Positions 1-64,000 of a stretch of DNA of 64,000 bases are shown piece after piece. The notes below the pieces were generated by a model that was not told the DNA's origin, searched no databases, and saw only the letters and a program-made list of their open reading frames with translations. The stretch lies in the NCBI GenBank assembly GCA_013414765.1, contig CP058708.1, positions 2,289,553 through 2,353,552 of the forward strand. The letters are read 5' to 3'. The DNA comes from Candidatus Accumulibacter cognatus. Lineage in GTDB: Bacteria; Pseudomonadota; Gammaproteobacteria; Burkholderiales; Rhodocyclaceae. A program made the position numbers and the translations under genes. Numbering within the stretch: position 1 is the stretch's first letter; every line of letters starts with the position of its first letter.

Positions 1-1129
1 CCAGGTCGAGGCGGACGGTACGCGAGTAATCGATCTGGCCTGCGCGCGGCATGCCGAACAATCCCTGTGCCCGGAAATAGGCTTCGAAGAGCACACAGTC
101 CGCTTCGCTGCGGCCGCTGCGGCGCATGTAGTCCACGGTCTTCTCGTCGACCGGGAAAAAACCCATCGTCGCCCCGTACTCCGGTGCCATGTTGGCGAGC
201 GTTGCGCGGTCGGTCACCGACAGCGTACTGGCTCCCTCGCCGAAGTACTCGACAAAGGTGCCGACCACTTTCTCGCGGCGCAACAGCTCGGTCACCGTCA
301 GCACCAGATCGGTGGCAGTGACGCCCTCGCGCAGGTGGCCGCTGAGTTCGACGCCAACCACGTCCGGGGTCAGGAAATAGACCGGCTGCCCGAGCATTGC
401 CGCTTCCGCCTCGATGCCTCCGACTCCCCAGCCGACGACGCCGACGGCATTGATCATCGTGGTGTGCGAGTCGGTGCCGACCAGCGTGTCGGGAAAGCAC
501 AGCCGTTCCCCGGTGCGCCCGTTTTCCACTGCGCCCATGGTCTGCTGACGAACGCCGTGGAACAGATGTTCGAGATTGACCTGGTGGACAATGCCGACGC
601 CCGGCGGCACGACGCGGAAGGTCTTGAAAGCCTGCATTCCCCATTTCATGAACTGATAGCGTTCGCGGTTGCGATCGAACTCGAGAGTCATGTTCTGCTG
701 CAGCGCCTGCGGCGTGCCGTAGTAATCGACCTGTACCGAATGGTCGACGACCAGGTCGACCGGCACCAGTGGTTCGATGCGTCGCGGATCGAGTCCACGC
801 GTCTGCGCGACCTGTCGCATCGCCGCGAGATCGCAGAGCAATGGCACGCCAGTGAAATCCTGCAGCACGACGCGCGCGACGACGAAGGGGATCTCCTCGC
901 TGCGGCGTGCGCGTGGTTGCCACTCGGCGAGTTCAAGGATGTGTCGCTCGCTGACGCGCTGGCCATCGCAGTGACGCAACAGCGCTTCGAGAACGATGCG
1001 CAGCGACACCGGTAAACGAGGCACATTGCCAATCTCGGCAGCCGCCAGGGTGGGCAAGGAATAGAACAGGACCTCCGTCTGGCCGGGAGGCGTGAAGCGG
1101 GTCAAGGTATTGAATGGCGAGTGGGGCAT
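1..1129 (-). CDS. acnA: aconitate hydratase A, N-terminal part (gene continues past the left edge)
   Basis: This is the first 376 or so codons of a TCA-cycle aconitase, which interconverts citrate and isocitrate on a [4Fe-4S] cluster in the cytoplasm. The translated protein starts [12 protein letters not shown] and carries AcnA-type blocks: [65 protein letters not shown], and the substrate loop [22 protein letters not shown]. The ATG at 1129 is preceded by GGAGG (1136-1140) at good spacing, which fixes the start. The N-terminus resembles AcnA more than the 2-methylisocitrate dehydratase AcnD, although AcnD cannot be excluded without the C-terminal half. The cluster-binding cysteines lie outside the window. 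Confidence 0.95.
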
Positions 1130-1217
1130 GTCGAACCTCCGGACAGATGCACGCTTGACTCAGATGGTGATCTGACAGTGCGTAGTGGCGTTGCGTTCGC
1201 CTGATGAGCGGGTCTGC

Positions 1218-1240
1218 CTGGAAAAGTAATGACCGTTAGG
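1218..1240 (-). repeat. single arm of the dispersed palindromic repeat (partial copy)
   Basis: Read on the minus strand this 23-nt segment begins CCTAACGGTCATTACTTTTC and matches 22 of 23 positions of the arm at 1682-1704, in opposite orientation. It carries the TAA stop of the 145-aa hypothetical gene. The other parts of the repeat are not visible next to it. Confidence 0.7.
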
Positions 1241-1673
1241 GCGCACCGAGCGCACGTTCCCATGCGGACGCCGCCGCTTCGTCACCCATGGCGGCAAGTG
1301 CCTGATTTGGCACAAGCCAGGGATCCAGCGGCTGTTGAAGGACCTGCGCAGAGAACAGGTTGTAGATGGCGTAGTAGGCAAACTCGGCGCGTTTGGGTAG
1401 CACGATGTCTTCATCCTCCAGCGCCACGATGGGCTCCAGGTACCTTGCCTTGATCGCCTTTGCATTCTGACCCGAAACGACGGCAACCAATGCGGCTCGC
1501 GGGAGGCTTGCATCCAGTTCCTGCTCCGTTCCAACCACCGATTCTCGATACGTCAAGTTTGTGGGAACGAGTTGCTCCCAGACCTGTAATGCCTGTTGAC
1601 ACAGCAAGACCTGAACTCGCTTTTGTGCAGCAGAATCCATCTCGAGGTAGTACTGTATTGCGGTTGGATGCAT
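1236..1673 (-). CDS. hypothetical protein, 145 aa
   Basis: I do not recognise this protein. It is a soluble-looking, mostly helical 145-residue sequence with no signal peptide or membrane segment and with residue use typical of a real protein (YYLEMDSAAQKRVQVLLCQQ near the start, YYAIYNLFSAQVLQQPLDPW in the second half). It sits just upstream of acnA on the same strand. Its stop codon (TAA at 1238-1236) lies inside an arm of the dispersed repeat described below, and a second, inverted arm lies about 9 nt upstream of its ATG. No strong ribosome site precedes the ATG at 1673; a later ATG at 1640 is an alternative start. Confidence 0.55.
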   Translation of the reverse strand: MHPTAIQYYLEMDSAAQKRVQVLLCQQALQVWEQLVPTNLTYRESVVGTEQELDASLPRAALVAVVSGQNAKAIKARYLEPIVALEDEDIVLPKRAEFAYYAIYNLFSAQVLQQPLDPWLVPNQALAAMGDEAAASAWERALGAP

Positions 1674-1681
1674 GGCGTGTG

Positions 1682-1803
1682 CCTAACGGTCATGACTTTT
1701 CCAGTTCCAGGCACCCCCGATCATGGAAGTCATGGCCGGTCCCCTCCCCCCACGTGTGGGGGGAGGGGAGATTCGTGAGTCACTGACGCGACTTCCACAT
1801 TAA
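1682..1803 (+). repeat. dispersed composite palindromic repeat, copy A
   Basis: This is the most complete copy of the family in the window. Hairpin 1 pairs CCTAACGGTCATGACTTTTC (from 1682) with TGGAAGTCATGGCCGGT (1723-1740). Hairpin 2 is the perfect stem CTCCCCCCAC / GTGGGGGGAG around 1745-1768. Hairpin 3 is the tail GTGAGTCACTGACGCGACTT, in which GTC-type arms flank a short loop. The copy ends in CACATTAA, and the IS701 element begins at that TTAA. Other copies lie at 23278, 38041 and 46400 (plus orientation) and at 34020 and 49478 (minus orientation). Confidence 0.8.
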
Positions 1804-3240
1804 TTCTACTTTAACAGACTCGAATGGCATTTTTCGGTGCTGGCGGCTGCCTTTGGTAGGCGCTGTCGCGGGCGCTTTGTCGTCTCGCATGACGCTCGGC
1901 GATGATTCGCACGAGGTCTTCGCGACCGTGAATCTTCATCGGGAGCTGAGCCACGAGCATGTCGAAGACATCGGCACAGGACAGTAACTCGGCGTAGGGC
2001 GAGTGTTGCCGCCGCTCCTTGACGAGAAAGAGCAGAGCGACGCAGACGAGCGCCATGTGGTTATACCAGGCGCGCCACTTGCGCACTTGGTAGTCGGCCA
2101 TCCCGCAGCAACCTTTTGCATCCTCGAAGGCGCGCTCAATGAAGTGGCGCTGTGCCTGCATTCGCGCCAGTTCGGCAAGTGGCGTGTCGGGCGCCGCGTT
2201 GGAGAGCAGGAACTTCACCTTCGTGCCGTCGCGGCGCGCCAGGAGATGCCATGGGCGGGCTTGTGCGCTGTTCGGATGACGGATCCATACGCGGGTATGG
2301 GCAAACATCGCACGCACTTCACCCTTCTCCCCGTCGCGCAGGATCACCGGGTGCCACTCCTTTCGTTTCAGGCGCGCGGCCCATTCGCGGGCTTCCCAGG
2401 CGGGGACCCACGCCTTTCCCGGATCGGCAAAGTAAAACTGCTGGTCGCTGTGAACCTCGGTAGCAAAGACCTCGCCTGCATCGTCCCCATCAAACAGCAA
2501 CCAGGTCGCGTGACCATAGAGGCCATCGGCACCAACGAAGCCAAAGCGCACCCCAGCGGCCCGTGCCCGCTTGACCATCTTGGCAGCCATCTGCGGCTTA
2601 CTCCGAAAGACCTGTGCCGATTCCGGAATCCCGGCTTCCCTGCAACGCTTGGTATCTGCTACCCAGTCCTTTGGCAGGAACCACTCGAAGTCGATGATCG
2701 CGGCCATCGATCCGTGTGCCAACGCAGCATATACTCCAACCTGCGAATTCTCGACCTTGCCCAGGCGACCGTTATACTGCCTGTCCACGCCCGCTGAATG
2801 GTCCCCCTTCTTTTCGAACCCAGACTCATCGAGCAACAATCCCGCCTCTGGCCTACCGATCAGGTCGTCCGCTTGTCGCGCCGTCTCCCGACGCACCTTC
2901 TCAAAGTCCCATGCGGCATCGCTCAACATGTGGTGAAGGCTGTGATACTCGGTCTCCGCCACCGTCTCGCTCATCTGTTCCAGGTTCGCACGAGGACTTT
3001 GAAAAAGACCCCGCAAGTACTGTTCAGCTGGTTCGGCCGTGTTTCGCGTCTTACTGCGGAAACACTCTCGGAACGACTCAAAATGACTGCTCAGATTCTC
3101 GCAGCAGCCGGCTACTGCACGCTCGATCCCAAATAAATAAATTGGGAGTTCTCATCGTCATACTCCTTGTGTGATAGAGCATTGGATATGTGGCTCAACA
3201 GCCTGTATTTCAACCGTTTGCGCAATGTGGCAAAGTAGAA
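1804..3240 (-). mobile_element. IS701-family insertion sequence, about 1.44 kb
   Basis: The element is bounded by TTCTACTTT at 1804-1812 and its reverse complement AAAGTAGAA at 3232-3240. Both ends are flanked by TTAA (1800-1803 and 3241-3244). TTAA fits the 4-bp YTAR target duplications known for IS701 elements, and including it extends the visible inverted match to 13 bp. The element carries one transposase gene, read leftwards. It is inserted at the TTAA end of repeat copy A. The boundaries are my reading of ends and flanks, not a database match. Confidence 0.75.
1811..3155 (-). pseudogene. IS701-family transposase, frameshifted near the N-terminus
   Basis: This is a DDE transposase that would cut and rejoin the IS ends. 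Family hallmarks are LLLDESGFEKKGDHSAGVDR (first Asp), FGFVGADGLYGH (second Asp) and HFIERAFEDAKGCCGM (catalytic Glu), followed by a C-terminal helical tail. The best start is the ATG at 3155, seven bases after AAGGAG (3168-3163). From it the frame reads MRTPNLFIWDRA and then reaches TGA after 25 codons. The long transposase frame is shifted by one base and has no ATG or GTG in its first 45 codons. Removing a single base near 3115-3122 would restore a continuous IS701-like N-terminus (RAVAGCCENLSSHFESFREC). The copy is therefore probably inactive, unless the shift is an assembly error or is used for programmed frameshifting. Confidence 0.8.
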
Positions 3241-3279
3241 TTAAAGTCGCAATGATCGATCGATGCGGGCGACACGAAC

Positions 3280-3768
3280 TTACAGTCCAAGTGTGCTCGA
3301 ACTGAGCGGCTCGCCACCAGCGGCGACGATTTCTTCGAAGCGATGGATATGGGGCGTGCACTCGTGGACGTCATCGACGATTAGTCGGGCACGTGCATGA
3401 TTGCGATGGAAGCGGATCAGTGTGTGCCGGCCATCGGCGATCAGCAGCGAATCCTTGAGGGTGTCGAGGTGGGGCGGTGATTGAGTGATCGTCAGCGCCG
3501 GTGCATAAACGGTCAGCAGGTTCATCAACTGCGGGCTGTACTGTCTGACGAACGCCGGCTTCTGCACGACGATCGTCAATCGCTGGTGGCGCTGGTGGTC
3601 TTCCCGCGCAGCAAGCAAGCCACGCAGCACGGCAATCCGCTCCGGACGTTCGAGTTTGAGCGGCGCGAGGTCTTCATCGAAAATCTCTAGCGTCGCGGTT
3701 GTCAGATCCAGGATTTCCTGCACCGCGCCGTCGTAGTCGCTCCAGGTGGTGATCAGTCTGCTGCTCAT
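3280..3768 (-). CDS. conserved hypothetical protein resembling DUF7931
   Basis: This is a 162-residue cytoplasmic protein starting MSSRLITTWSDYDGAVQEIL. The pattern of an early LEIFDEDLAPL strand, an RIAVLRGLLA helix, LTIVVQKPAFV, then DSLLIADGRHTLIRFHRNHA and a terminal RFEEIVAAG resembles the DUF7931 proteins of betaproteobacteria, which often sit next to GNAT acetyltransferases. The function is unknown. A longer frame reaches back to a TTG at 3888, but the ATG at 3768 gives the conserved length. No acetyltransferase partner is present, because the IS element lies immediately downstream. Confidence 0.65.
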   Translation of the reverse strand: MSSRLITTWSDYDGAVQEILDLTTATLEIFDEDLAPLKLERPERIAVLRGLLAAREDHQRHQRLTIVVQKPAFVRQYSPQLMNLLTVYAPALTITQSPPHLDTLKDSLLIADGRHTLIRFHRNHARARLIVDDVHECTPHIHRFEEIVAAGGEPLSSSTLGL

Positions 3769-4174
3769 CGATGGCGGTCCGTCTGGTCGTTGGCAGACAT
3801 CATACCGCGATCCCTGGGCGAATTCGCAAGCGTTACTTGCCGGCAGTTGGTACGGGTGGACGATGCCTTGCAGACCGCGCAGCAACAATTTCCTGGCCAG
3901 GGTCGTTGCAGCAGCTCTGGCAGAAGCAGGTCAAACCAGGCGGCCTGGATGGGTTGACGGCGGAAATATCTCATGTCGGCATAAAGTGATTCGGCAGGCG
4001 CGAGGTTTGAACCGAGCGACCGACTTGAGCGTATCATGAGCGGGTATTTCTGCGTCGGCCAATTGGCCAAGGCTAAAAGCGATGTGCTCTCTCTGCGGGG
4101 GGAAGCTTGCAGGAGGATCGGCAAGTCTCGAAACGACGACTATTCAGCAAATCGGGACGCAGCAGTTCAACGGG
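3769..4174. other. interval without a convincing gene
   Basis: About 400 bases separate the DUF7931-like gene from the kinase remnant and the response regulator. Short overlapping frames exist on both strands, but none shows a recognisable domain, a good ribosome site or a conserved-looking sequence. The interval may hold the promoters of the two divergent neighbours; I see no strong sigma-70 pair. Confidence 0.4.
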
Positions 4175-4303
4175 GGTGAGGGGAAAGGTCAAGGTTTGGG
4201 CTGGCACTCGCGTAGGCGAGTGGTTGCCCGCCACCTTGGCATGATCGATGAACGCAGTCAGGTCGGCGCCGGCACGGCGGTTCGCGTCACGCTGCCGATC
4301 CAG
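4175..4303 (+). pseudogene. remnant of a histidine-kinase HATPase domain
   Basis: In the same frame as the downstream response regulator, this stretch reads GEGKGQGLGWHSRRRVVARH, then a short GMIDERSQVGAGTAVRVTLP tail. The layout matches the G2-box and last strands of HATPase_c domains (G-x-G-L-G followed by a helix, then a V-G-x-G-T-x-x-R-V-x-L-P strand). No HisKA or N/G1 box precedes it. I read it as the degraded 3' end of a sensor kinase gene that once preceded the regulator, now fused in frame or simply untranslated. Confidence 0.45.
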
Positions 4304-4441
4304 CCGCCGGACGCCGGCACGGCCGGCCCTGGCGCCGTATGGCGCCGCCGTGGGTGCGATGAACCTGGAATTGCAGTTGCTCTGCAGATGTCGAAGATTA
4401 GCGCAGGGATTACCGAGAAGCGCATCATCCGAGAACCCGGC

Positions 4442-6652
4442 ATGCCAGCGACCGTCGCTCGTGCCACCCTGCTGATCGTCGACGATCAGCCGGAGAATCT
4501 CGCCGTGCTCGGGGGGCTTCTGCAGCACCATTACGCAGTTCTGGTCGCGTCCTCGGGCGCGGGCGCACTCGCGGTCGCCACGCGACAGCCGACACCGGAC
4601 CTGATACTGCTCGACCTCATGATGCCGGAGATGGACGGCTATGCCGTACTGAATGCGCTGCGCGAGAATCCGGTGACACGCGACATCCCGGTCCTTCTCC
4701 TGGCCGAACGCTGGGATGCGGGCGATGAGGAGTACGCACTGTCACTCGGCGCAGTCGATTACCTCGTCAAGCCGGTCCGGTCGGCGGTCGTTCTTGCGCG
4801 TGTCCGCAATCAACTCGATGTCAGGCGCGCGCGCGCCATTCTGCGTGACCACCCGCTTTCCCGGCATGGGCGCACCGTTGGCAGCCCCGATCTGCAAGCC
4901 CATGGCTCGCTGTTCGACGATTTGACCGGTTTGCCCAATCGCAACCTGCTCAAAGACCGCCTGGCGCATGCCATCGCGCAACCGCGGCACCCGGACGCTG
5001 TGCTGGCGGTGCTGACGATCGAACCTGATCGTTTCCAGAGCGTCAACGAAACGCTGGGCCGTGAGGCCGGCGACTGCGTCATCACCGAACTGGCGGCACG
5101 ACTGGCGGCGCACGTACATCCGGCCGATACCCTGGCACGGGTCGAAGGCGATGAGTTCGTGCTGGTCGCCGACATCGCCCGCGTAGAACTTGCCAGCGTC
5201 CTTGCGCAGGCCATCATCGCGGCGATGGCTCGCCCGCTGGTCGTTGCAGGGCGCGAGCTGACGCTCGGGGCGAGCATCGGCATTGCCTTATTCCCGAAGG
5301 ACGGCGAGCGCGGCGACGATTTGCTTCGCTGCGCGGTTTCTGCGATGCACAAGGCGCGTGCCGAGGGTGGCGGGCGCAGCCACCTCTACGCCACCGATAT
5401 GGACTCGCGCGCGCTCGAACGCCTGGAAATGGAAGGCGAACTGCGTCGCGCCATCGGCAACGGCGAGCTGCTGTTGCATTATCAGCCGCAGCTCAGACTG
5501 CGCACCGGTCGTATCGTCGGCGCCGAGGCCCTGGTCCGTTGGCAACATCCGACGCGCGGCCTGGTGCCGCCTGCAACCTTCATCCCGCTGGCCGAGGACA
5601 CCGGGCTGATCATGCCGCTCGGCGCCTGGGTGTTGCGGCAGGCCTGCCTGCAGAACAAGGCCTGGCAGGACGCCGGTCTGGCGCGTATCCGGGTCGCCGT
5701 CAACCTGTCGGCGCGGCAGTTCGAGAGCCAGGATATGCTCGCCCTGGTCGCTGCAGCGCTCAAGGAGAGCGGCCTTGACCCCGCCTGCCTGGAACTCGAA
5801 TTGACCGAAAGCGCGGTGATGAAGGATGCCGAGGCGTTCATCCGCACGACGCGGCAATTCAAGGCCCGGTCGGTGTCGTTATCGATCGATGATTTCGGCA
5901 CGGGCTTTTCCTCGCTGAGTTACCTTCGTCGTTTCGAGTTCAACCACCTGAAGATCGACCAATCCTTTATCCAGGACATCAACCGTGACCCCGACAACGC
6001 GATGATCGCTCTGGCGGTAATTTCACTGGCGCACAACCTGCGCATGTCGGTGATTGCCGAGGGCGTCGAAAGCGTAGCGCAACTTGCTTTCCTGCGCGCC
6101 CGCGGCTGCGACGAGATGCAGGGCGATCTGTTCAGCCGGCCGTTGCCCGCCGCCGAGTTCGCAGCCTTGCTTGGCAGCGGCCGCGCGCTCGAGTTGCCGG
6201 CCGATCCGGCGCTACCGGCGCGCACTCTGCTGCTTGTCGACGACGAAGCCGGCATCCTGGCGTCGCTGCAGCGCCTGTTCCGCCGCGAGGGCTATACCGT
6301 GCTGGCTGCCAGCAATGGTGCCGAGGCCCTCGACCTGCTTGCCATGCATGTGGTCCAGGTCATCATCTCGGATGCGCACCTGCCGGTGATGGACGGCAGC
6401 GAGCTGCTCGCCAAGGTGCGCGCGCTCTACCCCGACACCGTGCGCATGATGCTTTCCGGGTACACCGACCTGCAGGCGGTGACGCGCGCGGTCAATAGCG
6501 GCGAGCTGTACCAGTTCATCACCAAACCCTGGAACGATGTCAAACTGGTCGAGGCGGTGCGCGCCGGATTTCGCTACCATGAATCCCGCCGTGCGGCCAC
6601 CCATGGCGTTATCCAGCAATTTGTGCCCGACGGCATCCAGGCAGTGCCGTGA
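4442..6652 (+). CDS. response regulator with REC-GGDEF-EAL-REC architecture
   Basis: This 736-aa cytoplasmic signalling protein turns over c-di-GMP. REC 1 (about residues 5-125) has the phospho-acceptor D58 in LILLDLMMP. The GGDEF domain (about 155-320) starts [10 protein letters not shown], but its signature reads E-G-D-E-F (E235-F239), so the first glycine is replaced. The EAL domain (about 330-580) has every catalytic landmark: E362 in [40 protein letters not shown] and the QG of [16 protein letters not shown] second REC domain (about 605-720) carries D644 in ISDAHLP and resembles RpfG-type receivers. The protein is most likely a phosphodiesterase. The ATG at 4442 gives a clean REC start; a longer in-frame start at 4082 would add the kinase remnant. 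The stop overlaps the next start (TGATG), so a kinase-regulator pair is implied. Confidence 0.85.
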
Positions 6653-9600
6653 TGACGCCCATGCGGTCGGATGGCCGCGCGGCAATGTTGCGCGTGGTGC
6701 TCATCTATGCCTTCGTCGCCACCCTCTGGATCCTTTTTTCCGACACCTTGATCGGGCATCTGGGGGTGCAGCCGGAGACGCGGGTGATGCTCGGCATGCT
6801 CAAGGGCCTGGCTTTCGTCGGGCTGACTTCGATGTTGCTGTACGCCCTGCTGCGGCGCCTGCCGGAAGGCGCCGCAGCGACCCCGGACGGCGGCGGCAGT
6901 CGACGGCTGCTGCTGTCGGTGGCGGCCCTGGCGCTTCTGATCCTGATCGTCGGCGCGGCAGCGATGCGCCAGGTGGCCGAGCGGCAAGAGACCCGGCCGG
7001 ACGATCTCTTCTGGATCACGCTGAGCATCGCCGCCGCACTGTTCGCGGTTGTCTTTCTGGGCATCATGCTCCATCAACAGCAGCGTCTGCGCTTCGCCGA
7101 CTCGTTTCGGCAGGTGCAGGCCGAAGCGCTGCGCAGACAACAACTCGTCGACCAGCGGCGTGCAGAGCACCTGGCACTCGCCAGCCACTACCAGACGATG
7201 ATCGGCGAGGCGCGCGACATCATTCTGCTGATCGACGAGAATGGCAAGATCGTTGAAGCCAACGCGGCGGCTGTCGCCGCTTACGGCTACAGTGCCGACG
7301 AGTTGCGTGGTATGCCTATCAGCGACCTGCGCGGCAAGGAAACTCTCGGCGCGTTCAAAGAGCAGTGGCAGGCCTCGGCAAAGCCCGACGGAGTCCTCTT
7401 CGAAGCCGTGCACCAGCGCCGCGACGGGACCTGCTTTCCGGTCGAGGTCAGTTCCCGTGCTTTTTCGGTCGAAGGCAAGCGCTACCATCAAAGCTTCGTC
7501 CGTGACATCAGCGAGCGCAGAAAAGCGGACGAGGCACTGCGGCGAAGCCATCGCGCCCTGCGTACCTTGAGCGAATGCAATCAGGCGCTGGTCCGGGCCA
7601 GCGACGAGGCGACCCTGCTCACCGAGATCTGTCGGCTGCTCGTCGAATTCGGCGGCTACCGCCTGGCCTGGGTCGCTTACCCCGATGGCGGCGATGAGCC
7701 TTGCCGGGTTCGTCCGGTCGCAGCAGCCGGTTGCGAAGACGGCTCCGGGGCGACAGTCCACATCCACAACGATGACCTTGATTGTGGCCACGGCCCGACC
7801 GGTACGGCGATCCGCGAGCGGCTGCCGGTGCTGGCCCAGAACCTGTCGAGCGATTTCGGCATCGAGCCGTGGCGTGAAGCAGCGCACCGGCAGGGCCATG
7901 CGGCTTCGATCGCGCTGCCGCTGCTCGCTGGTGACGGAGCCTGCCTTGGCGCCCTCAATCTCTACGCTGGCGAAGCGGATGCCTTCGACGCCGACGAGAC
8001 CAAGTTGCTCGCCGAACTGGCCGACGACCTCGCTTATGGCATCCGGGCGTTGCGCGACCGGGTCGCGAGGGAGAGCACCGAAGCGACGCTGCGCACTACT
8101 GCGCAACAGCTCGAACATCTGCTCGAAGCCAGTCCGACCACGCTCTACGCGCTGCGTTTCATCGACGGTGTGCCGCGTGCGCAGCAGGTCAGCGCCAATG
8201 TCGAACGAATCAGCGGCTACACGGTAGCCGAAGCGCTGCAGGATGGCTGGTGGGAAGCCGGTCTGCATCCCGACGATCGCGCAGCGGCGCTGCGCTTCTC
8301 TGCGTCCTGTGGCGGCATTACGGTGCACGAATATCGTTTCGCACACAAGGAGGGGCACTACCTCTGGATCCGCGACGAACTGCGTCTGATCCGCGACGCC
8401 GCCGGCCAAGCGGTCGAGATTGTCGGCGCGTGGACCGACATCAGCACCGCTCGACAGGCGATGCTGGCGCTACAGGAGAGCGAAAGGCGCTACCGCGAGA
8501 TGTTTGTGGCGAATCCGCAGCCGATGTGGGTTTATGACCGAGAGACATTGGCCTTCCTCGACGTCAACGCTGCCGCGATCCACCGCTACGGCTATCGCCG
8601 CGAGGAATTCCTGGCCATGACCATCAAGGACATCCGGCCAGCGGAGGAGATTCCTCGCCTGCTGACCCGTGTCGCTCAGGTCGAGGCCAACGTCGATGCC
8701 GGCGTCTGGCGGCATCGACGCCGGGATGGCAGCGAGCTGTTGGTCGAGATCACCTCGCACGCGCTGGATTTTGGTGGCCGGCGCGCGCATGTGGTGCTCG
8801 CCCACGATATTACCCGGCGCGTGCAGACCGAGGCCGAGCTGCGCAAGCTCTCGCTGGCGGTCGAACAAAGCCCGGAAAGCATCATCATTACCGACATCGA
8901 CACGCGCATCGAATACGTGAATGAGGCCGCCATCCGCAGCAGCGGCTATTTGCGTGCCGAGTTGATCGGCGAGAACCCGCGCATCCTGCAATCGGGCAAG
9001 ACGCCGCCGGGCACGTATGTGGCGCTGTGGGCAGCACTGAGCGCTGGCCAGGGGTGGCGCGGCGAGTTGTACAACCGCCGCAAGGATGGCGTCGAGTACA
9101 TCGAATTTGCGATCGTCACGCCGATCCGCCAGGCCAATGGGCGCATCACGCACTATGTTGCGGTCAAGGAGGACATCACCGAGAAGAAGCGGATCGGCGC
9201 CGAACTCGACCACTACCGGCATCACTTGGAGGAGATGGTGCAGGAGCGGACGGCGCAGTTGGTCGAGGCGCGCGCGCGCGCCGACGCCGCCAACCGGGCG
9301 AAGAGCGACTTTCTCGCCAACATGAGCCACGAGATCCGGACGCCGATGAACGCCATCGTCGGCCTGACGCACCTCCTGCAGCGCACCGCTCCGACGCCGC
9401 AACAGAGCGAGCGCCTGGACAAGATCAATGCCGCTACCCGACATCTGTTGGCGATCATCAACGATATCCTCGACCTGTCGAAGATTGAGGCTGGCAAGCT
9501 GGACCTGGAGCAGGGGGATTTCGGCCTCGATACGATCCTGGATGGCGTTCGTTCGCTGATTGTCGAGCCGGCGCGCGCCAAGGGCCTGACGGTCGAGGTT

Positions 9601-10992
9601 GAAGGGCACGACGTGCCGCTGTGGTTGCGCGGCGATGCGACCCGTTTGCGGCAGGCGCTGCTCAATTACGCCAGCAACGCGGTCAAGTTCACCGAACGCG
9701 GCCACATCGTCCTGCGCGCGCGCCTGCTCGAGGAGGCGCAGGACAGCCTGCAGGTGCGCTTCGAGGTCGAGGATACCGGCATCGGCATTGCCGCCGAAAA
9801 ATTGCCGCAACTCTTCGAGGCCTTCGAACAGGGGGATGCTTCGACGACGCGCAAGTACGGTGGTACCGGCCTCGGCCTGACGATCACGCGCCGGTTGGCT
9901 CGTCTGATGGGGGGCGATGCCGGTGCCGACAGTGTGCCCGGTCAGGGCAGTCGCTTCTGGTTCACCGCCCGCCTGCAGCGTGGTCATCAGGCCATGGCGC
10001 CTCGGCTTGAGCCGGCGCAAGGTGCCGAGTACACCTTGCGCCGGTGCCATGCCGGGGCGCGCCTGTTGCTCGCCGAGGATAACGCGATCAACCGCGAGGT
10101 GGCGCTTGAACTGCTGCATGGCGCTGGGCTTGCCGTCGACTGCGTTGCCGACGGCCAGGCGGCGTTGCGTATGGCCACGGCAACGGACTATGCGCTGATC
10201 CTGATGGATGTGCAGATGCCCATGATGGACGGCCTGCAGGCCAGCCGCGCGATCCGCGCGTTGCCCGGCCGCACCGCGGTGCCGATCGTGGCGATGACTG
10301 CCAATATCTTCGAGGACGATCGGCGCGCCTGCATGGCCGCCGGGATGAACGACTTTGTCGCCAAGCCGGTGGAACCCGAACAACTGTTTGCGACGCTGCT
10401 GCGCTGGCTGACTCCCGCATTGGCTGATCGTCGCCCGGCCAGCGCGCCGGTGCCGGCTGGAGAGTGGCTGGCAGCGCGGTCAGCAAAGCCGGATGCTCTG
10501 GCGCGCCTGAAGGGCATCGCCGGTCTTGACGCTGTCGACGGGGTGCAACTGCTGAACGGCAATGTGGCCAACTATTGCCGTTTGCTGCGTCTCTACGTCG
10601 ACAGTTACGGCGAAACGATTGCGGCGATGCCGCAGCAACTGCTGCGCGGTGAACACGACGAGGTGCAGCGCCGCGCGCACGCGCTCAAGGGAGTTTCAGC
10701 CAATCTGCGCGTCGCCGGGGTCCAGCAGGCGTGCATCGCCCTGGAAGCGGCGCTACGCGCCGGCGATGCCGCGCCAGACGAGCTCGACCGGCTGGTGATG
10801 ACGCTTGCCGAGCGTTACACGGCGGTATGCGTGGCCATCATCAATGCGCTTGGCGGGGTAGCCGAGGCCAGCACAGTCGGGCAGACGGGCAACTCTTCAA
10901 ACACTTCAAGCTCGGGCAGCAGCGCCTGCGGTTCATCCCTCGGTCGGCCTGACCCGGTAGCAGGCGGCATAGAGCGCCGGCAGGAACCATAG
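6652..10992 (+). CDS. hybrid sensor histidine kinase (TM-PAS-GAF-PAS3-HK-REC-HPt)
   Basis: This 1446-aa membrane phosphorelay kinase has, in order: four hydrophobic segments (about 14-36, 47-68, 84-104, 118-140), PAS 1 (about 180-290), GAF (about 303-470), PAS 2 (486-598), PAS 3 (606-719), PAS 4 (733-846), a coiled coil, HisKA with H893 in [11 protein letters not shown], HATPase with [15 protein letters not shown] and GGTGLGL, REC with D1186 in [13 protein letters not shown], and an HPt domain with H1343 in RAHALKG. All phosphorelay residues are present. The ATG at 6652 overlaps the stop of the c-di-GMP regulator, which is the obvious output partner. The last 20 codons, a Ser/Gly/Asn-rich tail, overlap the 3' end of the convergent efflux gene by 60 bp, so the natural C-terminus may have been extended. 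Confidence 0.9.
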
Positions 10993-13900
10993 GGTCAGCA
11001 GCGTGGCGACGATCAACCCGCCCATGATGGCAACCGCCATCGGTCCCCAGAAGACGCTGCGGGTTAGCGGAATCATCGCCAGGATGGCTGCTGCGGCAGT
11101 CAGCATGATCGGCCGGAAACGCCGCACCGTCGAGCCGATGATCGCTTCCCAGGCCGGCTTGCCGGCTTTTTCGTCCTGCTCGATCTGGTCGACGAGAATC
11201 ACCGAATTGCGCATGATCATCCCCGAAAGCGCGATCACGCCGAGGTTGGCGACGAAGCCGAAAGGCACCTGGAAGATCAGCAGCGCCAGCGCGACGCCGA
11301 TCAGCCCGAGCGGTGCGGTGAACAGCACCAGCAACATCCGGCCGACATTCTGCAACTGGATCATCAGCAAGGTGATGACGCCGATGAGCATCAGCGGCAT
11401 CACCGCCTTGATCGAATTCTCGCCCTTGGCCGACTCCTCGCTGGCCCCTCCGGCTTCGATGCGGAAACCCTGCGGCATCCGGGCACGCAGGTCGTCGAGC
11501 AGGGGGTCGATCTGAGCGGTGACGGCGGGCGCCTGCATGCCGTCGCGGAGGTCGGCACGCACGCTGATCGTCGGCAGGCGGTTGCGGCGAGCGATCACGG
11601 TATCTTCGAGCGCAAAGCTGATCTTTGCCAGTTGCGCCAGCGGCACGTAGCGGCCGCTGCGGGTAGGAATGTTGATGTCGGCCAGCGCCGAGATGCGGGT
11701 ACGTTCGTCGCCGGCAGCGCGCGCGATCACGTCGACCAACTGGTCGCCTGCACGCATCTGCGTCACGGCAACGCCGGTCAACATCGAATGGAGGAAAGCC
11801 GAGAGTTCCTGTGAACTGACGCCGAGTGCGCGCGCGCGATCCTGATCGATGTCGATACGGATCATCTTGCCCATCTCGTTCCAGTCGAAGTTCACTTCCT
11901 TGAGATGCGGATTGGCGCGCATCACGTCGGCCACTGCCGCGGCGAGCCGCTGCAACTTTTCAAGGTCTTCGCCGGAAACCCTAAAGACGACCGGAAAGCC
12001 CACTGGCGGACCGTTTTCGAGGCGCAGCACGCGCGCGCGCAGGCCGCTCCATTCGCCGCCGACATCGCCAAAGCGTTCTTCAAGGCGTCGCTTGAGGTCC
12101 TCGCGCGCAGCGAGGTCGTGGGTGGTGATGACCAATTGCGCGAAATTGTCGTTGAACAGTTGCTGGTCGAGTGGCAGGTAGAAGCGCGGGCTGCCATTCC
12201 CAAGATAACTCGCGAAGTACTTGATCGAGCGCTTCATCTCCGATTCGGTAAGGATCGATTCGACTTTTATGGCGGCCGTTTTGGTCGCTAGCAGGGAAGC
12301 GCCGTTCGGCAACCACAGGTCGACCAGTAACTCGGGACGACTCGATGCCGGAAAGAACTGTTTCTGTACGCCCAGTCCCAGACCTGACAGCGCCGCCACG
12401 AAAGCAGCCAGCGTGGCGGCGATCACCAGCCAGCGATGCCGCAAAGACCATTCGATGGTCGCGCGAACATGACGATAGAAAGGCGTCTGGTAAGTGTCTT
12501 GACCGTGCTGTTGGGCCTTGTGGTGCAGTTTATCGGCGTCCAGCAGCAGGTAGCCCAGGTAGGGGGTGAACAGTACCGCCACGACCCAGGAAACCAGCAG
12601 CGCGATGCTCACTACCGCGAAAATCGAAAAGGTATATTCACCGGCGCCGGACCTGGCCAGACCGACCGGCATGAAGCCGACGGCAGTAATCAGGGTGCCG
12701 GTGAGCATCGGAAAAGCGGTCGAGGTGTAGGCGAAGGTGGCCGCGCGGAAGCGATCCCAACCCTGTTCCATTTTCACGACCATCATTTCGACGGCAATGA
12801 TTGCGTCGTCGACCAGCAGACCCAGCGAGATGACCAGCGCACCGAGCGAGATCCGTTGCAGGTCGATCCCGAATACGGCCATCAACAGGAAGGTGACCGC
12901 CAGTACCAGCGGAATCGACAGGGCGACGACGGTGCCGGTGCGCATGCCGAGGCTGAGGAAGGAGACTGCCAGGACAATCAGGACGGCTTCGGCCAGCGAC
13001 GACATGAAGAGGTTCATCGATTGGCGGACGATTTGCGGTTGATCGGCGACGATGTGCATGTCGATTCCCAGCGGCAATTGTTTCTGCAGTCGCTCGGTTT
13101 CGGCGCGCAAGCGGTCGCCAAGCCGGATCACGTCGCCCCCCTTGTTCATGGCGATGGCGATGCCGATCGCGTCCTGACCCTGAACGCGCATGCGGGGTGT
13201 CGGTGGATCGGCAAAACCGCGTTCAATCGTTGCGATGTCGCCGAGGCGGAACCGGTGCCCATCGGCCTGGATGCCGATCTCGCGAATACTCTCCAGCGAC
13301 TTGAAATCGCCCGAGACGCGAATGCGTACCCGGTCGGACGGCGTTTCGTAGAATCCGGCCGGAGTCATTGCGTTATGCTTCTGCAGTGCGTCGAAGATCG
13401 TCAGCGGATTCAGACCGAGCGTCGCCAGCTTGGCGTGCGCAACCTCGATGTAGATCTTTTCTTCTTGGACGCCGATCAACTCGATTTTCTTGACGTCGGG
13501 GACCTGCCGTAATTCGCGGGCGATGCGGTCGGCCTCGCGACGCAGCGTGGCAAGGTCGAAGCCATCACCGGTCAGGGCGTAGATGTTGATGAAGGTGTCG
13601 CCAAATTCGTCGTTGATGAAAGGGCCGAGCACGCCTTGCGGCAGAGTATGCCGCATATCGCCGATCTTCTTGCGGACCTGGTACCAGGTTTCTGGAACCT
13701 CCTTCTTCGGCGTGTAGTCCTTGAGCAGAACGGTGATCAAGGACTCGCCGGAGCGTGTCTGCGAGCGCAGCACATCGACCCAGGGGACTTCCTGCAGGCG
13801 TTTTTCGATCCGTTCGGTGACCTGCAGTTGCATCTCGTTCGCGGTGGCACCCGGCCACAGCGTACGCACCACCATCGCCTTGAAAGTGAAGTCCGGGTCC

Positions 13901-14016
13901 TCGGCGCGGCCGAGCCTGATATACGCAAGCACACCGCCAAGCATCAGCAGGACGATCAGATAGGCGACCAGCGAGCGGTGGCGCAGCGCCCATTCGGACA
14001 GATTGGGAAAGATCAT
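10933..14016 (-). CDS. RND efflux transporter, inner-membrane permease (AcrB/HAE1-like)
   Basis: This 1027-aa proton-driven drug/solute pump of the inner membrane has the full RND length and two repeats of one TM helix, a large periplasmic loop and further TM helices. The N-terminus [20 protein letters not shown] precedes TM1. The proton-relay aspartate pair is visible in TM4 ([20 protein letters not shown]). The TM10 region reads [20 protein letters not shown], with Arg at the place where AcrB has Lys, as in a separate HAE1 clade. The upstream adaptor overlaps it by ATGA. No TolC-type channel is adjacent, so the pump probably borrows one. The 3' end overlaps the convergent kinase gene by 60 bp. 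The substrate cannot be predicted. Confidence 0.92.
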
Positions 14017-15110
14017 CGCCTGGAGGTGCCTTGCCGATCCTTTTTCGGCAGTGGCTCGTCAAACCGGGGTGCCTGTTCGATGACCTTGACGTGCTCGCCG
14101 CTGCTCAGCTTATGGACGCCGGCGACGACGATTCTTTCCCCGGCCTGCACGCCGCTGTCCAGTACGGCGGCGTCTTCCCGATAGCGGGCAATCGCAACCG
14201 GTCGCAAGGTAACGGTCTGCTCCGCGCTGACCACCCATAGCGCTGGCTGGCCAGCGTGCTGAAATATGGCTGTCAGCGGCACCGTCAGGTGGGCCTTCCC
14301 GTCAGGGCGATGGAAGTGTACCCTGGCGGTCATCCCGAGCAGAACCCGGGCATCCGGATGGTGGATTGAAACGCGCGCCGCGTAACTGCGGGTGACCGGG
14401 TCGGCAACTGCCGATACTTCGCGCAGCGTTCCCAGATAGATGGCCTCGTTTTCTGCCCACAGGCTCACCTCGGCGGATCGAAGCGCGCGCAGCTCCGGCA
14501 TGTGTGTCTCGGGGATCGAGATCGCGACTTCCAGGGTGTCGGCACGCGCCAGTCGCATCACGGTCTGCCCAGCGGCGACAACCTGGCCGACTTCAGCCGT
14601 GACGAATCCGACGATACCCGCCTGTTCAGCTCTGAGAACCGTATACGCGGTCTGGTTGCGGGCCAGTTCAGCCTGTGCCAGTGCGGCCCTGAAGCGAGTC
14701 TCCTGGGCATCGAGGGCTGCCTGGCTGACGAAGTTTCTGGCATGCAGATTCCTGAAACGCCCGAGATCGGCGGCGGCAAGGTCCAGTTGAGCGGAAGCTG
14801 CCGTCGCCGCCAGGGTGGTATCGGCGGGATCGAGCCTGGCCAGTACTTCCCCGGCTTTGACCACGGCCCCGGTATCGACCAGGCGGGCAGAGATCTTGCC
14901 GGGAATGCGGAAGGCGAGCGGGATTTCGTAACGCGAGCGAACCTCTCCCGAGTAGTCGAGGAACTCGTCTCCCGCGCTTTCGCCAAGAACGCGCGTCAAT
15001 ACCGGCCGGGTGGGCTCGGGGGCTACTGGCTCCTTGCCGCAGGCGGCGAGCAGCGCGAGAAGGGCGAGCAACAGCAGAGTGTTTTGAGGAAAGGCCGTGT
15101 TCAGCCGCAT
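14013..15110 (-). CDS. RND efflux periplasmic adaptor, lipoprotein (AcrA/HlyD family)
   Basis: This 365-aa membrane-fusion protein links the RND permease to an outer-membrane channel. The ATG at 15110 gives a lipoprotein signal peptide MRLNTAFPQNTLLLLALLAL followed by the lipobox LAAC, so it would be lipid-anchored in the periplasm. After it come a beta-barrel strand with YSGEVRSRYEIPLAFRIPGK, the lipoyl half-motif ARLVDTGAVVKAGEVLARLD, a helical hairpin (about 95-150) and the second lipoyl half (GFVTAEVGQVVAAGQTVMRL). The frame is open back to 15320, but that extension has no conserved content. The stop overlaps the permease start, giving a two-gene operon read away from pilM. Confidence 0.9.
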   Translation of the reverse strand: MRLNTAFPQNTLLLLALLALLAACGKEPVAPEPTRPVLTRVLGESAGDEFLDYSGEVRSRYEIPLAFRIPGKISARLVDTGAVVKAGEVLARLDPADTTLAATAASAQLDLAAADLGRFRNLHARNFVSQAALDAQETRFRAALAQAELARNQTAYTVLRAEQAGIVGFVTAEVGQVVAAGQTVMRLARADTLEVAISIPETHMPELRALRSAEVSLWAENEAIYLGTLREVSAVADPVTRSYAARVSIHHPDARVLLGMTARVHFHRPDGKAHLTVPLTAIFQHAGQPALWVVSAEQTVTLRPVAIARYREDAAVLDSGVQAGERIVVAGVHKLSSGEHVKVIEQAPRFDEPLPKKDRQGTSRR

Positions 15111-15401
15111 ACCGTGCCTTACGGGCAGGGGCGCATCGGGGTCGGAGTCCGCACCGCGCAAAACAAGCACCAGCAGCCTGAGAGCAATGATCGGGCCAGT
15201 AATGTAGCTGTTGCTGCAAGTGGAGTCAATTGGCGAGGATTGTCCGCTAGTGATCCGCCGGAAAACGCTGCCGGCGTCGGTGGTGCTCCCATTCGTAGAG
15301 CCGATTAAATGTAAAATCAAACGGATAAGGAGGCCGGGTGAGCATTTGTGGGGTTCACGCCAAGCATCAGCAGGGTGGCGTTGAAAGCCTCCAGAAATTT
15401 C

Positions 15402-15430
15402 TTTACATGCCGTAACCTTGTTGTTAGCAT
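15402..15430 (+). promoter_or_regulatory. candidate sigma-70 promoter for the pil operon
   Basis: TTTACA (15402-15407) and TAGCAT (15425-15430) are 17 bp apart, about 70 bp before pilM. The -35 matches 5 of 6 consensus bases and the -10 is weaker. The interval 15111-15500 has no gene and must hold the divergent promoters of the efflux operon and the pil operon; nothing else was recognised there. Confidence 0.4.
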
Positions 15431-15500
15431 CAAAAGGAGAATCTCCATAGGTACGCTAACTGCAAATTATTGAAGGGTTTTTTAGGCGAGGGGTGGCAAT

Positions 15501-16580
15501 TTGCAGCTTGATTTTTCGATCTTTAATCCCAAGGCGCGCTCGCTGATCGGTCTTGATATCAGTTCGTCGTCGGTCAAAATGGTGGAGCTGGCCAGTGATG
15601 GCAAGGGTGGCTACCGTGTCGAGCGTTACGCGATCGAGGTCTTGCCAAGGGATGTCGTGTCGGATGGCAACATTGTCAATCTTGAGTCGGCTGCGGAATC
15701 CGTCAGGCGGACCTGGAAGAAACTGGCGACCTCGACGCGGCAGGTGGCCATCGCTCTTCCATCGTCACATGTCATTACCAAGAAAATCATTGTCATGGCG
15801 GGGCAGCGTGAAGATGAGCTCGAACTGCTGGTGGAGTCCGAGGCCAACCAATACATCCCGTTCCCGCTCGATGAAGTCAACCTGGACTTTCAGGTGCTCG
15901 GGCCAGCGCCGTCTTCTCCTGACGAGATCGAGGTTCTGATTGCTGCGTCGCGGAAGGAAAAGGTGGAGGACCGCGTTGCCGTTGCCGAATCAGCCGGCCT
16001 CAAGCCGAAAGTGTTGGACGTGGAGTCCTACGCCATGCTTGCCGCTTTTGAACTGATTGAGGCTCAGCTTCCGGAAGGCGGCAAAGGGAAGATCATTGCC
16101 TTGGTGGACATCGGCGCCAATGTGATGAACTTCACCGTTCTCCGCAATGGTCAGCAACTGTACGCTCGCGAACAGGCATTCGGCGGCAATCAACTGACGC
16201 AGGATATCGCCCGCATGTTTGGCATGAGCTTCGAGGAGGCAGAGGCCGAGAAACGCCGAAATACGCTGCCGGAGAAATACGAGGCCGAACTACTGCGGCC
16301 ATTTCTCGAATCTCTAGCTCTGGAACTGTCGCGTGCCTTGCAGTTCTTCTTCACTTCGACGCAGTTCAACGAGGTCAACCACATCGTCCTCGCAGGGGGC
16401 TGCGCAGTCATTCCGGGTGTTGACGAAGTGGTGGCTTCCCGGACCCAGATCAACACGATCATTGCTAATCCCTTTGCCAACATGCTGCTCGCCGAACGGG
16501 TTCGCGGCAAGAATCTGCTGGCCGATGCTTCGTCATTGATGGTCGCCTGCGGTCTTGCGCTGAGGAGATTCGACGCATGA
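15501..16580 (+). CDS. pilM: type IV pilus assembly protein PilM
   Basis: PilM is an actin-like ATPase of the cytoplasmic face of the type IV pilus machine; it binds the N-terminus of PilN. The 359-aa protein shows the actin/FtsA fold: phosphate-1 region LIGLDISSSSVKMVEL, the FtsA-like 1C region in the first half, phosphate-2 region IIALVDIGANVMNFTVLRNG and the adenosine motif VLAGGCAVIPGVDEVV. It begins with TTG at 15501, eight bases after a GAGGGG ribosome site. It opens the canonical pilMNOPQ operon and overlaps pilN by ATGA. Confidence 0.96.
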   Translation: MQLDFSIFNPKARSLIGLDISSSSVKMVELASDGKGGYRVERYAIEVLPRDVVSDGNIVNLESAAESVRRTWKKLATSTRQVAIALPSSHVITKKIIVMAGQREDELELLVESEANQYIPFPLDEVNLDFQVLGPAPSSPDEIEVLIAASRKEKVEDRVAVAESAGLKPKVLDVESYAMLAAFELIEAQLPEGGKGKIIALVDIGANVMNFTVLRNGQQLYAREQAFGGNQLTQDIARMFGMSFEEAEAEKRRNTLPEKYEAELLRPFLESLALELSRALQFFFTSTQFNEVNHIVLAGGCAVIPGVDEVVASRTQINTIIANPFANMLLAERVRGKNLLADASSLMVACGLALRRFDA

Positions 16581-17143
16581 TACGGATCAATCTTCTGCCA
16601 CATCGGGAAGAGAAGCGCAGAGCGCGGCGGCAACAGTTTTACGCCTTGCTGGGCCTGGTGACGCTGCTTGCAGGGCTGATCGGGGTTCTCGTTTACTCGG
16701 TGATTGCCGGTTACATTTCGGCGCAGGATGCCAGGAATGATTTTCTCAAGAAGGAGATCGCCGTCCTCAACAAGGAGATCGATCAGATCAAGCGGCTCAA
16801 GGAGCAGAGCGACGCCTTGATGGAGCGTAAACGGATCATCGAGTCGTTACAGCGTGATCGGGCAGAGGCGGTGCGTTTGCTGAGCGAACTGGCCAAGCAG
16901 ATGCCGGAAGGAGTGTACCTGCGTTCGTTGAAGCAGGAGGGGCAGAGAATCAGTCTCGGCGGTTATGCCCAGTCCAGTGCCCGGGTGTCGACGCTGATGC
17001 GCAACATCGAGGCATCACCGTGGCTTGAAAAACCGCAGTTGCTGGAAATCAAGGCCGTCCTCGTTGACAAGCGGCGCCTCAATGAATTCACCATGAATGC
17101 CTCGATCAAGAGGACGACGGTCGGAGGAGGAGAGCAGAAGTGA
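16577..17143 (+). CDS. pilN: type IV pilus inner-membrane protein PilN
   Basis: This 188-aa bitopic protein carries the PilM-binding N-terminal motif MIRINLLPHREEKRRARRQQ. A single transmembrane helix follows (about 23-46), then a coiled coil (about 55-95) and a small periplasmic ferredoxin-like domain. It pairs with PilO to form the alignment subcomplex between PilM and the PilQ secretin. Its start and stop both overlap the neighbouring genes (ATGA at 16577 and the GTG of pilO), so translation is coupled. Confidence 0.95.
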   Translation: MIRINLLPHREEKRRARRQQFYALLGLVTLLAGLIGVLVYSVIAGYISAQDARNDFLKKEIAVLNKEIDQIKRLKEQSDALMERKRIIESLQRDRAEAVRLLSELAKQMPEGVYLRSLKQEGQRISLGGYAQSSARVSTLMRNIEASPWLEKPQLLEIKAVLVDKRRLNEFTMNASIKRTTVGGGEQK

Positions 17144-17805
17144 AAGCAAGCGCTCTTCAAAACATCGACGTGAGGGCAATCTTTCGGGATTTCCAGGATC
17201 TGAATCCCAAGGATGTGGGGACGTGGCCTCTGGTGCCGCGTGTAGCCATCCTGTTGGCCCTGTTCCTGTTGATCCTGTTGGGTGGCTGGTGGTTCTTCTG
17301 GGATGAACAGTTGGTGTCCCTGGAAAACAAGCAGCAAACCGAATTGAAGCTCAGGGATGAGTTCGTTGCCAAGAAGAAACTGGCGGTAAACCTCGATCTG
17401 TACGTGCAGCGCCTGAACGAGATTGACCGTTCCTTCGGTGCGCTCCTGAAACAATTGCCCAACAAATCTGAAGTCGAGGCCTTGCTGGTTGAAATCAACC
17501 AGGCGGGGATGGGCAGAGGGCTGCAGTTCGAGTTGTTCAAACCTGGAGCGGAGCAAGTCAAGGACTTTTATGCGGAACTGCCAATCAACGTGCGCCTGAC
17601 CGGCTCTTATCATGACTTCGGCGCCTTCGCCGGAGATATCGGCAAGCTGTCCAGGATCGTCACCTTGAACAATATCGCCATTGCCCAGGGCAAGGACGGG
17701 GGGTTGGTGATGGATGCCATTACCAAGACCTTCCGCTATCTCGACGAAGAAGAACTGGCGGCGAAGAGGAAGGCCGCCCAAGCTGCGAAGGCTGGAAAGA
17801 AATGA
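17140..17805 (+). CDS. pilO: type IV pilus inner-membrane protein PilO
   Basis: This 221-aa partner of PilN has a cytoplasmic N-terminus, one transmembrane helix (about 32-54, VAILLALFLLILLGGWWFFW), a periplasmic coiled coil and a C-terminal domain with LPINVRLTGSYHDFGAFAGD, the conserved PilO block. The start is GTG at 17140, embedded in the pilN stop. The C-terminal KRKAAQAAKAGKK tail is Lys/Ala-rich. Its position between pilN and pilP is canonical. Confidence 0.95.
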   Translation: MKASALQNIDVRAIFRDFQDLNPKDVGTWPLVPRVAILLALFLLILLGGWWFFWDEQLVSLENKQQTELKLRDEFVAKKKLAVNLDLYVQRLNEIDRSFGALLKQLPNKSEVEALLVEINQAGMGRGLQFELFKPGAEQVKDFYAELPINVRLTGSYHDFGAFAGDIGKLSRIVTLNNIAIAQGKDGGLVMDAITKTFRYLDEEELAAKRKAAQAAKAGKK

Positions 17806-18317
17806 GGAGACTCGTTGCCCTGCTTGGCACGCTCTTCCTGGTCGCATGTTCCACTGGCGATCACGAGGACCTGCGTGAATGGATGAAAACTGCGGCTCAG
17901 GATACCAAGGCCAAAATCCCCCCCTTGCCGGTAGTTGAGCCCTACGAGCCTGCCTCTTATGATGTGGGCGGTCTGTTTGACCCTTTCAAGCCGGCCAAGG
18001 TGGGTCCCGAGGAGAAGAAGGGCGGTGGTGGCCTGCGGCCTGACCTCGATCGGCCAAAAGAACCGTTGGAGCTTTATCCCCTGGAGTCGCTGAAATACGT
18101 CGGAGTGATGACGAGAAACAAGGTGTCGTACGCCATCATCCAGGTTGAAGGGACTTTGTACCAAATCAAGATCGGAAATTACATGGGGCAGAATTTCGGC
18201 GTGGTGGTCAACGTTTCCGAGGCAGATGTCACCCTGCGAGAACTCGTCCAGGATTCGGCCGGTGACTGGGTGGAGAGGACGAGTACCTTGCTTTTGCAGG
18301 AGAAGGGAGCAAAGTGA
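17802..18317 (+). CDS. pilP: type IV pilus lipoprotein PilP
   Basis: This 171-aa inner-membrane-anchored lipoprotein has the signal MRRLVALLGTLFLVACS with lipobox LVAC. The proline-rich linker contains DVGGLFDPFKPAKV, and the C-terminal beta domain has LESLKYVGVMTRNKVSYAII, the piece that contacts the N0 domain of PilQ. It links the PilMNO platform to the secretin. It overlaps pilO by ATGA and pilQ by TGATG. Confidence 0.95.
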   Translation: MRRLVALLGTLFLVACSTGDHEDLREWMKTAAQDTKAKIPPLPVVEPYEPASYDVGGLFDPFKPAKVGPEEKKGGGGLRPDLDRPKEPLELYPLESLKYVGVMTRNKVSYAIIQVEGTLYQIKIGNYMGQNFGVVVNVSEADVTLRELVQDSAGDWVERTSTLLLQEKGAK

Positions 18318-20419
18318 TGAAGTACATTAAACAATACCTGTTTGGCCTGGTTGCCGGAGCGCTGTGGGCTCTTGGAACAGCGAATGCACAGGAAGATGTC
18401 CGTCCCAATTCGATTGAGTCGATGAATGTCGTGCAGCAAGGCTCGGTATTGAATGTCAAGCTCACTTTTAAGGAACCCCTGCGAGCACTGCCGGCAGCCT
18501 TCAGTGTCGCCAAGCCGGCGCGTATGGCCTTTGATTTTCCGAACACGACCAACGGCCTCGGCAAGTCGAGCCAGGCGTATAACGAGGGCGATTTGAAAAG
18601 TGCCAACATCGTCCAGGCGGAAGACCGGACTCGCGTCGTCCTGAACCTGCACAAGGCGATGACCTACGAGGCAACGATCGATGGCAACAGCCTGCTGCTT
18701 GCCTTGGTACCGAGTGCGACGACAGTGGGTATGGCGCAGATCGAACATTTCGCACAGGCCCGTCCGTCTGCTTTGTCCAACACCATTCGCGACATCGCCT
18801 TCCGGCGTGGCAAGGATGGCGAGGGGCGGATCACGGTTGACCTCACCGATGCCAATGCAGGCATCGACATCAAGCAGCAAGGGTCGACGCTGGTAGTCGA
18901 TTTTGCCAAGGTAACGGTTCCGGAAACGCTACGCAAACGTCTGGACGTGACCGATTTTGCAACCCCGGTGTTGACCGTGCAAACCGACCAGCAGGGCGCC
19001 AACACCCGCATGATCATCACGCCGCGTGGCCTGTGGGAACACAACGCATATCAAAGTGACAGTCAGTTCGTCATTGAGGTCAAGCAGGTCATCGTGAATC
19101 CGAACAAACTGGTACAGGGTTCGCGTGGTGGTTATCAGGGCGAGAAGTTGTCGCTGAACTTCCAGAATGTCGATGTGCGCCGTCTGTTGCAGGTGATCGG
19201 CGAGTTCACCGGCATGAACATGGTCGTCAGCGACTCCGTCAGCGGCTCGATTACCCTGATTCTCAAGGATGTGCCCTGGGATCAGGCACTCGACATCATC
19301 ATGCAGCAGAAGGGTCTGGACATGCGCAAGAATGGAAACGTCATTCTGATTGCGCCACGTGAGGAAATTGCGACCAAGGAAAAGCTCGATTTCGAATCGA
19401 AAGTGCAGATCGGTGACCTCGAGCCCTTGCAGACCGAGAGTTTCCAGATGAACTACATCAAGGCTGAAGCGGTGCAAAAGCTGCTGATCGACCCCAAGCA
19501 GACCTTGCTCTCGAAGCGTGGTAGCGCGCTTCTCGATGACCGTTCGAACATGATGTTCGTCAAGGATACGCCGAGCCGTCTCGATGATGTGCGGGCGATG
19601 ATCGCCAAGGTGGACATCCCCGCCCGACAGGTGATGATCGAAGCGCGAATCGTTGAAGCCGGCGACTCATTTGCCAAGAATCTGGGCATTCGCCTGTCCT
19701 TTGGAGCGACAAACAAGACCTCTTCGGTAGATTCGGTTACCGGCCGGGTAACCACGACTGTAGAGCAGGTCAAAGACAAAGGGTACATCGTCAATTCAGA
19801 CCCCAGATCTTCTTCATTCGGTCTCGTGAATCTGCCTGCGACCCCAAGATCAGGGACTCCGGGACTGCTCAACCTGAGTCTGTACGATAATTCGCTGACG
19901 CAGTTTCTCAACCTGGAAATTTCAGCACTGGAAGCTGACGGGCGTGGCAAGGTGATCTCGAGTCCACGCGTGATGACGGCAAACCAGGTGGAAGCAATCA
20001 TCGAGCAGGGCGTAGAGATTCCCTATCAACAGGCAACAAGTTCTGGTGCTACCAGCGTATCGTTCAGAAAGGCCAATCTCTCATTGAAGGTGAAGCCACA
20101 GATCACCCCGGATGGCAAGATCACCATGACCCTGGACGTCAACAAGGACACCCCGAACACCCGTTTGTCGACAGGGGCAGGGGTGGCTATCGATACCAAG
20201 CACGTCAAGACCGAAGTCTTGGTCGAGAATGGCGGCACGGTGGTTATTGGCGGCATCTACACGCAGGAAAAGCGTACCAACACCCAGCGAATCCCGTTTT
20301 TTGGCGACCTTCCCTATGTTGGATGGATGTTCAAGAACCGGGAATGGATTGACGACAAGACTGAACTACTGGTCTTCATCACGCCGAGGATCGTTGTCGA
20401 AAATCTGTCGTTGCGCTGA
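18317..20419 (+). CDS. pilQ: type IV pilus secretin PilQ
   Basis: PilQ forms the outer-membrane gate through which the pilus passes. The 700-aa precursor starts at the ATG at 18317 (overlapping pilP) and has a signal peptide ending near GTANAQ. Two AMIN domains (about 30-270) that bind peptidoglycan come next. Then comes an STN/N0 domain with LSLNFQNVDVRRLLQVIGEF, a NolW/N1 domain with FQMNYIKAEAVQKLL, and the secretin core ending in VLVENGGTVVIGGIYTQEKR and RIPFFGDLPYVGWMFKNR. Length and domain order are standard. Confidence 0.97.
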   Translation: MKYIKQYLFGLVAGALWALGTANAQEDVRPNSIESMNVVQQGSVLNVKLTFKEPLRALPAAFSVAKPARMAFDFPNTTNGLGKSSQAYNEGDLKSANIVQAEDRTRVVLNLHKAMTYEATIDGNSLLLALVPSATTVGMAQIEHFAQARPSALSNTIRDIAFRRGKDGEGRITVDLTDANAGIDIKQQGSTLVVDFAKVTVPETLRKRLDVTDFATPVLTVQTDQQGANTRMIITPRGLWEHNAYQSDSQFVIEVKQVIVNPNKLVQGSRGGYQGEKLSLNFQNVDVRRLLQVIGEFTGMNMVVSDSVSGSITLILKDVPWDQALDIIMQQKGLDMRKNGNVILIAPREEIATKEKLDFESKVQIGDLEPLQTESFQMNYIKAEAVQKLLIDPKQTLLSKRGSALLDDRSNMMFVKDTPSRLDDVRAMIAKVDIPARQVMIEARIVEAGDSFAKNLGIRLSFGATNKTSSVDSVTGRVTTTVEQVKDKGYIVNSDPRSSSFGLVNLPATPRSGTPGLLNLSLYDNSLTQFLNLEISALEADGRGKVISSPRVMTANQVEAIIEQGVEIPYQQATSSGATSVSFRKANLSLKVKPQITPDGKITMTLDVNKDTPNTRLSTGAGVAIDTKHVKTEVLVENGGTVVIGGIYTQEKRTNTQRIPFFGDLPYVGWMFKNREWIDDKTELLVFITPRIVVENLSLR

Positions 20420-20523
20420 TCGCTGCTGCCTGTGACGTGTGTGCATTGGCGCACGCATCACGGGCCAGCCGCTGCAGTTCCTGCTCCCATGGCCGTCTCC
20501 TGAGCATGCGATAGAATAGGCGC

Positions 20524-21045
20524 GTGAACAACGACAAACGCAATGTCTATCTGGTTGGCCTGATGGGGGCCGGAAAAACGACCATCGGCAAGGCCCTGGC
20601 CAGGCGCTTGGCTTATCATTTTGTTGATACAGACCACGAGGTCGAAGCGCGCACCGGCGTCGGTCTGCCGACGATCTTCGAGATTGAAGGTGAAGACGGC
20701 TTTCGCAGACGCGAGGCACAGGTCATTGCCGAGCTGGCTGACCTGGATGCGCAGGTGGTGGCAACCGGGGGTGGTGCCGTGTTGCGGCCCGAGAACCGGC
20801 AGAACCTGCGAGCAAGTGGTCTGGTGATCTATCTCGATGTGCCGCTGCCAACGCTTCACGAACGGACGCGACATGACAAGAAGCGACCGCTGTTACAGGT
20901 GAGTGACCCACGCCAGAGGCTCCGGGAACTGCATGCACAACGCGACCCATTGTACCGCGAAGTCGCCGATCTCGTCGTCAGTGGCAGCCGAATCACCGTC
21001 CAGTCGGTTCTGAATTTGCTGATCAAGAAAGTGGGAGAGCCATGA
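20524..21045 (+). CDS. aroK: shikimate kinase
   Basis: This enzyme phosphorylates shikimate to shikimate-3-phosphate in aromatic amino-acid synthesis. The 173-aa protein has the P-loop [20 protein letters not shown], the shikimate-binding region [13 protein letters not shown], the Walker-B-like [10 protein letters not shown] and a lid with KKRPLLQ. It starts with GTG at 20524. A TAGAAT box (20512-20517) lies only 7 nt before the GTG, and the upstream ribosome site is weak, so a second, near-leaderless promoter is possible besides read-through from pilQ. The gene overlaps aroB by ATGA. Confidence 0.96.
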
Positions 21046-22124
21046 AAACGTTGACGGTCGCACTCGGGGATCGTTCCTACCCTATTCATGTGGGGCAGGG
21101 GCTGATCGAGCGCGCCGAGTTGCTGGTACTGCGGCAGCCGAAAGCAGCGATCGTCAGTAACGTGACCGTCGCACCGCTGTACCTGCAGCGCCTGGCGGAC
21201 CCTTTGCGCCGGGCCGGCGTTGAAGTCGTCGAGATGGTGCTGCCCGATGGCGAACGGTTCAAGGACTGGCAAACCCTCAACTCGATTTTCGATGGATTGC
21301 TGGAGCAACGCTGCGAACGGTCAACGACCCTGATCGCTCTCGGTGGGGGAGTTGTTGGTGACATTACGGGTTTCGCTGCGGCGTGTTTTCAGCGTGGCAT
21401 ACCTTTTATCCAGGTGCCGACGACCCTGCTGGCCCAGGTCGATTCGTCTGTGGGTGGCAAGACCGCGATCAATCACCCTCTCGGCAAGAACATGATCGGG
21501 GCTTTCCATCAGCCACAGCTTGTGCTGACCGATACCGATACTCTGAATACGCTGCCGGACAGAGAACTGCGGGCTGGCCTGGCAGAAGTGATCAAGTACG
21601 GTTTGATCAGGGATTTGCCCTTTCTTGAGTGGCTTGAAACTAACCTGGAGTCTTTGCTGTCTCGTGAACCGGCTACCCTGGCTGAGGCGATTTGCCGTTC
21701 TTGCCGGAACAAGGCCGAGGTAGTGGTCGCTGACGAACGTGAGGCGGGCGAGCGAGCTTTGCTCAACCTCGGCCATACCTTTGGGCATGCGATTGAAACT
21801 GGCGTTGGCTATGGCGAATGGCTGCACGGTGAGGCCATTGCGGTGGGTTCGATGATGGCGGCGGAACTATCGTTGCTAATGGGTTGGATCGACCGGCATG
21901 ACCTCCTGCGTGTCGAGCGGCTTTTTCAGCGAGCAGGCTTGCCAGTGCGCGGGCCGGCCTTGAACGTCGAACGCTATCTTGAACTGATGCAGCACGACAA
22001 GAAGGTTCTGGATGGCAAGCTTCGTCTTGTTCTCCTGCAGAAGCTTGGGCAGGCGGTTCTGAGCGACGCAGCAACGCCTGCCGAAATCATCCAAGCCATT
22101 GGCGCGCGCTCCGCACATGCCTGA
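21042..22124 (+). CDS. aroB: 3-dehydroquinate synthase
   Basis: AroB converts DAHP to 3-dehydroquinate using NAD and a divalent metal. The 360-aa protein shows the NAD-binding [16 protein letters not shown], the substrate region [30 protein letters not shown], and the metal ligands in [21 protein letters not shown] and [10 protein letters not shown]. It follows aroK with a 4-bp overlap and overlaps the dgt-type gene by 8 bp, the usual betaproteobacterial order after pilQ. Confidence 0.97.
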
Positions 22125-23241
22125 GCTTGCGCCGTACGCGGTCAGCGCGCTCAACTCACGCGGTCGCCGTTATTCCGACAGCGCACCTGCCCATCGCAGC
22201 GAGTTCCAGCGCGACCGTGACCGGATCGTCCATTCGACGGCTTTTCGACGCCTCGAATATAAGACGCAGGTGTTCGTCAACCACGAAGGCGATCTCTTTC
22301 GTACCCGCCTGACACACAGCCTTGAAGTCGCCCAGATCGCGCGTGGAATCGCACGTTCACTTCAGCTCAACGAGGATCTGGCTGAAGCCATTTCGCTTGC
22401 TCACGATCTCGGTCATACGCCTTTTGGCCATGCCGGGCAGGATGCGCTCAACGATTGCATGCGTGCGCATGGGGGTTTTGAGCACAATCTGCAGAGTCTG
22501 CGAACGGTTGACCTGCTGGAGGAGCGCTACGCCGCTTTTGATGGCCTGAACCTCTGTTTTGAGACTCGCGAAGGCATCGTCAAGCATTGTTCACTGGACA
22601 ACGCTCGCCAGCTTGGGAAACTCGGCGAGCGTTTCCTCAGACACACACAGCCGTCGCTCGAAGCGCAGATCTGCAACTTGGCGGATGAAATCGCCTATAA
22701 CAATCACGATGTGGACGACGGATTGCGCGCCGGGCTGATCACGCTCGAGCAGCTTCAAGAGGTCAGCCTGTTTTCCCGGCACGTTGCCGATGTCCGGAAA
22801 GTCCATCCCGACCTGGACGGGCGCCGGCTGATCCACGAAACCATCCGGCGCATGATCAATACCCTGGTTTGCGACCTGATCGAGACCACCAGAAAGCACA
22901 TCGCAAGGCACAAGCCGCGGGATCTTGCCGAGGTTCACCTGGCGCCGCCACTGGTGGCGTTTTCCGACGATTTATACGCGGTGCAGCGCCAACTGAAGCG
23001 CTTCCTGCATATCCGACTCTATCAACACTATCAGGTTCTGCGGATGGCCAGCAGGGCGAGACGTATCGTCAGCGATCTGTTTTCTGCATTTGCCAGCAAT
23101 CCGCGCTTGTTGCCCCCTCAATATCAGGTACTTGCTGACGGCGATCAAGTTCGCAGGGTGGCCGATTATATTGCCGGGATGACCGATCGCTATGCCGTCA
23201 AGGAACATCGCCGCTTGTTTGCAGTGGGTGCGGAGGGCTGA
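22117..23241 (+). CDS. dgt: dGTPase-like deoxynucleotide triphosphohydrolase
   Basis: This HD-superfamily enzyme hydrolyses dNTPs to deoxynucleoside and triphosphate. The 374-aa protein contains the family opening [20 protein letters not shown], the first metal His in [18 protein letters not shown], the HD pair in [19 protein letters not shown] and the downstream [20 protein letters not shown]. The ATG at 22117 overlaps the aroB stop; an upstream in-frame start at 22099 is possible. The protein is of the shorter type used for dGTPase-like family members, so its preferred dNTP is not certain. Confidence 0.9.
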
Positions 23242-23277
23242 GAACCCTGCGGGGGTAGCGTGTCGGCGAGAGGCGCG

Positions 23278-23394
23278 CTAACAGTCGTGACTTTTCCAGA
23301 CAGCCCCGATCAGGAAAGTTACGACCGTTACCCTCTCCCCCCGCGAGGGGGAAGAGGGGGCTCTTGAGTCGCATACGCGACTTTAGGCGATTTC
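23278..23394 (+). repeat. dispersed composite palindromic repeat, copy B
   Basis: Located 36 bp after the dgt stop. Hairpin 1 pairs CTAACAGTCGTGACTTTTCC with GGAAAGTTACGACCGTTA. Hairpin 2 is CCCTCT-CCCCCC around a CGCG turn with GGGGGAAGAGGG (about 23331-23359). Hairpin 3 is GAGTCGCATACGCGACTTT. With no T-tract it is not a classical terminator, but it sits where one would be expected. The remaining 23395-23513 shows only a small CCTTAA/TTAAGG stem at the stop of the CBS gene. Confidence 0.75.
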
Positions 23395-23513
23395 TCGGAA
23401 GCTAGATACCGCAAAGATACGGGACGACTACCGAAGAGGCTTGTATTGCTGGCCATGAGCCCCGCCTACCATCATGACTACTGGTATGGCGTTTTGCGGA
23501 AATCACCTTAAAG

Positions 23514-23975
23514 TTAAGGCGATGGCCAGTCCTTGATGTACGCCTTGAGCAGCTTGTTTTCCAGGTTGCGCTCTTCGAGAACGGCTTTGGCGACGTCGTG
23601 AAAGGAGACGATCCCGACGATAGTATCCCCTTCCATGACCGGCACATAGCGGGTGTGCGTGTCCACCATGATTCGACGCAATTCGTCGACGTCCATGTCC
23701 GGATCAGCGGTTGGAGGGTTGCGGTCCATAGCCTCGATGACCAGAATTTCGGCAATCGGCGGCGTTGGCCCGACCCGGCGCTCGGTCTGGCGTTTGGCGA
23801 GGATTGCCATGACTTCCCGGAAAGTCAGCATTCCTGCCAGCTTTCCCCCCTCCATGACGATCACCGAGCCGATGTCATTTTCGGCCATCATGATGACCGC
23901 TTCCGAAAGAGGTGAGTCGGGATGTACGGCAAACAGTGCTGAATCTTTGACCTGCAGAACTTCTTTGACCTCCAT
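23514..23975 (-). CDS. tandem CBS-domain protein
   Basis: This 153-aa cytoplasmic protein is made of two CBS domains only: one around VHPDSPLSEAVIMMAENDIG and GKLAGMLTFREVMAIL, the other around PDMDVDELRRIMVDTHTRYV and DTIVGIVSFHDVAKAVLEER. Such pairs bind adenosine nucleotides (AMP, ATP, SAM) and act as sensors. The ATG at 23975 is preceded by a GGGGGTG ribosome site; the longer frame to 24029 lacks one. It lies downstream of pntAB on the same strand but beyond a strong terminator, so it is probably transcribed separately. The partner is unknown. Confidence 0.85.
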   Translation of the reverse strand: MEVKEVLQVKDSALFAVHPDSPLSEAVIMMAENDIGSVIVMEGGKLAGMLTFREVMAILAKRQTERRVGPTPPIAEILVIEAMDRNPPTADPDMDVDELRRIMVDTHTRYVPVMEGDTIVGIVSFHDVAKAVLEERNLENKLLKAYIKDWPSP

Positions 23976-24057
23976 GTCACCCCCTAGAGATAGGATAGCG
24001 GGCGGATGCGCCCTTGCACTCATCAGCACGATTCTATCAGATGTCGATCCACATCCG

Positions 24058-24114
24058 AAAAATTCGCCCCTCGATCAACGCAACGCCCGCTCATGCGGGC
24101 GTTGCTGGGCGAAT
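24058..24114 (-). terminator. intrinsic terminator of pntAB
   Basis: On the minus strand a nested stem forms: outer ATTCGCCC (24114-24107) with GGGCGAAT (24069-24062), and inner CAACGCCCGC with GCGGGCGTTG (24104-24081) around a 4-nt loop. It is followed directly by a run of T residues (24062-24058). It lies 23 nt after the pntB stop. Confidence 0.85.
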
Positions 24115-24136
24115 GGGGAAGGAGGACGACTTCCGA

Positions 24137-25555
24137 TCAGCTCTTCAGGGAGACCAGCACCTCATCAAGCATCTTCTTGGCATCGCCAAAGAGCATGCGG
24201 TTGTTTTCCTTGTAGAAGAGTGGGTTGTCCACGCCGGCGTAGCCGGAGGCCATGCTGCGTTTCATCACGATCGAGGTTTTTGCCTTCCAGACTTCCAGGA
24301 CGGGCATTCCGGCGATCGGGCTGTTCGGATCATCCTGTGCTGCCGGATTGACGATGTCGTTGGCACCGATGATCATGGCGACATCGGTTTGCGGAAAGTC
24401 GTCGTTGAGTTCGTCCATTTCAAAGACGATATCGTAAGGAACCTTGGCCTCGGCGAGAAGAACATTCATGTGACCAGGCATGCGGCCTGCAACGGGATGG
24501 ATGCCGAAGCGAACGTTGACACCCTTCTCCCGCAGCAGGCGCGTGATCTCGAAGACAGTGTGCTGTGCCTGTGCCACTGCCATGCCATAACCTGGGACGA
24601 TGATCACGTTCTTGGCTTCGCGCAGCAACTCGGAGGTTTCCGGGGCGCTGATCGGAACGACTTCTCCCGCTGGTTGTACCCCACCTGCCGCCGGTGCAGG
24701 AGTCCCGCCGGTCGTTCCGAAACCGCCGGCGATGACGCTGATGAAGTGGCGATTCATCGCCGCGCACATGATGTAAGAGAGGATCGCACCGCTCGACCCG
24801 ACAAGTGCGCCGGTGACGATCAGCAGATCGTTGGAGAGCATAAAGCCGGTCGCCGCCGCCGCCCAGCCCGAGTAGCTGTTAAGCATCGAGACCACCACTG
24901 GCATGTCGGCACCACCGATCGCCATTACCATGTGGATGCCGAACAACAGGGAGATGGCGGTCATCACCACCAGAGGTGTCATGCCATCGCTGATCGAGCT
25001 GGCATGCAGAAATTCCCGGCCGAAGTAAATGACTACCAGCAGTCCGGCAAGGTTGATCCAGTGGCGCGCCGGGAGCAGCAGCGGGTTACCCGAGATCTTG
25101 CCGGACAGCTTGCCGAAGGCGATGACCGAGCCGGAAAAGGTGACGGCACCGATCAAAATGCCGACATAGATTTCAACCTCGTGAATCGCCTTTTCGGCGC
25201 CGGTCATACCGGTCGCCGTGACCGGGTCGATGTAATTGGCAAAGCCGACCAACATCGCGGCCAGGCCGACCATGCTGTGCATCAGTGCGACCAGTTCCGG
25301 CATCTGGGTCATCTGGACGGTTCGTGCGGCATAGATGCCGATCGTCGCACCGACCGCCATCGCGCCAATCAGCCACGCGTAACCGGTGCTGCCGACACGC
25401 GGACCGAAGACCGTTGCCAGAACGGCGATGGCCATGCCGATGATCCCGTAAAGGTTGCCGCGGCGGGATGTCTCCTGATTGCTGAGGCCGCCGAGGCAGA
25501 GAATGAAAAGAATCGTTGCTCCGAGATAGGAGACGGTTGCCAAGCTTTCAGACAT
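24137..25555 (-). CDS. pntB: NAD(P) transhydrogenase subunit beta
   Basis: PntB carries the proton channel and the NADP-binding domain III of the membrane transhydrogenase, which makes NADPH from NADH using the proton gradient. The 472-aa protein has about nine membrane helices in its first 270 residues. Domain III contains the glycine-rich [12 protein letters not shown] and the C-terminal [18 protein letters not shown], very close to E. coli. The ATG at 25555 has a GGAG nine bases upstream; two in-frame starts (25561 and 25564) are too close to it. PntA ends 12 nt upstream. Confidence 0.96.
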
Positions 25556-25567
25556 GTTCATCAACTC

Positions 25568-27160
25568 CTATTTGCGGAACATTGCCAGCATGCGCTGGGT
25601 TACGGCGAAACCACCGAACATGTTGATGGTCGCCAGCACGATGGCACCGATCGCCAGCCAGCGAATCCAGTCTTCCGGACGATTGAGTCCGGCTTCGATC
25701 GGCGGCGCGATCTGGACCAGCGCTCCGATGGCAATGATGCTGCTGACGGCGTTGGTGACACTCATCAGCGGTGTATGCAGGGCCGGCTTGACGTTCCACA
25801 CGACCATGTAGCCGACGAAGCAGGCGAGGACAAAAACCGTGAAATGACCGAGGAAGGCGGGTGGCGCACTCGCGCCGATGAACCAGAAGAGAATCGCTGC
25901 GGCAATAAACATGATGGCAGTGCCGGTTCCCGAAGCCGGTTCACTGGCCTTGCCGTGACCGTGCGATTTTTTCGCGGCAGCCGCCGGCTGGGCGGCCGCC
26001 GGTGCCGCAACTGGCGCTGCCGATGGCTTGGGTGCCGGGGGCGGCCAAGTCACATTGCCTTCCTTGATAACCGTCAGGCCGCGGATGGCTTCATCTTCCA
26101 TGTTGACGTCGATGATGCCGTCTTTGGTCTTGCACAGTTCTTCGGCAAGGCGCAACAAGTTGGTGCTGTATAGCGTCGACGACTGCCGTGCCAAGCGGCT
26201 GACCAGATCGGTGTAGCCGATGATGGTGACGTCGTGCTTCACCACCGCCTGGCCAGCCTCAGTCAGCTCGCAGTTCCCGCCCTGTTCGGCGGCCATATCG
26301 ACGATTACGCTGCCCGCTTTCATTGAGCGGACCATCTCTGCGGTGATCAGCTTGGGCGCCGGCTTGCCAGGAATCAGCGCGGTGGTGATAATGATGTCCA
26401 CCTCCCGGGCTTGCTTGGCGTACATGTCGCGCTGGGCTTTCTGGAAGCCTTCGCTCATCACCTTCGCGTAACCGCCTCCACCGGACCCCTCCTCCTCGTA
26501 ATCGACTTTTACGAATTCGCCGCCCAGCGATGCAACCTGATCGGCCACTTCTGCTCGCGTGTCGTTGGCGCGAACGATGGCGCCGAGGTTGGCGGCAGTG
26601 CCAATCGCCGCCAGGCCGGCGACGCCAGCACCGGCAACGAAGACCTTGGCCGGCGGAACCTTGCCAGCGGCCGTGATCTGGCCGTTGAAAAAGCGACCGA
26701 AAGCGTTGGCGGCCTCGATGACAGCGCGGTAGCCAGCGACGCCAGCCTGGGAGGTCAACGCATCCATCTTCTGGGCGCGCGAGAGCGTGCGGGGCAGCGA
26801 GTCGATGGCCAGCACGGTCGCCTTGCGCGCGGTGAGTTGCTGCAGAAGCTCAGGGTTCTGGGCCGGCCAGATGAAGCTGACCAGCGTGCACCCCTCGCGC
26901 ATCAGGCTGACTTCTGCTGCTGACGGCCCACGTACCTTGAAGATGATGTCCGACGACGACCAAAGGTTGGCCGCTCCTTCGGCGATCGCAGCACCGGCAG
27001 CCTTGTACGCATCGTCCGAGATGCTCGCAGCTTCGCCGGCGCCGGATTCGACCAGCACGGCGAAACCCAGCTTGATCAGTTTTTCAACCACTTCGGGTAC
27101 GGTCGCAACCCGTTTTTCTCCTGCAGCAGTCTCTCTGGGAACTCCGATTGTTAGCGGCAT
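25568..27160 (-). CDS. pntA: NAD(P) transhydrogenase subunit alpha
   Basis: This 530-aa fused alpha subunit has NAD-binding domain I followed by a short membrane domain II. Domain I begins [20 protein letters not shown] and has the Rossmann stretch [20 protein letters not shown] and the mobile-loop region. An Ala/Pro-rich linker (about 385-415) joins it to four helices near the end ([20 protein letters not shown], then [20 protein letters not shown]). Both halves are in one polypeptide, as in E. coli, rather than split PntAA/PntAB. A strong GGAGG lies just before the ATG at 27160. It is transcribed divergently from gltB. Confidence 0.96.
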
Positions 27161-27182
27161 TCATTCCTCCATCACGTGTAGT

Positions 27183-27206
27183 ACCAGTATTTTCAAAATA
27201 ACTGGT
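27183..27206. promoter_or_regulatory. near-palindrome upstream of pntA
   Basis: ACCAGT (27183-27188) and ACTGGT (27201-27206) flank ATTTTCAAAATA, giving an almost symmetric 24-bp site 23-46 nt before the pntA start. It could be an operator or a hairpin in the leader. The rest of 27161-27684 shows no convincing gene. Confidence 0.35.
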
Positions 27207-27684
27207 CCGCAGGGCGCGAAACCAGCCTCCCCAAAAAATCTCCAGTCACGGTCTTCAAATTGCTCGGAAAAGTCCCTGCCGGCAATCGCTACCGGGCAAT
27301 CTTCCCCCTGCTTGTGGCGCAGCTGGCCAAACAAACCGCCAGTCTGAGCTTAGCACAAGTCCGGCGCGGACTTTACCATGACCAAACGTCAGAAAAAACG
27401 CGCTGCGTCTGTGGGCGCAAACGATCGCGATGAGCCGGGAAAGGCGTGGCCGTCTCTTCCCCGGATTGTTGCTTCACGCTTTGCTAATGCCGGACAGGAA
27501 ATCATGGCTTGCCGCAGGGCGCACGTTGAGGCTGAAGCAAGAAAGATTGAGTTGATGGGCATGAATATTGCTCTGATTTTGATTTGTGATGCCGATCTGT
27601 CGGGCAGTCGTGCAAGAGCATCGAGTGCCTCTTTTCGGTGCCAAGGAGGCGATTTCGTGCACTTTCTTGGTGCGGCGCAGCATC

Positions 27685-27713
27685 TTGAATGGTTGGTCTA
27701 TTCAGGGTATAGT
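27685..27713 (+). promoter_or_regulatory. sigma-70 promoter of gltBD
   Basis: TTGAAT (27685-27690) and TATAGT (27708-27713) are separated by exactly 17 bp, predicting a transcript start near 27720 and a leader of about 100 nt before gltB. Its position inside the long in-frame extension of gltB argues that this extension is not translated. Confidence 0.65.
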
Positions 27714-27821
27714 CGCCAGTCCCCGAGAGTGACCCGGTCGATCGGCTTTTTACCGGACGCCGTGACGTTTCAGTCAGGGCTTGCCCGGGTACCGTCTTTG
27801 TTTTTTGAGGATTCGAGTGTG

Positions 27822-32498
<4,677 letters not shown>

Positions 32499-32500
32499 GG

Positions 32501-33943
32501 ATGGGTAAGCCGACTGGATTCATCGAATATCAGCGTCTGGCGGAGGTCAGTGAGCCCGCCGCGTTGCGCCTGAAGCACTACCGCGAATTTGTCCGGACCC
32601 TCGCCGACGAGCAGGCCAAGCAGCAGGGGGCACGCTGCATGGATTGCGGGATTCCGTTCTGCAACACCGGTTGCCCGGTCAATAACATCATTCCTGACTG
32701 GAATGACCTGGTGTACCGTGGTCATTGGGAACAGGCGCTGGCGGTACTGCATTCCACCAACAATTTCCCGGATTTCACCGGCCGTATCTGCCCGGCACCC
32801 TGCGAAGCGGCGTGTACGCTCAATATCAACACCGACCCGGTCGGCATCAAGTCGATCGAGCATGCGATCGTTGACAAGGGTTGGGAAAAGGACTGGATCG
32901 TTCCGCAGCCGCCGAAGGTCAAGACCGGCAGGAAAGTGGCTGTCGTCGGTTCCGGCCCGGCCGGCCTGGCGGCTGCCCAGCAGCTTGCGCGCGTCGGACA
33001 CGCGGTGGTCGTCTTTGAAAAGAACGACCGTGTGGGTGGCCTGATGCGCTACGGAATTCCCGACTTCAAGTTCGAGAAATCGCATATCGATCGTCGCATC
33101 AAGCAGATGCAGGCTGAGGGCGTCGAGTTTCGTGTCAACCAGGAGATTGGTGGCAGTGGTGCCAAGGCAGTGCCGGTAGCGCAGTTGCTTGCCGACTTTG
33201 ACGCACTCATAGTTGCCGGTGGCGCCGAGTTGCCGCGTGACCTCAATGTGCCCGGTCGCGACCTGGACGGCGTGCATTTCGCGATGGAGTTCCTGCCGCA
33301 ACAAAACCGGGTCAACGTCGGCGATCGAGTACCTGCGCAGATTCTCGCAACTGGCAAGCGGGTGGTCGTGATCGGCGGTGGCGATACAGGTTCCGACTGC
33401 GTCGGCACCAGCAACCGGCATGGCGCGCTATCGGTTACCCAGTTCGAGGTGATGCCGCAACCGCCGGAGCAGGAGAACAAGAGTCTGACCTGGCCATATT
33501 GGCCACTCAAGCTGCGGACTTCTTCTTCACACGAAGAAGGTTGCGAGCGCGACTTTGCCGTCTCGACCAAGGAGTTCGTTGGGGAGAACGGCAAGGTGAA
33601 GGCCCTCAAGGTGGTTCGCGTCGACTGGAGCGAAGGCCGGATGAAAGAAGTTCCCGGCAGCGAAACCGAGATCGCGGCCGATCTGGTATTGCTGGCCATG
33701 GGCTTTGTCTCGCCGGTCAGGCAAGGCCTGCTGGAGCAACTGGCGGTTGAGCTCGACGCACGTGGCAACGTCAAGGCGACGACCGACGGGGAAGGCTGTT
33801 ACGCCACTAGTGTCGCGAAAGTGTTTGCCGCCGGCGACATGCGTCGCGGCCAGTCGCTCGTTGTCTGGGCAATTCGCGAAGGTCGGCAATGCGCGCGAGA
33901 AGTGGATGCTTTCCTGATGGGCCATTCCGATTTGCCGCGGTGA
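32501..33943 (+). CDS. gltD: glutamate synthase (NADPH) small subunit
   Basis: GltD passes electrons from NADPH through FAD and two [4Fe-4S] clusters to GltB. The 480-aa protein has the cysteine sets [19 protein letters not shown] and [18 protein letters not shown] is bound by [20 protein letters not shown] and NADPH by [17 protein letters not shown]. The C-terminal [19 protein letters not shown] closes the FAD site. It follows gltB after two bases, with the ribosome site in the gltB end. Confidence 0.97.
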
Positions 33944-33944
33944 C

Positions 33945-34016
33945 ACGTCATCATGAATTGCATTCTTTGACGAATGCAATTCGCGCCGTCATTGCTGTTT
34001 GCCGCGGCTATGACGT
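33945..34016. terminator. nested hairpin after gltD
   Basis: ACGTCAT (33945-33951) pairs with ATGACGT (34010-34016). Inside it, GAATTGCATTC (33955-33965) pairs perfectly with GAATGCAATTC (33972-33982) around a 6-nt loop. There is no T-run directly after the inner stem, so it may be a transcript-end stabiliser or a weak terminator rather than a classical one. Confidence 0.45.
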
Positions 34017-34019
34017 TAT

Positions 34020-34096
34020 TTAATGCGAAAGTCGCGTCAGCGACTCACGTATCTCCTCCTGTCCACTCGCGGGAGAGGGAAAAGGTCATGAACGGC
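34020..34096 (-). repeat. dispersed composite palindromic repeat, copy E (partial, inverted)
   Basis: Read on the minus strand it runs from CGTTCATGACC through CCCTCTCCCGCGAG to GTGAGTCGCTGACGCGACTT and TCGCATTA. The second half of hairpin 1, hairpin 2 and hairpin 3 are present, but the first arm is missing. It lies between gltD and glmU. Confidence 0.7.
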
Positions 34097-34120
34097 GCCA
34101 AAGCGTGACATTGTTGTGAG

Positions 34121-34148
34121 TTGTTCACGTCTGAAATTGAAATAATAT
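34121..34148 (+). promoter_or_regulatory. weak promoter candidate for glmUS
   Basis: TTGTTC (34121-34126) and TAATAT (34143-34148) are 16 bp apart, about 130 nt before glmU. The -35 is poor. The leader 34149-34280 is open in the glmU frame but has no family similarity. Confidence 0.3.
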
Positions 34149-34280
34149 ATGGCAAACCGATTGGCGCCTGTTGTGACGCCGATCGGCTCCGGATCTGGCT
34201 TGTCCACCGGCGTACTGTTGCCGTGTAAGGTCAGGCAGCAGGAGAGGCTCCAACCATCGCGTTCTACCGGGTTCCTGTTC

Positions 34281-35633
34281 ATGAATATCGTCATTCTCGC
34301 CGCCGGGCAAGGCAAGCGCATGCATTCCAATTTGCCCAAGGTGCTGCATCCCCTGGCCGGCAAGGCGCTTCTCGCACACGTGCTGGATACCGCCCGCAGT
34401 CTCGTGCCGCAGCGCCTCTGTATTGTCTATGGGCACGGCGGTGACGCCGTGCGGACGACGATCAATGCTCCGGATCTGGTCTGGGTCCTGCAGGAGCCGC
34501 AACTCGGGACCGGCCATGCCGTCATGCAGGCTCTGCCGCATCTGGATGCCGCCGGGACAACGTTGGTACTCTACGGTGACGTTCCCCTGATTCAAACGGA
34601 AACGCTCAAGCAGTTGGTGCATGCGGCGCGCGACGCCCTGGCCATTCTGACCGTCGAACTTGCCGATCCCGAAGGCTACGGTCGAATCGTCCGCAACTCA
34701 GCCGGCGAGGTGGTGCGCATCGTCGAGCAGAAGGACGCCGTGGCCGCGGAGCGAGCGATTCGTGAAGTGAATACCGGTATCGTCGCTCTACCGACGGTCT
34801 ACCTGTCCGATTGGCTTGGCCGGCTTTCGAACGACAACGCGCAGCAGGAGTACTATCTGACCGACATCGTCGGGATGGCTGTTGCCGCAGGCGTGCCGAT
34901 CCGTACGACATTAGCGCAGAGCGAATCGGAGGTGCTGGGAGTCAATAGCAAGGGGCAGCTTGCCCAGCTCGAGCGGGTTGCCCAACGTCGAACCGCCGAT
35001 CGTCTGATGGAACAGGGCGTTCGCCTCGCTGACCCGGCACGCATCGACGTGCGTGGCGAACTGCTCTGTGGGCGCGATGTATTCATCGACGTGAACTGCG
35101 TTTTCGAGGGCCGGGTGGTTCTCGAAGAAGCCGTCGAGGTCGGGCCTGCCTGTGTGCTGAAGAATGCCCGTATTGGCGCCGGTTCCCGTCTTGCCGCTTT
35201 TAGTCACATTGAGGGCGCGACTGTCGGTCCGGATGGCGTGATCGGCCCCTTCGCCCGTTTGCGTCCGGGGACCGAACTCGCCGCCGGCGTCCATGTCGGT
35301 AACTTTGTCGAACTCAAGAACAGCCAGTTCGCCGCGCTTTCGAAAGCCAATCACTTGGCCTATGTCGGCGACGCAGTCGTTGGTAGCCGGGTCAACATTG
35401 GTGCCGGCACGATTACCTGCAACTATGATGGCGCCAACAAGTTCAAGACCATCATCGAGGACGATGCCTTTATCGGCTCCGATACGCAGTTGGTCGCACC
35501 GGTCACGGTGGGTCGTGGCGCCACACTGGGTGCCGGGACGACGCTGACCAAGGACGCTCCGCCAGACACGCTGACCATCTCGCGTGCCCGGCAGATTTCC
35601 ATCCCCGGCTGGAAACGGCCACAGAAGAAGTGA
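34281..35633 (+). CDS. glmU: bifunctional UDP-N-acetylglucosamine pyrophosphorylase / GlcN-1-P acetyltransferase
   Basis: GlmU catalyses the last two steps to UDP-GlcNAc, the precursor of peptidoglycan and LPS. The 450-aa protein starts [20 protein letters not shown], with the uridyltransferase signature at the very N-terminus, which fixes the ATG at 34281. Further pyrophosphorylase features are YGHGGDAVR and LYGDVPLI. The C-terminal half is a left-handed beta-helix with [40 protein letters not shown] and [16 protein letters not shown], the acetyl-CoA/GlcN-1-P site. glmS follows after 7 nt. Confidence 0.97.
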
Positions 35634-35640
35634 TCTGACC

Positions 35641-37470
35641 ATGTGTGGCATCGTTGCTGCGGTCGCCGACCGCAATATCGTCCCTATTCTTCTCGAAGGG
35701 CTGCGCAAGCTCGAATATCGTGGCTACGATTCGGCGGGTCTCGCCCTGATCGACGCTAGCGGTCTGCACCGGCTGCGCTCGGTCGGCCGTGTTATCGAAC
35801 TGACCGCGCAGGTGGAGGAGTCGCATGTTGCCGGCGAGACCGGCATCGCACACACGCGCTGGGCCACGCATGGTGTTCCCTGTGAACGCAATGCCCACCC
35901 GCATATCTCCGCAGGTCTGGCGGTGGTGCACAACGGGATCATCGAAAACCACGAATCTCTGCGTGGACGCCTCAAGGCGCTGGGTTACCAATTCACGTCG
36001 GATACCGATACTGAAGTCGTGGCGCACCTGATTGCTCATGAACTGAAGACCGCCCCGGACTTTCTGAGTGCGGTTCGTCAGGCGATTGCGCAACTGCAAG
36101 GGGCCTACGCGATTGCCGTGCTGCGTGAATCGGACCCGAGCCGACTGGTGGTCGCGCGCGAAGGCGCGCCCTTGCTGCTGGGTCTCAGCGATGACGCCTG
36201 CTACGCAGCCTCAGATGCCTCGGCACTGGTGCAGGTCACGCGTCGCATGGTCTATCTGGATAACGGGGACTGCGCCGAATTGATGCGCGGCAGTTACCGC
36301 ATCACGCGGGTCAATGGGATGCCGGTGGAACGTCCAGAGAGCGAATCTCAACTCTCGGCAGAGGCGATCGAGCTGGGCAATTACCGGCACTACATGCAGA
36401 AGGAGATCTTCGAGCAGCCAGTCGCGCTGGCCAACACGCTTGAGATGCTCGGTGCGGCGCGCAGCATCCAGCCCGGGATTTTCGGTGCCGAAAGCGAAAC
36501 GATCCTTGGCAAGGTCCGGCAGGTCTTAATCGTCGCCTGCGGAACCAGCTATCATGCTGGTCTGGTTGCCCGTTACTGGCTCGAATCGATCGCCGGCATT
36601 CCGTGTTCGGTTGAAGTGGCCAGCGAGTATCGCTATCGCGACTCGGTGCCCAACCCGCAGACTCTGGTAGTGACCATCTCTCAATCAGGCGAAACCGCCG
36701 ACACGTTGGCTGCGCTGCAACATGCCAAGGCCTTGGGCATGCAGCACACGCTCTGTATCTGCAACGTCCCCGAGTCTTCACTGGTGCGCGAAAACAGCCT
36801 GCGTTTCATTACCCGTGCGGGTCCGGAAATTGGTGTTGCTTCGACCAAGGCGTTTACCACGCAACTCGCTGCGCTCTACCTGCTAACGCTGGTGCTTGCC
36901 AAGGTTCGCCAGCGTCTCGACGGGCAGGAAGAGGCTGCGGAACTGCATGCGGTACGGCATTTACCGATGGCGGTGGCGAAGATCCTCGAACTCGAACCAC
37001 AGATTCGTGAATGGGCGGAGCGCTTCTCGATGAAGCAGCATGCCCTGTTCCTGGGGCGTGGCCGGCATTACCCGATTGCCATGGAAGGTGCGCTCAAGCT
37101 CAAGGAGATCTCCTATATTCATGCCGAGGCCTACCCTGCCGGCGAACTCAAGCATGGCCCCTTGGCGCTTGTCGATCGCGACATGCCGGTCATCGCTGTC
37201 GCTCCAAACGATGCCCTGCTGGAAAAACTCAAGTCCAATCTGCAGGAAGTGCGCGCCCGTGGCGGGGAACTCTATGTGTTCGCCGATGCGGACAGTGAGA
37301 TGAAGGAATCGAATGGGATTCAAGTCTTGCAACTGCCCGAGCACTACGGCGCACTCTCGGCCTTGCTGCACGTGGTGCCGCTGCAACTGCTCGCTTACCA
37401 TGTCGCGCTGGTGCGCGGAACCGACGTAGACAAGCCGCGCAATCTGGCAAAGTCGGTCACCGTTGAGTGA
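35641..37470 (+). CDS. glmS: glutamine-fructose-6-phosphate aminotransferase (isomerizing)
   Basis: GlmS makes glucosamine-6-phosphate from fructose-6-phosphate and glutamine. The 609-aa protein has the N-terminal nucleophile Cys2 in [12 protein letters not shown], ending the argument about its start. The glutaminase domain includes [13 protein letters not shown] and [10 protein letters not shown]. Two SIS domains follow ([33 protein letters not shown], then [20 protein letters not shown] and [10 protein letters not shown]). It ends in the conserved [12 protein letters not shown]. No glmS ribozyme is expected or seen. Confidence 0.97.
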
Positions 37471-38044
37471 TCCGTACGTGCAACCTTTGGCTGACCGAAG
37501 CTTGACACAACTTGAATATCTTGGCGATGCGACGCCGTTCGCTACGCAGGTGCACGCCTTGCTTCCCTATTCCCCTCTGTTTGAGGACCTGAGTCTTGCA
37601 GAGGTCTGCCTGATCAGTCCATTCATGCAGGTATACCGGGCACAGACCGGCCAGGAAGTGCTGCGTGAGGGTGACGCGGGAGACTTCATGCTGTTCGTGA
37701 TCGAAGGGCGCATCGAGGTCTTCAAACAGGCCGGCGGCAATCCGCCACGCCTGATAGCCGTCGTTGCCAATGGCAAGACACTCGGCGAGATGTCGTTGAT
37801 CGACGGTCATCCGCGTTCCGCTACCTGTATTGCCGATGCAGGTACGGTGGTCGGTGTCCTGACACGTGAAAACCTAGCACGCATCATTCTCGAACAGCCG
37901 ATTCTTGGTGCCAAGATCCTGATGGCACTGGTGGTGATGTTGTCGCAGAGGTTGCGCACGACCAGCGCGCAACTGCTCGCCAGCCTCGACGAGATGGGTA
38001 GTCAGTACGACGGGCTGGTTGACCAGGGCAGTGGCTTCGTCTAA
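37463..38044 (+). CDS. cyclic-nucleotide-binding-domain protein without DNA-binding domain
   Basis: This 193-aa cytoplasmic protein has a single CRP/FNR-type cNMP beta-roll (about 35-150): [36 protein letters not shown] and the phosphate-binding-cassette-like [21 protein letters not shown] helical tail (about 150-190) follows, with no helix-turn-helix. It probably acts as a sensor or regulatory subunit. The start is TTG at 37463, overlapping the glmS stop by 8 nt, so it is read as the last gene of glmUS. Its TAA stop lies in the first bases of repeat copy C. Confidence 0.8.
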
Positions 38045-38153
38045 CGGTGACGATCTGTCCAGACACCCACGAGTATGCAAGTCATGACCGTTTTCCTCTC
38101 ACCCTCTAGGGGAAAGGATATTTTTGGGTCGCTGACGCGGTTTTCACATCAAT
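38041..38153 (+). repeat. dispersed composite palindromic repeat, copy C
   Basis: This diverged copy begins CTAACGGTGACGATCTGTCC and supplies the stop codon of the upstream gene. It continues with AAGTCATGACCGTTTTCC, a weakened hairpin 2 (CCCTCTAGGGG) and hairpin 3 (GGGTCGCTGACGCGGTTT), and ends CACATCAA. Nothing else is seen in 38154-38230 before the Wzt-like gene. Confidence 0.7.
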
Positions 38154-38230
38154 CTTGTCTGAACTGACAGTAATGGGCGAATACTTGGCAGGGACCCTGC
38201 TGGAGGCACCGTTTTTCCGCGCGGCGTAAC

Positions 38231-39445
38231 ATGAATTCGCTGCCGTCCTCTGAATTCATCATTCAGGCACAGGGTCTTGGCAAGTGCTATGCCATGTTCG
38301 AGCGCCCTGCTGATCGTCTGAAGCAATTGCTGTTCGGACGTTTTCGTTCCTACCACCGGGAATTCTGGGCGTTACGGGGTGTCGATCTCGGGATCAGAAC
38401 GGGGGAGGTGGTTGGTCTGGTAGGCCGCAATGGTGCCGGGAAATCCACCTTGCTACAATTGATCTGTGGCACCTTGGAGCCAACAGAGGGTAAGTTGGCA
38501 GTGCGCGGGCGGATAGCAGCGCTGCTGGAATTGGGTTCCGGTTTCAATCCCGATTTCTCGGGCAGGGAGAACGTCTACTTGAACGCCGCCATCCTCGGAC
38601 TGAACAGCCGCGAAGTCGATGCACGCCTGGACGATATCCTGTCATTTGCGGACATCGGTGATTTCGTGGACCAACCGGTCAGGACTTATTCGAGCGGGAT
38701 GTTCGTTCGACTGGCTTTCGCGGTGGCGACCAGCGTGGACCCGGACATCCTGGTGATAGATGAGGCGCTCTCCGTGGGGGATGGTGCTTTCGCACGCAAA
38801 TCATTTGAGCGCATCATGGGTATGAAGGAGGCGGGCAAGACCATCCTGTTCTGCTCCCATTCCATCTACTCGGTGGAGGTGCTATGCAACCGGGCTCTCT
38901 GGATCGAGCATGGCCAGTTGCGCATGCAAGGTTCTGCGGCAGAAGTGACCTCGGCCTACGCAGCCAGCCTCGAAAGTCCCATGATCGGCGAAGAGCCAGG
39001 ACGCACCAGGCTGGCGATGCTCACCGGTGGGGCGCGCATCATCCGGGCCTCCGCCTGTGTTGGAGGCGTATGCGGTACCAGGGTCAGCGCCGTATCCGGC
39101 CTCAGCGACCTCTCCGTGACCATCGAGTTTGCCATTGACCCAGGCCTTTTTCCTCCCAGCGTGGCGGTCGTCTTCGGTGATTCGGCGCACCGGGTCGTCG
39201 CCAGTGCCAGTTCGCACAACGACGGGGTGACGCTGTCGATGGATGCACAGGGCCGTGGCCGCGGCGTGGTGATTTTTCCGGCTTTGCCGCTGCTCAAAGG
39301 ACGTTATTCCATTACTTCCTATTTGCTCTGTGAAAGGGGATTGCACGTCTATGATCTGGCAGACCAGAGTATCTGCCTCGAGGTGACGCAGAACGGTGTT
39401 GAACAGGGCGTCGTCGCCTTGAAGCACGAATGGCTTCCGGCATGA
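38231..39445 (+). CDS. ABC transporter ATPase for surface polysaccharide export (Wzt/KpsT-like)
   Basis: The N-terminal 240 residues form an ABC ATPase of the polysaccharide-export group: Walker A GLVGRNGAGKSTLLQLICG, the Wzt-type ELGSGFNPDFSGRENVYLNA, the signature YSSGMFVRLAFAVATSVDPD and Walker B ILVIDEALSVGD. Residues about 270-400 form a beta-rich C-terminal domain like the glycan-binding domain of O-antigen Wzt. The 404-aa length fits. It would energise export of a finished glycan across the inner membrane. Its permease partner (Wzm) is not in the window. It opens an overlapping glycan operon with the next three genes. Confidence 0.9.
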   Translation: MNSLPSSEFIIQAQGLGKCYAMFERPADRLKQLLFGRFRSYHREFWALRGVDLGIRTGEVVGLVGRNGAGKSTLLQLICGTLEPTEGKLAVRGRIAALLELGSGFNPDFSGRENVYLNAAILGLNSREVDARLDDILSFADIGDFVDQPVRTYSSGMFVRLAFAVATSVDPDILVIDEALSVGDGAFARKSFERIMGMKEAGKTILFCSHSIYSVEVLCNRALWIEHGQLRMQGSAAEVTSAYAASLESPMIGEEPGRTRLAMLTGGARIIRASACVGGVCGTRVSAVSGLSDLSVTIEFAIDPGLFPPSVAVVFGDSAHRVVASASSHNDGVTLSMDAQGRGRGVVIFPALPLLKGRYSITSYLLCERGLHVYDLADQSICLEVTQNGVEQGVVALKHEWLPA

Positions 39446-40434
39446 CGCGGGCGGGCGGAGATCGCATGCGCATTGGCGAATTGTCGTTCAATCGCAGGGA
39501 TATCGTTCCCGAGGACCAGTCCGAGGTGTTGGCGCTACATAACCGGGTGTTCGGTGCAAACGCCACTGCCGCCTGGTTCCGGTGGAAATACGGCGATGGT
39601 GGTGCGCAGGCGACCGGCCTCTGGGACGAGCGTGGCCGCTTGCTGGCACTCTGCGGAGGAACACCGCGTACCTTGCTGCACGCAGGGCAAGCAGTGGCCG
39701 CGATACAGCTTGGCGACGTCATGGTTGCGCCCGAAGTCCGCGGCCTGCTGACCCGCCGTGGGCCATTCTTCCAGGTTTCCGGGCATTTTTACGAGTCGCG
39801 TATCGGCGCCGGTCGGCCTTTCCAGGTCGGCTTCGGTTTTGCCAGCAAGCGCCATGTGCGGCTGGCCATCGCCCTGCATCTGGCCTGGAATGAGGGGACT
39901 TTGCAGTCCATTCAGTGGTGGGATCTGGCGGGCCATCCGCCTTGGGGTTGGCGCTGCGAGCCACTCGAACCGGCGTCATTCGAGCGGGCAGCGACCGAGG
40001 CCTGGCAGGCCATGCAGGAAGGCCTGTCTGGTCTGAGCGCCGGTTGCCGGGATGTCACCTACCTGCAGCACCGTTTCCTGGCGCGGCCCGGATATGCCTA
40101 CCGCCTGTTCAGGATTCGCCGCAGTTGGTCGCGGCGAACATCCGGTATCCTCGTCCTGCGCCTCCAGGGCGAAACGGCCCATTGGCTGGACTGGATCGGA
40201 CCTCCGGAGGAAATCAGTCTGGCTGCACGCATCGCGCAAATCCAGGCCGCCGCCGCGGGCGCTCAAGCGATGACGCTATGGGCTTCCAACGCGATTTGCG
40301 AATCTCTGAAAGTCCCCCCTTCGGAGGAATCGACGGTCGCCTGGGTGGGGATTCCGTGTGTTTCAATGTTGCGAGAAGAGGATGCCAGCCGGCGGAAATG
40401 GTGGTGGATGGGGGGAGACACCGATTTTCTGTGA
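39442..40434 (+). CDS. GNAT-like acetyltransferase family protein
   Basis: This 330-aa cytoplasmic protein starts MTRAGGDRMRIGELSFNRRD and overlaps the ATPase stop by ATGA. The N-terminal part reads DIVPEDQSEVLALHNRVFGA, then AAWFRWKYGDGGAQATGLWD and IQLGDVMVAPEVRGLLTRRG. This pattern matches GNAT proteins found in polysaccharide clusters, where W-F-x-W-K-Y and a core strand with V-x-P-E-x-R-G are typical. The C-terminal half is less conserved. It may acetylate a sugar-nucleotide or glycan; the substrate is unknown. Confidence 0.65.
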   Translation: MTRAGGDRMRIGELSFNRRDIVPEDQSEVLALHNRVFGANATAAWFRWKYGDGGAQATGLWDERGRLLALCGGTPRTLLHAGQAVAAIQLGDVMVAPEVRGLLTRRGPFFQVSGHFYESRIGAGRPFQVGFGFASKRHVRLAIALHLAWNEGTLQSIQWWDLAGHPPWGWRCEPLEPASFERAATEAWQAMQEGLSGLSAGCRDVTYLQHRFLARPGYAYRLFRIRRSWSRRTSGILVLRLQGETAHWLDWIGPPEEISLAARIAQIQAAAAGAQAMTLWASNAICESLKVPPSEESTVAWVGIPCVSMLREEDASRRKWWWMGGDTDFL

Positions 40435-40459
40435 AGAAGTGAGAGCAACTGAAAGCGAC

Positions 40460-42172
40460 ATGCTCCCTTACCATGCGCAGCAATTGATCGCTGCGGCCGG
40501 GGTGCTGGTGCTCGCACCTCACCCGGACGATGAGGTATTCGGCTGTGGAGGGGCGCTTGCCGCTCATGCCGCTGCGGGCGTTCCCGTGCACGTCGTCATT
40601 CTCACCAACGGCGCGTTGTTCGGCGACCCGGACAAGCGCCTGGGTGAAAGTTGCATCGCTGGCCAACTGTTGGGCTACGGCGAGCCGGAATGCTGGAATT
40701 TCCCGGATCGCGGCCTCGAATATGGCGAGCCACTCGTGACACGTCTGGTTGCAGCCATCACCGCCAGCACAGCCGATCTGGTCTATGCACCCTCTCTTCG
40801 GGAAATCCATCCGGATCATCGGCAACTGGCCATGGCTGCTGTCGAGGCAGTACGCCGTGTGGGAGGAGGGCTTCGTCTTGCCCAGTATGAAGTGGGTGTC
40901 CCCTTGCGTCCCAATCTGTTGGTCGACATCACCCCATTCCTGGATCGCAAGCGGCAGGCAATGGCGTGTTTCGTCTCTCAGCTGCGACAGCAGCGCTACG
41001 ATGAGCACATCCTGGGGCTGAATCGCTTCCGTACCTATACCTTGCCGGTAGAGGTGGCGTCGGCCGAAGCTTACACCCTTGTTTCGGCAGTTGCCCTGCG
41101 CGAGAATGCGCTGCTTGATCTGGTTGAGCCGGAATACGTCTTCCAGACGCGACTGGGATTTCCCTGCTCCAGCCAGGACGTTCCCCTCGTTTCGGTGGTT
41201 GTCCGTCACCTCTCCGGGTCGGGCCTGCGGCTGAGTCTCGACAGCCTGGCTTTGCAGACCTACCCGAATATCGAGGTGCTCATCGTGGATACTGTCCCGG
41301 GTCTCCCGGCGTTGTCTGGTCACTGCGGTCGTTACATGCTGCGCCAGATCGTGACGAATCGACGCCAGCCAGTCGCCGCTGCGGCCAATGCCGGATTGGA
41401 CGAAGCTTACGGTGCGTATGGCCTGGTTCTTGACGAAGGCGAGTCGATCCCGCCGGACCATATCGCCAGTCTGGTGTCCGCGCTACGCAAGCAATCGTCC
41501 TGCCGCGCCGCCTATGCCGTCGGCCGACAACGGGAGGCCGATCACGACCAGGCAAGCGGGAGTGTCGACTGTGACCCGATCCGCCTTCTGTGCCGTCCTG
41601 ATATTCCTCTGCGGGCCGTACTGTTCGATCTTTGCTTGGTGAACAACGTGAACGATGGCTGCCGCTTTGACGAGTCACTTGACAGCCAACAGGATTGGGA
41701 CTTCCTGTTGCAGTTGAGTCTTGCCACTGATTTTCTTCGGGTAGCGTGCGCCGCCCCCTTTCCGGCAGTTCCGGACAATGTGCAGGAAGCCCCTGAACCC
41801 ACTTCCCTGCAAGCGATGTACGAACGCTGGCGGACGCGCTGGTCGCCGGCACAACTTGCGTCGCTGCTGCAGCGAGCATGCGATCCTCCGCAGCTGGCGG
41901 CATTCCGCCACCATGAGGCCGAGCTGCAGGAGGCCATGGCGGAGCAACGCCAGATCAGTGCCGCACGGGAGCATGAGTTGGCCGAGTGCCGGCGTGCCGT
42001 CGAGAAGCTGCGCGCCGATCTCCACGGCCGGGACACGCAGATCGCGGAAATGCGATTGCAACTCCTGGATCATCAACGACAGCAGGCAGAAATGCTCGCC
42101 AGCCATAGCTGGAGGATGACCCGTCTGCTGCGCTGCCTGTCCGCCGGTTGGCAGGAATGGCGCAGGAAATAG
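40460..42172 (+). CDS. PIG-L family deacetylase fused to a GT2-like domain and coiled coil
   Basis: This 570-aa protein has three parts. Residues about 10-220 form a PIG-L/LmbE zinc deacetylase: VLAPHPDDEVFGCGGALAAH and the second metal motif PSLREIHPDHRQLA. Residues about 235-445 resemble a GT-A glycosyltransferase (LVSVVVRHLSGSG, LSLDSLALQTYPNIEVLIVD, FDESLDSQQDWDFLLQLSLA), but no clear DxD is visible, so catalysis is uncertain. Residues about 480-550 are a charged coiled coil ending in SHSWRMTRLLRCLSAGWQEW. The same SWRxTRxLR end occurs in the three-domain glycosyltransferase at 46617. It probably trims an N-acetyl group from a glycan intermediate. The next gene overlaps its last 16 bases. 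Confidence 0.8.
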   Translation: MLPYHAQQLIAAAGVLVLAPHPDDEVFGCGGALAAHAAAGVPVHVVILTNGALFGDPDKRLGESCIAGQLLGYGEPECWNFPDRGLEYGEPLVTRLVAAITASTADLVYAPSLREIHPDHRQLAMAAVEAVRRVGGGLRLAQYEVGVPLRPNLLVDITPFLDRKRQAMACFVSQLRQQRYDEHILGLNRFRTYTLPVEVASAEAYTLVSAVALRENALLDLVEPEYVFQTRLGFPCSSQDVPLVSVVVRHLSGSGLRLSLDSLALQTYPNIEVLIVDTVPGLPALSGHCGRYMLRQIVTNRRQPVAAAANAGLDEAYGAYGLVLDEGESIPPDHIASLVSALRKQSSCRAAYAVGRQREADHDQASGSVDCDPIRLLCRPDIPLRAVLFDLCLVNNVNDGCRFDESLDSQQDWDFLLQLSLATDFLRVACAAPFPAVPDNVQEAPEPTSLQAMYERWRTRWSPAQLASLLQRACDPPQLAAFRHHEAELQEAMAEQRQISAAREHELAECRRAVEKLRADLHGRDTQIAEMRLQLLDHQRQQAEMLASHSWRMTRLLRCLSAGWQEWRRK

Positions 42173-43251
42173 GCAGGGACGGCGCACTGATCGGCCTTGC
42201 CAATGCACGCGAGGACGCGATCATTGAAGGTTCTCGCGGGCTGGCGGCCCTGATGGTCCTGGCAGCCCACTACGCACACCTGTTCGCAGCACAGACCTGG
42301 CTATTTCGCTTCGCCACAACGGGCGTGGATCTGTTCTTCGTCCTCAGTGGTTTTGTCTTCGGCCCTTACCTGCTGGGCAAACCCTTGCCAGTTCTGCCCC
42401 ACTTGGTGCGTCGATTCTTCCGGCTGTATCCTCTTTATGTTGCGGCACTGATTGGGTACATCCTGTTGCATGAACCGCCGGCCCAGGCCTGGGAGCACTT
42501 CCCTGAGCACCTGTTGATGCTCCACACGGTCGTCTCGAAGGAGACGGCCTTCTACTACAACCCGGCGTTCTGGAGCTTGCCACCAGAGGTGGAGTTCTAT
42601 CTGTTTCTGCCATTACTAGCCACCTTGAGCAGAAATGGGTGGTTTGCCGCAGTGCTGGGGGGGTCGCTCTTGATCCACATGGCGCTGCTTCTCTTTCCGG
42701 GCAGCGCCGACTTTAGCTCCTGGCCTCAGATCGCCGGCGTTCACCTGCCTGGTCTGCTGCCGGAATTTCTGTTGGGTGGGGTGGCCTACGCCGTTAGCCA
42801 GCGCCGCCTGTCGGTCAGCGTGCAGTGGTGGCTGCTGCTTGCCGGAATCGGTCATCTCTGGCTGGTGGCCCAGGTTTTCAAGGCCTTCGTGGTCGATGCC
42901 GGGGTAAGCGGTGCGGTACCGGTGTGGATCGGCGGCAATATCGGGCTGGCCGCCGCGCTGGGTTATGCGATGGTGCTGACGGCTCTGTCGAAATTGCTGG
43001 CGCAAGCCTGGGGGCCGGCTACGCCTCTCCTGCTCGTGGCCGGCTCCTTGAGCTACGGCATCTATCTCTTTCACAACATGATGCCGGCCCTGTTGCGCCG
43101 GCTCTGGCCAGGTCTGGAGGGTGCCTGGCTGGCACTGGCAGCCCTGGTTTTCACCATCGGAATGGCGACGCTGGCTCACTATGGGCTGGAACGTCCCTTG
43201 AGGAATTTTGGTCGGCAGCTCAGCCGCTGCCTGCTCTCCGTTCGAAGCTGA
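42157..43251 (+). CDS. acyltransferase 3 family membrane protein (OafA-like)
   Basis: This 364-aa polytopic membrane protein O-acylates glycans. It has the family start IIEGSRGLAALMVLAAHYAH (with the histidine), then TTGVDLFFVLSGFVFGPYLL, a RRFFRLYPLYVAALIGY segment and FWSLPPEVEFYLFLPLLATL, in the classical acyltransferase-3 order. About ten hydrophobic helices follow, with SLSYGIYLFHNMMPALLRRL near the end. The ATG at 42157 lies inside the end of the PIG-L gene. The 3' end overlaps the convergent glycosyltransferase by 32 bp. Confidence 0.9.
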   Translation: MAQEIGRDGALIGLANAREDAIIEGSRGLAALMVLAAHYAHLFAAQTWLFRFATTGVDLFFVLSGFVFGPYLLGKPLPVLPHLVRRFFRLYPLYVAALIGYILLHEPPAQAWEHFPEHLLMLHTVVSKETAFYYNPAFWSLPPEVEFYLFLPLLATLSRNGWFAAVLGGSLLIHMALLLFPGSADFSSWPQIAGVHLPGLLPEFLLGGVAYAVSQRRLSVSVQWWLLLAGIGHLWLVAQVFKAFVVDAGVSGAVPVWIGGNIGLAAALGYAMVLTALSKLLAQAWGPATPLLLVAGSLSYGIYLFHNMMPALLRRLWPGLEGAWLALAALVFTIGMATLAHYGLERPLRNFGRQLSRCLLSVRS

Positions 43252-44326
43252 GGTAGCGCAGTTTACCCGGCAAGGCGGGATGCTCGACGGCCAGCATATA
43301 GCGGCCAGGCTCAAGCAACTGCCAGTCCGCTGGCGAGAACGACACGGCGCTGGCCGATAGCGGGCGGAAAGCCGCGGGCATCATCATGGGCGATGGGCTC
43401 CAGGCGACGATGCGCGCGCCATCGAGGGATGCATCGAGTTCGGCCACGCTGCTGATCGGAGACTTCAGGCAATCGCCCCATTCTTCCCAACGAAGCGGTT
43501 GGCGAAATTGCTCCAGCAGCCTCAGTTGGCGCGTCCAGCGGTGGAATAGCGGGTGGCATTTGCGGAAAAAAATCGTCCGGGTTTGCACCATCAGCGAACC
43601 CTTCAGTGGCTTGTGGCGATATTCGTGTACTGCCGTGGCGGCAGGGACCACTGCCAGCCGGTAGCCAGTCCGTCGCAGACGCCAGGCAAGGTCCGCGTCC
43701 TCGTAGAACATGAAATAGTCCGGGTCGAACAAGCCCCCGGCCGCCAGTACCGCTTCCCGCCGTAGCAAAAGCAATGCGCCGGCTAGAAATGGGGTTTCCA
43801 CCGGCCGAGGGCTGGTCATTTGCCGCTGCATCCGCGAGAGATAGAAACGGGAGGCCACTCGGCCAAGTCGGGGAGAGCGGCTGGCCAGCGCCAGGGATAT
43901 TTCCGCGAGTGGGGATTGGGGGAAGGCAGGGGGCAGCAGAAAACGATGGTTGCGATCCCAAAAGGTTCTCGGAGCAACTGCAGCCAAACTGGAATCGGCC
44001 TCGAGGGCCTCGACCAGGGTTTCCAGATCCGTTGCCGAGAGTAGGGCATCCGGGTTCAGCAGCAGGCAATAGGGAGCGTTCGATTCGCCGAAGGCGAGGT
44101 TGCATCCTCGGCCAAATCCAAGATTTGTTCCCGGCAGCAAGCGCCTGGTCCAGGGTAGCTGGCTGGTGTGGCGCGCCAGCATCTCGGCTTCCGCCGGATC
44201 CTCGCTATTGTCCACCAGCCAGAGCGTGCCAAAGCGCCACGGCATGAGGGATTGCACTGCTACCAAGGCGTCTGCCGACGCCCGGTAGTTGACGATGATG
44301 ACATCAACGTGCCTTGATGAGGGCAT
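43220..44326 (-). CDS. GT2 family glycosyltransferase
   Basis: This 368-aa cytoplasmic glycosyltransferase resembles rhamnosyl-type GT2 enzymes. The start MPSSRHVDVIIVNYRASADA contains the first GT-A strand. LPGTNLGFGRGCNLAF and YCLLLNPDALL hold the nucleotide-sugar and metal motif (NPD in place of DxD). FLAGALLLLRREAVLAAGGL and FDPDYFMFYEDADLAWRLRR are the acceptor-side ED(A)D motif. A C-terminal region of about 110 residues is not assigned. The frame extends upstream to 44458, but the ATG at 44326 is at the fold start. It overlaps the upstream methyltransferase by 23 nt. Confidence 0.85.
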   Translation of the reverse strand: MPSSRHVDVIIVNYRASADALVAVQSLMPWRFGTLWLVDNSEDPAEAEMLARHTSQLPWTRRLLPGTNLGFGRGCNLAFGESNAPYCLLLNPDALLSATDLETLVEALEADSSLAAVAPRTFWDRNHRFLLPPAFPQSPLAEISLALASRSPRLGRVASRFYLSRMQRQMTSPRPVETPFLAGALLLLRREAVLAAGGLFDPDYFMFYEDADLAWRLRRTGYRLAVVPAATAVHEYRHKPLKGSLMVQTRTIFFRKCHPLFHRWTRQLRLLEQFRQPLRWEEWGDCLKSPISSVAELDASLDGARIVAWSPSPMMMPAAFRPLSASAVSFSPADWQLLEPGRYMLAVEHPALPGKLRYLSFERRAGSG

Positions 44327-45542
44327 GGAAGCTGTCGGTGGCGAGACTCTGAAAATCAACGGTCTGCTGAAAAGCGGTGGCCTGGTCAAGAAAAGACAGG
44401 AAATTGCCAGGTAAGGGGGAAGGAGAGTCACGCCACCGAGCGACCTGAAAGCCCGCATCTTCGATCAGTTTCTCAAGGCCTCTGCGCGTGAAGAAACGCA
44501 GGTGTCCGACGCACAGAATACCCACTGGCTGATAGTCGAATTCTCCCTGCAGCAGGTCCTGAACAACGGACCAATGACCGACGTTGGGAACGGCAAGCAA
44601 TACATGTCCCCCCGGTTTGAGCAGACTGTGCGCCTTGCAAAGCGCTGCCAGGGGGTCGGCGAGATGTTCCAGTACGTCAAGGAATGCAATGCAGTCGAAG
44701 GAAGCGATGTGCTGTAGTTGCTCGAAGGGGCCGCAATGGACGGTCAGCCCTCGCGCCTTCGCGCGTTCTCCTGCCGCTGGGTTCAACTCGGCCACGGTGG
44801 CCTGTCCGCCAAAGTGTTCGACGAATGCCGCCGCGAATCCGCCTTCGCCCCCTCCCACATCCAGCAGCGAACTCGTCCCGGCAGGTAGCAGGTCGAGCAT
44901 TTCCGCGCGCGTGTTCTGCTGGTAGTTGGACCAGGAATGAATGAACGTGCGCTGTGCCAGCAGGGTACGGGAACCCAGGCTTTCCGGGATGCGTTCCCAG
45001 CTGATGACTGCGTCACCGGCGACGACCTGACGCAGTGCTTCAAGGGTAATCATGTACAACCACGGGGACTGACCGGCATACGGTGCTGCAGCCGGAAGCC
45101 GTGTGCGTCGGGCGACATGGCGGTCGAAACCGGGGCGGCTGGCATAGTCGACGGCCACTGCTCCGGCAGTTCTCGGATCGGCCGGCAGCGCACAGGCGAC
45201 CTGGCCGTCAGGGGTCAGGACAAGCAGTTCATCGATCAGATTGTCGGCAACGAGCACGGCCGGGTCGAGAATGATCAGAACCCGATCGGCATGGCAGAAC
45301 TTCAGGAAATGGGCCGGCGATATCGGTCGATTGCCAGGGCCGGCATGCCACCAGCGATCGGCACGAATCCGCCGCCGGAGTTCCCGCTGACCCAGAGCGA
45401 ACTCCTCGGACAGGCGCAGGGTGCCGCCATCGAACAGCAAGACATCGAACAATGGCCTACTCCTGATCAACTGCTTGTGAGCCGCCAGTGCCGGAAATAC
45501 TCCGGTTTCGTCCGGGCGGGGGGAGACCGGCTTGTGTCGCAT
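44304..45542 (-). CDS. SAM-dependent methyltransferase with an unassigned N-terminal domain
   Basis: This is a 412-aa protein. The C-terminal half (about 205-380) is a class I methyltransferase: motif I SSLLDVGGGEGGFAAAFVEH, post-I VAELNPAAGERAKARG, motif II FDCIAFLDVLEHLADPLAAL and LLKPGGHVLLAVPNVGHWS, as in UbiG-like sugar or glycan methyltransferases. The first 200 residues (FDVLLFDGGTLRLSEEFALG, HADRVLIILDPAVLVADNLI) are not a family I can name; a strand-D-helix pattern hints at a degenerate GT-A fold. The start is uncertain: the ATG at 45542 overlaps the upstream gene by 86 nt. Confidence 0.75.
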   Translation of the reverse strand: MRHKPVSPRPDETGVFPALAAHKQLIRSRPLFDVLLFDGGTLRLSEEFALGQRELRRRIRADRWWHAGPGNRPISPAHFLKFCHADRVLIILDPAVLVADNLIDELLVLTPDGQVACALPADPRTAGAVAVDYASRPGFDRHVARRTRLPAAAPYAGQSPWLYMITLEALRQVVAGDAVISWERIPESLGSRTLLAQRTFIHSWSNYQQNTRAEMLDLLPAGTSSLLDVGGGEGGFAAAFVEHFGGQATVAELNPAAGERAKARGLTVHCGPFEQLQHIASFDCIAFLDVLEHLADPLAALCKAHSLLKPGGHVLLAVPNVGHWSVVQDLLQGEFDYQPVGILCVGHLRFFTRRGLEKLIEDAGFQVARWRDSPSPLPGNFLSFLDQATAFQQTVDFQSLATDSFHALIKAR

Positions 45543-46434
45543 CCGTTGCCACCGGAAAATTCGCCTGCACAAAACGCTCCACATCGCCAGGTTTGCAAAT
45601 GTTGAAACAGGAGGTGGCTAGCGGCAGATGGTGAAGCCACTTCGTTTCGAAGACACGGGCGTCGGCGATGAGAGCATCGGTGAAGGTCCTCGCGACCGGC
45701 CCGCTTGTCGGCGTGTCCGACCAGTGTTCGCAACAGGAATCGACGACAGCGGCCGCCCAACCCCGCTGCCTGGCAGCGAGCACCAAGTCTGTGGCGTAAA
45801 AATGGTATCGCAGTTCGGGATCGAGGATTAGCCGACTATCCGTCCGTACTGCCACGAGGACTTCGTCCAGGCTCGATGCTTCGCAAGGCAATGGCTGCGG
45901 TTCCCTGAGCAGCCTGCCCCGGTCCAGGACATGTCCAGCCCTCCGGCCCTGCAGATCCATCCCGTAGACTCCCACTACGGCCAGCCTCGGTATCAGCGAT
46001 TCGGCCTGGGCCAGGGCAGCCAGGAATTGATGATCCCAGCCATCTGGCAGGAAGACATCCTGATGCACCCAGACCAGCCAGTCTGCACCGGTACTGTGGT
46101 CCATCTCCTCGTTGAAGGCTCTGGCAGCGGAAGGGCTGTCGAAATAAATCGCCAACCGGTAACGCCGCGACTGCAAGCACTCGGACATCAGCAAACGCCG
46201 CTGCAACTGCTCCGCATCGGATGCGCACACCACAAAGGCCAGTGACTGATCAAGAATGGGCATCTGCTGCATTTCAGCCGTCTTTCCCTGCATTTCTAAA
46301 ATAAGCGATTGTACTGCCTCCACCTCAGCGATGGTGAGGGTGGCGTGCGCTTCGAGGTGTGATCCGAAGTCATCACCAGCGACAAGGCGACTTGGCAATT
46401 TAACGGTGATAATTTTTTCTGGCTCTCCAATCAT
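45457..46434 (-). CDS. StrF-like glycosyltransferase-fold protein
   Basis: This 325-aa protein has a core (about 80-270) that resembles the StrF-type glycosyltransferase fold (Glyco_tranf_2_5): SLAFVVCASDAEQLQRRLL, WLVWVHQDVFLPDGWDHQFL, LAVVGVYGM, RAGHVLDRGRLL, LILDPELRYHFYATDLVLAA and VDSCCEHWSDTP. The W-V-H-Q-D motif stands in for the usual DxD. The function is unknown but presumably linked to the surrounding glycan genes. The first 13 or so codons (MIGEPEKIITVKL) are encoded by repeat copy D, so the original start may have been lost or moved. It is the first gene of a three-gene overlapping minus-strand unit. Confidence 0.7.
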   Translation of the reverse strand: MIGEPEKIITVKLPSRLVAGDDFGSHLEAHATLTIAEVEAVQSLILEMQGKTAEMQQMPILDQSLAFVVCASDAEQLQRRLLMSECLQSRRYRLAIYFDSPSAARAFNEEMDHSTGADWLVWVHQDVFLPDGWDHQFLAALAQAESLIPRLAVVGVYGMDLQGRRAGHVLDRGRLLREPQPLPCEASSLDEVLVAVRTDSRLILDPELRYHFYATDLVLAARQRGWAAAVVDSCCEHWSDTPTSGPVARTFTDALIADARVFETKWLHHLPLATSCFNICKPGDVERFVQANFPVATDATQAGLPPPGRNRSISGTGGSQAVDQE

Positions 46435-46509
46435 GAAAGTCATGACCGTTCCCACCCCACGAGTGAGGGAGGGGAAATTCGTGAGTTGCTGACTCGACTT
46501 TCACATCAA
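46400..46509 (+). repeat. dispersed composite palindromic repeat, copy D
   Basis: Arm 1 is degenerate (TTAACGGTGATAATTTTTTC), arm 2 is clear (GAAAGTCATGACCGTT, 46435-46450), then comes a weak hairpin 2 (CCCCACGAGTGAGGG) and hairpin 3 (GTGAGTTGCTGACTCGACTT) ending CACATCAA. It overlaps the start of the StrF-like gene and lies in the divergent region before the glycosyltransferase at 46617. Confidence 0.75.
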
Positions 46510-46616
46510 GTCCACGCAACACGTTGAAGCGCGTCTCGTGCTGCGATTAATCAGCTCGGAATGGACACGACTGGTTAAAATGCTGGCCATCGCGCCTGTT
46601 ACCCAGTCTGTCGCAC

Positions 46617-49466
46617 ATGATCCCTTCGTCCGAAAATGAATGCTTTCCCCCTCTGGTTTCCATCCTGATACGCAGCATCAACAGGCTTCCTCTGCTACAG
46701 CAAGCGCTGGCGTCGGTTGTCCAGCAAAGTTACTCCCGGATCGAAATCCTGGTCGTGGCGGCCGTACCCGACCATCCGGTCATGCCGGCAGCCTGTGGCC
46801 CGCATCCGCTACACCTGATTTCAAGCGACTGTCCACGGCATCGCTGTCGCGCCGCCAACGTGGCGATCGACGCGGCAAACGGCTCCTACCTGCTCTTCCT
46901 GGACGATGACGACTGGCTCCTTCCCGGCCATCTTGAGAAGCTGGCGGCGGCGCTGATGGAGGCTCCTGATTTGCTGGCTGCTTATACCGGTGTCCAGCCG
47001 GTCGATGAGGATGGGCAACCCAAGGGTGGCCCCATCGATATGCCGTTCGACGCGCTCCGCCTGCTGGCGGGTAACTTGATGCCATTGCATGCGGTACTTT
47101 TCAGGCGCCAGGTCATTGATCTGGGTTGCCGTTTCGACGAAAACCTGGATCTGTTCGAGGACTGGGATTTCTGGCTCCAGATTGCCTGCCACTCCCGCTT
47201 CGTCCATGTCCCCGGCGTTTCCGCCTGTTATCGCATTCATGCAAGTTCAGGAGTGCATGCGATGGTGCCTTCTGTCGGTCCCGCCTATGCCCGTATCTAT
47301 GGGAAATGGCGGCACCTGTGGAGCGAAGGGCAACTTGCGGGAATCATGGCCCAGGTGTGGAACTACCCTGAATTGCAAGAGCGGATTACCGAGCAGCAAG
47401 AGCACATGACCGGGCAACAAGTGCTCATCACCGAGCAGCGAAATCGCATCACCGAGCAGCAACGCCTCATCATCCGGCTCGAAGACCGTATTTCGGCACT
47501 GCAATTGCAACTCCGAAGACAAGATCAACTGCTCGACGAAAGGAAAAAACATATCGAGGCGATCTGGAGGAGCAGCAGTTGGCGCGTCACCAGGCCGCTG
47601 CGCGGGGTCAGCAAGGTGATCGCCTACCTGCCGTTGCTGAACCAGGCTGTGCGCAATCCGGTGCGGGCCTGGCGATTTCTCAGGCGTGCAGCAGGGAAGA
47701 CGCGCGACTGGGCAGGGCTGCAGCAACAACTTGATGGAAAAATCAGAGCCGACGGCGACTACAGCACCTGGATCAGCCGCTTCGAACCCGCTTCCGAGTG
47801 CTATCCGCGGCTGCGGCAGATCGCCGACTCCTGGCACCAGCCACCGATCATTTCGGTGGTGATGCCCACTTACAACTCTGATCCGGAGCTACTCGAAGCA
47901 GCCATCAACAGCGTGCTGGGCCAGGTTTATCCGCATTGGCAATTATGCGTCGCCGACGATGCCTCCGATTCACCGGGGGTCAAGGCGCTGCTCGAACGAC
48001 ACGCCGCGTCCGATCCTCGTATTCAGGTGGTTTTTCGCCGGGTCAACGGCCATATCTCCGCCGCCAGCAACTCGGCGCTGGCGCTGGCGAGCGGCGATTT
48101 CGTCGCACTTCTGGACCACGACGATCTCTTGCATCCGCTGGCCTTGTGGTTTGTCGCCCAGTGCTGTATCGAGCGTCCCGATGCGGGCTTGATTTACACC
48201 GACGAAGACAAATTGTCAGCCGACGGCCAACGCTGCGGCCCCTATTTCAAATGTGATTTCAATTATGAATTACTACTGGCACAGAACATGCTCTCTCACC
48301 TGGGGTGTTACCGGCGCTCTCTCCTCGAGGAAATCGGAGGTTTCCGTGAGGGATTTGAAGGTTCCCAGGATTATGATCTGGCCTTGCGTGTCATGGAACG
48401 CCTGCGTCCGGAGCAGATTGTCCATATTCCTCGGGTACTCTACCACTGGCGGATCGTTGCGGGGAGCACGGCGAGTTCCATGGGCGAGAAGCCTTATGCC
48501 CTGACAGCCGCCCAGCGGGCACTCACCGAGCACTTGCAGCGACGAGGGATTACGGCCGAAGTCATGCCTGCACCAGAGATTTCCCTGCATACCCGAGTCC
48601 GTTTCCCGGTGCCCAAACCTGCACCGCTGGTCAGCATTCTGATCCCCACGCGGGATCGGGCGAATCTGCTGCGTCTGTGCATCGACTCCATCCGCGAACT
48701 CACTACTTACGCGCCTTACGAAATCATCGTCATCGACCACGGCAGCGAAGATGCGGACACCTTGCAATGGCTCGATCGCTTCCGCCAGAGCGGCATCCGG
48801 GTGTTTCAGGAGCGTGGGGAATTCAACTTTTCACGCTTCACTAACCAGGCGGCGGCCCAGGCTCGGGGCAAGGTGCTGTGCCTGATGAACATCGGCATTG
48901 AAATCATCACTCCGGACTGGCTGGAAGAGATGGTTTCCTTCGCCGTGCAGGACGGTGTCGGTGCCGTCGGTACGCGCTTGTGGCATCCCGACCAACGGCT
49001 GCAGGGGGGCGGGGTCATCCTGGGTCTGAGCGGCGTGGCCGGTCCTTCCTTTCCGAATTGCGAGCGGGGAAATATCGGTTATTTCGGCAGGGCGGCCTTG
49101 CATCAGTCGTTGAGCGCGGTTGCCGCAGCCTGCATGGTCGTACGGAAATCCGTTTTCGAAGAAATGGGCGGATTCGACGAGCGGCTTGCGGTGACATTCA
49201 ATGACGTCGATTTCTGTCTGAGGCTTCGGCAGGCGGGTTATCGGAACGTCTGGACGCCTTATGCAGAAATGCGCCATGACGAGTCCGCCAGCCACGGTCA
49301 GGAGTCAACATCTGAACAACAGGAATGCTTGGCTTCCGAAGTGGCGTTCATGCAGGACCGGTGGGCAGACGAATTGGCCGCCGACCCGGCTTATTCGCCG
49401 AATCTCAGTCTCGGTGCCCCTGCTTTCAGCCTGGCATGGCCACCCCGCGTTGCCGATCTTTCCTGA
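46617..49466 (+). CDS. multidomain glycosyltransferase with three GT2 domains
   Basis: This 949-aa protein looks cytoplasmic, with no TM helices seen. GT-A domain 1 (about 10-240) has VSILIRSINRLPLLQQALAS, LLFLDDDDWLLPGHLEKLAA and FDENLDLFEDWDFWLQIACH. A coiled coil of heptads (about 255-320) contains repeated [IM]TEQQ units. A basic stretch with SSSWRVTRPLRGVSKV follows. GT-A domain 2 (about 415-640) has ISVVMPTYNSDPELLEAAIN, FVALLDHDDLLHPLALWFVA and GFEGSQDYDLALRVMERL. GT-A domain 3 (about 665-900) has VSILIPTRDRANLLRLCIDS, VLCLMNIGIEI and FDERLAVTFNDVDFCLRLRQ. Domains 2 and 3 resemble the O-antigen/capsule type that alternates two linkages. Domain 3 lacks an obvious DxD. It is likely a polymer- or repeat-building enzyme of a surface glycan. 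Confidence 0.88.
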   Translation: MIPSSENECFPPLVSILIRSINRLPLLQQALASVVQQSYSRIEILVVAAVPDHPVMPAACGPHPLHLISSDCPRHRCRAANVAIDAANGSYLLFLDDDDWLLPGHLEKLAAALMEAPDLLAAYTGVQPVDEDGQPKGGPIDMPFDALRLLAGNLMPLHAVLFRRQVIDLGCRFDENLDLFEDWDFWLQIACHSRFVHVPGVSACYRIHASSGVHAMVPSVGPAYARIYGKWRHLWSEGQLAGIMAQVWNYPELQERITEQQEHMTGQQVLITEQRNRITEQQRLIIRLEDRISALQLQLRRQDQLLDERKKHIEAIWRSSSWRVTRPLRGVSKVIAYLPLLNQAVRNPVRAWRFLRRAAGKTRDWAGLQQQLDGKIRADGDYSTWISRFEPASECYPRLRQIADSWHQPPIISVVMPTYNSDPELLEAAINSVLGQVYPHWQLCVADDASDSPGVKALLERHAASDPRIQVVFRRVNGHISAASNSALALASGDFVALLDHDDLLHPLALWFVAQCCIERPDAGLIYTDEDKLSADGQRCGPYFKCDFNYELLLAQNMLSHLGCYRRSLLEEIGGFREGFEGSQDYDLALRVMERLRPEQIVHIPRVLYHWRIVAGSTASSMGEKPYALTAAQRALTEHLQRRGITAEVMPAPEISLHTRVRFPVPKPAPLVSILIPTRDRANLLRLCIDSIRELTTYAPYEIIVIDHGSEDADTLQWLDRFRQSGIRVFQERGEFNFSRFTNQAAAQARGKVLCLMNIGIEIITPDWLEEMVSFAVQDGVGAVGTRLWHPDQRLQGGGVILGLSGVAGPSFPNCERGNIGYFGRAALHQSLSAVAAACMVVRKSVFEEMGGFDERLAVTFNDVDFCLRLRQAGYRNVWTPYAEMRHDESASHGQESTSEQQECLASEVAFMQDRWADELAADPAYSPNLSLGAPAFSLAWPPRVADLS

Positions 49467-49477
49467 TGCCGTCCTTA

Positions 49478-49530
49478 ATGTGAAAGTCGTATCAGCGACT
49501 CACGAATTTCCTAGCGCCCGCAAGCGGGAG
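49478..49530 (-). repeat. dispersed composite palindromic repeat, copy F (partial, inverted)
   Basis: On the minus strand it reads CTCTCCCGCTTGCGGGCGCT (hairpin 2), GGAAATTCGTGAGTCGCTGA, then ATACGACTTTCACATTAA (hairpin 3 and tail). The 5' half is absent or replaced by coding sequence. It encodes the last residues and the TGA stop of the glycosyltransferase at 49500. Confidence 0.7.
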
Positions 49531-50519
49531 AGCTTGCCCTCCACGCCGTTCATGCCGTCGCGCAGGCCGAACCACATCATGTGCAGATTGGCCAGGCGGT
49601 TAGGGGTCAACAGGCCGAAGAAGAAAAGCATCTGGAACAATCGAGACAAATCCGCACGTCGCCACCTTTTCGGCATGTACGATCGACGACGAAGCAGAAT
49701 GCTGTTGCGAACAATGTAGTAATAGCGGAACGGCGAATGAACCGGGACTCTGCGCCAGCGCAGGAACCAGATTGCCACTCTGCGCTCGCCGAGGGCGTGG
49801 CGCATGATGGCGTCGCACACACCGAATATCCCGAAGCCGAGGGAACGAGCCCTGAAGCACCATTCGGTATCGACGTGGTCGATATAAAGTCCCTCGTCCA
49901 TTTTTCCAATGGTTTCGATGGCAGCCATGGGCAGCAAGGAACCGGATGAAATCAGAAAATCGGCTTCAACGGTGCCCCCGTTCTCCCCACAGCCGACGCG
50001 CTTGAATCTGAAGCAACCGGCCTGGACAAATTGCGAAAGTGAAGCGTCGCTGGCGTCGCGATAGCGTGGTCCGACCGCAGCCGCCATCACCCCTCGCTGG
50101 GCGAGATCGAGATGAGCGGCCCGAAGCTTGGCGACCGTTCCGAACTCCAACTCGCTGTCCTGGTCAAGCAGAAGCACGAAAACGGCTCCGCGTGATCGCG
50201 CCTTATCCAGTCCGACATTGTAACCAGCGGCCAGTCCCAGGTTGTCTTCCTGGACCAATACTTCGACCTCTGCTTGAAAGTGCCGGCTGGCGTGACTGAT
50301 CCAGTTCAGGGGAGAATGTTCAGACGCGTTGTCGACAACGACAATCGCGGAAACCTGACGTGCGACGGACTCGAGAGCAGGCAGCAAGGTCTTCGGGGCC
50401 GGATTGTGGGTGACCAATACCGCCACGACATCCGGGCAATACTCACTCTCCACCGGAGTCGAGCTTGGCCGCACGGCAAGCGGTTCTGCGCGTATCGATC
50501 GATCGCTCAAGAGGGTCAA
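49500..50519 (-). CDS. rhamnosyltransferase-like GT2 glycosyltransferase
   Basis: This protein of up to 339 aa resembles the RfbF/WbbL-type rhamnosyltransferases: VVAVLVTHNPAPKTLLPALE, VQEDNLGLAAGYNVGLDKAR, FVLLLDQDSELEFGTVAKLR (the DQD of this group), ADFLISSGSLLPMAAIETIG, MDEGLYIDHVDTEWCFRARS and the membrane-associating tail PFRYYYIVRNSILLRRRSYM. The start is unclear; I use the TTG at 50519 because no ATG precedes the fold, and a GTG about 23 codons in is an alternative. It begins 8 nt after tolC, so it may be the last gene of the secretion operon. Its last codons come from repeat copy F. Confidence 0.85.
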   Translation of the reverse strand: MTLLSDRSIRAEPLAVRPSSTPVESEYCPDVVAVLVTHNPAPKTLLPALESVARQVSAIVVVDNASEHSPLNWISHASRHFQAEVEVLVQEDNLGLAAGYNVGLDKARSRGAVFVLLLDQDSELEFGTVAKLRAAHLDLAQRGVMAAAVGPRYRDASDASLSQFVQAGCFRFKRVGCGENGGTVEADFLISSGSLLPMAAIETIGKMDEGLYIDHVDTEWCFRARSLGFGIFGVCDAIMRHALGERRVAIWFLRWRRVPVHSPFRYYYIVRNSILLRRRSYMPKRWRRADLSRLFQMLFFFGLLTPNRLANLHMMWFGLRDGMNGVEGKLSRLRALGNS

Positions 50520-50527
50520 ATCCAGGT

Positions 50528-51862
50528 CTATGGACGCGGTAGGAGCAGCCCTGCGATCTCGACGATATCCTTTTCCGACAGAACACCGGCAGCCGTTTTC
50601 AATTGTAACGTGCTGACCAGGAGCTGGTACCTGGCTTGTGCAAGATCCCTCTTGGCAACGAACATCTGACGTTCGGCGTCGAGGACATCAGTATTGGTTC
50701 GAATTCCGGCCGCCATCCCACGCTTCGTTCCTTCGGTCGCCACCTCGCTGGATTCGACTGCTTTCTGGTAGGCTCTCACCTTGTGGCCACCCGTCTCGAC
50801 CGCCATGAACTGGCGCTTGACCTCAACCAGCACGTTGTCCACGGTAGCATCCAGTTCAGCCAGCGCACGCTCGCGGTTGGCCACTGCCTGCCCGGTCAGT
50901 GCGTTGACCCGCCCTCCCGCAAACAGCGGAATGTTGAGTTCTATGCCTACCGAGTTAGTGTTGATTTTCTGGTTGAGCGTGTCGACCGTTTGATTTTCTG
51001 TTCGTATGTTACGGGCAACGAAGTCGACCTGCGGGAGATGGCCGGCGCGATTGCGATTCACTTCCAGGCTGGCCATCTCGTATGCCTTGCGTTGAGCGCG
51101 AATCTCCGGATTGTTGTCCTGTGCCAGTGTGTTCCATTCGTCCAGTTGACTCGGCTGTACGCCGTTCGGCAGGTAATCCGGTCGCAGAATCCAGAGTTCT
51201 CCCATCGGCATGCCGGTCATGCCTTCGAGTTTACGCATCGCCACCGCGACCCCGTCGAGCGCGTCGGCACGGTTCGCGCGCGCAAGCTGAAGCCTGGCAT
51301 CCGTTTCGGCAACCTCGGTCACGGTGCCTTCGCCACCCTTCCGACGGCGCTCGGCAAGCTGGCGCTGAGCACCATAAGCCGTGATTTCCGCATCTGCCAG
51401 GGCCAGTTTGTCAATGGCCAGCAAGGCATCGAAATAGGCGGCCGAAAGCTTGACGGCCATTTCCGCAGCTTTCCGGTCAAACACCGCATCGCTGTAGGCG
51501 ACTTGGACGCCGCCCTGCTGGTAGCGTACGAAGCTCTCATAATTGAACAGGGGCTGCCGAAGTGCAACGGTGGTATAGGTATAGTGGTAATCCAGTTGCT
51601 GGGTCAAATTGACCACGGTCGACGATCGATCGCCAGTGGTCTTCGAGTAAGAGCCTGCAATCGAGAAATTCGGCAACAGACCGGCCAGACCTACGTCATA
51701 GTTGTACTGGCCGGCTTCCCGCTCGTAGCGGGCGGCCCGGAAGGTCGGGTCGTTTTGCCGGGCCGCCTGATACGCGTCCAGCAGGCTTGCGCCGAGTACC
51801 CCCGAAGCCATCAGCGCCAGCGCGCAGCCGGTCAGCCTGGCAGTCCATTTTCTCATGCTCAT
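50528..51862 (-). CDS. tolC: TolC family outer-membrane protein of type I secretion
   Basis: This 444-aa outer-membrane channel has a signal peptide (MRKWTARLTGCALALMASGV, cleavage after LGA) and the two repeated helical/strand halves of TolC: LLDAYQAARQNDPTFRAARY, LRQPLFNYESFVRYQQGGVQ, then DNNPEIRAQRKAYEMASLEV and VGIELNIPLFAGGRVNALTG. It belongs to the TIGR01844-type type I secretion group. A GAGG lies seven bases before a second in-frame ATG (51856), which is probably the used start; the ATG at 51862 overlaps the hlyD stop. Confidence 0.92.
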   Translation of the reverse strand: MSMRKWTARLTGCALALMASGVLGASLLDAYQAARQNDPTFRAARYEREAGQYNYDVGLAGLLPNFSIAGSYSKTTGDRSSTVVNLTQQLDYHYTYTTVALRQPLFNYESFVRYQQGGVQVAYSDAVFDRKAAEMAVKLSAAYFDALLAIDKLALADAEITAYGAQRQLAERRRKGGEGTVTEVAETDARLQLARANRADALDGVAVAMRKLEGMTGMPMGELWILRPDYLPNGVQPSQLDEWNTLAQDNNPEIRAQRKAYEMASLEVNRNRAGHLPQVDFVARNIRTENQTVDTLNQKINTNSVGIELNIPLFAGGRVNALTGQAVANRERALAELDATVDNVLVEVKRQFMAVETGGHKVRAYQKAVESSEVATEGTKRGMAAGIRTNTDVLDAERQMFVAKRDLAQARYQLLVSTLQLKTAAGVLSEKDIVEIAGLLLPRP

Positions 51863-53223
51863 TCCTCGGTCAATGCGGGCTTCGCCCGATCCAGCAGCGG
51901 CTTGACGATATAGTTGAGCAGTGTTCGCTCACCCGTCTTGATGATCACCTCGGCAGGCATGCCAGGCTTGATCTCGTGCGTGGTCAGCTTTTTCATCCCT
52001 TCCGGGGTCACCACCACCTGTCCGAGATAGTATGGTGGCATTCTGCCCTGCGGATCGGTCGTTGCGTCGGCAGCCACCTGCCCAAGTTCGCCCGGGATAT
52101 TGGGCGTCACCTTTTGATTGAAGGCTGGAAAAATGATGTCTACCGGCAAACCCGGCTTGACCTTGTCGATCAAGGTGGTGGGAATCATGACATCGATACG
52201 CAAGGGCTCGTTTTTCGGCACCACTTCCATCAGGGGGGTGCCCGAGGCCAGTACACCGCCGATGGTGTGCACTTTCAGACCGACGATGATACCTTCCTTG
52301 GGGGCCCGGACTTCGGTATTCGCCAGTTCAAAGGCCAGTCCCTTGAGGCGGCTATCGAGAGCACTGACCTCTTTTTGAACCTCGGCCAGCCCATTCTCGA
52401 CCTCCTTGTGGTAATCCTGTTGGCGCGCCAGCATCCGCATCCGGATTTCGCCGATGCTCCGCTGTGTACGCCCAAGATTTCCCAGGTCCTCGGAGATCGC
52501 ACCACCGAGTTGTGCCAGTAGCCGCTCCTGCTCGGACAGGCGGTTGCGTGGCAGGTAGCCCTCGGCTGCCATCTCCCGCAGGCCCTTCAATTCCTCGAGC
52601 AGCAGCTTCGACTGTTGTTCCTTGGCGCGTCGGGTGGCCTCCAGACCGGTAGCGGAGGACTGCAGGCCCGCCAACGTATTCTCCATGGCGCCAAGTTCAG
52701 CTTGTAGGGCAGCGCGGCGGGAACGCAGCAACTGCGTCTGGATGGCCATTGCACTGGCTGCTCGCGGATCGTCCTTGTCCTTCAACAGATCTTCGGGGAA
52801 AGTGATCTCCGAACGGCCCTGGACATCGGCCAGCAGTCGCGCTTCGACGGCTTTCGCCACCAACCATTGGGCGCGCGCCACCTCGTACTGCGAGCGTGCC
52901 TGGGTCGGGTCGAGTCGAAGCAGCACGTCGCCCTCCTTGACTTCGTCCCCGTCCTTGATCAGGATGGCGTCGACCATTCCTGGCGCGAGGTTTTGCACCG
53001 TCTTGCGATTGCCGGTCACCACCACCTGCCCGCTGGTCGGCACACCCTGGTCCAGCGGGGCCAGGGCAGCCCACAGCAGGAAGCCACCGAAGCCCAGTCC
53101 GAGCACCCACAGGCCGACGCGCATCGGATGGCCGGTATCCATCGGCAGATCAGCTTCCCCTTCAAGGGTCATGGGCAAGGCCTTGGGCCCCTGGAGACGA
53201 TTCAACATATTGCGAATAGCCAT
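51859..53223 (-). CDS. HlyD family type I secretion periplasmic adaptor
   Basis: This 454-aa membrane-fusion protein connects the ABC exporter to TolC. It has a short cytoplasmic N-terminus, one TM helix (about 32-52, VGLWVLGLGFGGFLLWAALA), the barrel and lipoyl strand TVQNLAPGMVDAILIKDGDE, a long coiled-coil hairpin (about 110-280) and the C-terminal signature PLMEVVPKNEPLRIDVMIPT, KVKPGLPVDIIF and GMPAEVIIKTGERTLLNYIV. This is the PrtE/HlyD type. It follows the second ABC gene by 22 nt and overlaps tolC. Confidence 0.94.
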   Translation of the reverse strand: MAIRNMLNRLQGPKALPMTLEGEADLPMDTGHPMRVGLWVLGLGFGGFLLWAALAPLDQGVPTSGQVVVTGNRKTVQNLAPGMVDAILIKDGDEVKEGDVLLRLDPTQARSQYEVARAQWLVAKAVEARLLADVQGRSEITFPEDLLKDKDDPRAASAMAIQTQLLRSRRAALQAELGAMENTLAGLQSSATGLEATRRAKEQQSKLLLEELKGLREMAAEGYLPRNRLSEQERLLAQLGGAISEDLGNLGRTQRSIGEIRMRMLARQQDYHKEVENGLAEVQKEVSALDSRLKGLAFELANTEVRAPKEGIIVGLKVHTIGGVLASGTPLMEVVPKNEPLRIDVMIPTTLIDKVKPGLPVDIIFPAFNQKVTPNIPGELGQVAADATTDPQGRMPPYYLGQVVVTPEGMKKLTTHEIKPGMPAEVIIKTGERTLLNYIVKPLLDRAKPALTEE

Positions 53224-53245
53224 AACGATGGTCCTGAATCAGAAA

Positions 53246-54973
53246 TCAAGCGGGTTGAGGAGTGGGAACGCCGGCGCTCTGGATGGGTGTCCGCGGCTGC
53301 GAAGCAGTCATCACCTGCTGGCGCGTGCCATAGGTCTGGATCACACCGTTGTCCAGAACCAGTACCCGGTCTGCGACGGCGAGAATGTTCATGCGGTGGG
53401 AAATGAAGATCACCGTCTTGCCCTGGGCCTTCAGATCCAGGATGGCATGAATCAGCGCTGCTTCGCCTACGTCGTCCAGATTGGCGTTCGGCTCGTCGAG
53501 GACGATCAGGCTGGGATTGCCATACAGTGCCCGTGCCAGACCGATGCGTTGCCGTTGTCCTCCGGAAAGGAAGCTGCCGGCTTCCCCCATGGGCGTGTCG
53601 TAGCCGCGCGGGAAGCGCAGAACCATGTCATGGATGCCCGTCCGCTGTGCAGCTTCGATGACCTGGGTCGAGTCAATCTCTCCGAAGCGGGCGATGTTTT
53701 CCGCGACACTGCCTTCGAAAAGCTCGACATCCTGTGGAAGGTAGCCAAGGAATGGCCCCAGTTCTTCCCGGTCGAGGCTTTCGATCGGCCTGTCATCGAG
53801 CAGAACTCGACCCTGGACTTCCGGCCAGATACCCACCAGGCAACGCGCCAGAGTGGATTTTCCGGAACCGGAGGGGCCGACGATGGCAATCACTTCCCCC
53901 GCGGGAAATTCGGCAGTGAGCCCCGCAAGGATGGGCTGTACACGATTCGACGCCGTCGCCACGAGGTTCTCGATGCGCACTGCGCCGCGTAAGGCCTCAT
54001 GGATCAGGCCGGCCGGCCGCTCGGGATGGTCCCGCAGCAGGGACTCCAGCGCTTCGAAGGCCTTGCGGGCCGATTGCCAGCCGGCCCAGCTACCGACAAT
54101 CGTATCGATCGGTTGCAGGCAGCGACTCATCAGGACATTCGCCGCAATCATCCCGCCGGTGGTCAGTTCGCCCTCGATCACCAGCAGGGCGCCGGCCCCA
54201 AGCATCAGGGATTGTTGGCTGTAGCGGATGAACTTGCTCAAGGCCTGAATGCGCCGCTGTCGATCCTGTGACGCCGAGTACAGCGACATATGTCGTTGAT
54301 GGTGGCCCAGCCAGCGTTGGCGCAGGTTGCCGAGCATGCCCAGGGATTCGATGACTTCGGCGTTGCGCAGCTTGCTGTGCAGATACACCGCCTCCTTGAC
54401 CCCGGCTTCCGTGGTTTTCTGAGTCGGCGTCTGGGTCACCCGGTGGCTGAAGATCGCCACCCCGGTCAGAATGCCGGCGAACACCAGGGAAAGGACGCCC
54501 AGCGACGGATGCAGCATGAACAGCACCAGCAGGTAAATCGGACTCCAGGGCGCGTCGAAGAACGCGAAGATGCCATTACCGGTGATGAACTGACGAACGT
54601 TGGTGAGGTTGCTGAAAGCCTCTACCGGGTTGTCTCGGCTCTGGTTGAGGTGGGATTCGAAGCAGGCATTGAACACCCGGCTGTTGAGTCTTTCGTCCAG
54701 GCGTACGCCCAGGCGAACCAGCAGACGGGAACGTGACCACTCGGCGAAAGCAATCACTGCGAAGAGAAACAGGACGATCAGGGAGACCGCGATCAGGGTC
54801 GATTCGTTGCGGCTGGTCATGAACCGATCATAGACCTGCAACATGTAGATGGTTGGCGTCAGCATCAGCAGATTGACCACCAGGCTGAAGATCCCCACGA
54901 CCAGAAACTCCCGTCGGAAGGACCAGAGCGTGGCCGTCAGTTCGCTGCGCTGAAAAAAGGAAGGTGTTTTCAT
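53246..54973 (-). CDS. type I secretion ABC exporter (PrtD-like), second copy
   Basis: This 575-aa permease-ATPase fusion has an ABC transmembrane domain (about 20-310, five or six helices, FLVVGIFSLVVNLLMLTPTI, MLQVYDRFMTSRNESTL) and a nucleotide-binding domain with Walker A IVGPSGSGKSTLARCLVG, Q-loop YLPQDVELFEGSVAENIARF, signature FLSGGQRQRIGLARAL, Walker B LIVLDEPNANLDD and the switch His in FISHR. It has the TIGR01842 PrtD length and no peptidase C39 domain, so it exports substrates with an uncleaved C-terminal signal. The ATG at 54973 is preferred over an upstream extension that overlaps the first exporter. Confidence 0.93.
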   Translation of the reverse strand: MKTPSFFQRSELTATLWSFRREFLVVGIFSLVVNLLMLTPTIYMLQVYDRFMTSRNESTLIAVSLIVLFLFAVIAFAEWSRSRLLVRLGVRLDERLNSRVFNACFESHLNQSRDNPVEAFSNLTNVRQFITGNGIFAFFDAPWSPIYLLVLFMLHPSLGVLSLVFAGILTGVAIFSHRVTQTPTQKTTEAGVKEAVYLHSKLRNAEVIESLGMLGNLRQRWLGHHQRHMSLYSASQDRQRRIQALSKFIRYSQQSLMLGAGALLVIEGELTTGGMIAANVLMSRCLQPIDTIVGSWAGWQSARKAFEALESLLRDHPERPAGLIHEALRGAVRIENLVATASNRVQPILAGLTAEFPAGEVIAIVGPSGSGKSTLARCLVGIWPEVQGRVLLDDRPIESLDREELGPFLGYLPQDVELFEGSVAENIARFGEIDSTQVIEAAQRTGIHDMVLRFPRGYDTPMGEAGSFLSGGQRQRIGLARALYGNPSLIVLDEPNANLDDVGEAALIHAILDLKAQGKTVIFISHRMNILAVADRVLVLDNGVIQTYGTRQQVMTASQPRTPIQSAGVPTPQPA

Positions 54974-55019
54974 GGTGAGCCGTAGATCGTGAAGGAATCT
55001 GAGAGTCGCTTGCGGATCG

Positions 55020-56759
55020 TTACGCGGCAGGGGCAGCAGCAAGACCAGCCGTGGGTGCAGCAGCCGGTGCAGCAGCCGCTTTGTGCAGGGCCGCCAGCAC
55101 CTCGTCACGCGGCCCGGCGATCTGTACTTGTCCATCGCGCAACACCAGCATCAGATCTGCCGCAGCCAGGACACTGGTGCGATGGGTGATGACGATCAGG
55201 GTGGTGCCCTGGGCCTTGAGCGCCAGCAAGGTATTCACCAGGGCCGCTTCGCCGGCCTCGTCGAGGCTGGAATTCGGTTCATCGAGCACGACGAATCTGG
55301 GATGGCCATAAATGGCGCGTGCCAGCCCCACGCGCTGACGCTGGCCGCCGGAAAGGAAGCAACCCTCGTCGCCGATGAGCGTTTCATAAGCATCCGGCAA
55401 GGCCAGGATCGCCTCGTGCAGTCCGACAGCACGCGCTGCCGCCTCGACCTTGGCCATGTCCACTTCTCCGAAACGCGCGATGTTCTCGGCAAGAGATCCG
55501 CCGAAGAGTTCAATGCCCTGCGGCAGGTAGCCGATGTGAGGCCCCAGTTCTTCCTTGTTCCAGGGGTGGACATCGACGCCATCGAGCCGTACCTTGCCGT
55601 TCGCTGCCGGCCAGATACCTACCAGTAGACGTGCCAGGGTCGATTTCCCGGATGCAGAAGGGCCGACGATGGCCAGAATCTGTCCTGCCGGCAAAGTCAA
55701 GGAAATCCCGCGGATGATCGCGACTTGGCTACCGGGGGCTGAGGCGACGACCCCTTCCACCGTGAGATTGCCTTTGGGCGCAGGCAGGGGCATGCCTTTC
55801 TGGCGCTCGGGCAAGGCTTGCAGAAGCTTGTCCAAGCGTTGATAGGCATCCCGGGCCGTGACGACGCTTTTCCAGAGCGAGACCACCTGCACCAGCGGTG
55901 CCAGTACCCGCGGCCCGAGTACCCAGGCGACGATCATCATGCCAGCGCCGCCAGCCAGTTCTCCCCTGACCGACAGCCAGGCGCCCAGTCCGAGGAGCGC
56001 CGCCGAAAGGGTGGTCTGCAGCATCTTGGAGAGCGCGGCATTGCTGCCCGCATGATCGGAGGCCTCCGCCTGCAGGCGCAGAAAGCTGCGCTGCTTGCTC
56101 ATCCAGCGCTGATGGATACTACGCAGCATTCCCATTGCCTCGATCACCTGCGCGTTGCGCAACGTGCCGTTTGCGTAGTTCTGGGCGGCGATGGCGTCCT
56201 TTTGGGCAGCGACCAGGGGAGGCTGGGTGTTCTTTTCGGTGAGGTAGGTCAGCAAGACCTGGAGGAGGGCAGCCAGCACCGCAATCGAGCCGAGCAGCGA
56301 ATTGATCATGTAGATCAGAATCAGGAACAGCAGGGAAACCGGTGCGTCCATGAGCGCCGTGAGCGCAGGCGTCGTCAGGAATTCGCGGATGCTGCGCAGA
56401 TCGTTCAGGGCTTGACTGGTGCCACCGGGGATACGACGAAGGTTGGCTTCAAAAATCGCGCTGAAGACCCGTTCCCGGAGCTTCCGGTCGAGCGCCTGGC
56501 CGGCCTGATGCATGACGCTGCCACGCGCCCATTCAAGCAACTCCATGATCACATAGAACCATAGTACGATCAGGGTTAACATCAGCAAAGTACTGGAATT
56601 GCGGCTGTTGATGACGCGGTCGTATACCTCGAGCATGTAACCGGTCGGAGCCAGAACCAGCAAGGTGCAGAAGACGCTGAAGAAAGCAGCCTTCCTGAAG
56701 AAGGGCTTCAGTTCGAGGATCGCTGCACGGAGTTCAGAGCGGCTTTCAGCAGAAGTCAT
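55020..56759 (-). CDS. type I secretion ABC exporter (PrtD-like), first copy
   Basis: This is a 579-aa permease-ATPase of the same type as its downstream neighbour: TM domain with FFSVFCTLLVLAPTGYMLEV, then Walker A VGPSASGKSTLARLLVG, signature FLSGGQRQRVGLARAI, Walker B FVVLDEPNSSLDE and ITHR. All catalytic residues are present, so both copies could be active, perhaps as a heterodimer. An Ala/Pro-rich tail (about 20 residues) ends the protein. The start at 56759 gives a family-like N-terminus; the ATG at 56804 is also open. Neither has a good ribosome site. The TnpB-like gene ends 69 nt upstream. Confidence 0.92.
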   Translation of the reverse strand: MTSAESRSELRAAILELKPFFRKAAFFSVFCTLLVLAPTGYMLEVYDRVINSRNSSTLLMLTLIVLWFYVIMELLEWARGSVMHQAGQALDRKLRERVFSAIFEANLRRIPGGTSQALNDLRSIREFLTTPALTALMDAPVSLLFLILIYMINSLLGSIAVLAALLQVLLTYLTEKNTQPPLVAAQKDAIAAQNYANGTLRNAQVIEAMGMLRSIHQRWMSKQRSFLRLQAEASDHAGSNAALSKMLQTTLSAALLGLGAWLSVRGELAGGAGMMIVAWVLGPRVLAPLVQVVSLWKSVVTARDAYQRLDKLLQALPERQKGMPLPAPKGNLTVEGVVASAPGSQVAIIRGISLTLPAGQILAIVGPSASGKSTLARLLVGIWPAANGKVRLDGVDVHPWNKEELGPHIGYLPQGIELFGGSLAENIARFGEVDMAKVEAAARAVGLHEAILALPDAYETLIGDEGCFLSGGQRQRVGLARAIYGHPRFVVLDEPNSSLDEAGEAALVNTLLALKAQGTTLIVITHRTSVLAAADLMLVLRDGQVQIAGPRDEVLAALHKAAAAPAAAPTAGLAAAPAA

Positions 56760-56828
56760 GAGGATACTTTCGGAGTGCCAGGAATTGCCGAATGGCCGGT
56801 TCATCAGCGGTTGGGTAGAAATCGGTGC

Positions 56829-57470
56829 TCAAAACAGCGCCGCCGTGGCTTGCTGGATCGCGGGAGATTCTTTCGGCTGGCTTGCGTGCACCACCACATA
56901 TTCCGGCATTTCAGCTTCAAGACCGGCCGGCTTGTCCTCGTCGACATCCAGCGCCGCCAACCAGAAGGAAAGCTGGTATCCCTGCGGGGTACGTGCCAGG
57001 ACGATCTCCCGTAGTTTTTCGCGCTGGAAGCGCAACTCATCCTCGGTCTTGAGCGTCAACTGGAAACGCATGCGCCCGTCAAGGGTATACATGGAGAGCA
57101 GGCCCTCCTTGAGGCTGAGGGTGTGACGGTCGAAATAGACCGGGGCACTCGGTAGAAACTGCAAAAGAGGCAAGGGGCGATCCGGATGGCTGGTGATGTT
57201 GAACGGGCTATTGGGGTGTTGCAGGATCAGCCGGCAAGTACGCGAGACCGAATAGATCGCGTTACAGACCATCTGCGATCCCACCTGCGGAAAACGCTGA
57301 CGCAGGTCATGGTAGGTGATGTGGTGCAGCGCTACCCGGTTCCAGCAACGGGTCTGCTGCACTACTGGCGCCAGCGCATTGCATACTTCGGCAAACGCCA
57401 CCTGCAAAGCCTGCAGGCGTGCCGTTTGCTCGGCGGTGGTATTGAGGATGATATGCAGCATAGATGTCAT
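56829..57470 (-). CDS. TnpB-like N-terminal-domain protein lacking the RuvC nuclease
   Basis: This 213-aa protein resembles the first half of IS605/IS607 TnpB: an N-terminal strand and helix with TAEQTARLQALQVAFAEVCN, the helical block LHHITYHDLRQRFPQVGSQM followed by AIYSVSRTCRLIL, then APVYFDRHTLSLKEGLLSMY and TLDGRMRFQLTL, the region that in TnpB precedes the D-V-x-E-P junction. Where TnpB continues into its RuvC-like nuclease (G-V-D-x-G) this protein ends after 30 divergent residues, so it has no nuclease site. No IS ends are visible around it. It is the first gene of the secretion operon (69 nt before an ABC gene). I infer a domesticated RNA- or DNA-binding protein, possibly regulatory. 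The function is unproven. Confidence 0.6.
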   Translation of the reverse strand: MTSMLHIILNTTAEQTARLQALQVAFAEVCNALAPVVQQTRCWNRVALHHITYHDLRQRFPQVGSQMVCNAIYSVSRTCRLILQHPNSPFNITSHPDRPLPLLQFLPSAPVYFDRHTLSLKEGLLSMYTLDGRMRFQLTLKTEDELRFQREKLREIVLARTPQGYQLSFWLAALDVDEDKPAGLEAEMPEYVVVHASQPKESPAIQQATAALF

Positions 57471-57501
57471 ATAGGAGATGATACCATAAACTCCTATATG
57501 A
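57467..57501 (-). promoter_or_regulatory. 11-bp inverted repeat across the start of the TnpB-like gene, with a six-codon leader ORF
   Basis: TCATATAGGAG (57467-57477 on the plus strand) and CTCCTATATGA (57491-57501) are perfect inverted copies around a 13-nt spacer. On the minus-strand transcript the upstream arm holds AGGAG, which correctly precedes an ATG at 57487. That ATG opens the six-codon ORF MVSSPI, whose TGA overlaps the ATG of the TnpB-like gene (ATGA). The second arm covers that ATG. A DNA operator and an RNA hairpin that hides the ribosome site are both possible. Confidence 0.6.
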
Positions 57502-57556
57502 AAACACCGGAACCGTAATTTATTGTCAAAGACGCAGCTGCGGCCCGCCGACCGTT

Positions 57557-57600
57557 TGTGATTCCACGCACACCGCGCTGGCTGATCAAGGACTTATACT
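57557..57600 (+). promoter_or_regulatory. CRP-like site and -10 box before the fecR gene
   Basis: TGTGA-TTCCAC-GCACA (57557-57572) matches 9 of 10 half-site bases of the CRP consensus. TATACT (57595-57600) begins 38 nt after the site start and would place the transcript start near 57607 and the site centre near -42, the class II CRP geometry. No -35 box is present, as expected for an activator-dependent promoter. The resulting leader is about 22 nt and contains the GAAGGGG ribosome site. Confidence 0.5.
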
Positions 57601-57628
57601 TGGCGGCATTGAACATGAAGGGGTCACG

Positions 57629-58960
57629 ATGATGAGCAGTCTGCTTCGCCATACCCGGATGCTGCGCTGTCTGCTGCTGATGTGGGTGCTACTGGCGCTG
57701 GCATCAGCCGTGCGGGCGTCGACCTCTGTGGGTGAAGTAACCCTTTGTATCGGAAGCAGCCAGATTCAGCGCGAAGGCCGGAGCGAGTCCGTCACCAAGG
57801 GCTACAGTATCGTTCCCGGCGATGTCATTCGCACCACCGCCAACGGGCACGTGCATGTCAGATTCGTCGATGGTGCACTGGTCAGCGTCCGTCCGGATTC
57901 GGTGTTGCAAGTGGTCGAGTATCGTTATGATCCGGCCAATCCCTCGGCATCATTGATCAAGTTCTCCCTCGAAACGGGAACGATGCGAGGTATCTCGGGG
58001 CTGGCGGCACAAGCGGCACGTGACAAGTTCCGCCTGAACACGCCGCTGGTGGCGATCGGCGTCAAGGGAACCGACTTCGTCACCCAGGCGGATGCAAAGC
58101 GAGCGGTCGTCCTGGTCAACCAGGGGGCGATCGTCCTCGCCCCGCTCGATAACACCTGTCTTGTTGACGGTTTCGGGCCCTGTGCCACCCCCCGTGCACG
58201 GGAACTGGCGGCGACCATGGACGGCATGGCGCTGGTGTATCGCCAGGCGGCCCGCGAACCGCTGCTGCAGCCGGTCAATTCGCTGCAGGGAGGAGACAAG
58301 ATTACTCCGACCCTGTTCCAGGAACGGATAGGCAGTGCCAGCACGGCGACCGTGGTGGCGGACGGCAAAAACCACAGACGGACCTTGTCAGAGGAGGCGG
58401 CTGCGGCGATGGACAGCCTCCGCCGTGCACGGCAAGCAGCGGAAAGCAATGTGATCCCTCAGACCAACAGCCTGATCTGGGGACGCTGGGGCGACAGCGT
58501 CAGACCGGGCGACAACCTGACCGTTCCCTTCAAGGAAGCGCTCAGTGGTAACCGTGTGACGGTCGGCGACGGCTACTATTTCCTGTTCCGCAATGAGACC
58601 ATCACCAATACCCTGACCAATGCCAGCGGCCTGGCGAATTTCCGCCTCGAAAGTGGCACTGCCTCCTACCGTGATCCGTTCAACGTGGTATCGGCGGCGA
58701 TCGTCGACGGCGGTTCGCTGAGCATTGATTTCGGCCGCAATACTTTTGCCACGCAGCTTGCCGTTACCACTCAGAGCGTCGGGACTCAGGCGGTGGCCGC
58801 GACCGGAACGATCGATCGGACTACCGGGGTCTTTCTTAGCAACGGCGCCACCGACCGGGTATCCGGCGCAGTTTCACTGGATACCAGCCAGGCCGGCTAT
58901 TTCTTCAGCAAATCCGTCGGGAATGGCGCCTTGATGGGTGCCACGCTTTGGCGTCGCTGA
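57629..58960 (+). CDS. FecR domain protein with C-terminal beta-rich domain
   Basis: This 443-aa exported protein has a signal peptide ending near AVRAS. Residues about 30-150 form the periplasmic FecR domain: VTLCIGSSQIQREGRSESVT, YSIVPGDVIRTTANGHVHVR, FVDGALVSVRPDSVLQVVEY and LNTPLVAIGVKGTDF. Residues about 320-443 have alternating strands (YYFLFRNETITNTLTNASGL, SLSIDFGRNTFATQLAVTTQ, VSGAVSLDTSQAGYFF) of the transferrin-binding-protein/lipocalin-like kind. Such FecR proteins without a sigma factor are commonly found beside CHASE2 cyclases, as here. The start is the first of two ATGs behind GAAGGGG. It is the first gene of a plus-strand unit. Confidence 0.85.
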   Translation: MMSSLLRHTRMLRCLLLMWVLLALASAVRASTSVGEVTLCIGSSQIQREGRSESVTKGYSIVPGDVIRTTANGHVHVRFVDGALVSVRPDSVLQVVEYRYDPANPSASLIKFSLETGTMRGISGLAAQAARDKFRLNTPLVAIGVKGTDFVTQADAKRAVVLVNQGAIVLAPLDNTCLVDGFGPCATPRARELAATMDGMALVYRQAAREPLLQPVNSLQGGDKITPTLFQERIGSASTATVVADGKNHRRTLSEEAAAAMDSLRRARQAAESNVIPQTNSLIWGRWGDSVRPGDNLTVPFKEALSGNRVTVGDGYYFLFRNETITNTLTNASGLANFRLESGTASYRDPFNVVSAAIVDGGSLSIDFGRNTFATQLAVTTQSVGTQAVAATGTIDRTTGVFLSNGATDRVSGAVSLDTSQAGYFFSKSVGNGALMGATLWRR

Positions 58961-58973
58961 AAGATCCACCCCC

Positions 58974-60953
58974 ATGATTGACCATCTCAGAGGGATTTTT
59001 CGTCGCATCCCTCCGGCATTCACCGCAGGTCTGCTGCAAAAACCGGCACGACTGCGACTCGCCGCACTGTTCGCTGCCACGGTCCTGACGCTGCTGGCCA
59101 CTAGCCTGTCGGACCTGTCCCAATGGGACGAGCTTTCGGCTGGCCTGTCCTGGCGAATGGCCGACCAGCAGGCGACCGAACGCCGCATCGTGGTCGTCGA
59201 TATCGATGAAAAAAGCATTCAGGCGATCGGCGCCTGGCCGTGGCCACGCGCTCGCCAGGCAGAGCTGCTCGAGAAACTGGACCAGGCGGGCGTCAGCCTG
59301 AAAATCCTCGACATCCTCTTCGATGGCCCCAGTCCGGACGATGCCCGCCTGTCTGAAGCATTGGCGAGCGCGGTGCCAACAGTCATGGCACAACTCTTCT
59401 CCTTGTCGCCCGAGCCGGCAGTGCACAGCGGCCAACTGGCGGGCGCGCTGCCATTTGTCGCCTGTCCCCAGCCGGCCGAGCGGGCTTATGGCTACATGGC
59501 CAACGACGTTCAGTTGAGCACTTCGCCTTTCGCCGGCCACATCACACCGCTGGTGGACCCCGACGGCGCGATCCGCCAGGTGCCGGCCCTGATCTGTCAC
59601 GATGGCAGAACCTATGCCTCGCTGGCGATTGCCGGTGTCATTGCCGCGAGTCAGTCCATTCCCGAACTGCACCCCGGCGTAGCGCTGCTCGATCCGCCCT
59701 GGTGGCTGGACCTCGGCGGCCTGCGTCTGCCGATTGACGGAGCGGGTCACCTGCGCGTCTCCTATCAGATGCCGCGCGCCGGCCTGCTGGCCATCCCGGC
59801 TGCAGACGTACTGCAGGGCCGGGCGCCAGTCGACCTGCTGCAGGGCGCCTGGGTGTTGGTGGGGGCCACCGCTTTCGGCGCCCGTGACGCCATTCCCACT
59901 CCGCAGGGGCGCGCGGTCAGTGGCGTCGAGGTGCACGCGCAGTTGCTCTCGGCGATGCTCGATGATCGCACGCCCTATCGGCCACGCGGCGCTGCCCTGT
60001 GGTCCTGGCTGCTGGGGGGCCTGAGCGCGCTGCTGCTGCTCGTCGCTCTGCGCCTGACACCACGCAGCGCAGCACTCGTCCTGCCCATGGTGGCCCTGAC
60101 CAACCTCCTGGTGATTTTTGGCTTGAGCACCCTGTTGCTGCTCAAGCAGCACCTCTGGCTGGGCTGGGTCGCTCCCGGCGTGTTCACCGTGTTCGCCGCC
60201 ATGCTGCTCAGTGCCGGCGAATTTGCCCGTCTGCGCTGCGAACGCGAGCGCCTCTACTCCCATCTGGCCAGCTACCTGCCTGAACCGGTGGCGCGTCAGG
60301 TGGCCACACAGGAGCCGTGTGCGCAGGTACGCGCCACACGCTGCGAAGCGACCGTGCTGCACGCCGACCTGCGCAATTTCTCCGCCTATTGTTCAGGCCG
60401 CCCGCCGGAGGAAACCGCCATGGTCCTGCATCTGTTCTTCACCACCGCCAGCCGCATCGTCGAAGCGCATGGCGGGGTGGTGGAACAAATGGTTGGCGAT
60501 AGCCTGTTGGCGGTCTGGAACGGCTCGGCGCCCTGTGCCGGGCATGGCGCCCGCGCCCTCGATGCCGCGGAGGAACTGTGGCGGGTCTGCACGCCACAGT
60601 TGCCGCGCATCGCATCACGGCATGTGCCGCCGCTCGATCTGGGCATTGGAGTTGAAACCGGCACGGTTCTGATCGGATCTTTCGGGCCGGCCGCCAGACG
60701 GACCCATGCCGTATTGGGTGAAGCCGTCACCATCGCTACACGCCTGCAAGCGCTCACCGGCGAATTGGCCCATCCCATTCTGATCGGCTCGGTGGTTGCC
60801 GATACCGATCCTGAACGCACCCACCGGCTAGGCGATTTCCTGCTGGCCGGAATGACCGAGCCGCGCACGGTGTATGCGATCCCTGTAAAATATCCCAAGG
60901 GTCATCTGCGCCTCGTCTTCGACGCGGAAGGCGAGCAGCAGACCAGCGGCTGA
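58974..60953 (+). CDS. CHASE2 domain class III nucleotide cyclase
   Basis: This 659-aa membrane sensor enzyme has an N-terminal TM helix (about 20-45), a periplasmic CHASE2 domain (about 50-330) with RRIVVVDIDEKSIQAIGAWP and LVGATAFGARDAIPTPQGRA, three TM helices (about 340-420) and a cytoplasmic class III cyclase domain (about 455-650). The metal aspartates are D465 (TVLHADLRNFS) and D509 (VGDSLLAVW), and the catalytic Arg R590 is present. However, the adenine-recognition Lys position is Q505, the second adenine-contact position is A579, and the usual ribose-binding Asn is T586 (VTIATR). The enzyme may be atypical or weak. It lies 13 nt after the FecR gene. The start could also be a GTG at 58938. 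Confidence 0.88.
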   Translation: MIDHLRGIFRRIPPAFTAGLLQKPARLRLAALFAATVLTLLATSLSDLSQWDELSAGLSWRMADQQATERRIVVVDIDEKSIQAIGAWPWPRARQAELLEKLDQAGVSLKILDILFDGPSPDDARLSEALASAVPTVMAQLFSLSPEPAVHSGQLAGALPFVACPQPAERAYGYMANDVQLSTSPFAGHITPLVDPDGAIRQVPALICHDGRTYASLAIAGVIAASQSIPELHPGVALLDPPWWLDLGGLRLPIDGAGHLRVSYQMPRAGLLAIPAADVLQGRAPVDLLQGAWVLVGATAFGARDAIPTPQGRAVSGVEVHAQLLSAMLDDRTPYRPRGAALWSWLLGGLSALLLLVALRLTPRSAALVLPMVALTNLLVIFGLSTLLLLKQHLWLGWVAPGVFTVFAAMLLSAGEFARLRCERERLYSHLASYLPEPVARQVATQEPCAQVRATRCEATVLHADLRNFSAYCSGRPPEETAMVLHLFFTTASRIVEAHGGVVEQMVGDSLLAVWNGSAPCAGHGARALDAAEELWRVCTPQLPRIASRHVPPLDLGIGVETGTVLIGSFGPAARRTHAVLGEAVTIATRLQALTGELAHPILIGSVVADTDPERTHRLGDFLLAGMTEPRTVYAIPVKYPKGHLRLVFDAEGEQQTSG

Positions 60954-61011
60954 CTTCGATGCAGCGGCGTTGGCTGCTGTCGAGTACAGACCCCAGACCC
61001 CCTCTCCCCCA

Positions 61012-61110
61012 ACCCCTCCCCCGCGAGGGGGGAGGAGAGCAGGCGGGTCGAAGGCTGCAGGAGGGTCCGGAAGGTCGCTGACCGCCCCTCTTCCCCTTGC
61101 GGGGGCGGGG
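61012..61110 (+). repeat. two C/G-rich hairpins between the cyclase and the barrel gene
   Basis: CCCTCCCCCGCGAGGGGGGAGG (positions 61014-61035, arms of about 9 bp) and, further on, CCGCCCCTCTTCCCC with GGGGGCGGGG (about 61082-61110) form two stems. They resemble hairpin 2 of the dispersed repeat but lack its hairpin 1 and tail, so I do not count them as a full copy. The 220-nt gap holds no other feature. Confidence 0.5.
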
Positions 61111-61173
61111 AGTTACATAGGGTGGAGGGGGCACATCGCCATTCACCCAACACTTTATTTGCACCCCATCGCC

Positions 61174-62532
61174 ATGAGCCGGTCGACCTTTTTCCATTTT
61201 TCCCCCGGCGCCATGATCCTCTGCGGGATTGCGCTGTCGGCTGCGGCCGTCGGCCCGGTGACGGCATCCTCTCTGGCTGTTACCTGCCCCACCTCCTTCC
61301 CAGTCCAGCCACCCATCCAGTCAGCACAGCGCGAGGCGGAAGTGGCGCGCCTCTCTGGCCTGGAAGAGTCCTGCCAGGACCGGGCCGACTATTTTGCCTA
61401 CCAGGGGGTGCTTCTGCTGACACTCGGGCGTCCCCAGAAAGCGGCCCTGTCGCTGGAAAAAGCCCTGCTGCTCAATCCCGGCCTGGCTGGCGCACAGCTC
61501 GACTACGCGCAGGCGCTTGCAGAAATGGGCCAACGGGATTCCGCCATCAGCCTGGCCAGCGAGGTTTCGCAACACCCTGATATTCCATTTGCATTAAAGG
61601 CGTGGTTGTCCGAGCAACTTGATGTCTGGAAGGGTGACGGCTGGCTTCTGGACTGGTCGATCGAGTTCCTGGGGGGCGCCGAATCGAATCTCAACAGCGC
61701 TCCCGGCATCCAGTTTCTGACCCTGACCCTGCCCGGCGGCAGCGTCCCGGTGCAACTGGCCGACAACGAGCGCATTCCCGGTGGCGCGGCGCGCACCACC
61801 TGGGTCGGCTCAGCCGCCCGCGCCTGGGGCGGAGGCATGGTCCTGTTGAACGGCGAAATCAGCACCCGCAACAGTCCCGGCAAGTCGGACACCAACCAGG
61901 CGATCGTCAGTGCCAACGCCGCCTACTTTCATCCCTTCCTCGACGGGCAGATCGGCCTCCGTTTCGGCCAGACCCGGCTCTGGATGGCCAACCAGCCGAC
62001 TTACACCAGCACCGGCTGGGGTCTGCTCTACCAGCTCCCGCCGCCCTTTGCACCTGCCGGTTGTGCAAGCAATCTCGGCTACAGCATCGAAAACCGGGAT
62101 TTTCCGGCGGCCCCGCTGCAGGCCGGCCGCTACGCCGGTCCCAAGGCCTGGCTGTTCTGTCGGGGCGAGGTCTGGGATTTCAACGTCCTGTTGCAGGATC
62201 GCAAAGACCGCGCGCGCGACTCCGACCGGCTGGGCGGCGACCAGCGGCGATCCGACATCACCCTGGGCATCGCCCGCAGACTGGGGTCGGACACCGTGTC
62301 GCTGTGGGTCCAGCGCGGCCGGGACCTCGACGACATCCCGTACAGCTCGCTGCTCGGCGGGCAGCCGCGCCGCGTCGACCGCCTGGCAGGACGCCTCTCC
62401 TACGAACATCCGCTGGCGGATCAGTGGTCTATTGTGGCATATCTCGAAAATACGTTGCAAAAAAGCAACATAGCCCTGTTCAATATGGAAAATCATGCGA
62501 TATACTTCGGCCTCAAGTTTCACGGGCGCTGA
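61174..62532 (+). CDS. TPR plus beta-barrel outer-membrane protein (Slam/DUF560-like layout)
   Basis: This 452-aa exported protein has a signal peptide (about 1-35, MILCGIALSAAAVGPVTASS). It has a TPR region (about 55-145) with YFAYQGVLLLTLGRPQKAAL, SLEKALLLNPGLAGAQLDYA and QALAEMGQRDSAISLASEVS. A C-terminal barrel (about 165-452) consists of amphipathic strands and ends in NHAIYFGLKFHGR. TPR followed by a barrel is the layout of Slam-type outer-membrane translocators for surface proteins, but sequence-level membership is my guess. It sits between a cyclase and the S-layer-like gene, so a role in surface-protein placement is plausible. The ATG at 61174 was chosen because the open frame before it has no conserved content. 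Confidence 0.65.
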   Translation: MSRSTFFHFSPGAMILCGIALSAAAVGPVTASSLAVTCPTSFPVQPPIQSAQREAEVARLSGLEESCQDRADYFAYQGVLLLTLGRPQKAALSLEKALLLNPGLAGAQLDYAQALAEMGQRDSAISLASEVSQHPDIPFALKAWLSEQLDVWKGDGWLLDWSIEFLGGAESNLNSAPGIQFLTLTLPGGSVPVQLADNERIPGGAARTTWVGSAARAWGGGMVLLNGEISTRNSPGKSDTNQAIVSANAAYFHPFLDGQIGLRFGQTRLWMANQPTYTSTGWGLLYQLPPPFAPAGCASNLGYSIENRDFPAAPLQAGRYAGPKAWLFCRGEVWDFNVLLQDRKDRARDSDRLGGDQRRSDITLGIARRLGSDTVSLWVQRGRDLDDIPYSSLLGGQPRRVDRLAGRLSYEHPLADQWSIVAYLENTLQKSNIALFNMENHAIYFGLKFHGR

Positions 62533-62605
62533 TCCGGGGTTTTTTCTTGCGGCCGTGGGACCGATGGTTTTGTCATAGACAGGGCAGCGAACCGCGAGTT
62601 AGATC

Positions 62606-62651
62606 TTTGTGATTGCAATCACAAACAGGCGGGATTCCGGCAAGCTACCAT
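62606..62651 (+). promoter_or_regulatory. perfect CRP-consensus palindrome and -10 box before the S-layer-like gene
   Basis: TTTGTGATTGCAATCACAAA (62606-62625) is a perfect 20-bp palindrome containing TGTGA-N6-TCACA, the exact CRP half-sites. TACCAT (62646-62651) starts 38 nt after the TGTGA, predicting a start near 62658 with the site centred at about -42. That leaves a leader of about 190 nt. Nothing else was recognised in 62533-62605 or 62652-62833. Confidence 0.65.
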
Positions 62652-62846
62652 GTGCTCGTCTGATGGTGTGGCAACTCTGGCGAAAAGCAGGATCGCCCGA
62701 GACCAAGCGGTTCCGGGGAAGCAACGCAGCGAAAGCAGACCGGACACGAGATGAAGCACTTAGCCTCAGACTGTTTTGGCGAGTGTCCAAAAACCAGGCC
62801 TCGGCTTTGTGCACAAAATTTGTTTTAACCTTTGAAAGGAAGTTTG

Positions 62847-64000
62847 ATGATCACACCCTCCACCAATAGTGTCGTCACTGCACGCTTCGCCGGTGCGATG
62901 TACAACCAGGCACTTAACTACAGCACGACCCAGCAGGTTCTGGCCTCGACCTCGACTCCCGGTGCCATGACCGATCTTGAGAACCAGTTGTTCATCCGCG
63001 ACTTTTCCAATATGGCGACCAGCGACGTCGCAACCATCGTCGCCACCAATCTGGGGCTGACCGGTGAAGCCTTTGATGCGGCCGTCGTTTTTCTCACCGG
63101 CTGGATCACCGGCACCGTCTTTACTGAGCGGGGCGCGGTCATCGCCCAGATCGTGAACAACTTTTCACTGATGACCGAAGACCCGACCTTCGGTTCCTTT
63201 GCCACGGCCTGGAACGCCAGGGTTGGTAACGCGGTTGCGTACGCCCAGAACCCTTCGAGCACGGCTACCATCGCCTTCCCCGATGTTCCCAGTGCCAACC
63301 TGGATTCGTTTACGCTCACCAACGGCACCGACATCGCCACCGCCAACATCTTCACGGCAGGCCTGGTCTACACCCCCGGCGGTGACGACCGGATCAACGC
63401 CCTGCAGGACGAAGACCAACTGACCGGTACGGGCACCGCCCCAACCCTCAACGCTACGCTGGGTAACGCCAACGACAATGGCGCTCCGATCATCACGCCA
63501 AAATTGACCGGCATTGAAGTGGTGAACGTCGCCTTCACGGGTTCGGGTGCTAACGTCACCGCCCTTGACATGCAGGATGCTACTGGCGTTAATGCCGTCA
63601 ATATTACTCGCGTTGCCCAGGCTAAGAATGCCGAGGTTGGCAACCTCAAGCAGCCTGTAGGTGCCCTCTCCTTGTCCAACACCAACGCCAACCAGGCCGA
63701 CACGGTCGAGTTCTCCTACGCGAGCGGCGTCCTGGCGGGCCTGAATGCGGCCACGATGACGCTGAACAGCGTGGACCTGGGTACACTCAACATCGGTCAG
63801 AATGTCACCATCGCTGGGCTAGGTGTGGCCACCAATGGTATTGAGACCCTTGGTCTGGTCAGCAATGGCTCCACAAATACCGTGAGAACGCTCAACCTGC
63901 CGATGGATACCGGTACTGCTGGCTCGATCACCATCACGGGTGATCAATCGCTGACCTTGGCTTCTACCGCTAACGTGGTCAATCAGGCTTCAAACGTTCT
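62847..64000 (+). CDS. S-layer-like large secreted protein, N-terminal part (continues past the right edge)
   Basis: The visible 384 residues contain no cysteine, are rich in Thr, Asn, Ala and Val, and have no Sec signal peptide, as expected for a type I secretion substrate whose signal is C-terminal. Residues 1-140 are helical (MITPSTNSVVTARFAGAMYN, QLFIRDFSNMATSDVATIVA, VVFLTGWITGTVFTERGAVI) and recall the N-terminal modules of RsaA-like S-layer and DUF4214-type proteins. From about 145 it is beta-repetitive (LDSFTLTNGTDIATANIFTA, GLVYTPGGDDRINALQDEDQ, LTGIEVVNVAFTGSGANVTA). No calcium nonapeptides are visible yet. AAAGGAAG precedes the ATG. It is the likely cargo of the T1SS operon upstream. 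Confidence 0.75.
   Translation, partial: MITPSTNSVVTARFAGAMYNQALNYSTTQQVLASTSTPGAMTDLENQLFIRDFSNMATSDVATIVATNLGLTGEAFDAAVVFLTGWITGTVFTERGAVIAQIVNNFSLMTEDPTFGSFATAWNARVGNAVAYAQNPSSTATIAFPDVPSANLDSFTLTNGTDIATANIFTAGLVYTPGGDDRINALQDEDQLTGTGTAPTLNATLGNANDNGAPIITPKLTGIEVVNVAFTGSGANVTALDMQDATGVNAVNITRVAQAKNAEVGNLKQPVGALSLSNTNANQADTVEFSYASGVLAGLNAATMTLNSVDLGTLNIGQNVTIAGLGVATNGIETLGLVSNGSTNTVRTLNLPMDTGTAGSITITGDQSLTLASTANVVNQASNV

What the first reader, a model, noticed from the sequence alone, without database searches (positions are those of the whole stretch)
56829..57470. Nuclease-less TnpB N-terminal half as the first gene of a type I secretion operon
The protein keeps the TnpB N-terminal architecture but ends where the RuvC nuclease should begin. 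It has no visible transposon ends and is placed like a regulator in front of two ABC exporters. Nuclease-dead TnpB derivatives that act as RNA-guided repressors (TldRs) have been described next to transporter and flagellin genes; a form with the whole RuvC part missing would be a further step in that direction.
Basis: partly seen in the sequence, partly recalled or inferred. Interest (0 to 1): 0.75.

Follow-up and report, generated by a model that had tools for sequence, protein, structure and literature searches.

The report
Half a TnpB as secretion repressor
A family of mainly beta-proteobacterial proteins is the DNA-reading front half of the transposon nuclease TnpB, stands first in protein-export operons, and probably switches its own operon off by binding a short DNA box that begins with the recognition motif of its transposon relatives, apparently without a guide RNA.

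Summary
Window 56829-57470(-) encodes 213 aa; residues 1-177 fold like the WED-REC half of TnpB/Cas12f and the protein stops where full-length relatives begin RuvC. It is a conserved family (dN/dS 0.11-0.14), one clade apart from full-length TnpBs. Of 80 relatives fetched, 77 have a T1SS ABC gene next; 3 are cut by contig ends.

New here: an 11-bp box, TTCATATAGGA, just upstream of the -10 and, reversed, over the start codon. At least one box in 84 of 86 distinct loci, two or more in 73; in the two exceptions TolC precedes the gene, and boxes or degenerate forms stand before TolC. Genomes without the gene have the box at background. Its first five bases equal the insertion flank/TAM, TTCAT, of three related tnpA-tnpB elements, which share most TAM-reading residues. 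Some full-length tnpB genes carry the box on their own start codon.

Best reading: a TAM-reading, guide-free, DNA-binding autorepressor. Binding and repression are inferred, not measured. RNA guidance (TldR style) is not supported, not excluded.

The parts
56829..57470 (-). RuvC-less TnpB N-terminal half (WED-REC only), 213 aa, called TnpBN here
57492..57502 (-). operator box 1, exact TTCATATAGGA, upstream of the -10
   Evidence: conserved in relatives
57466..57476 (+). operator box 2, GTCATATAGGA (1 mismatch), opposite to the gene and overlapping its ATG; with box 1 it forms a 16-nt inverted repeat (57467-57482 / 57486-57501)
57478..57483 (-). probable -10 element TATCAT (5 of 6 to TATAAT) between the boxes; transcription would start at or next to the ATG (leaderless; inferred)
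   Evidence: sequence; 5/6 or better in 52 of 86 loci against 1-4 of 86 in shifted control windows
55020..56804 (-). T1SS ABC permease/ATPase 1 (PrtD type)
   Evidence: TIGR01842 644 bits, cut-off 510
53246..54973 (-). T1SS ABC permease/ATPase 2 (PrtD type); start chosen by homology
   Evidence: TIGR01842 676 bits, cut-off 510
51859..53223 (-). HlyD-family T1SS adaptor
   Evidence: TIGR01843 372 bits, cut-off 209
50528..51862 (-). TolC-family outer membrane protein
   Evidence: TIGR01844 308 bits, cut-off 225

Best explanation
TnpBN is a domesticated TnpB that kept only the part which reads the target-adjacent motif (TAM) in double-stranded DNA (WED and REC) and lost RuvC and the zinc-ribbon, and with them cleavage and most guide-RNA binding. 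It works as a guide-free, sequence-specific DNA-binding autorepressor of its type I secretion operon. It binds 11-12-bp, nearly palindromic boxes (TTCATATAGGA(A)) that begin with the TAM TTCAT; typically one box lies just upstream of the -10 and one over the start point/ATG, so that bound protein blocks RNA polymerase and the first gene product limits its own operon. Shown: fold, family, single clade, operon linkage, the boxes, their tie to this gene, and the identity of their first five bases with the insertion flank of related transposons. Inferred: that TnpBN is the protein that binds the boxes, that it does so without RNA, its stoichiometry, and that the effect is repression. The signal that relieves it is unknown.
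For: Fold. In ISDra2 TnpB the TAM duplex sits in the WED/REC cleft, the omega-RNA scaffold on WED and RuvC (PMC10097598, passages). Positions aligned with TAM contacts (Y53, R57, S65, Q66, C69, F113-D114-R115; the last register uncertain by one) are invariant in 18 members, S65 nearly so, and the same in L024 and L206 apart from K for R115. Boxes (at most 1 mismatch, overlapping sites merged): 84 of 86 regions have one or more, 73 two or more, 77 an exact one; 168 unmerged sites against mean 0.18, largest 6, for 300 shuffled motifs. Private to the locus: of 28 exact boxes in 18 TnpBN genomes 27 lie within about 70 nt of the TnpBN start; exact copies in 15 of 17 family genomes with TnpBN and 12 of 182 without, 40 matches in all, 22 for the reversed control. 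A double-box pattern over 290 genomes of the order hit one genome, at its TnpBN start (same gene by protein). Six related T1SS loci without TnpBN have no box. L146, with TolC in front, has three boxes before TolC. TAM: left flank TTCAT in 3 of 3 tnpA-tnpB elements with a recognisable left end (L206, L230, L235); an empty site fixes the L206 junction.
Against: No binding or expression data. The empty site in G601 reads TTCAA, not TTCAT. TAM is an insertion-flank inference from three elements; four relatives without tnpA read NTCAT by eye. No exact box in 3 of 18 TnpBN genomes (G106, G039, G495); their regions show variants. L116 has only two 2-mismatch sites before TolC, where 1.6 such sites are expected by chance in the locus. 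One exact box in G087 lies before a lipoprotein gene, unexplained. The WED-REC core is still basic (mean net charge +7.7 against +7 to +16 in full-length relatives), so RNA binding stays possible. L231 and the tnpA-linked tnpB genes have no start-codon box. T1SS operons without TnpBN exist, so it is not needed for secretion as such. The 77-of-80 linkage comes from loci picked by TnpBN itself.
Confidence: 0.72

Rival explanations
1. TnpBN is RNA-guided like TldRs: with TAM TTCAT it is directed by a short guide starting AUAGGA from an undetected small RNA, and represses by R-loop formation.
For: TAM-first layout of the box; WED, which touches omega-RNA stem 4 and the pseudoknot in ISDra2 TnpB (PMC10097598 passages), is retained; TldRs exist (PMC13418256, abstract and passages).
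Against: RuvC, which holds much of the scaffold, is absent; the conserved target beyond the TAM is 6-7 bp and constant over genera; no Rfam hit; no conserved non-coding stretch upstream in the three groups aligned; variable 3' end, 24 nt from the next gene in the window; in 14 of the 15 genomes with exact boxes there is no exact copy away from the promoter that could be a guide.
Confidence: 0.1
2. Another, unlinked regulator binds the boxes; TnpBN does something else in the operon (for example an RNA-binding or secretion accessory protein).
For: No binding experiment; regulators unlinked to their targets are common (general knowledge).
Against: Boxes track TnpBN (15 of 17 against 12 of 182 genomes), are absent from six related T1SS loci without it, occur on the start codon of some full-length tnpB genes in viral contigs, and begin with the TAM of TnpBN's relatives.
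Confidence: 0.12
3. TnpBN binds the 5' end of its own mRNA (the OB-fold WED reading the start-codon box as RNA) and represses translation.
For: A box overlaps the ATG at offset -6 in 66 of 86 loci; OB folds bind single-stranded nucleic acid (general knowledge).
Against: The second box lies upstream of the probable -10, outside a transcript from that promoter, in direct or inverted orientation; in L146 the boxes stand before TolC, away from any TnpBN start codon.
Confidence: 0.05
4. A decaying transposon remnant that happens to sit before the operon.
For: TnpB genes often decay (general knowledge).
Against: dN/dS 0.11-0.14 against four Accumulibacter relatives; ABC gene next in 77 of 80 loci; one clade with 98/91 support.
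Confidence: 0.01

Closest known systems
TnpB of IS200/IS605 elements (NCBIfam NF040570 guided_TnpB; ISDra2 TnpB 8exa/8h1j)
   Same: WED-REC architecture and fold over residues 1-177; TAM-facing positions shared with the closest full-length relatives (43% identity to L024 over 7-140; 42.5% to L206 over 1-134).
   Different: No RuvC, no zinc-ribbon, no tnpA in window 50000-64000, no omega-RNA found; chromosomal, operon-bound.
TldR, TnpB-like nuclease-dead repressors (Wiegand 2024: recalled, not held; Walker 2026, PMC13418256: abstract and passages)
   Same: Exapted nuclease-less TnpB derivative linked to host genes; probable repressor.
   Different: TldRs carry an inactivated RuvC and use a gRNA; TnpBN lacks the whole domain, has no detected gRNA and a constant 11-bp box.
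Cas12f (type V CRISPR effector)
   Same: Best fold matches are Cas12f chains.
   Different: No RuvC; 7-13% identity in those alignments. CRISPR arrays were not searched for.
Ordinary autorepressors with inverted-repeat operators over -10/+1 (for example HTH repressors; general knowledge)
   Same: Operator layout and probable negative feedback.
   Different: The DNA reader would be the WED/REC cleft instead of an HTH dimer.

Membership tests
TnpB (RNA-guided endonuclease) | WED-REC fold at the N-terminus | tested here: met
TnpB (RNA-guided endonuclease) | RuvC domain with D-E-D site and zinc-ribbon | tested here: not met
   complete members are 197-236 aa and aligned ones end before the RuvC-I position; L141 (301 aa) is a misplaced start at a contig edge
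TnpB (RNA-guided endonuclease) | NF040570 score above cut-off | tested here: not met
   no NCBIfam match for the window protein; full-length L206 scores 201.8, cut-off 100
[quoted passage not shown]
   no Rfam hit, variable 3' end; no RNA data
TldR (nuclease-dead RNA-guided repressor) | TnpB descent with the nuclease lost | tested here: met
TldR (nuclease-dead RNA-guided repressor) | gRNA next to the gene | tested here: inconclusive
   none found by Rfam or conservation
TldR (nuclease-dead RNA-guided repressor) | guide-length target match beyond the TAM | tested here: not met
   conservation falls off after box position 11-12, 6-7 bp beyond TTCAT
TldR (nuclease-dead RNA-guided repressor) | represses transcription | not testable with these tools
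   needs a reporter or RNA-seq
IS200/IS605 element | tnpA beside the gene | tested here: not met
   tblastn of L206 TnpA: no match in window 50000-64000, L202 or L027-L043, while L024, L206, L230 and L235 match
IS200/IS605 element | LE/RE subterminal hairpins | tested here: inconclusive
   inverted-repeat scan of window 56700-57700 lists 10 pairs, none compared with a left-end model; the longest is the box pair itself
Type I secretion operon | PrtD-type ABC, HlyD and TolC together | tested here: met

The most novel reading that the evidence does not exclude
A TnpB stripped to its TAM reader has become a protein-only transcription factor: TAM recognition, normally the licence step for RNA-guided cleavage, is by itself the basis of sequence-specific repression. 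Some full-length TnpBs of the parent clade carry the same box on their own start codon, so guide-free TAM-based autorepression of tnpB may predate, and may have made possible, the exaptation.
Probability: 0.6. Interest if true: 0.92.

Novelty: new variant of a known kind. Interest (0 to 1): 0.85.

Why it matters
The TnpB derivatives known to me that regulate genes do so through a guide RNA. A conserved family that dropped RuvC altogether yet keeps the TAM-contact positions, with an operator that starts with the TAM of its relatives, would show a second, guide-free road from transposon nuclease to transcription factor. It makes directly testable whether TAM/PAM reading alone can support specific gene control and how tnpB genes limit their own expression, and offers a small (about 175-residue) sequence-specific DNA-binding domain of Cas12 type. 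It also names a candidate regulator for a T1SS found in many beta-proteobacteria.

Tried and rejected
Profile libraries: Pfam, NCBIfam, PHROGs and PDB sequence searches with the protein or its family gave nothing significant; the TnpB link comes from tblastn and from the fold.

Viral contigs: 3 pattern stretches, no TnpBN relative; no double box. The pattern gave 18 matches; 4 of 18 start a TnpB (three distinct elements, one of them new, L245), 14 do not.

Close full-length relatives: none at E 1e-40 in 274 class genomes, only G573's own element in 74 genomes of its family; so the TAM rests on few elements. L024's left end was not recognisable.

My first reading of the L206 right end (TTCAT as its last bases) was wrong: the joined flanks used that boundary. 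With the end at TTATTTAC the flanks are colinear with the empty site of G601; the left junction is unchanged. My first count of loci with two boxes (75) counted some palindromic sites twice; merged it is 73.

Weak protein hits G091, G095, G096, G101, G150, G162 and G288 are not counted as TnpBN; G096 is a distant full-length TnpB (L044), the others were not worked out. Rows L018full and L019full were read in a wrong frame and are dropped. L141 was left out of the box count (contig edge); 97 upstream regions became 86 after removing identical ones. L237 is cut by its contig end, so its RuvC half is not seen.

The double-box search says nothing about sensitivity: how many of the 290 genomes hold TnpBN was not measured, and the window's own pair fails the exact pattern.

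Regulon idea: one exact box of 28 lies elsewhere, before a lipoprotein gene in G087; its AGGAG may be just a ribosome site. Literature: searches listed no account that I could recognise of a natural RuvC-less TnpB or of this operon's regulator; Wiegand 2024 and Altae-Tran 2023 are not held, so this is no full novelty check. PMC10278001 (passages) and the NpdA S-layer paper PMC10765051 (passages; it concerns a T2SS) did not bear on it.

Full report

A CONSERVED FAMILY. Of 199 genomes of the family (own included) 23 match at E <= 0.001; 17 are clear members (E <= 4e-35). Of 369 class genomes one more is clear, G495; of 349 phylum genomes one more, G779, besides a full-length TnpB in G573. In all 17 loci fetched around 16 family members and G495 the next gene on the strand is a T1SS ABC (L036 is cut within it; L040, L042 and L043 have one ABC gene instead of two). 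One scan of a collection of 84,980 species genomes gave 241 relatives, the best 80 kept; 77 of 80 have the ABC gene next, 3 end with the contig; the ABC homology starts -33 to +200 nt from the stop, median 15. These loci were picked by TnpBN itself. From the other side, 65 of 199 family genomes have an ABC1 match at E <= 1e-120 and 17 of these 65 have TnpBN; of the 16 with E <= 1e-200, 13 have it and G006, G020 and G081 do not. Complete proteins are 197-236 aa. dN/dS against four Accumulibacter relatives is 0.11-0.14, the C-terminal tail being least constrained. In a tree of 33 N-terminal halves (32 different) the 22 TnpBN rows form one side of a branch (98/91; all 200 bootstrap trees) against 11 rows of TnpBs with RuvC or cut by a contig end; two of the latter have long branches and the root is a midpoint.

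THE OPERATOR. Upstream sequences share little except a promoter and the 11-mer TTCATATAGGA. After removing identical regions, 84 of 86 have at least one box with at most one mismatch within -120 to +5 of the start, 73 two or more (overlapping sites merged), 77 an exact one. Offsets cluster at -34 to -32 on the strand of the gene and, reversed, at -6 over the ATG (66 loci); 168 unmerged sites stand against a mean of 0.18 and a maximum of 6 for 300 shuffled motifs. A hexamer with 5 or 6 matches to TATAAT lies between in 52 of 86, against 1-4 of 86 in windows shifted 40-100 nt upstream, so transcription should start at or near the ATG (inferred). Information falls sharply after position 11-12; the 12-mer is an imperfect palindrome TTC[A/C]TATA[G/T]GAA. 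In the window the boxes are 57492-57502 (exact) and 57466-57476 (one mismatch), the arms of the longest inverted repeat there.

THE BOX BELONGS TO THIS GENE. In 18 whole genomes with TnpBN, 15 have exact copies, 28 in all, 27 within about 70 nt of the TnpBN start; the reversed control gives 2. Over the 199 family genomes exact copies occur in 15 of 17 with TnpBN and in 12 of 182 without (one each); 40 matches against 22 for the control. None of the 12 is near a TnpBN homologue; one is near a distant ABC gene. Six loci with related ABC genes but no TnpBN carry no box core (L195-L200). A double-box pattern over 290 genomes of the order rang in one, at the TnpBN start of G779. The two loci without a box at TnpBN, L116 and L146, are rearranged: TolC directly precedes TnpBN. 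L146 has three boxes before TolC. L116 has two TTCATATATG forms there (two mismatches); 1.6 such sites would be expected by chance in its 12.65 kb, so this case is suggestive only.

THE TAM LINK. In ISDra2 TnpB the TAM duplex is held by WED and REC (Y52, S56, K76, F77, Q80, T123, N124) and the omega-RNA scaffold mainly by WED and RuvC (PMC10097598, passages). Aligned positions in TnpBN are Y53, R57, S65, Q66, C69 and, register uncertain by one, F113-D114-R115; in 18 members all are invariant but S65, which is nearly so. L024 and L206 have the same residues except K for R115; L230 has K for R57 and V for F113, L231 A for S65. L206 (genome G573) holds an intact tnpA-tnpB element, its TnpB 65% identical to L024 and 42.5% to TnpBN over 134 residues. 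Its left end is preceded by TTCAT; the uninterrupted site of G601 is colinear with the joined flanks GTTGCCACCATTCAT|CGCTACC, with TTCAA for TTCAT. L230 and L235, whose tnpA is confirmed by tblastn, also have TTCAT, 17-19 nt before the left hairpin in all three. So 3 of 3 tnpA-tnpB elements with a recognisable left end give TTCAT; L024's is not recognisable. Four relatives without tnpA (L232, L233, L234, L237) read NTCAT by eye, with no empty site. TTCAT is the first five bases of the box.

OLDER THAN THE TRUNCATION? Full-length relatives without tnpA, L232 (= L236), L234 and L245, carry TCCTATATGAA exactly over their ATG, as does L237, which is cut by its contig end; L233 has it with one mismatch; L231 does not, and the tnpA-linked tnpB genes do not. 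No second, upstream box was seen in these. The simplest story (inference) is that a tnpB lineage limited its own expression by TAM-type binding at its start, that one copy lost RuvC and was fixed before a T1SS operon, and that an upstream box was added.

MECHANISM AND RIVALS. Best: guide-free TAM-reading autorepressor (0.72). RNA guidance (0.10) would need an unseen guide; the box beyond the TAM is 6-7 bp and constant, Rfam finds nothing, the 3' end is variable. An unlinked regulator (0.12) does not explain the tie of the box to TnpBN nor its presence on full-length tnpB starts. Binding to the mRNA 5' end (0.05) does not explain boxes upstream of the -10.

STATUS AGAINST WHAT IS KNOWN. In place and logic it resembles a TldR, but it fails TldR's guide-length target feature and TnpB's RuvC feature, and should be filed as neither. 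Seven searches of an open-access library listed no description of such a protein; the original TldR paper was not readable here.

LIMITS. No experiment; TAM from few elements; the model does not show a DNA complex; counts are of samples or of the best 80 of 241.

Noticed in passing
window 57629-62532 (+) and 62832 onward; L202:14385-18476: Divergent cluster: FecR-domain protein, CHASE2-cyclase, a 520-aa ORF and a 1363-aa ORF that could be a T1SS substrate; the first 389 aa of the last have no Pfam or NCBIfam hit. Relatives of these genes were found in at most 4 of the 80 loci.
   Followed up: partly
L201:3178-3188 (G087 contig 117): The only exact box away from TnpBN in the 18 TnpBN genomes lies a few nt before a predicted lipoprotein gene; regulon member or chance overlap with a ribosome site.
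   Followed up: partly
L232, L234, L237, L245 at the tnpB start: TnpB genes in viral contigs carry the same 11-bp box over their ATG, suggesting tnpB autoregulation in this clade.
   Followed up: partly
L042 and L043 upstream of the start: The most distant TnpBN genes have TTCATATATG(AA) forms over the start instead of TTCATATAGGA/TCCTATATGAA; protein and box may have changed together.
   Followed up: no
L116, L146: Operon rearrangement TolC-TnpBN-ABC; boxes (L146) or degenerate forms (L116) stand before TolC.
   Followed up: yes
L200 (G125, same genus): A T1SS locus with one ABC gene and a 77% identical HlyD but no TnpBN and no box.
   Followed up: partly
L206, L024, L232-L235 right ends: Right ends of the related elements share a hairpin followed within a few bases by (T)TTAC, the probable right cleavage site.
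   Followed up: no
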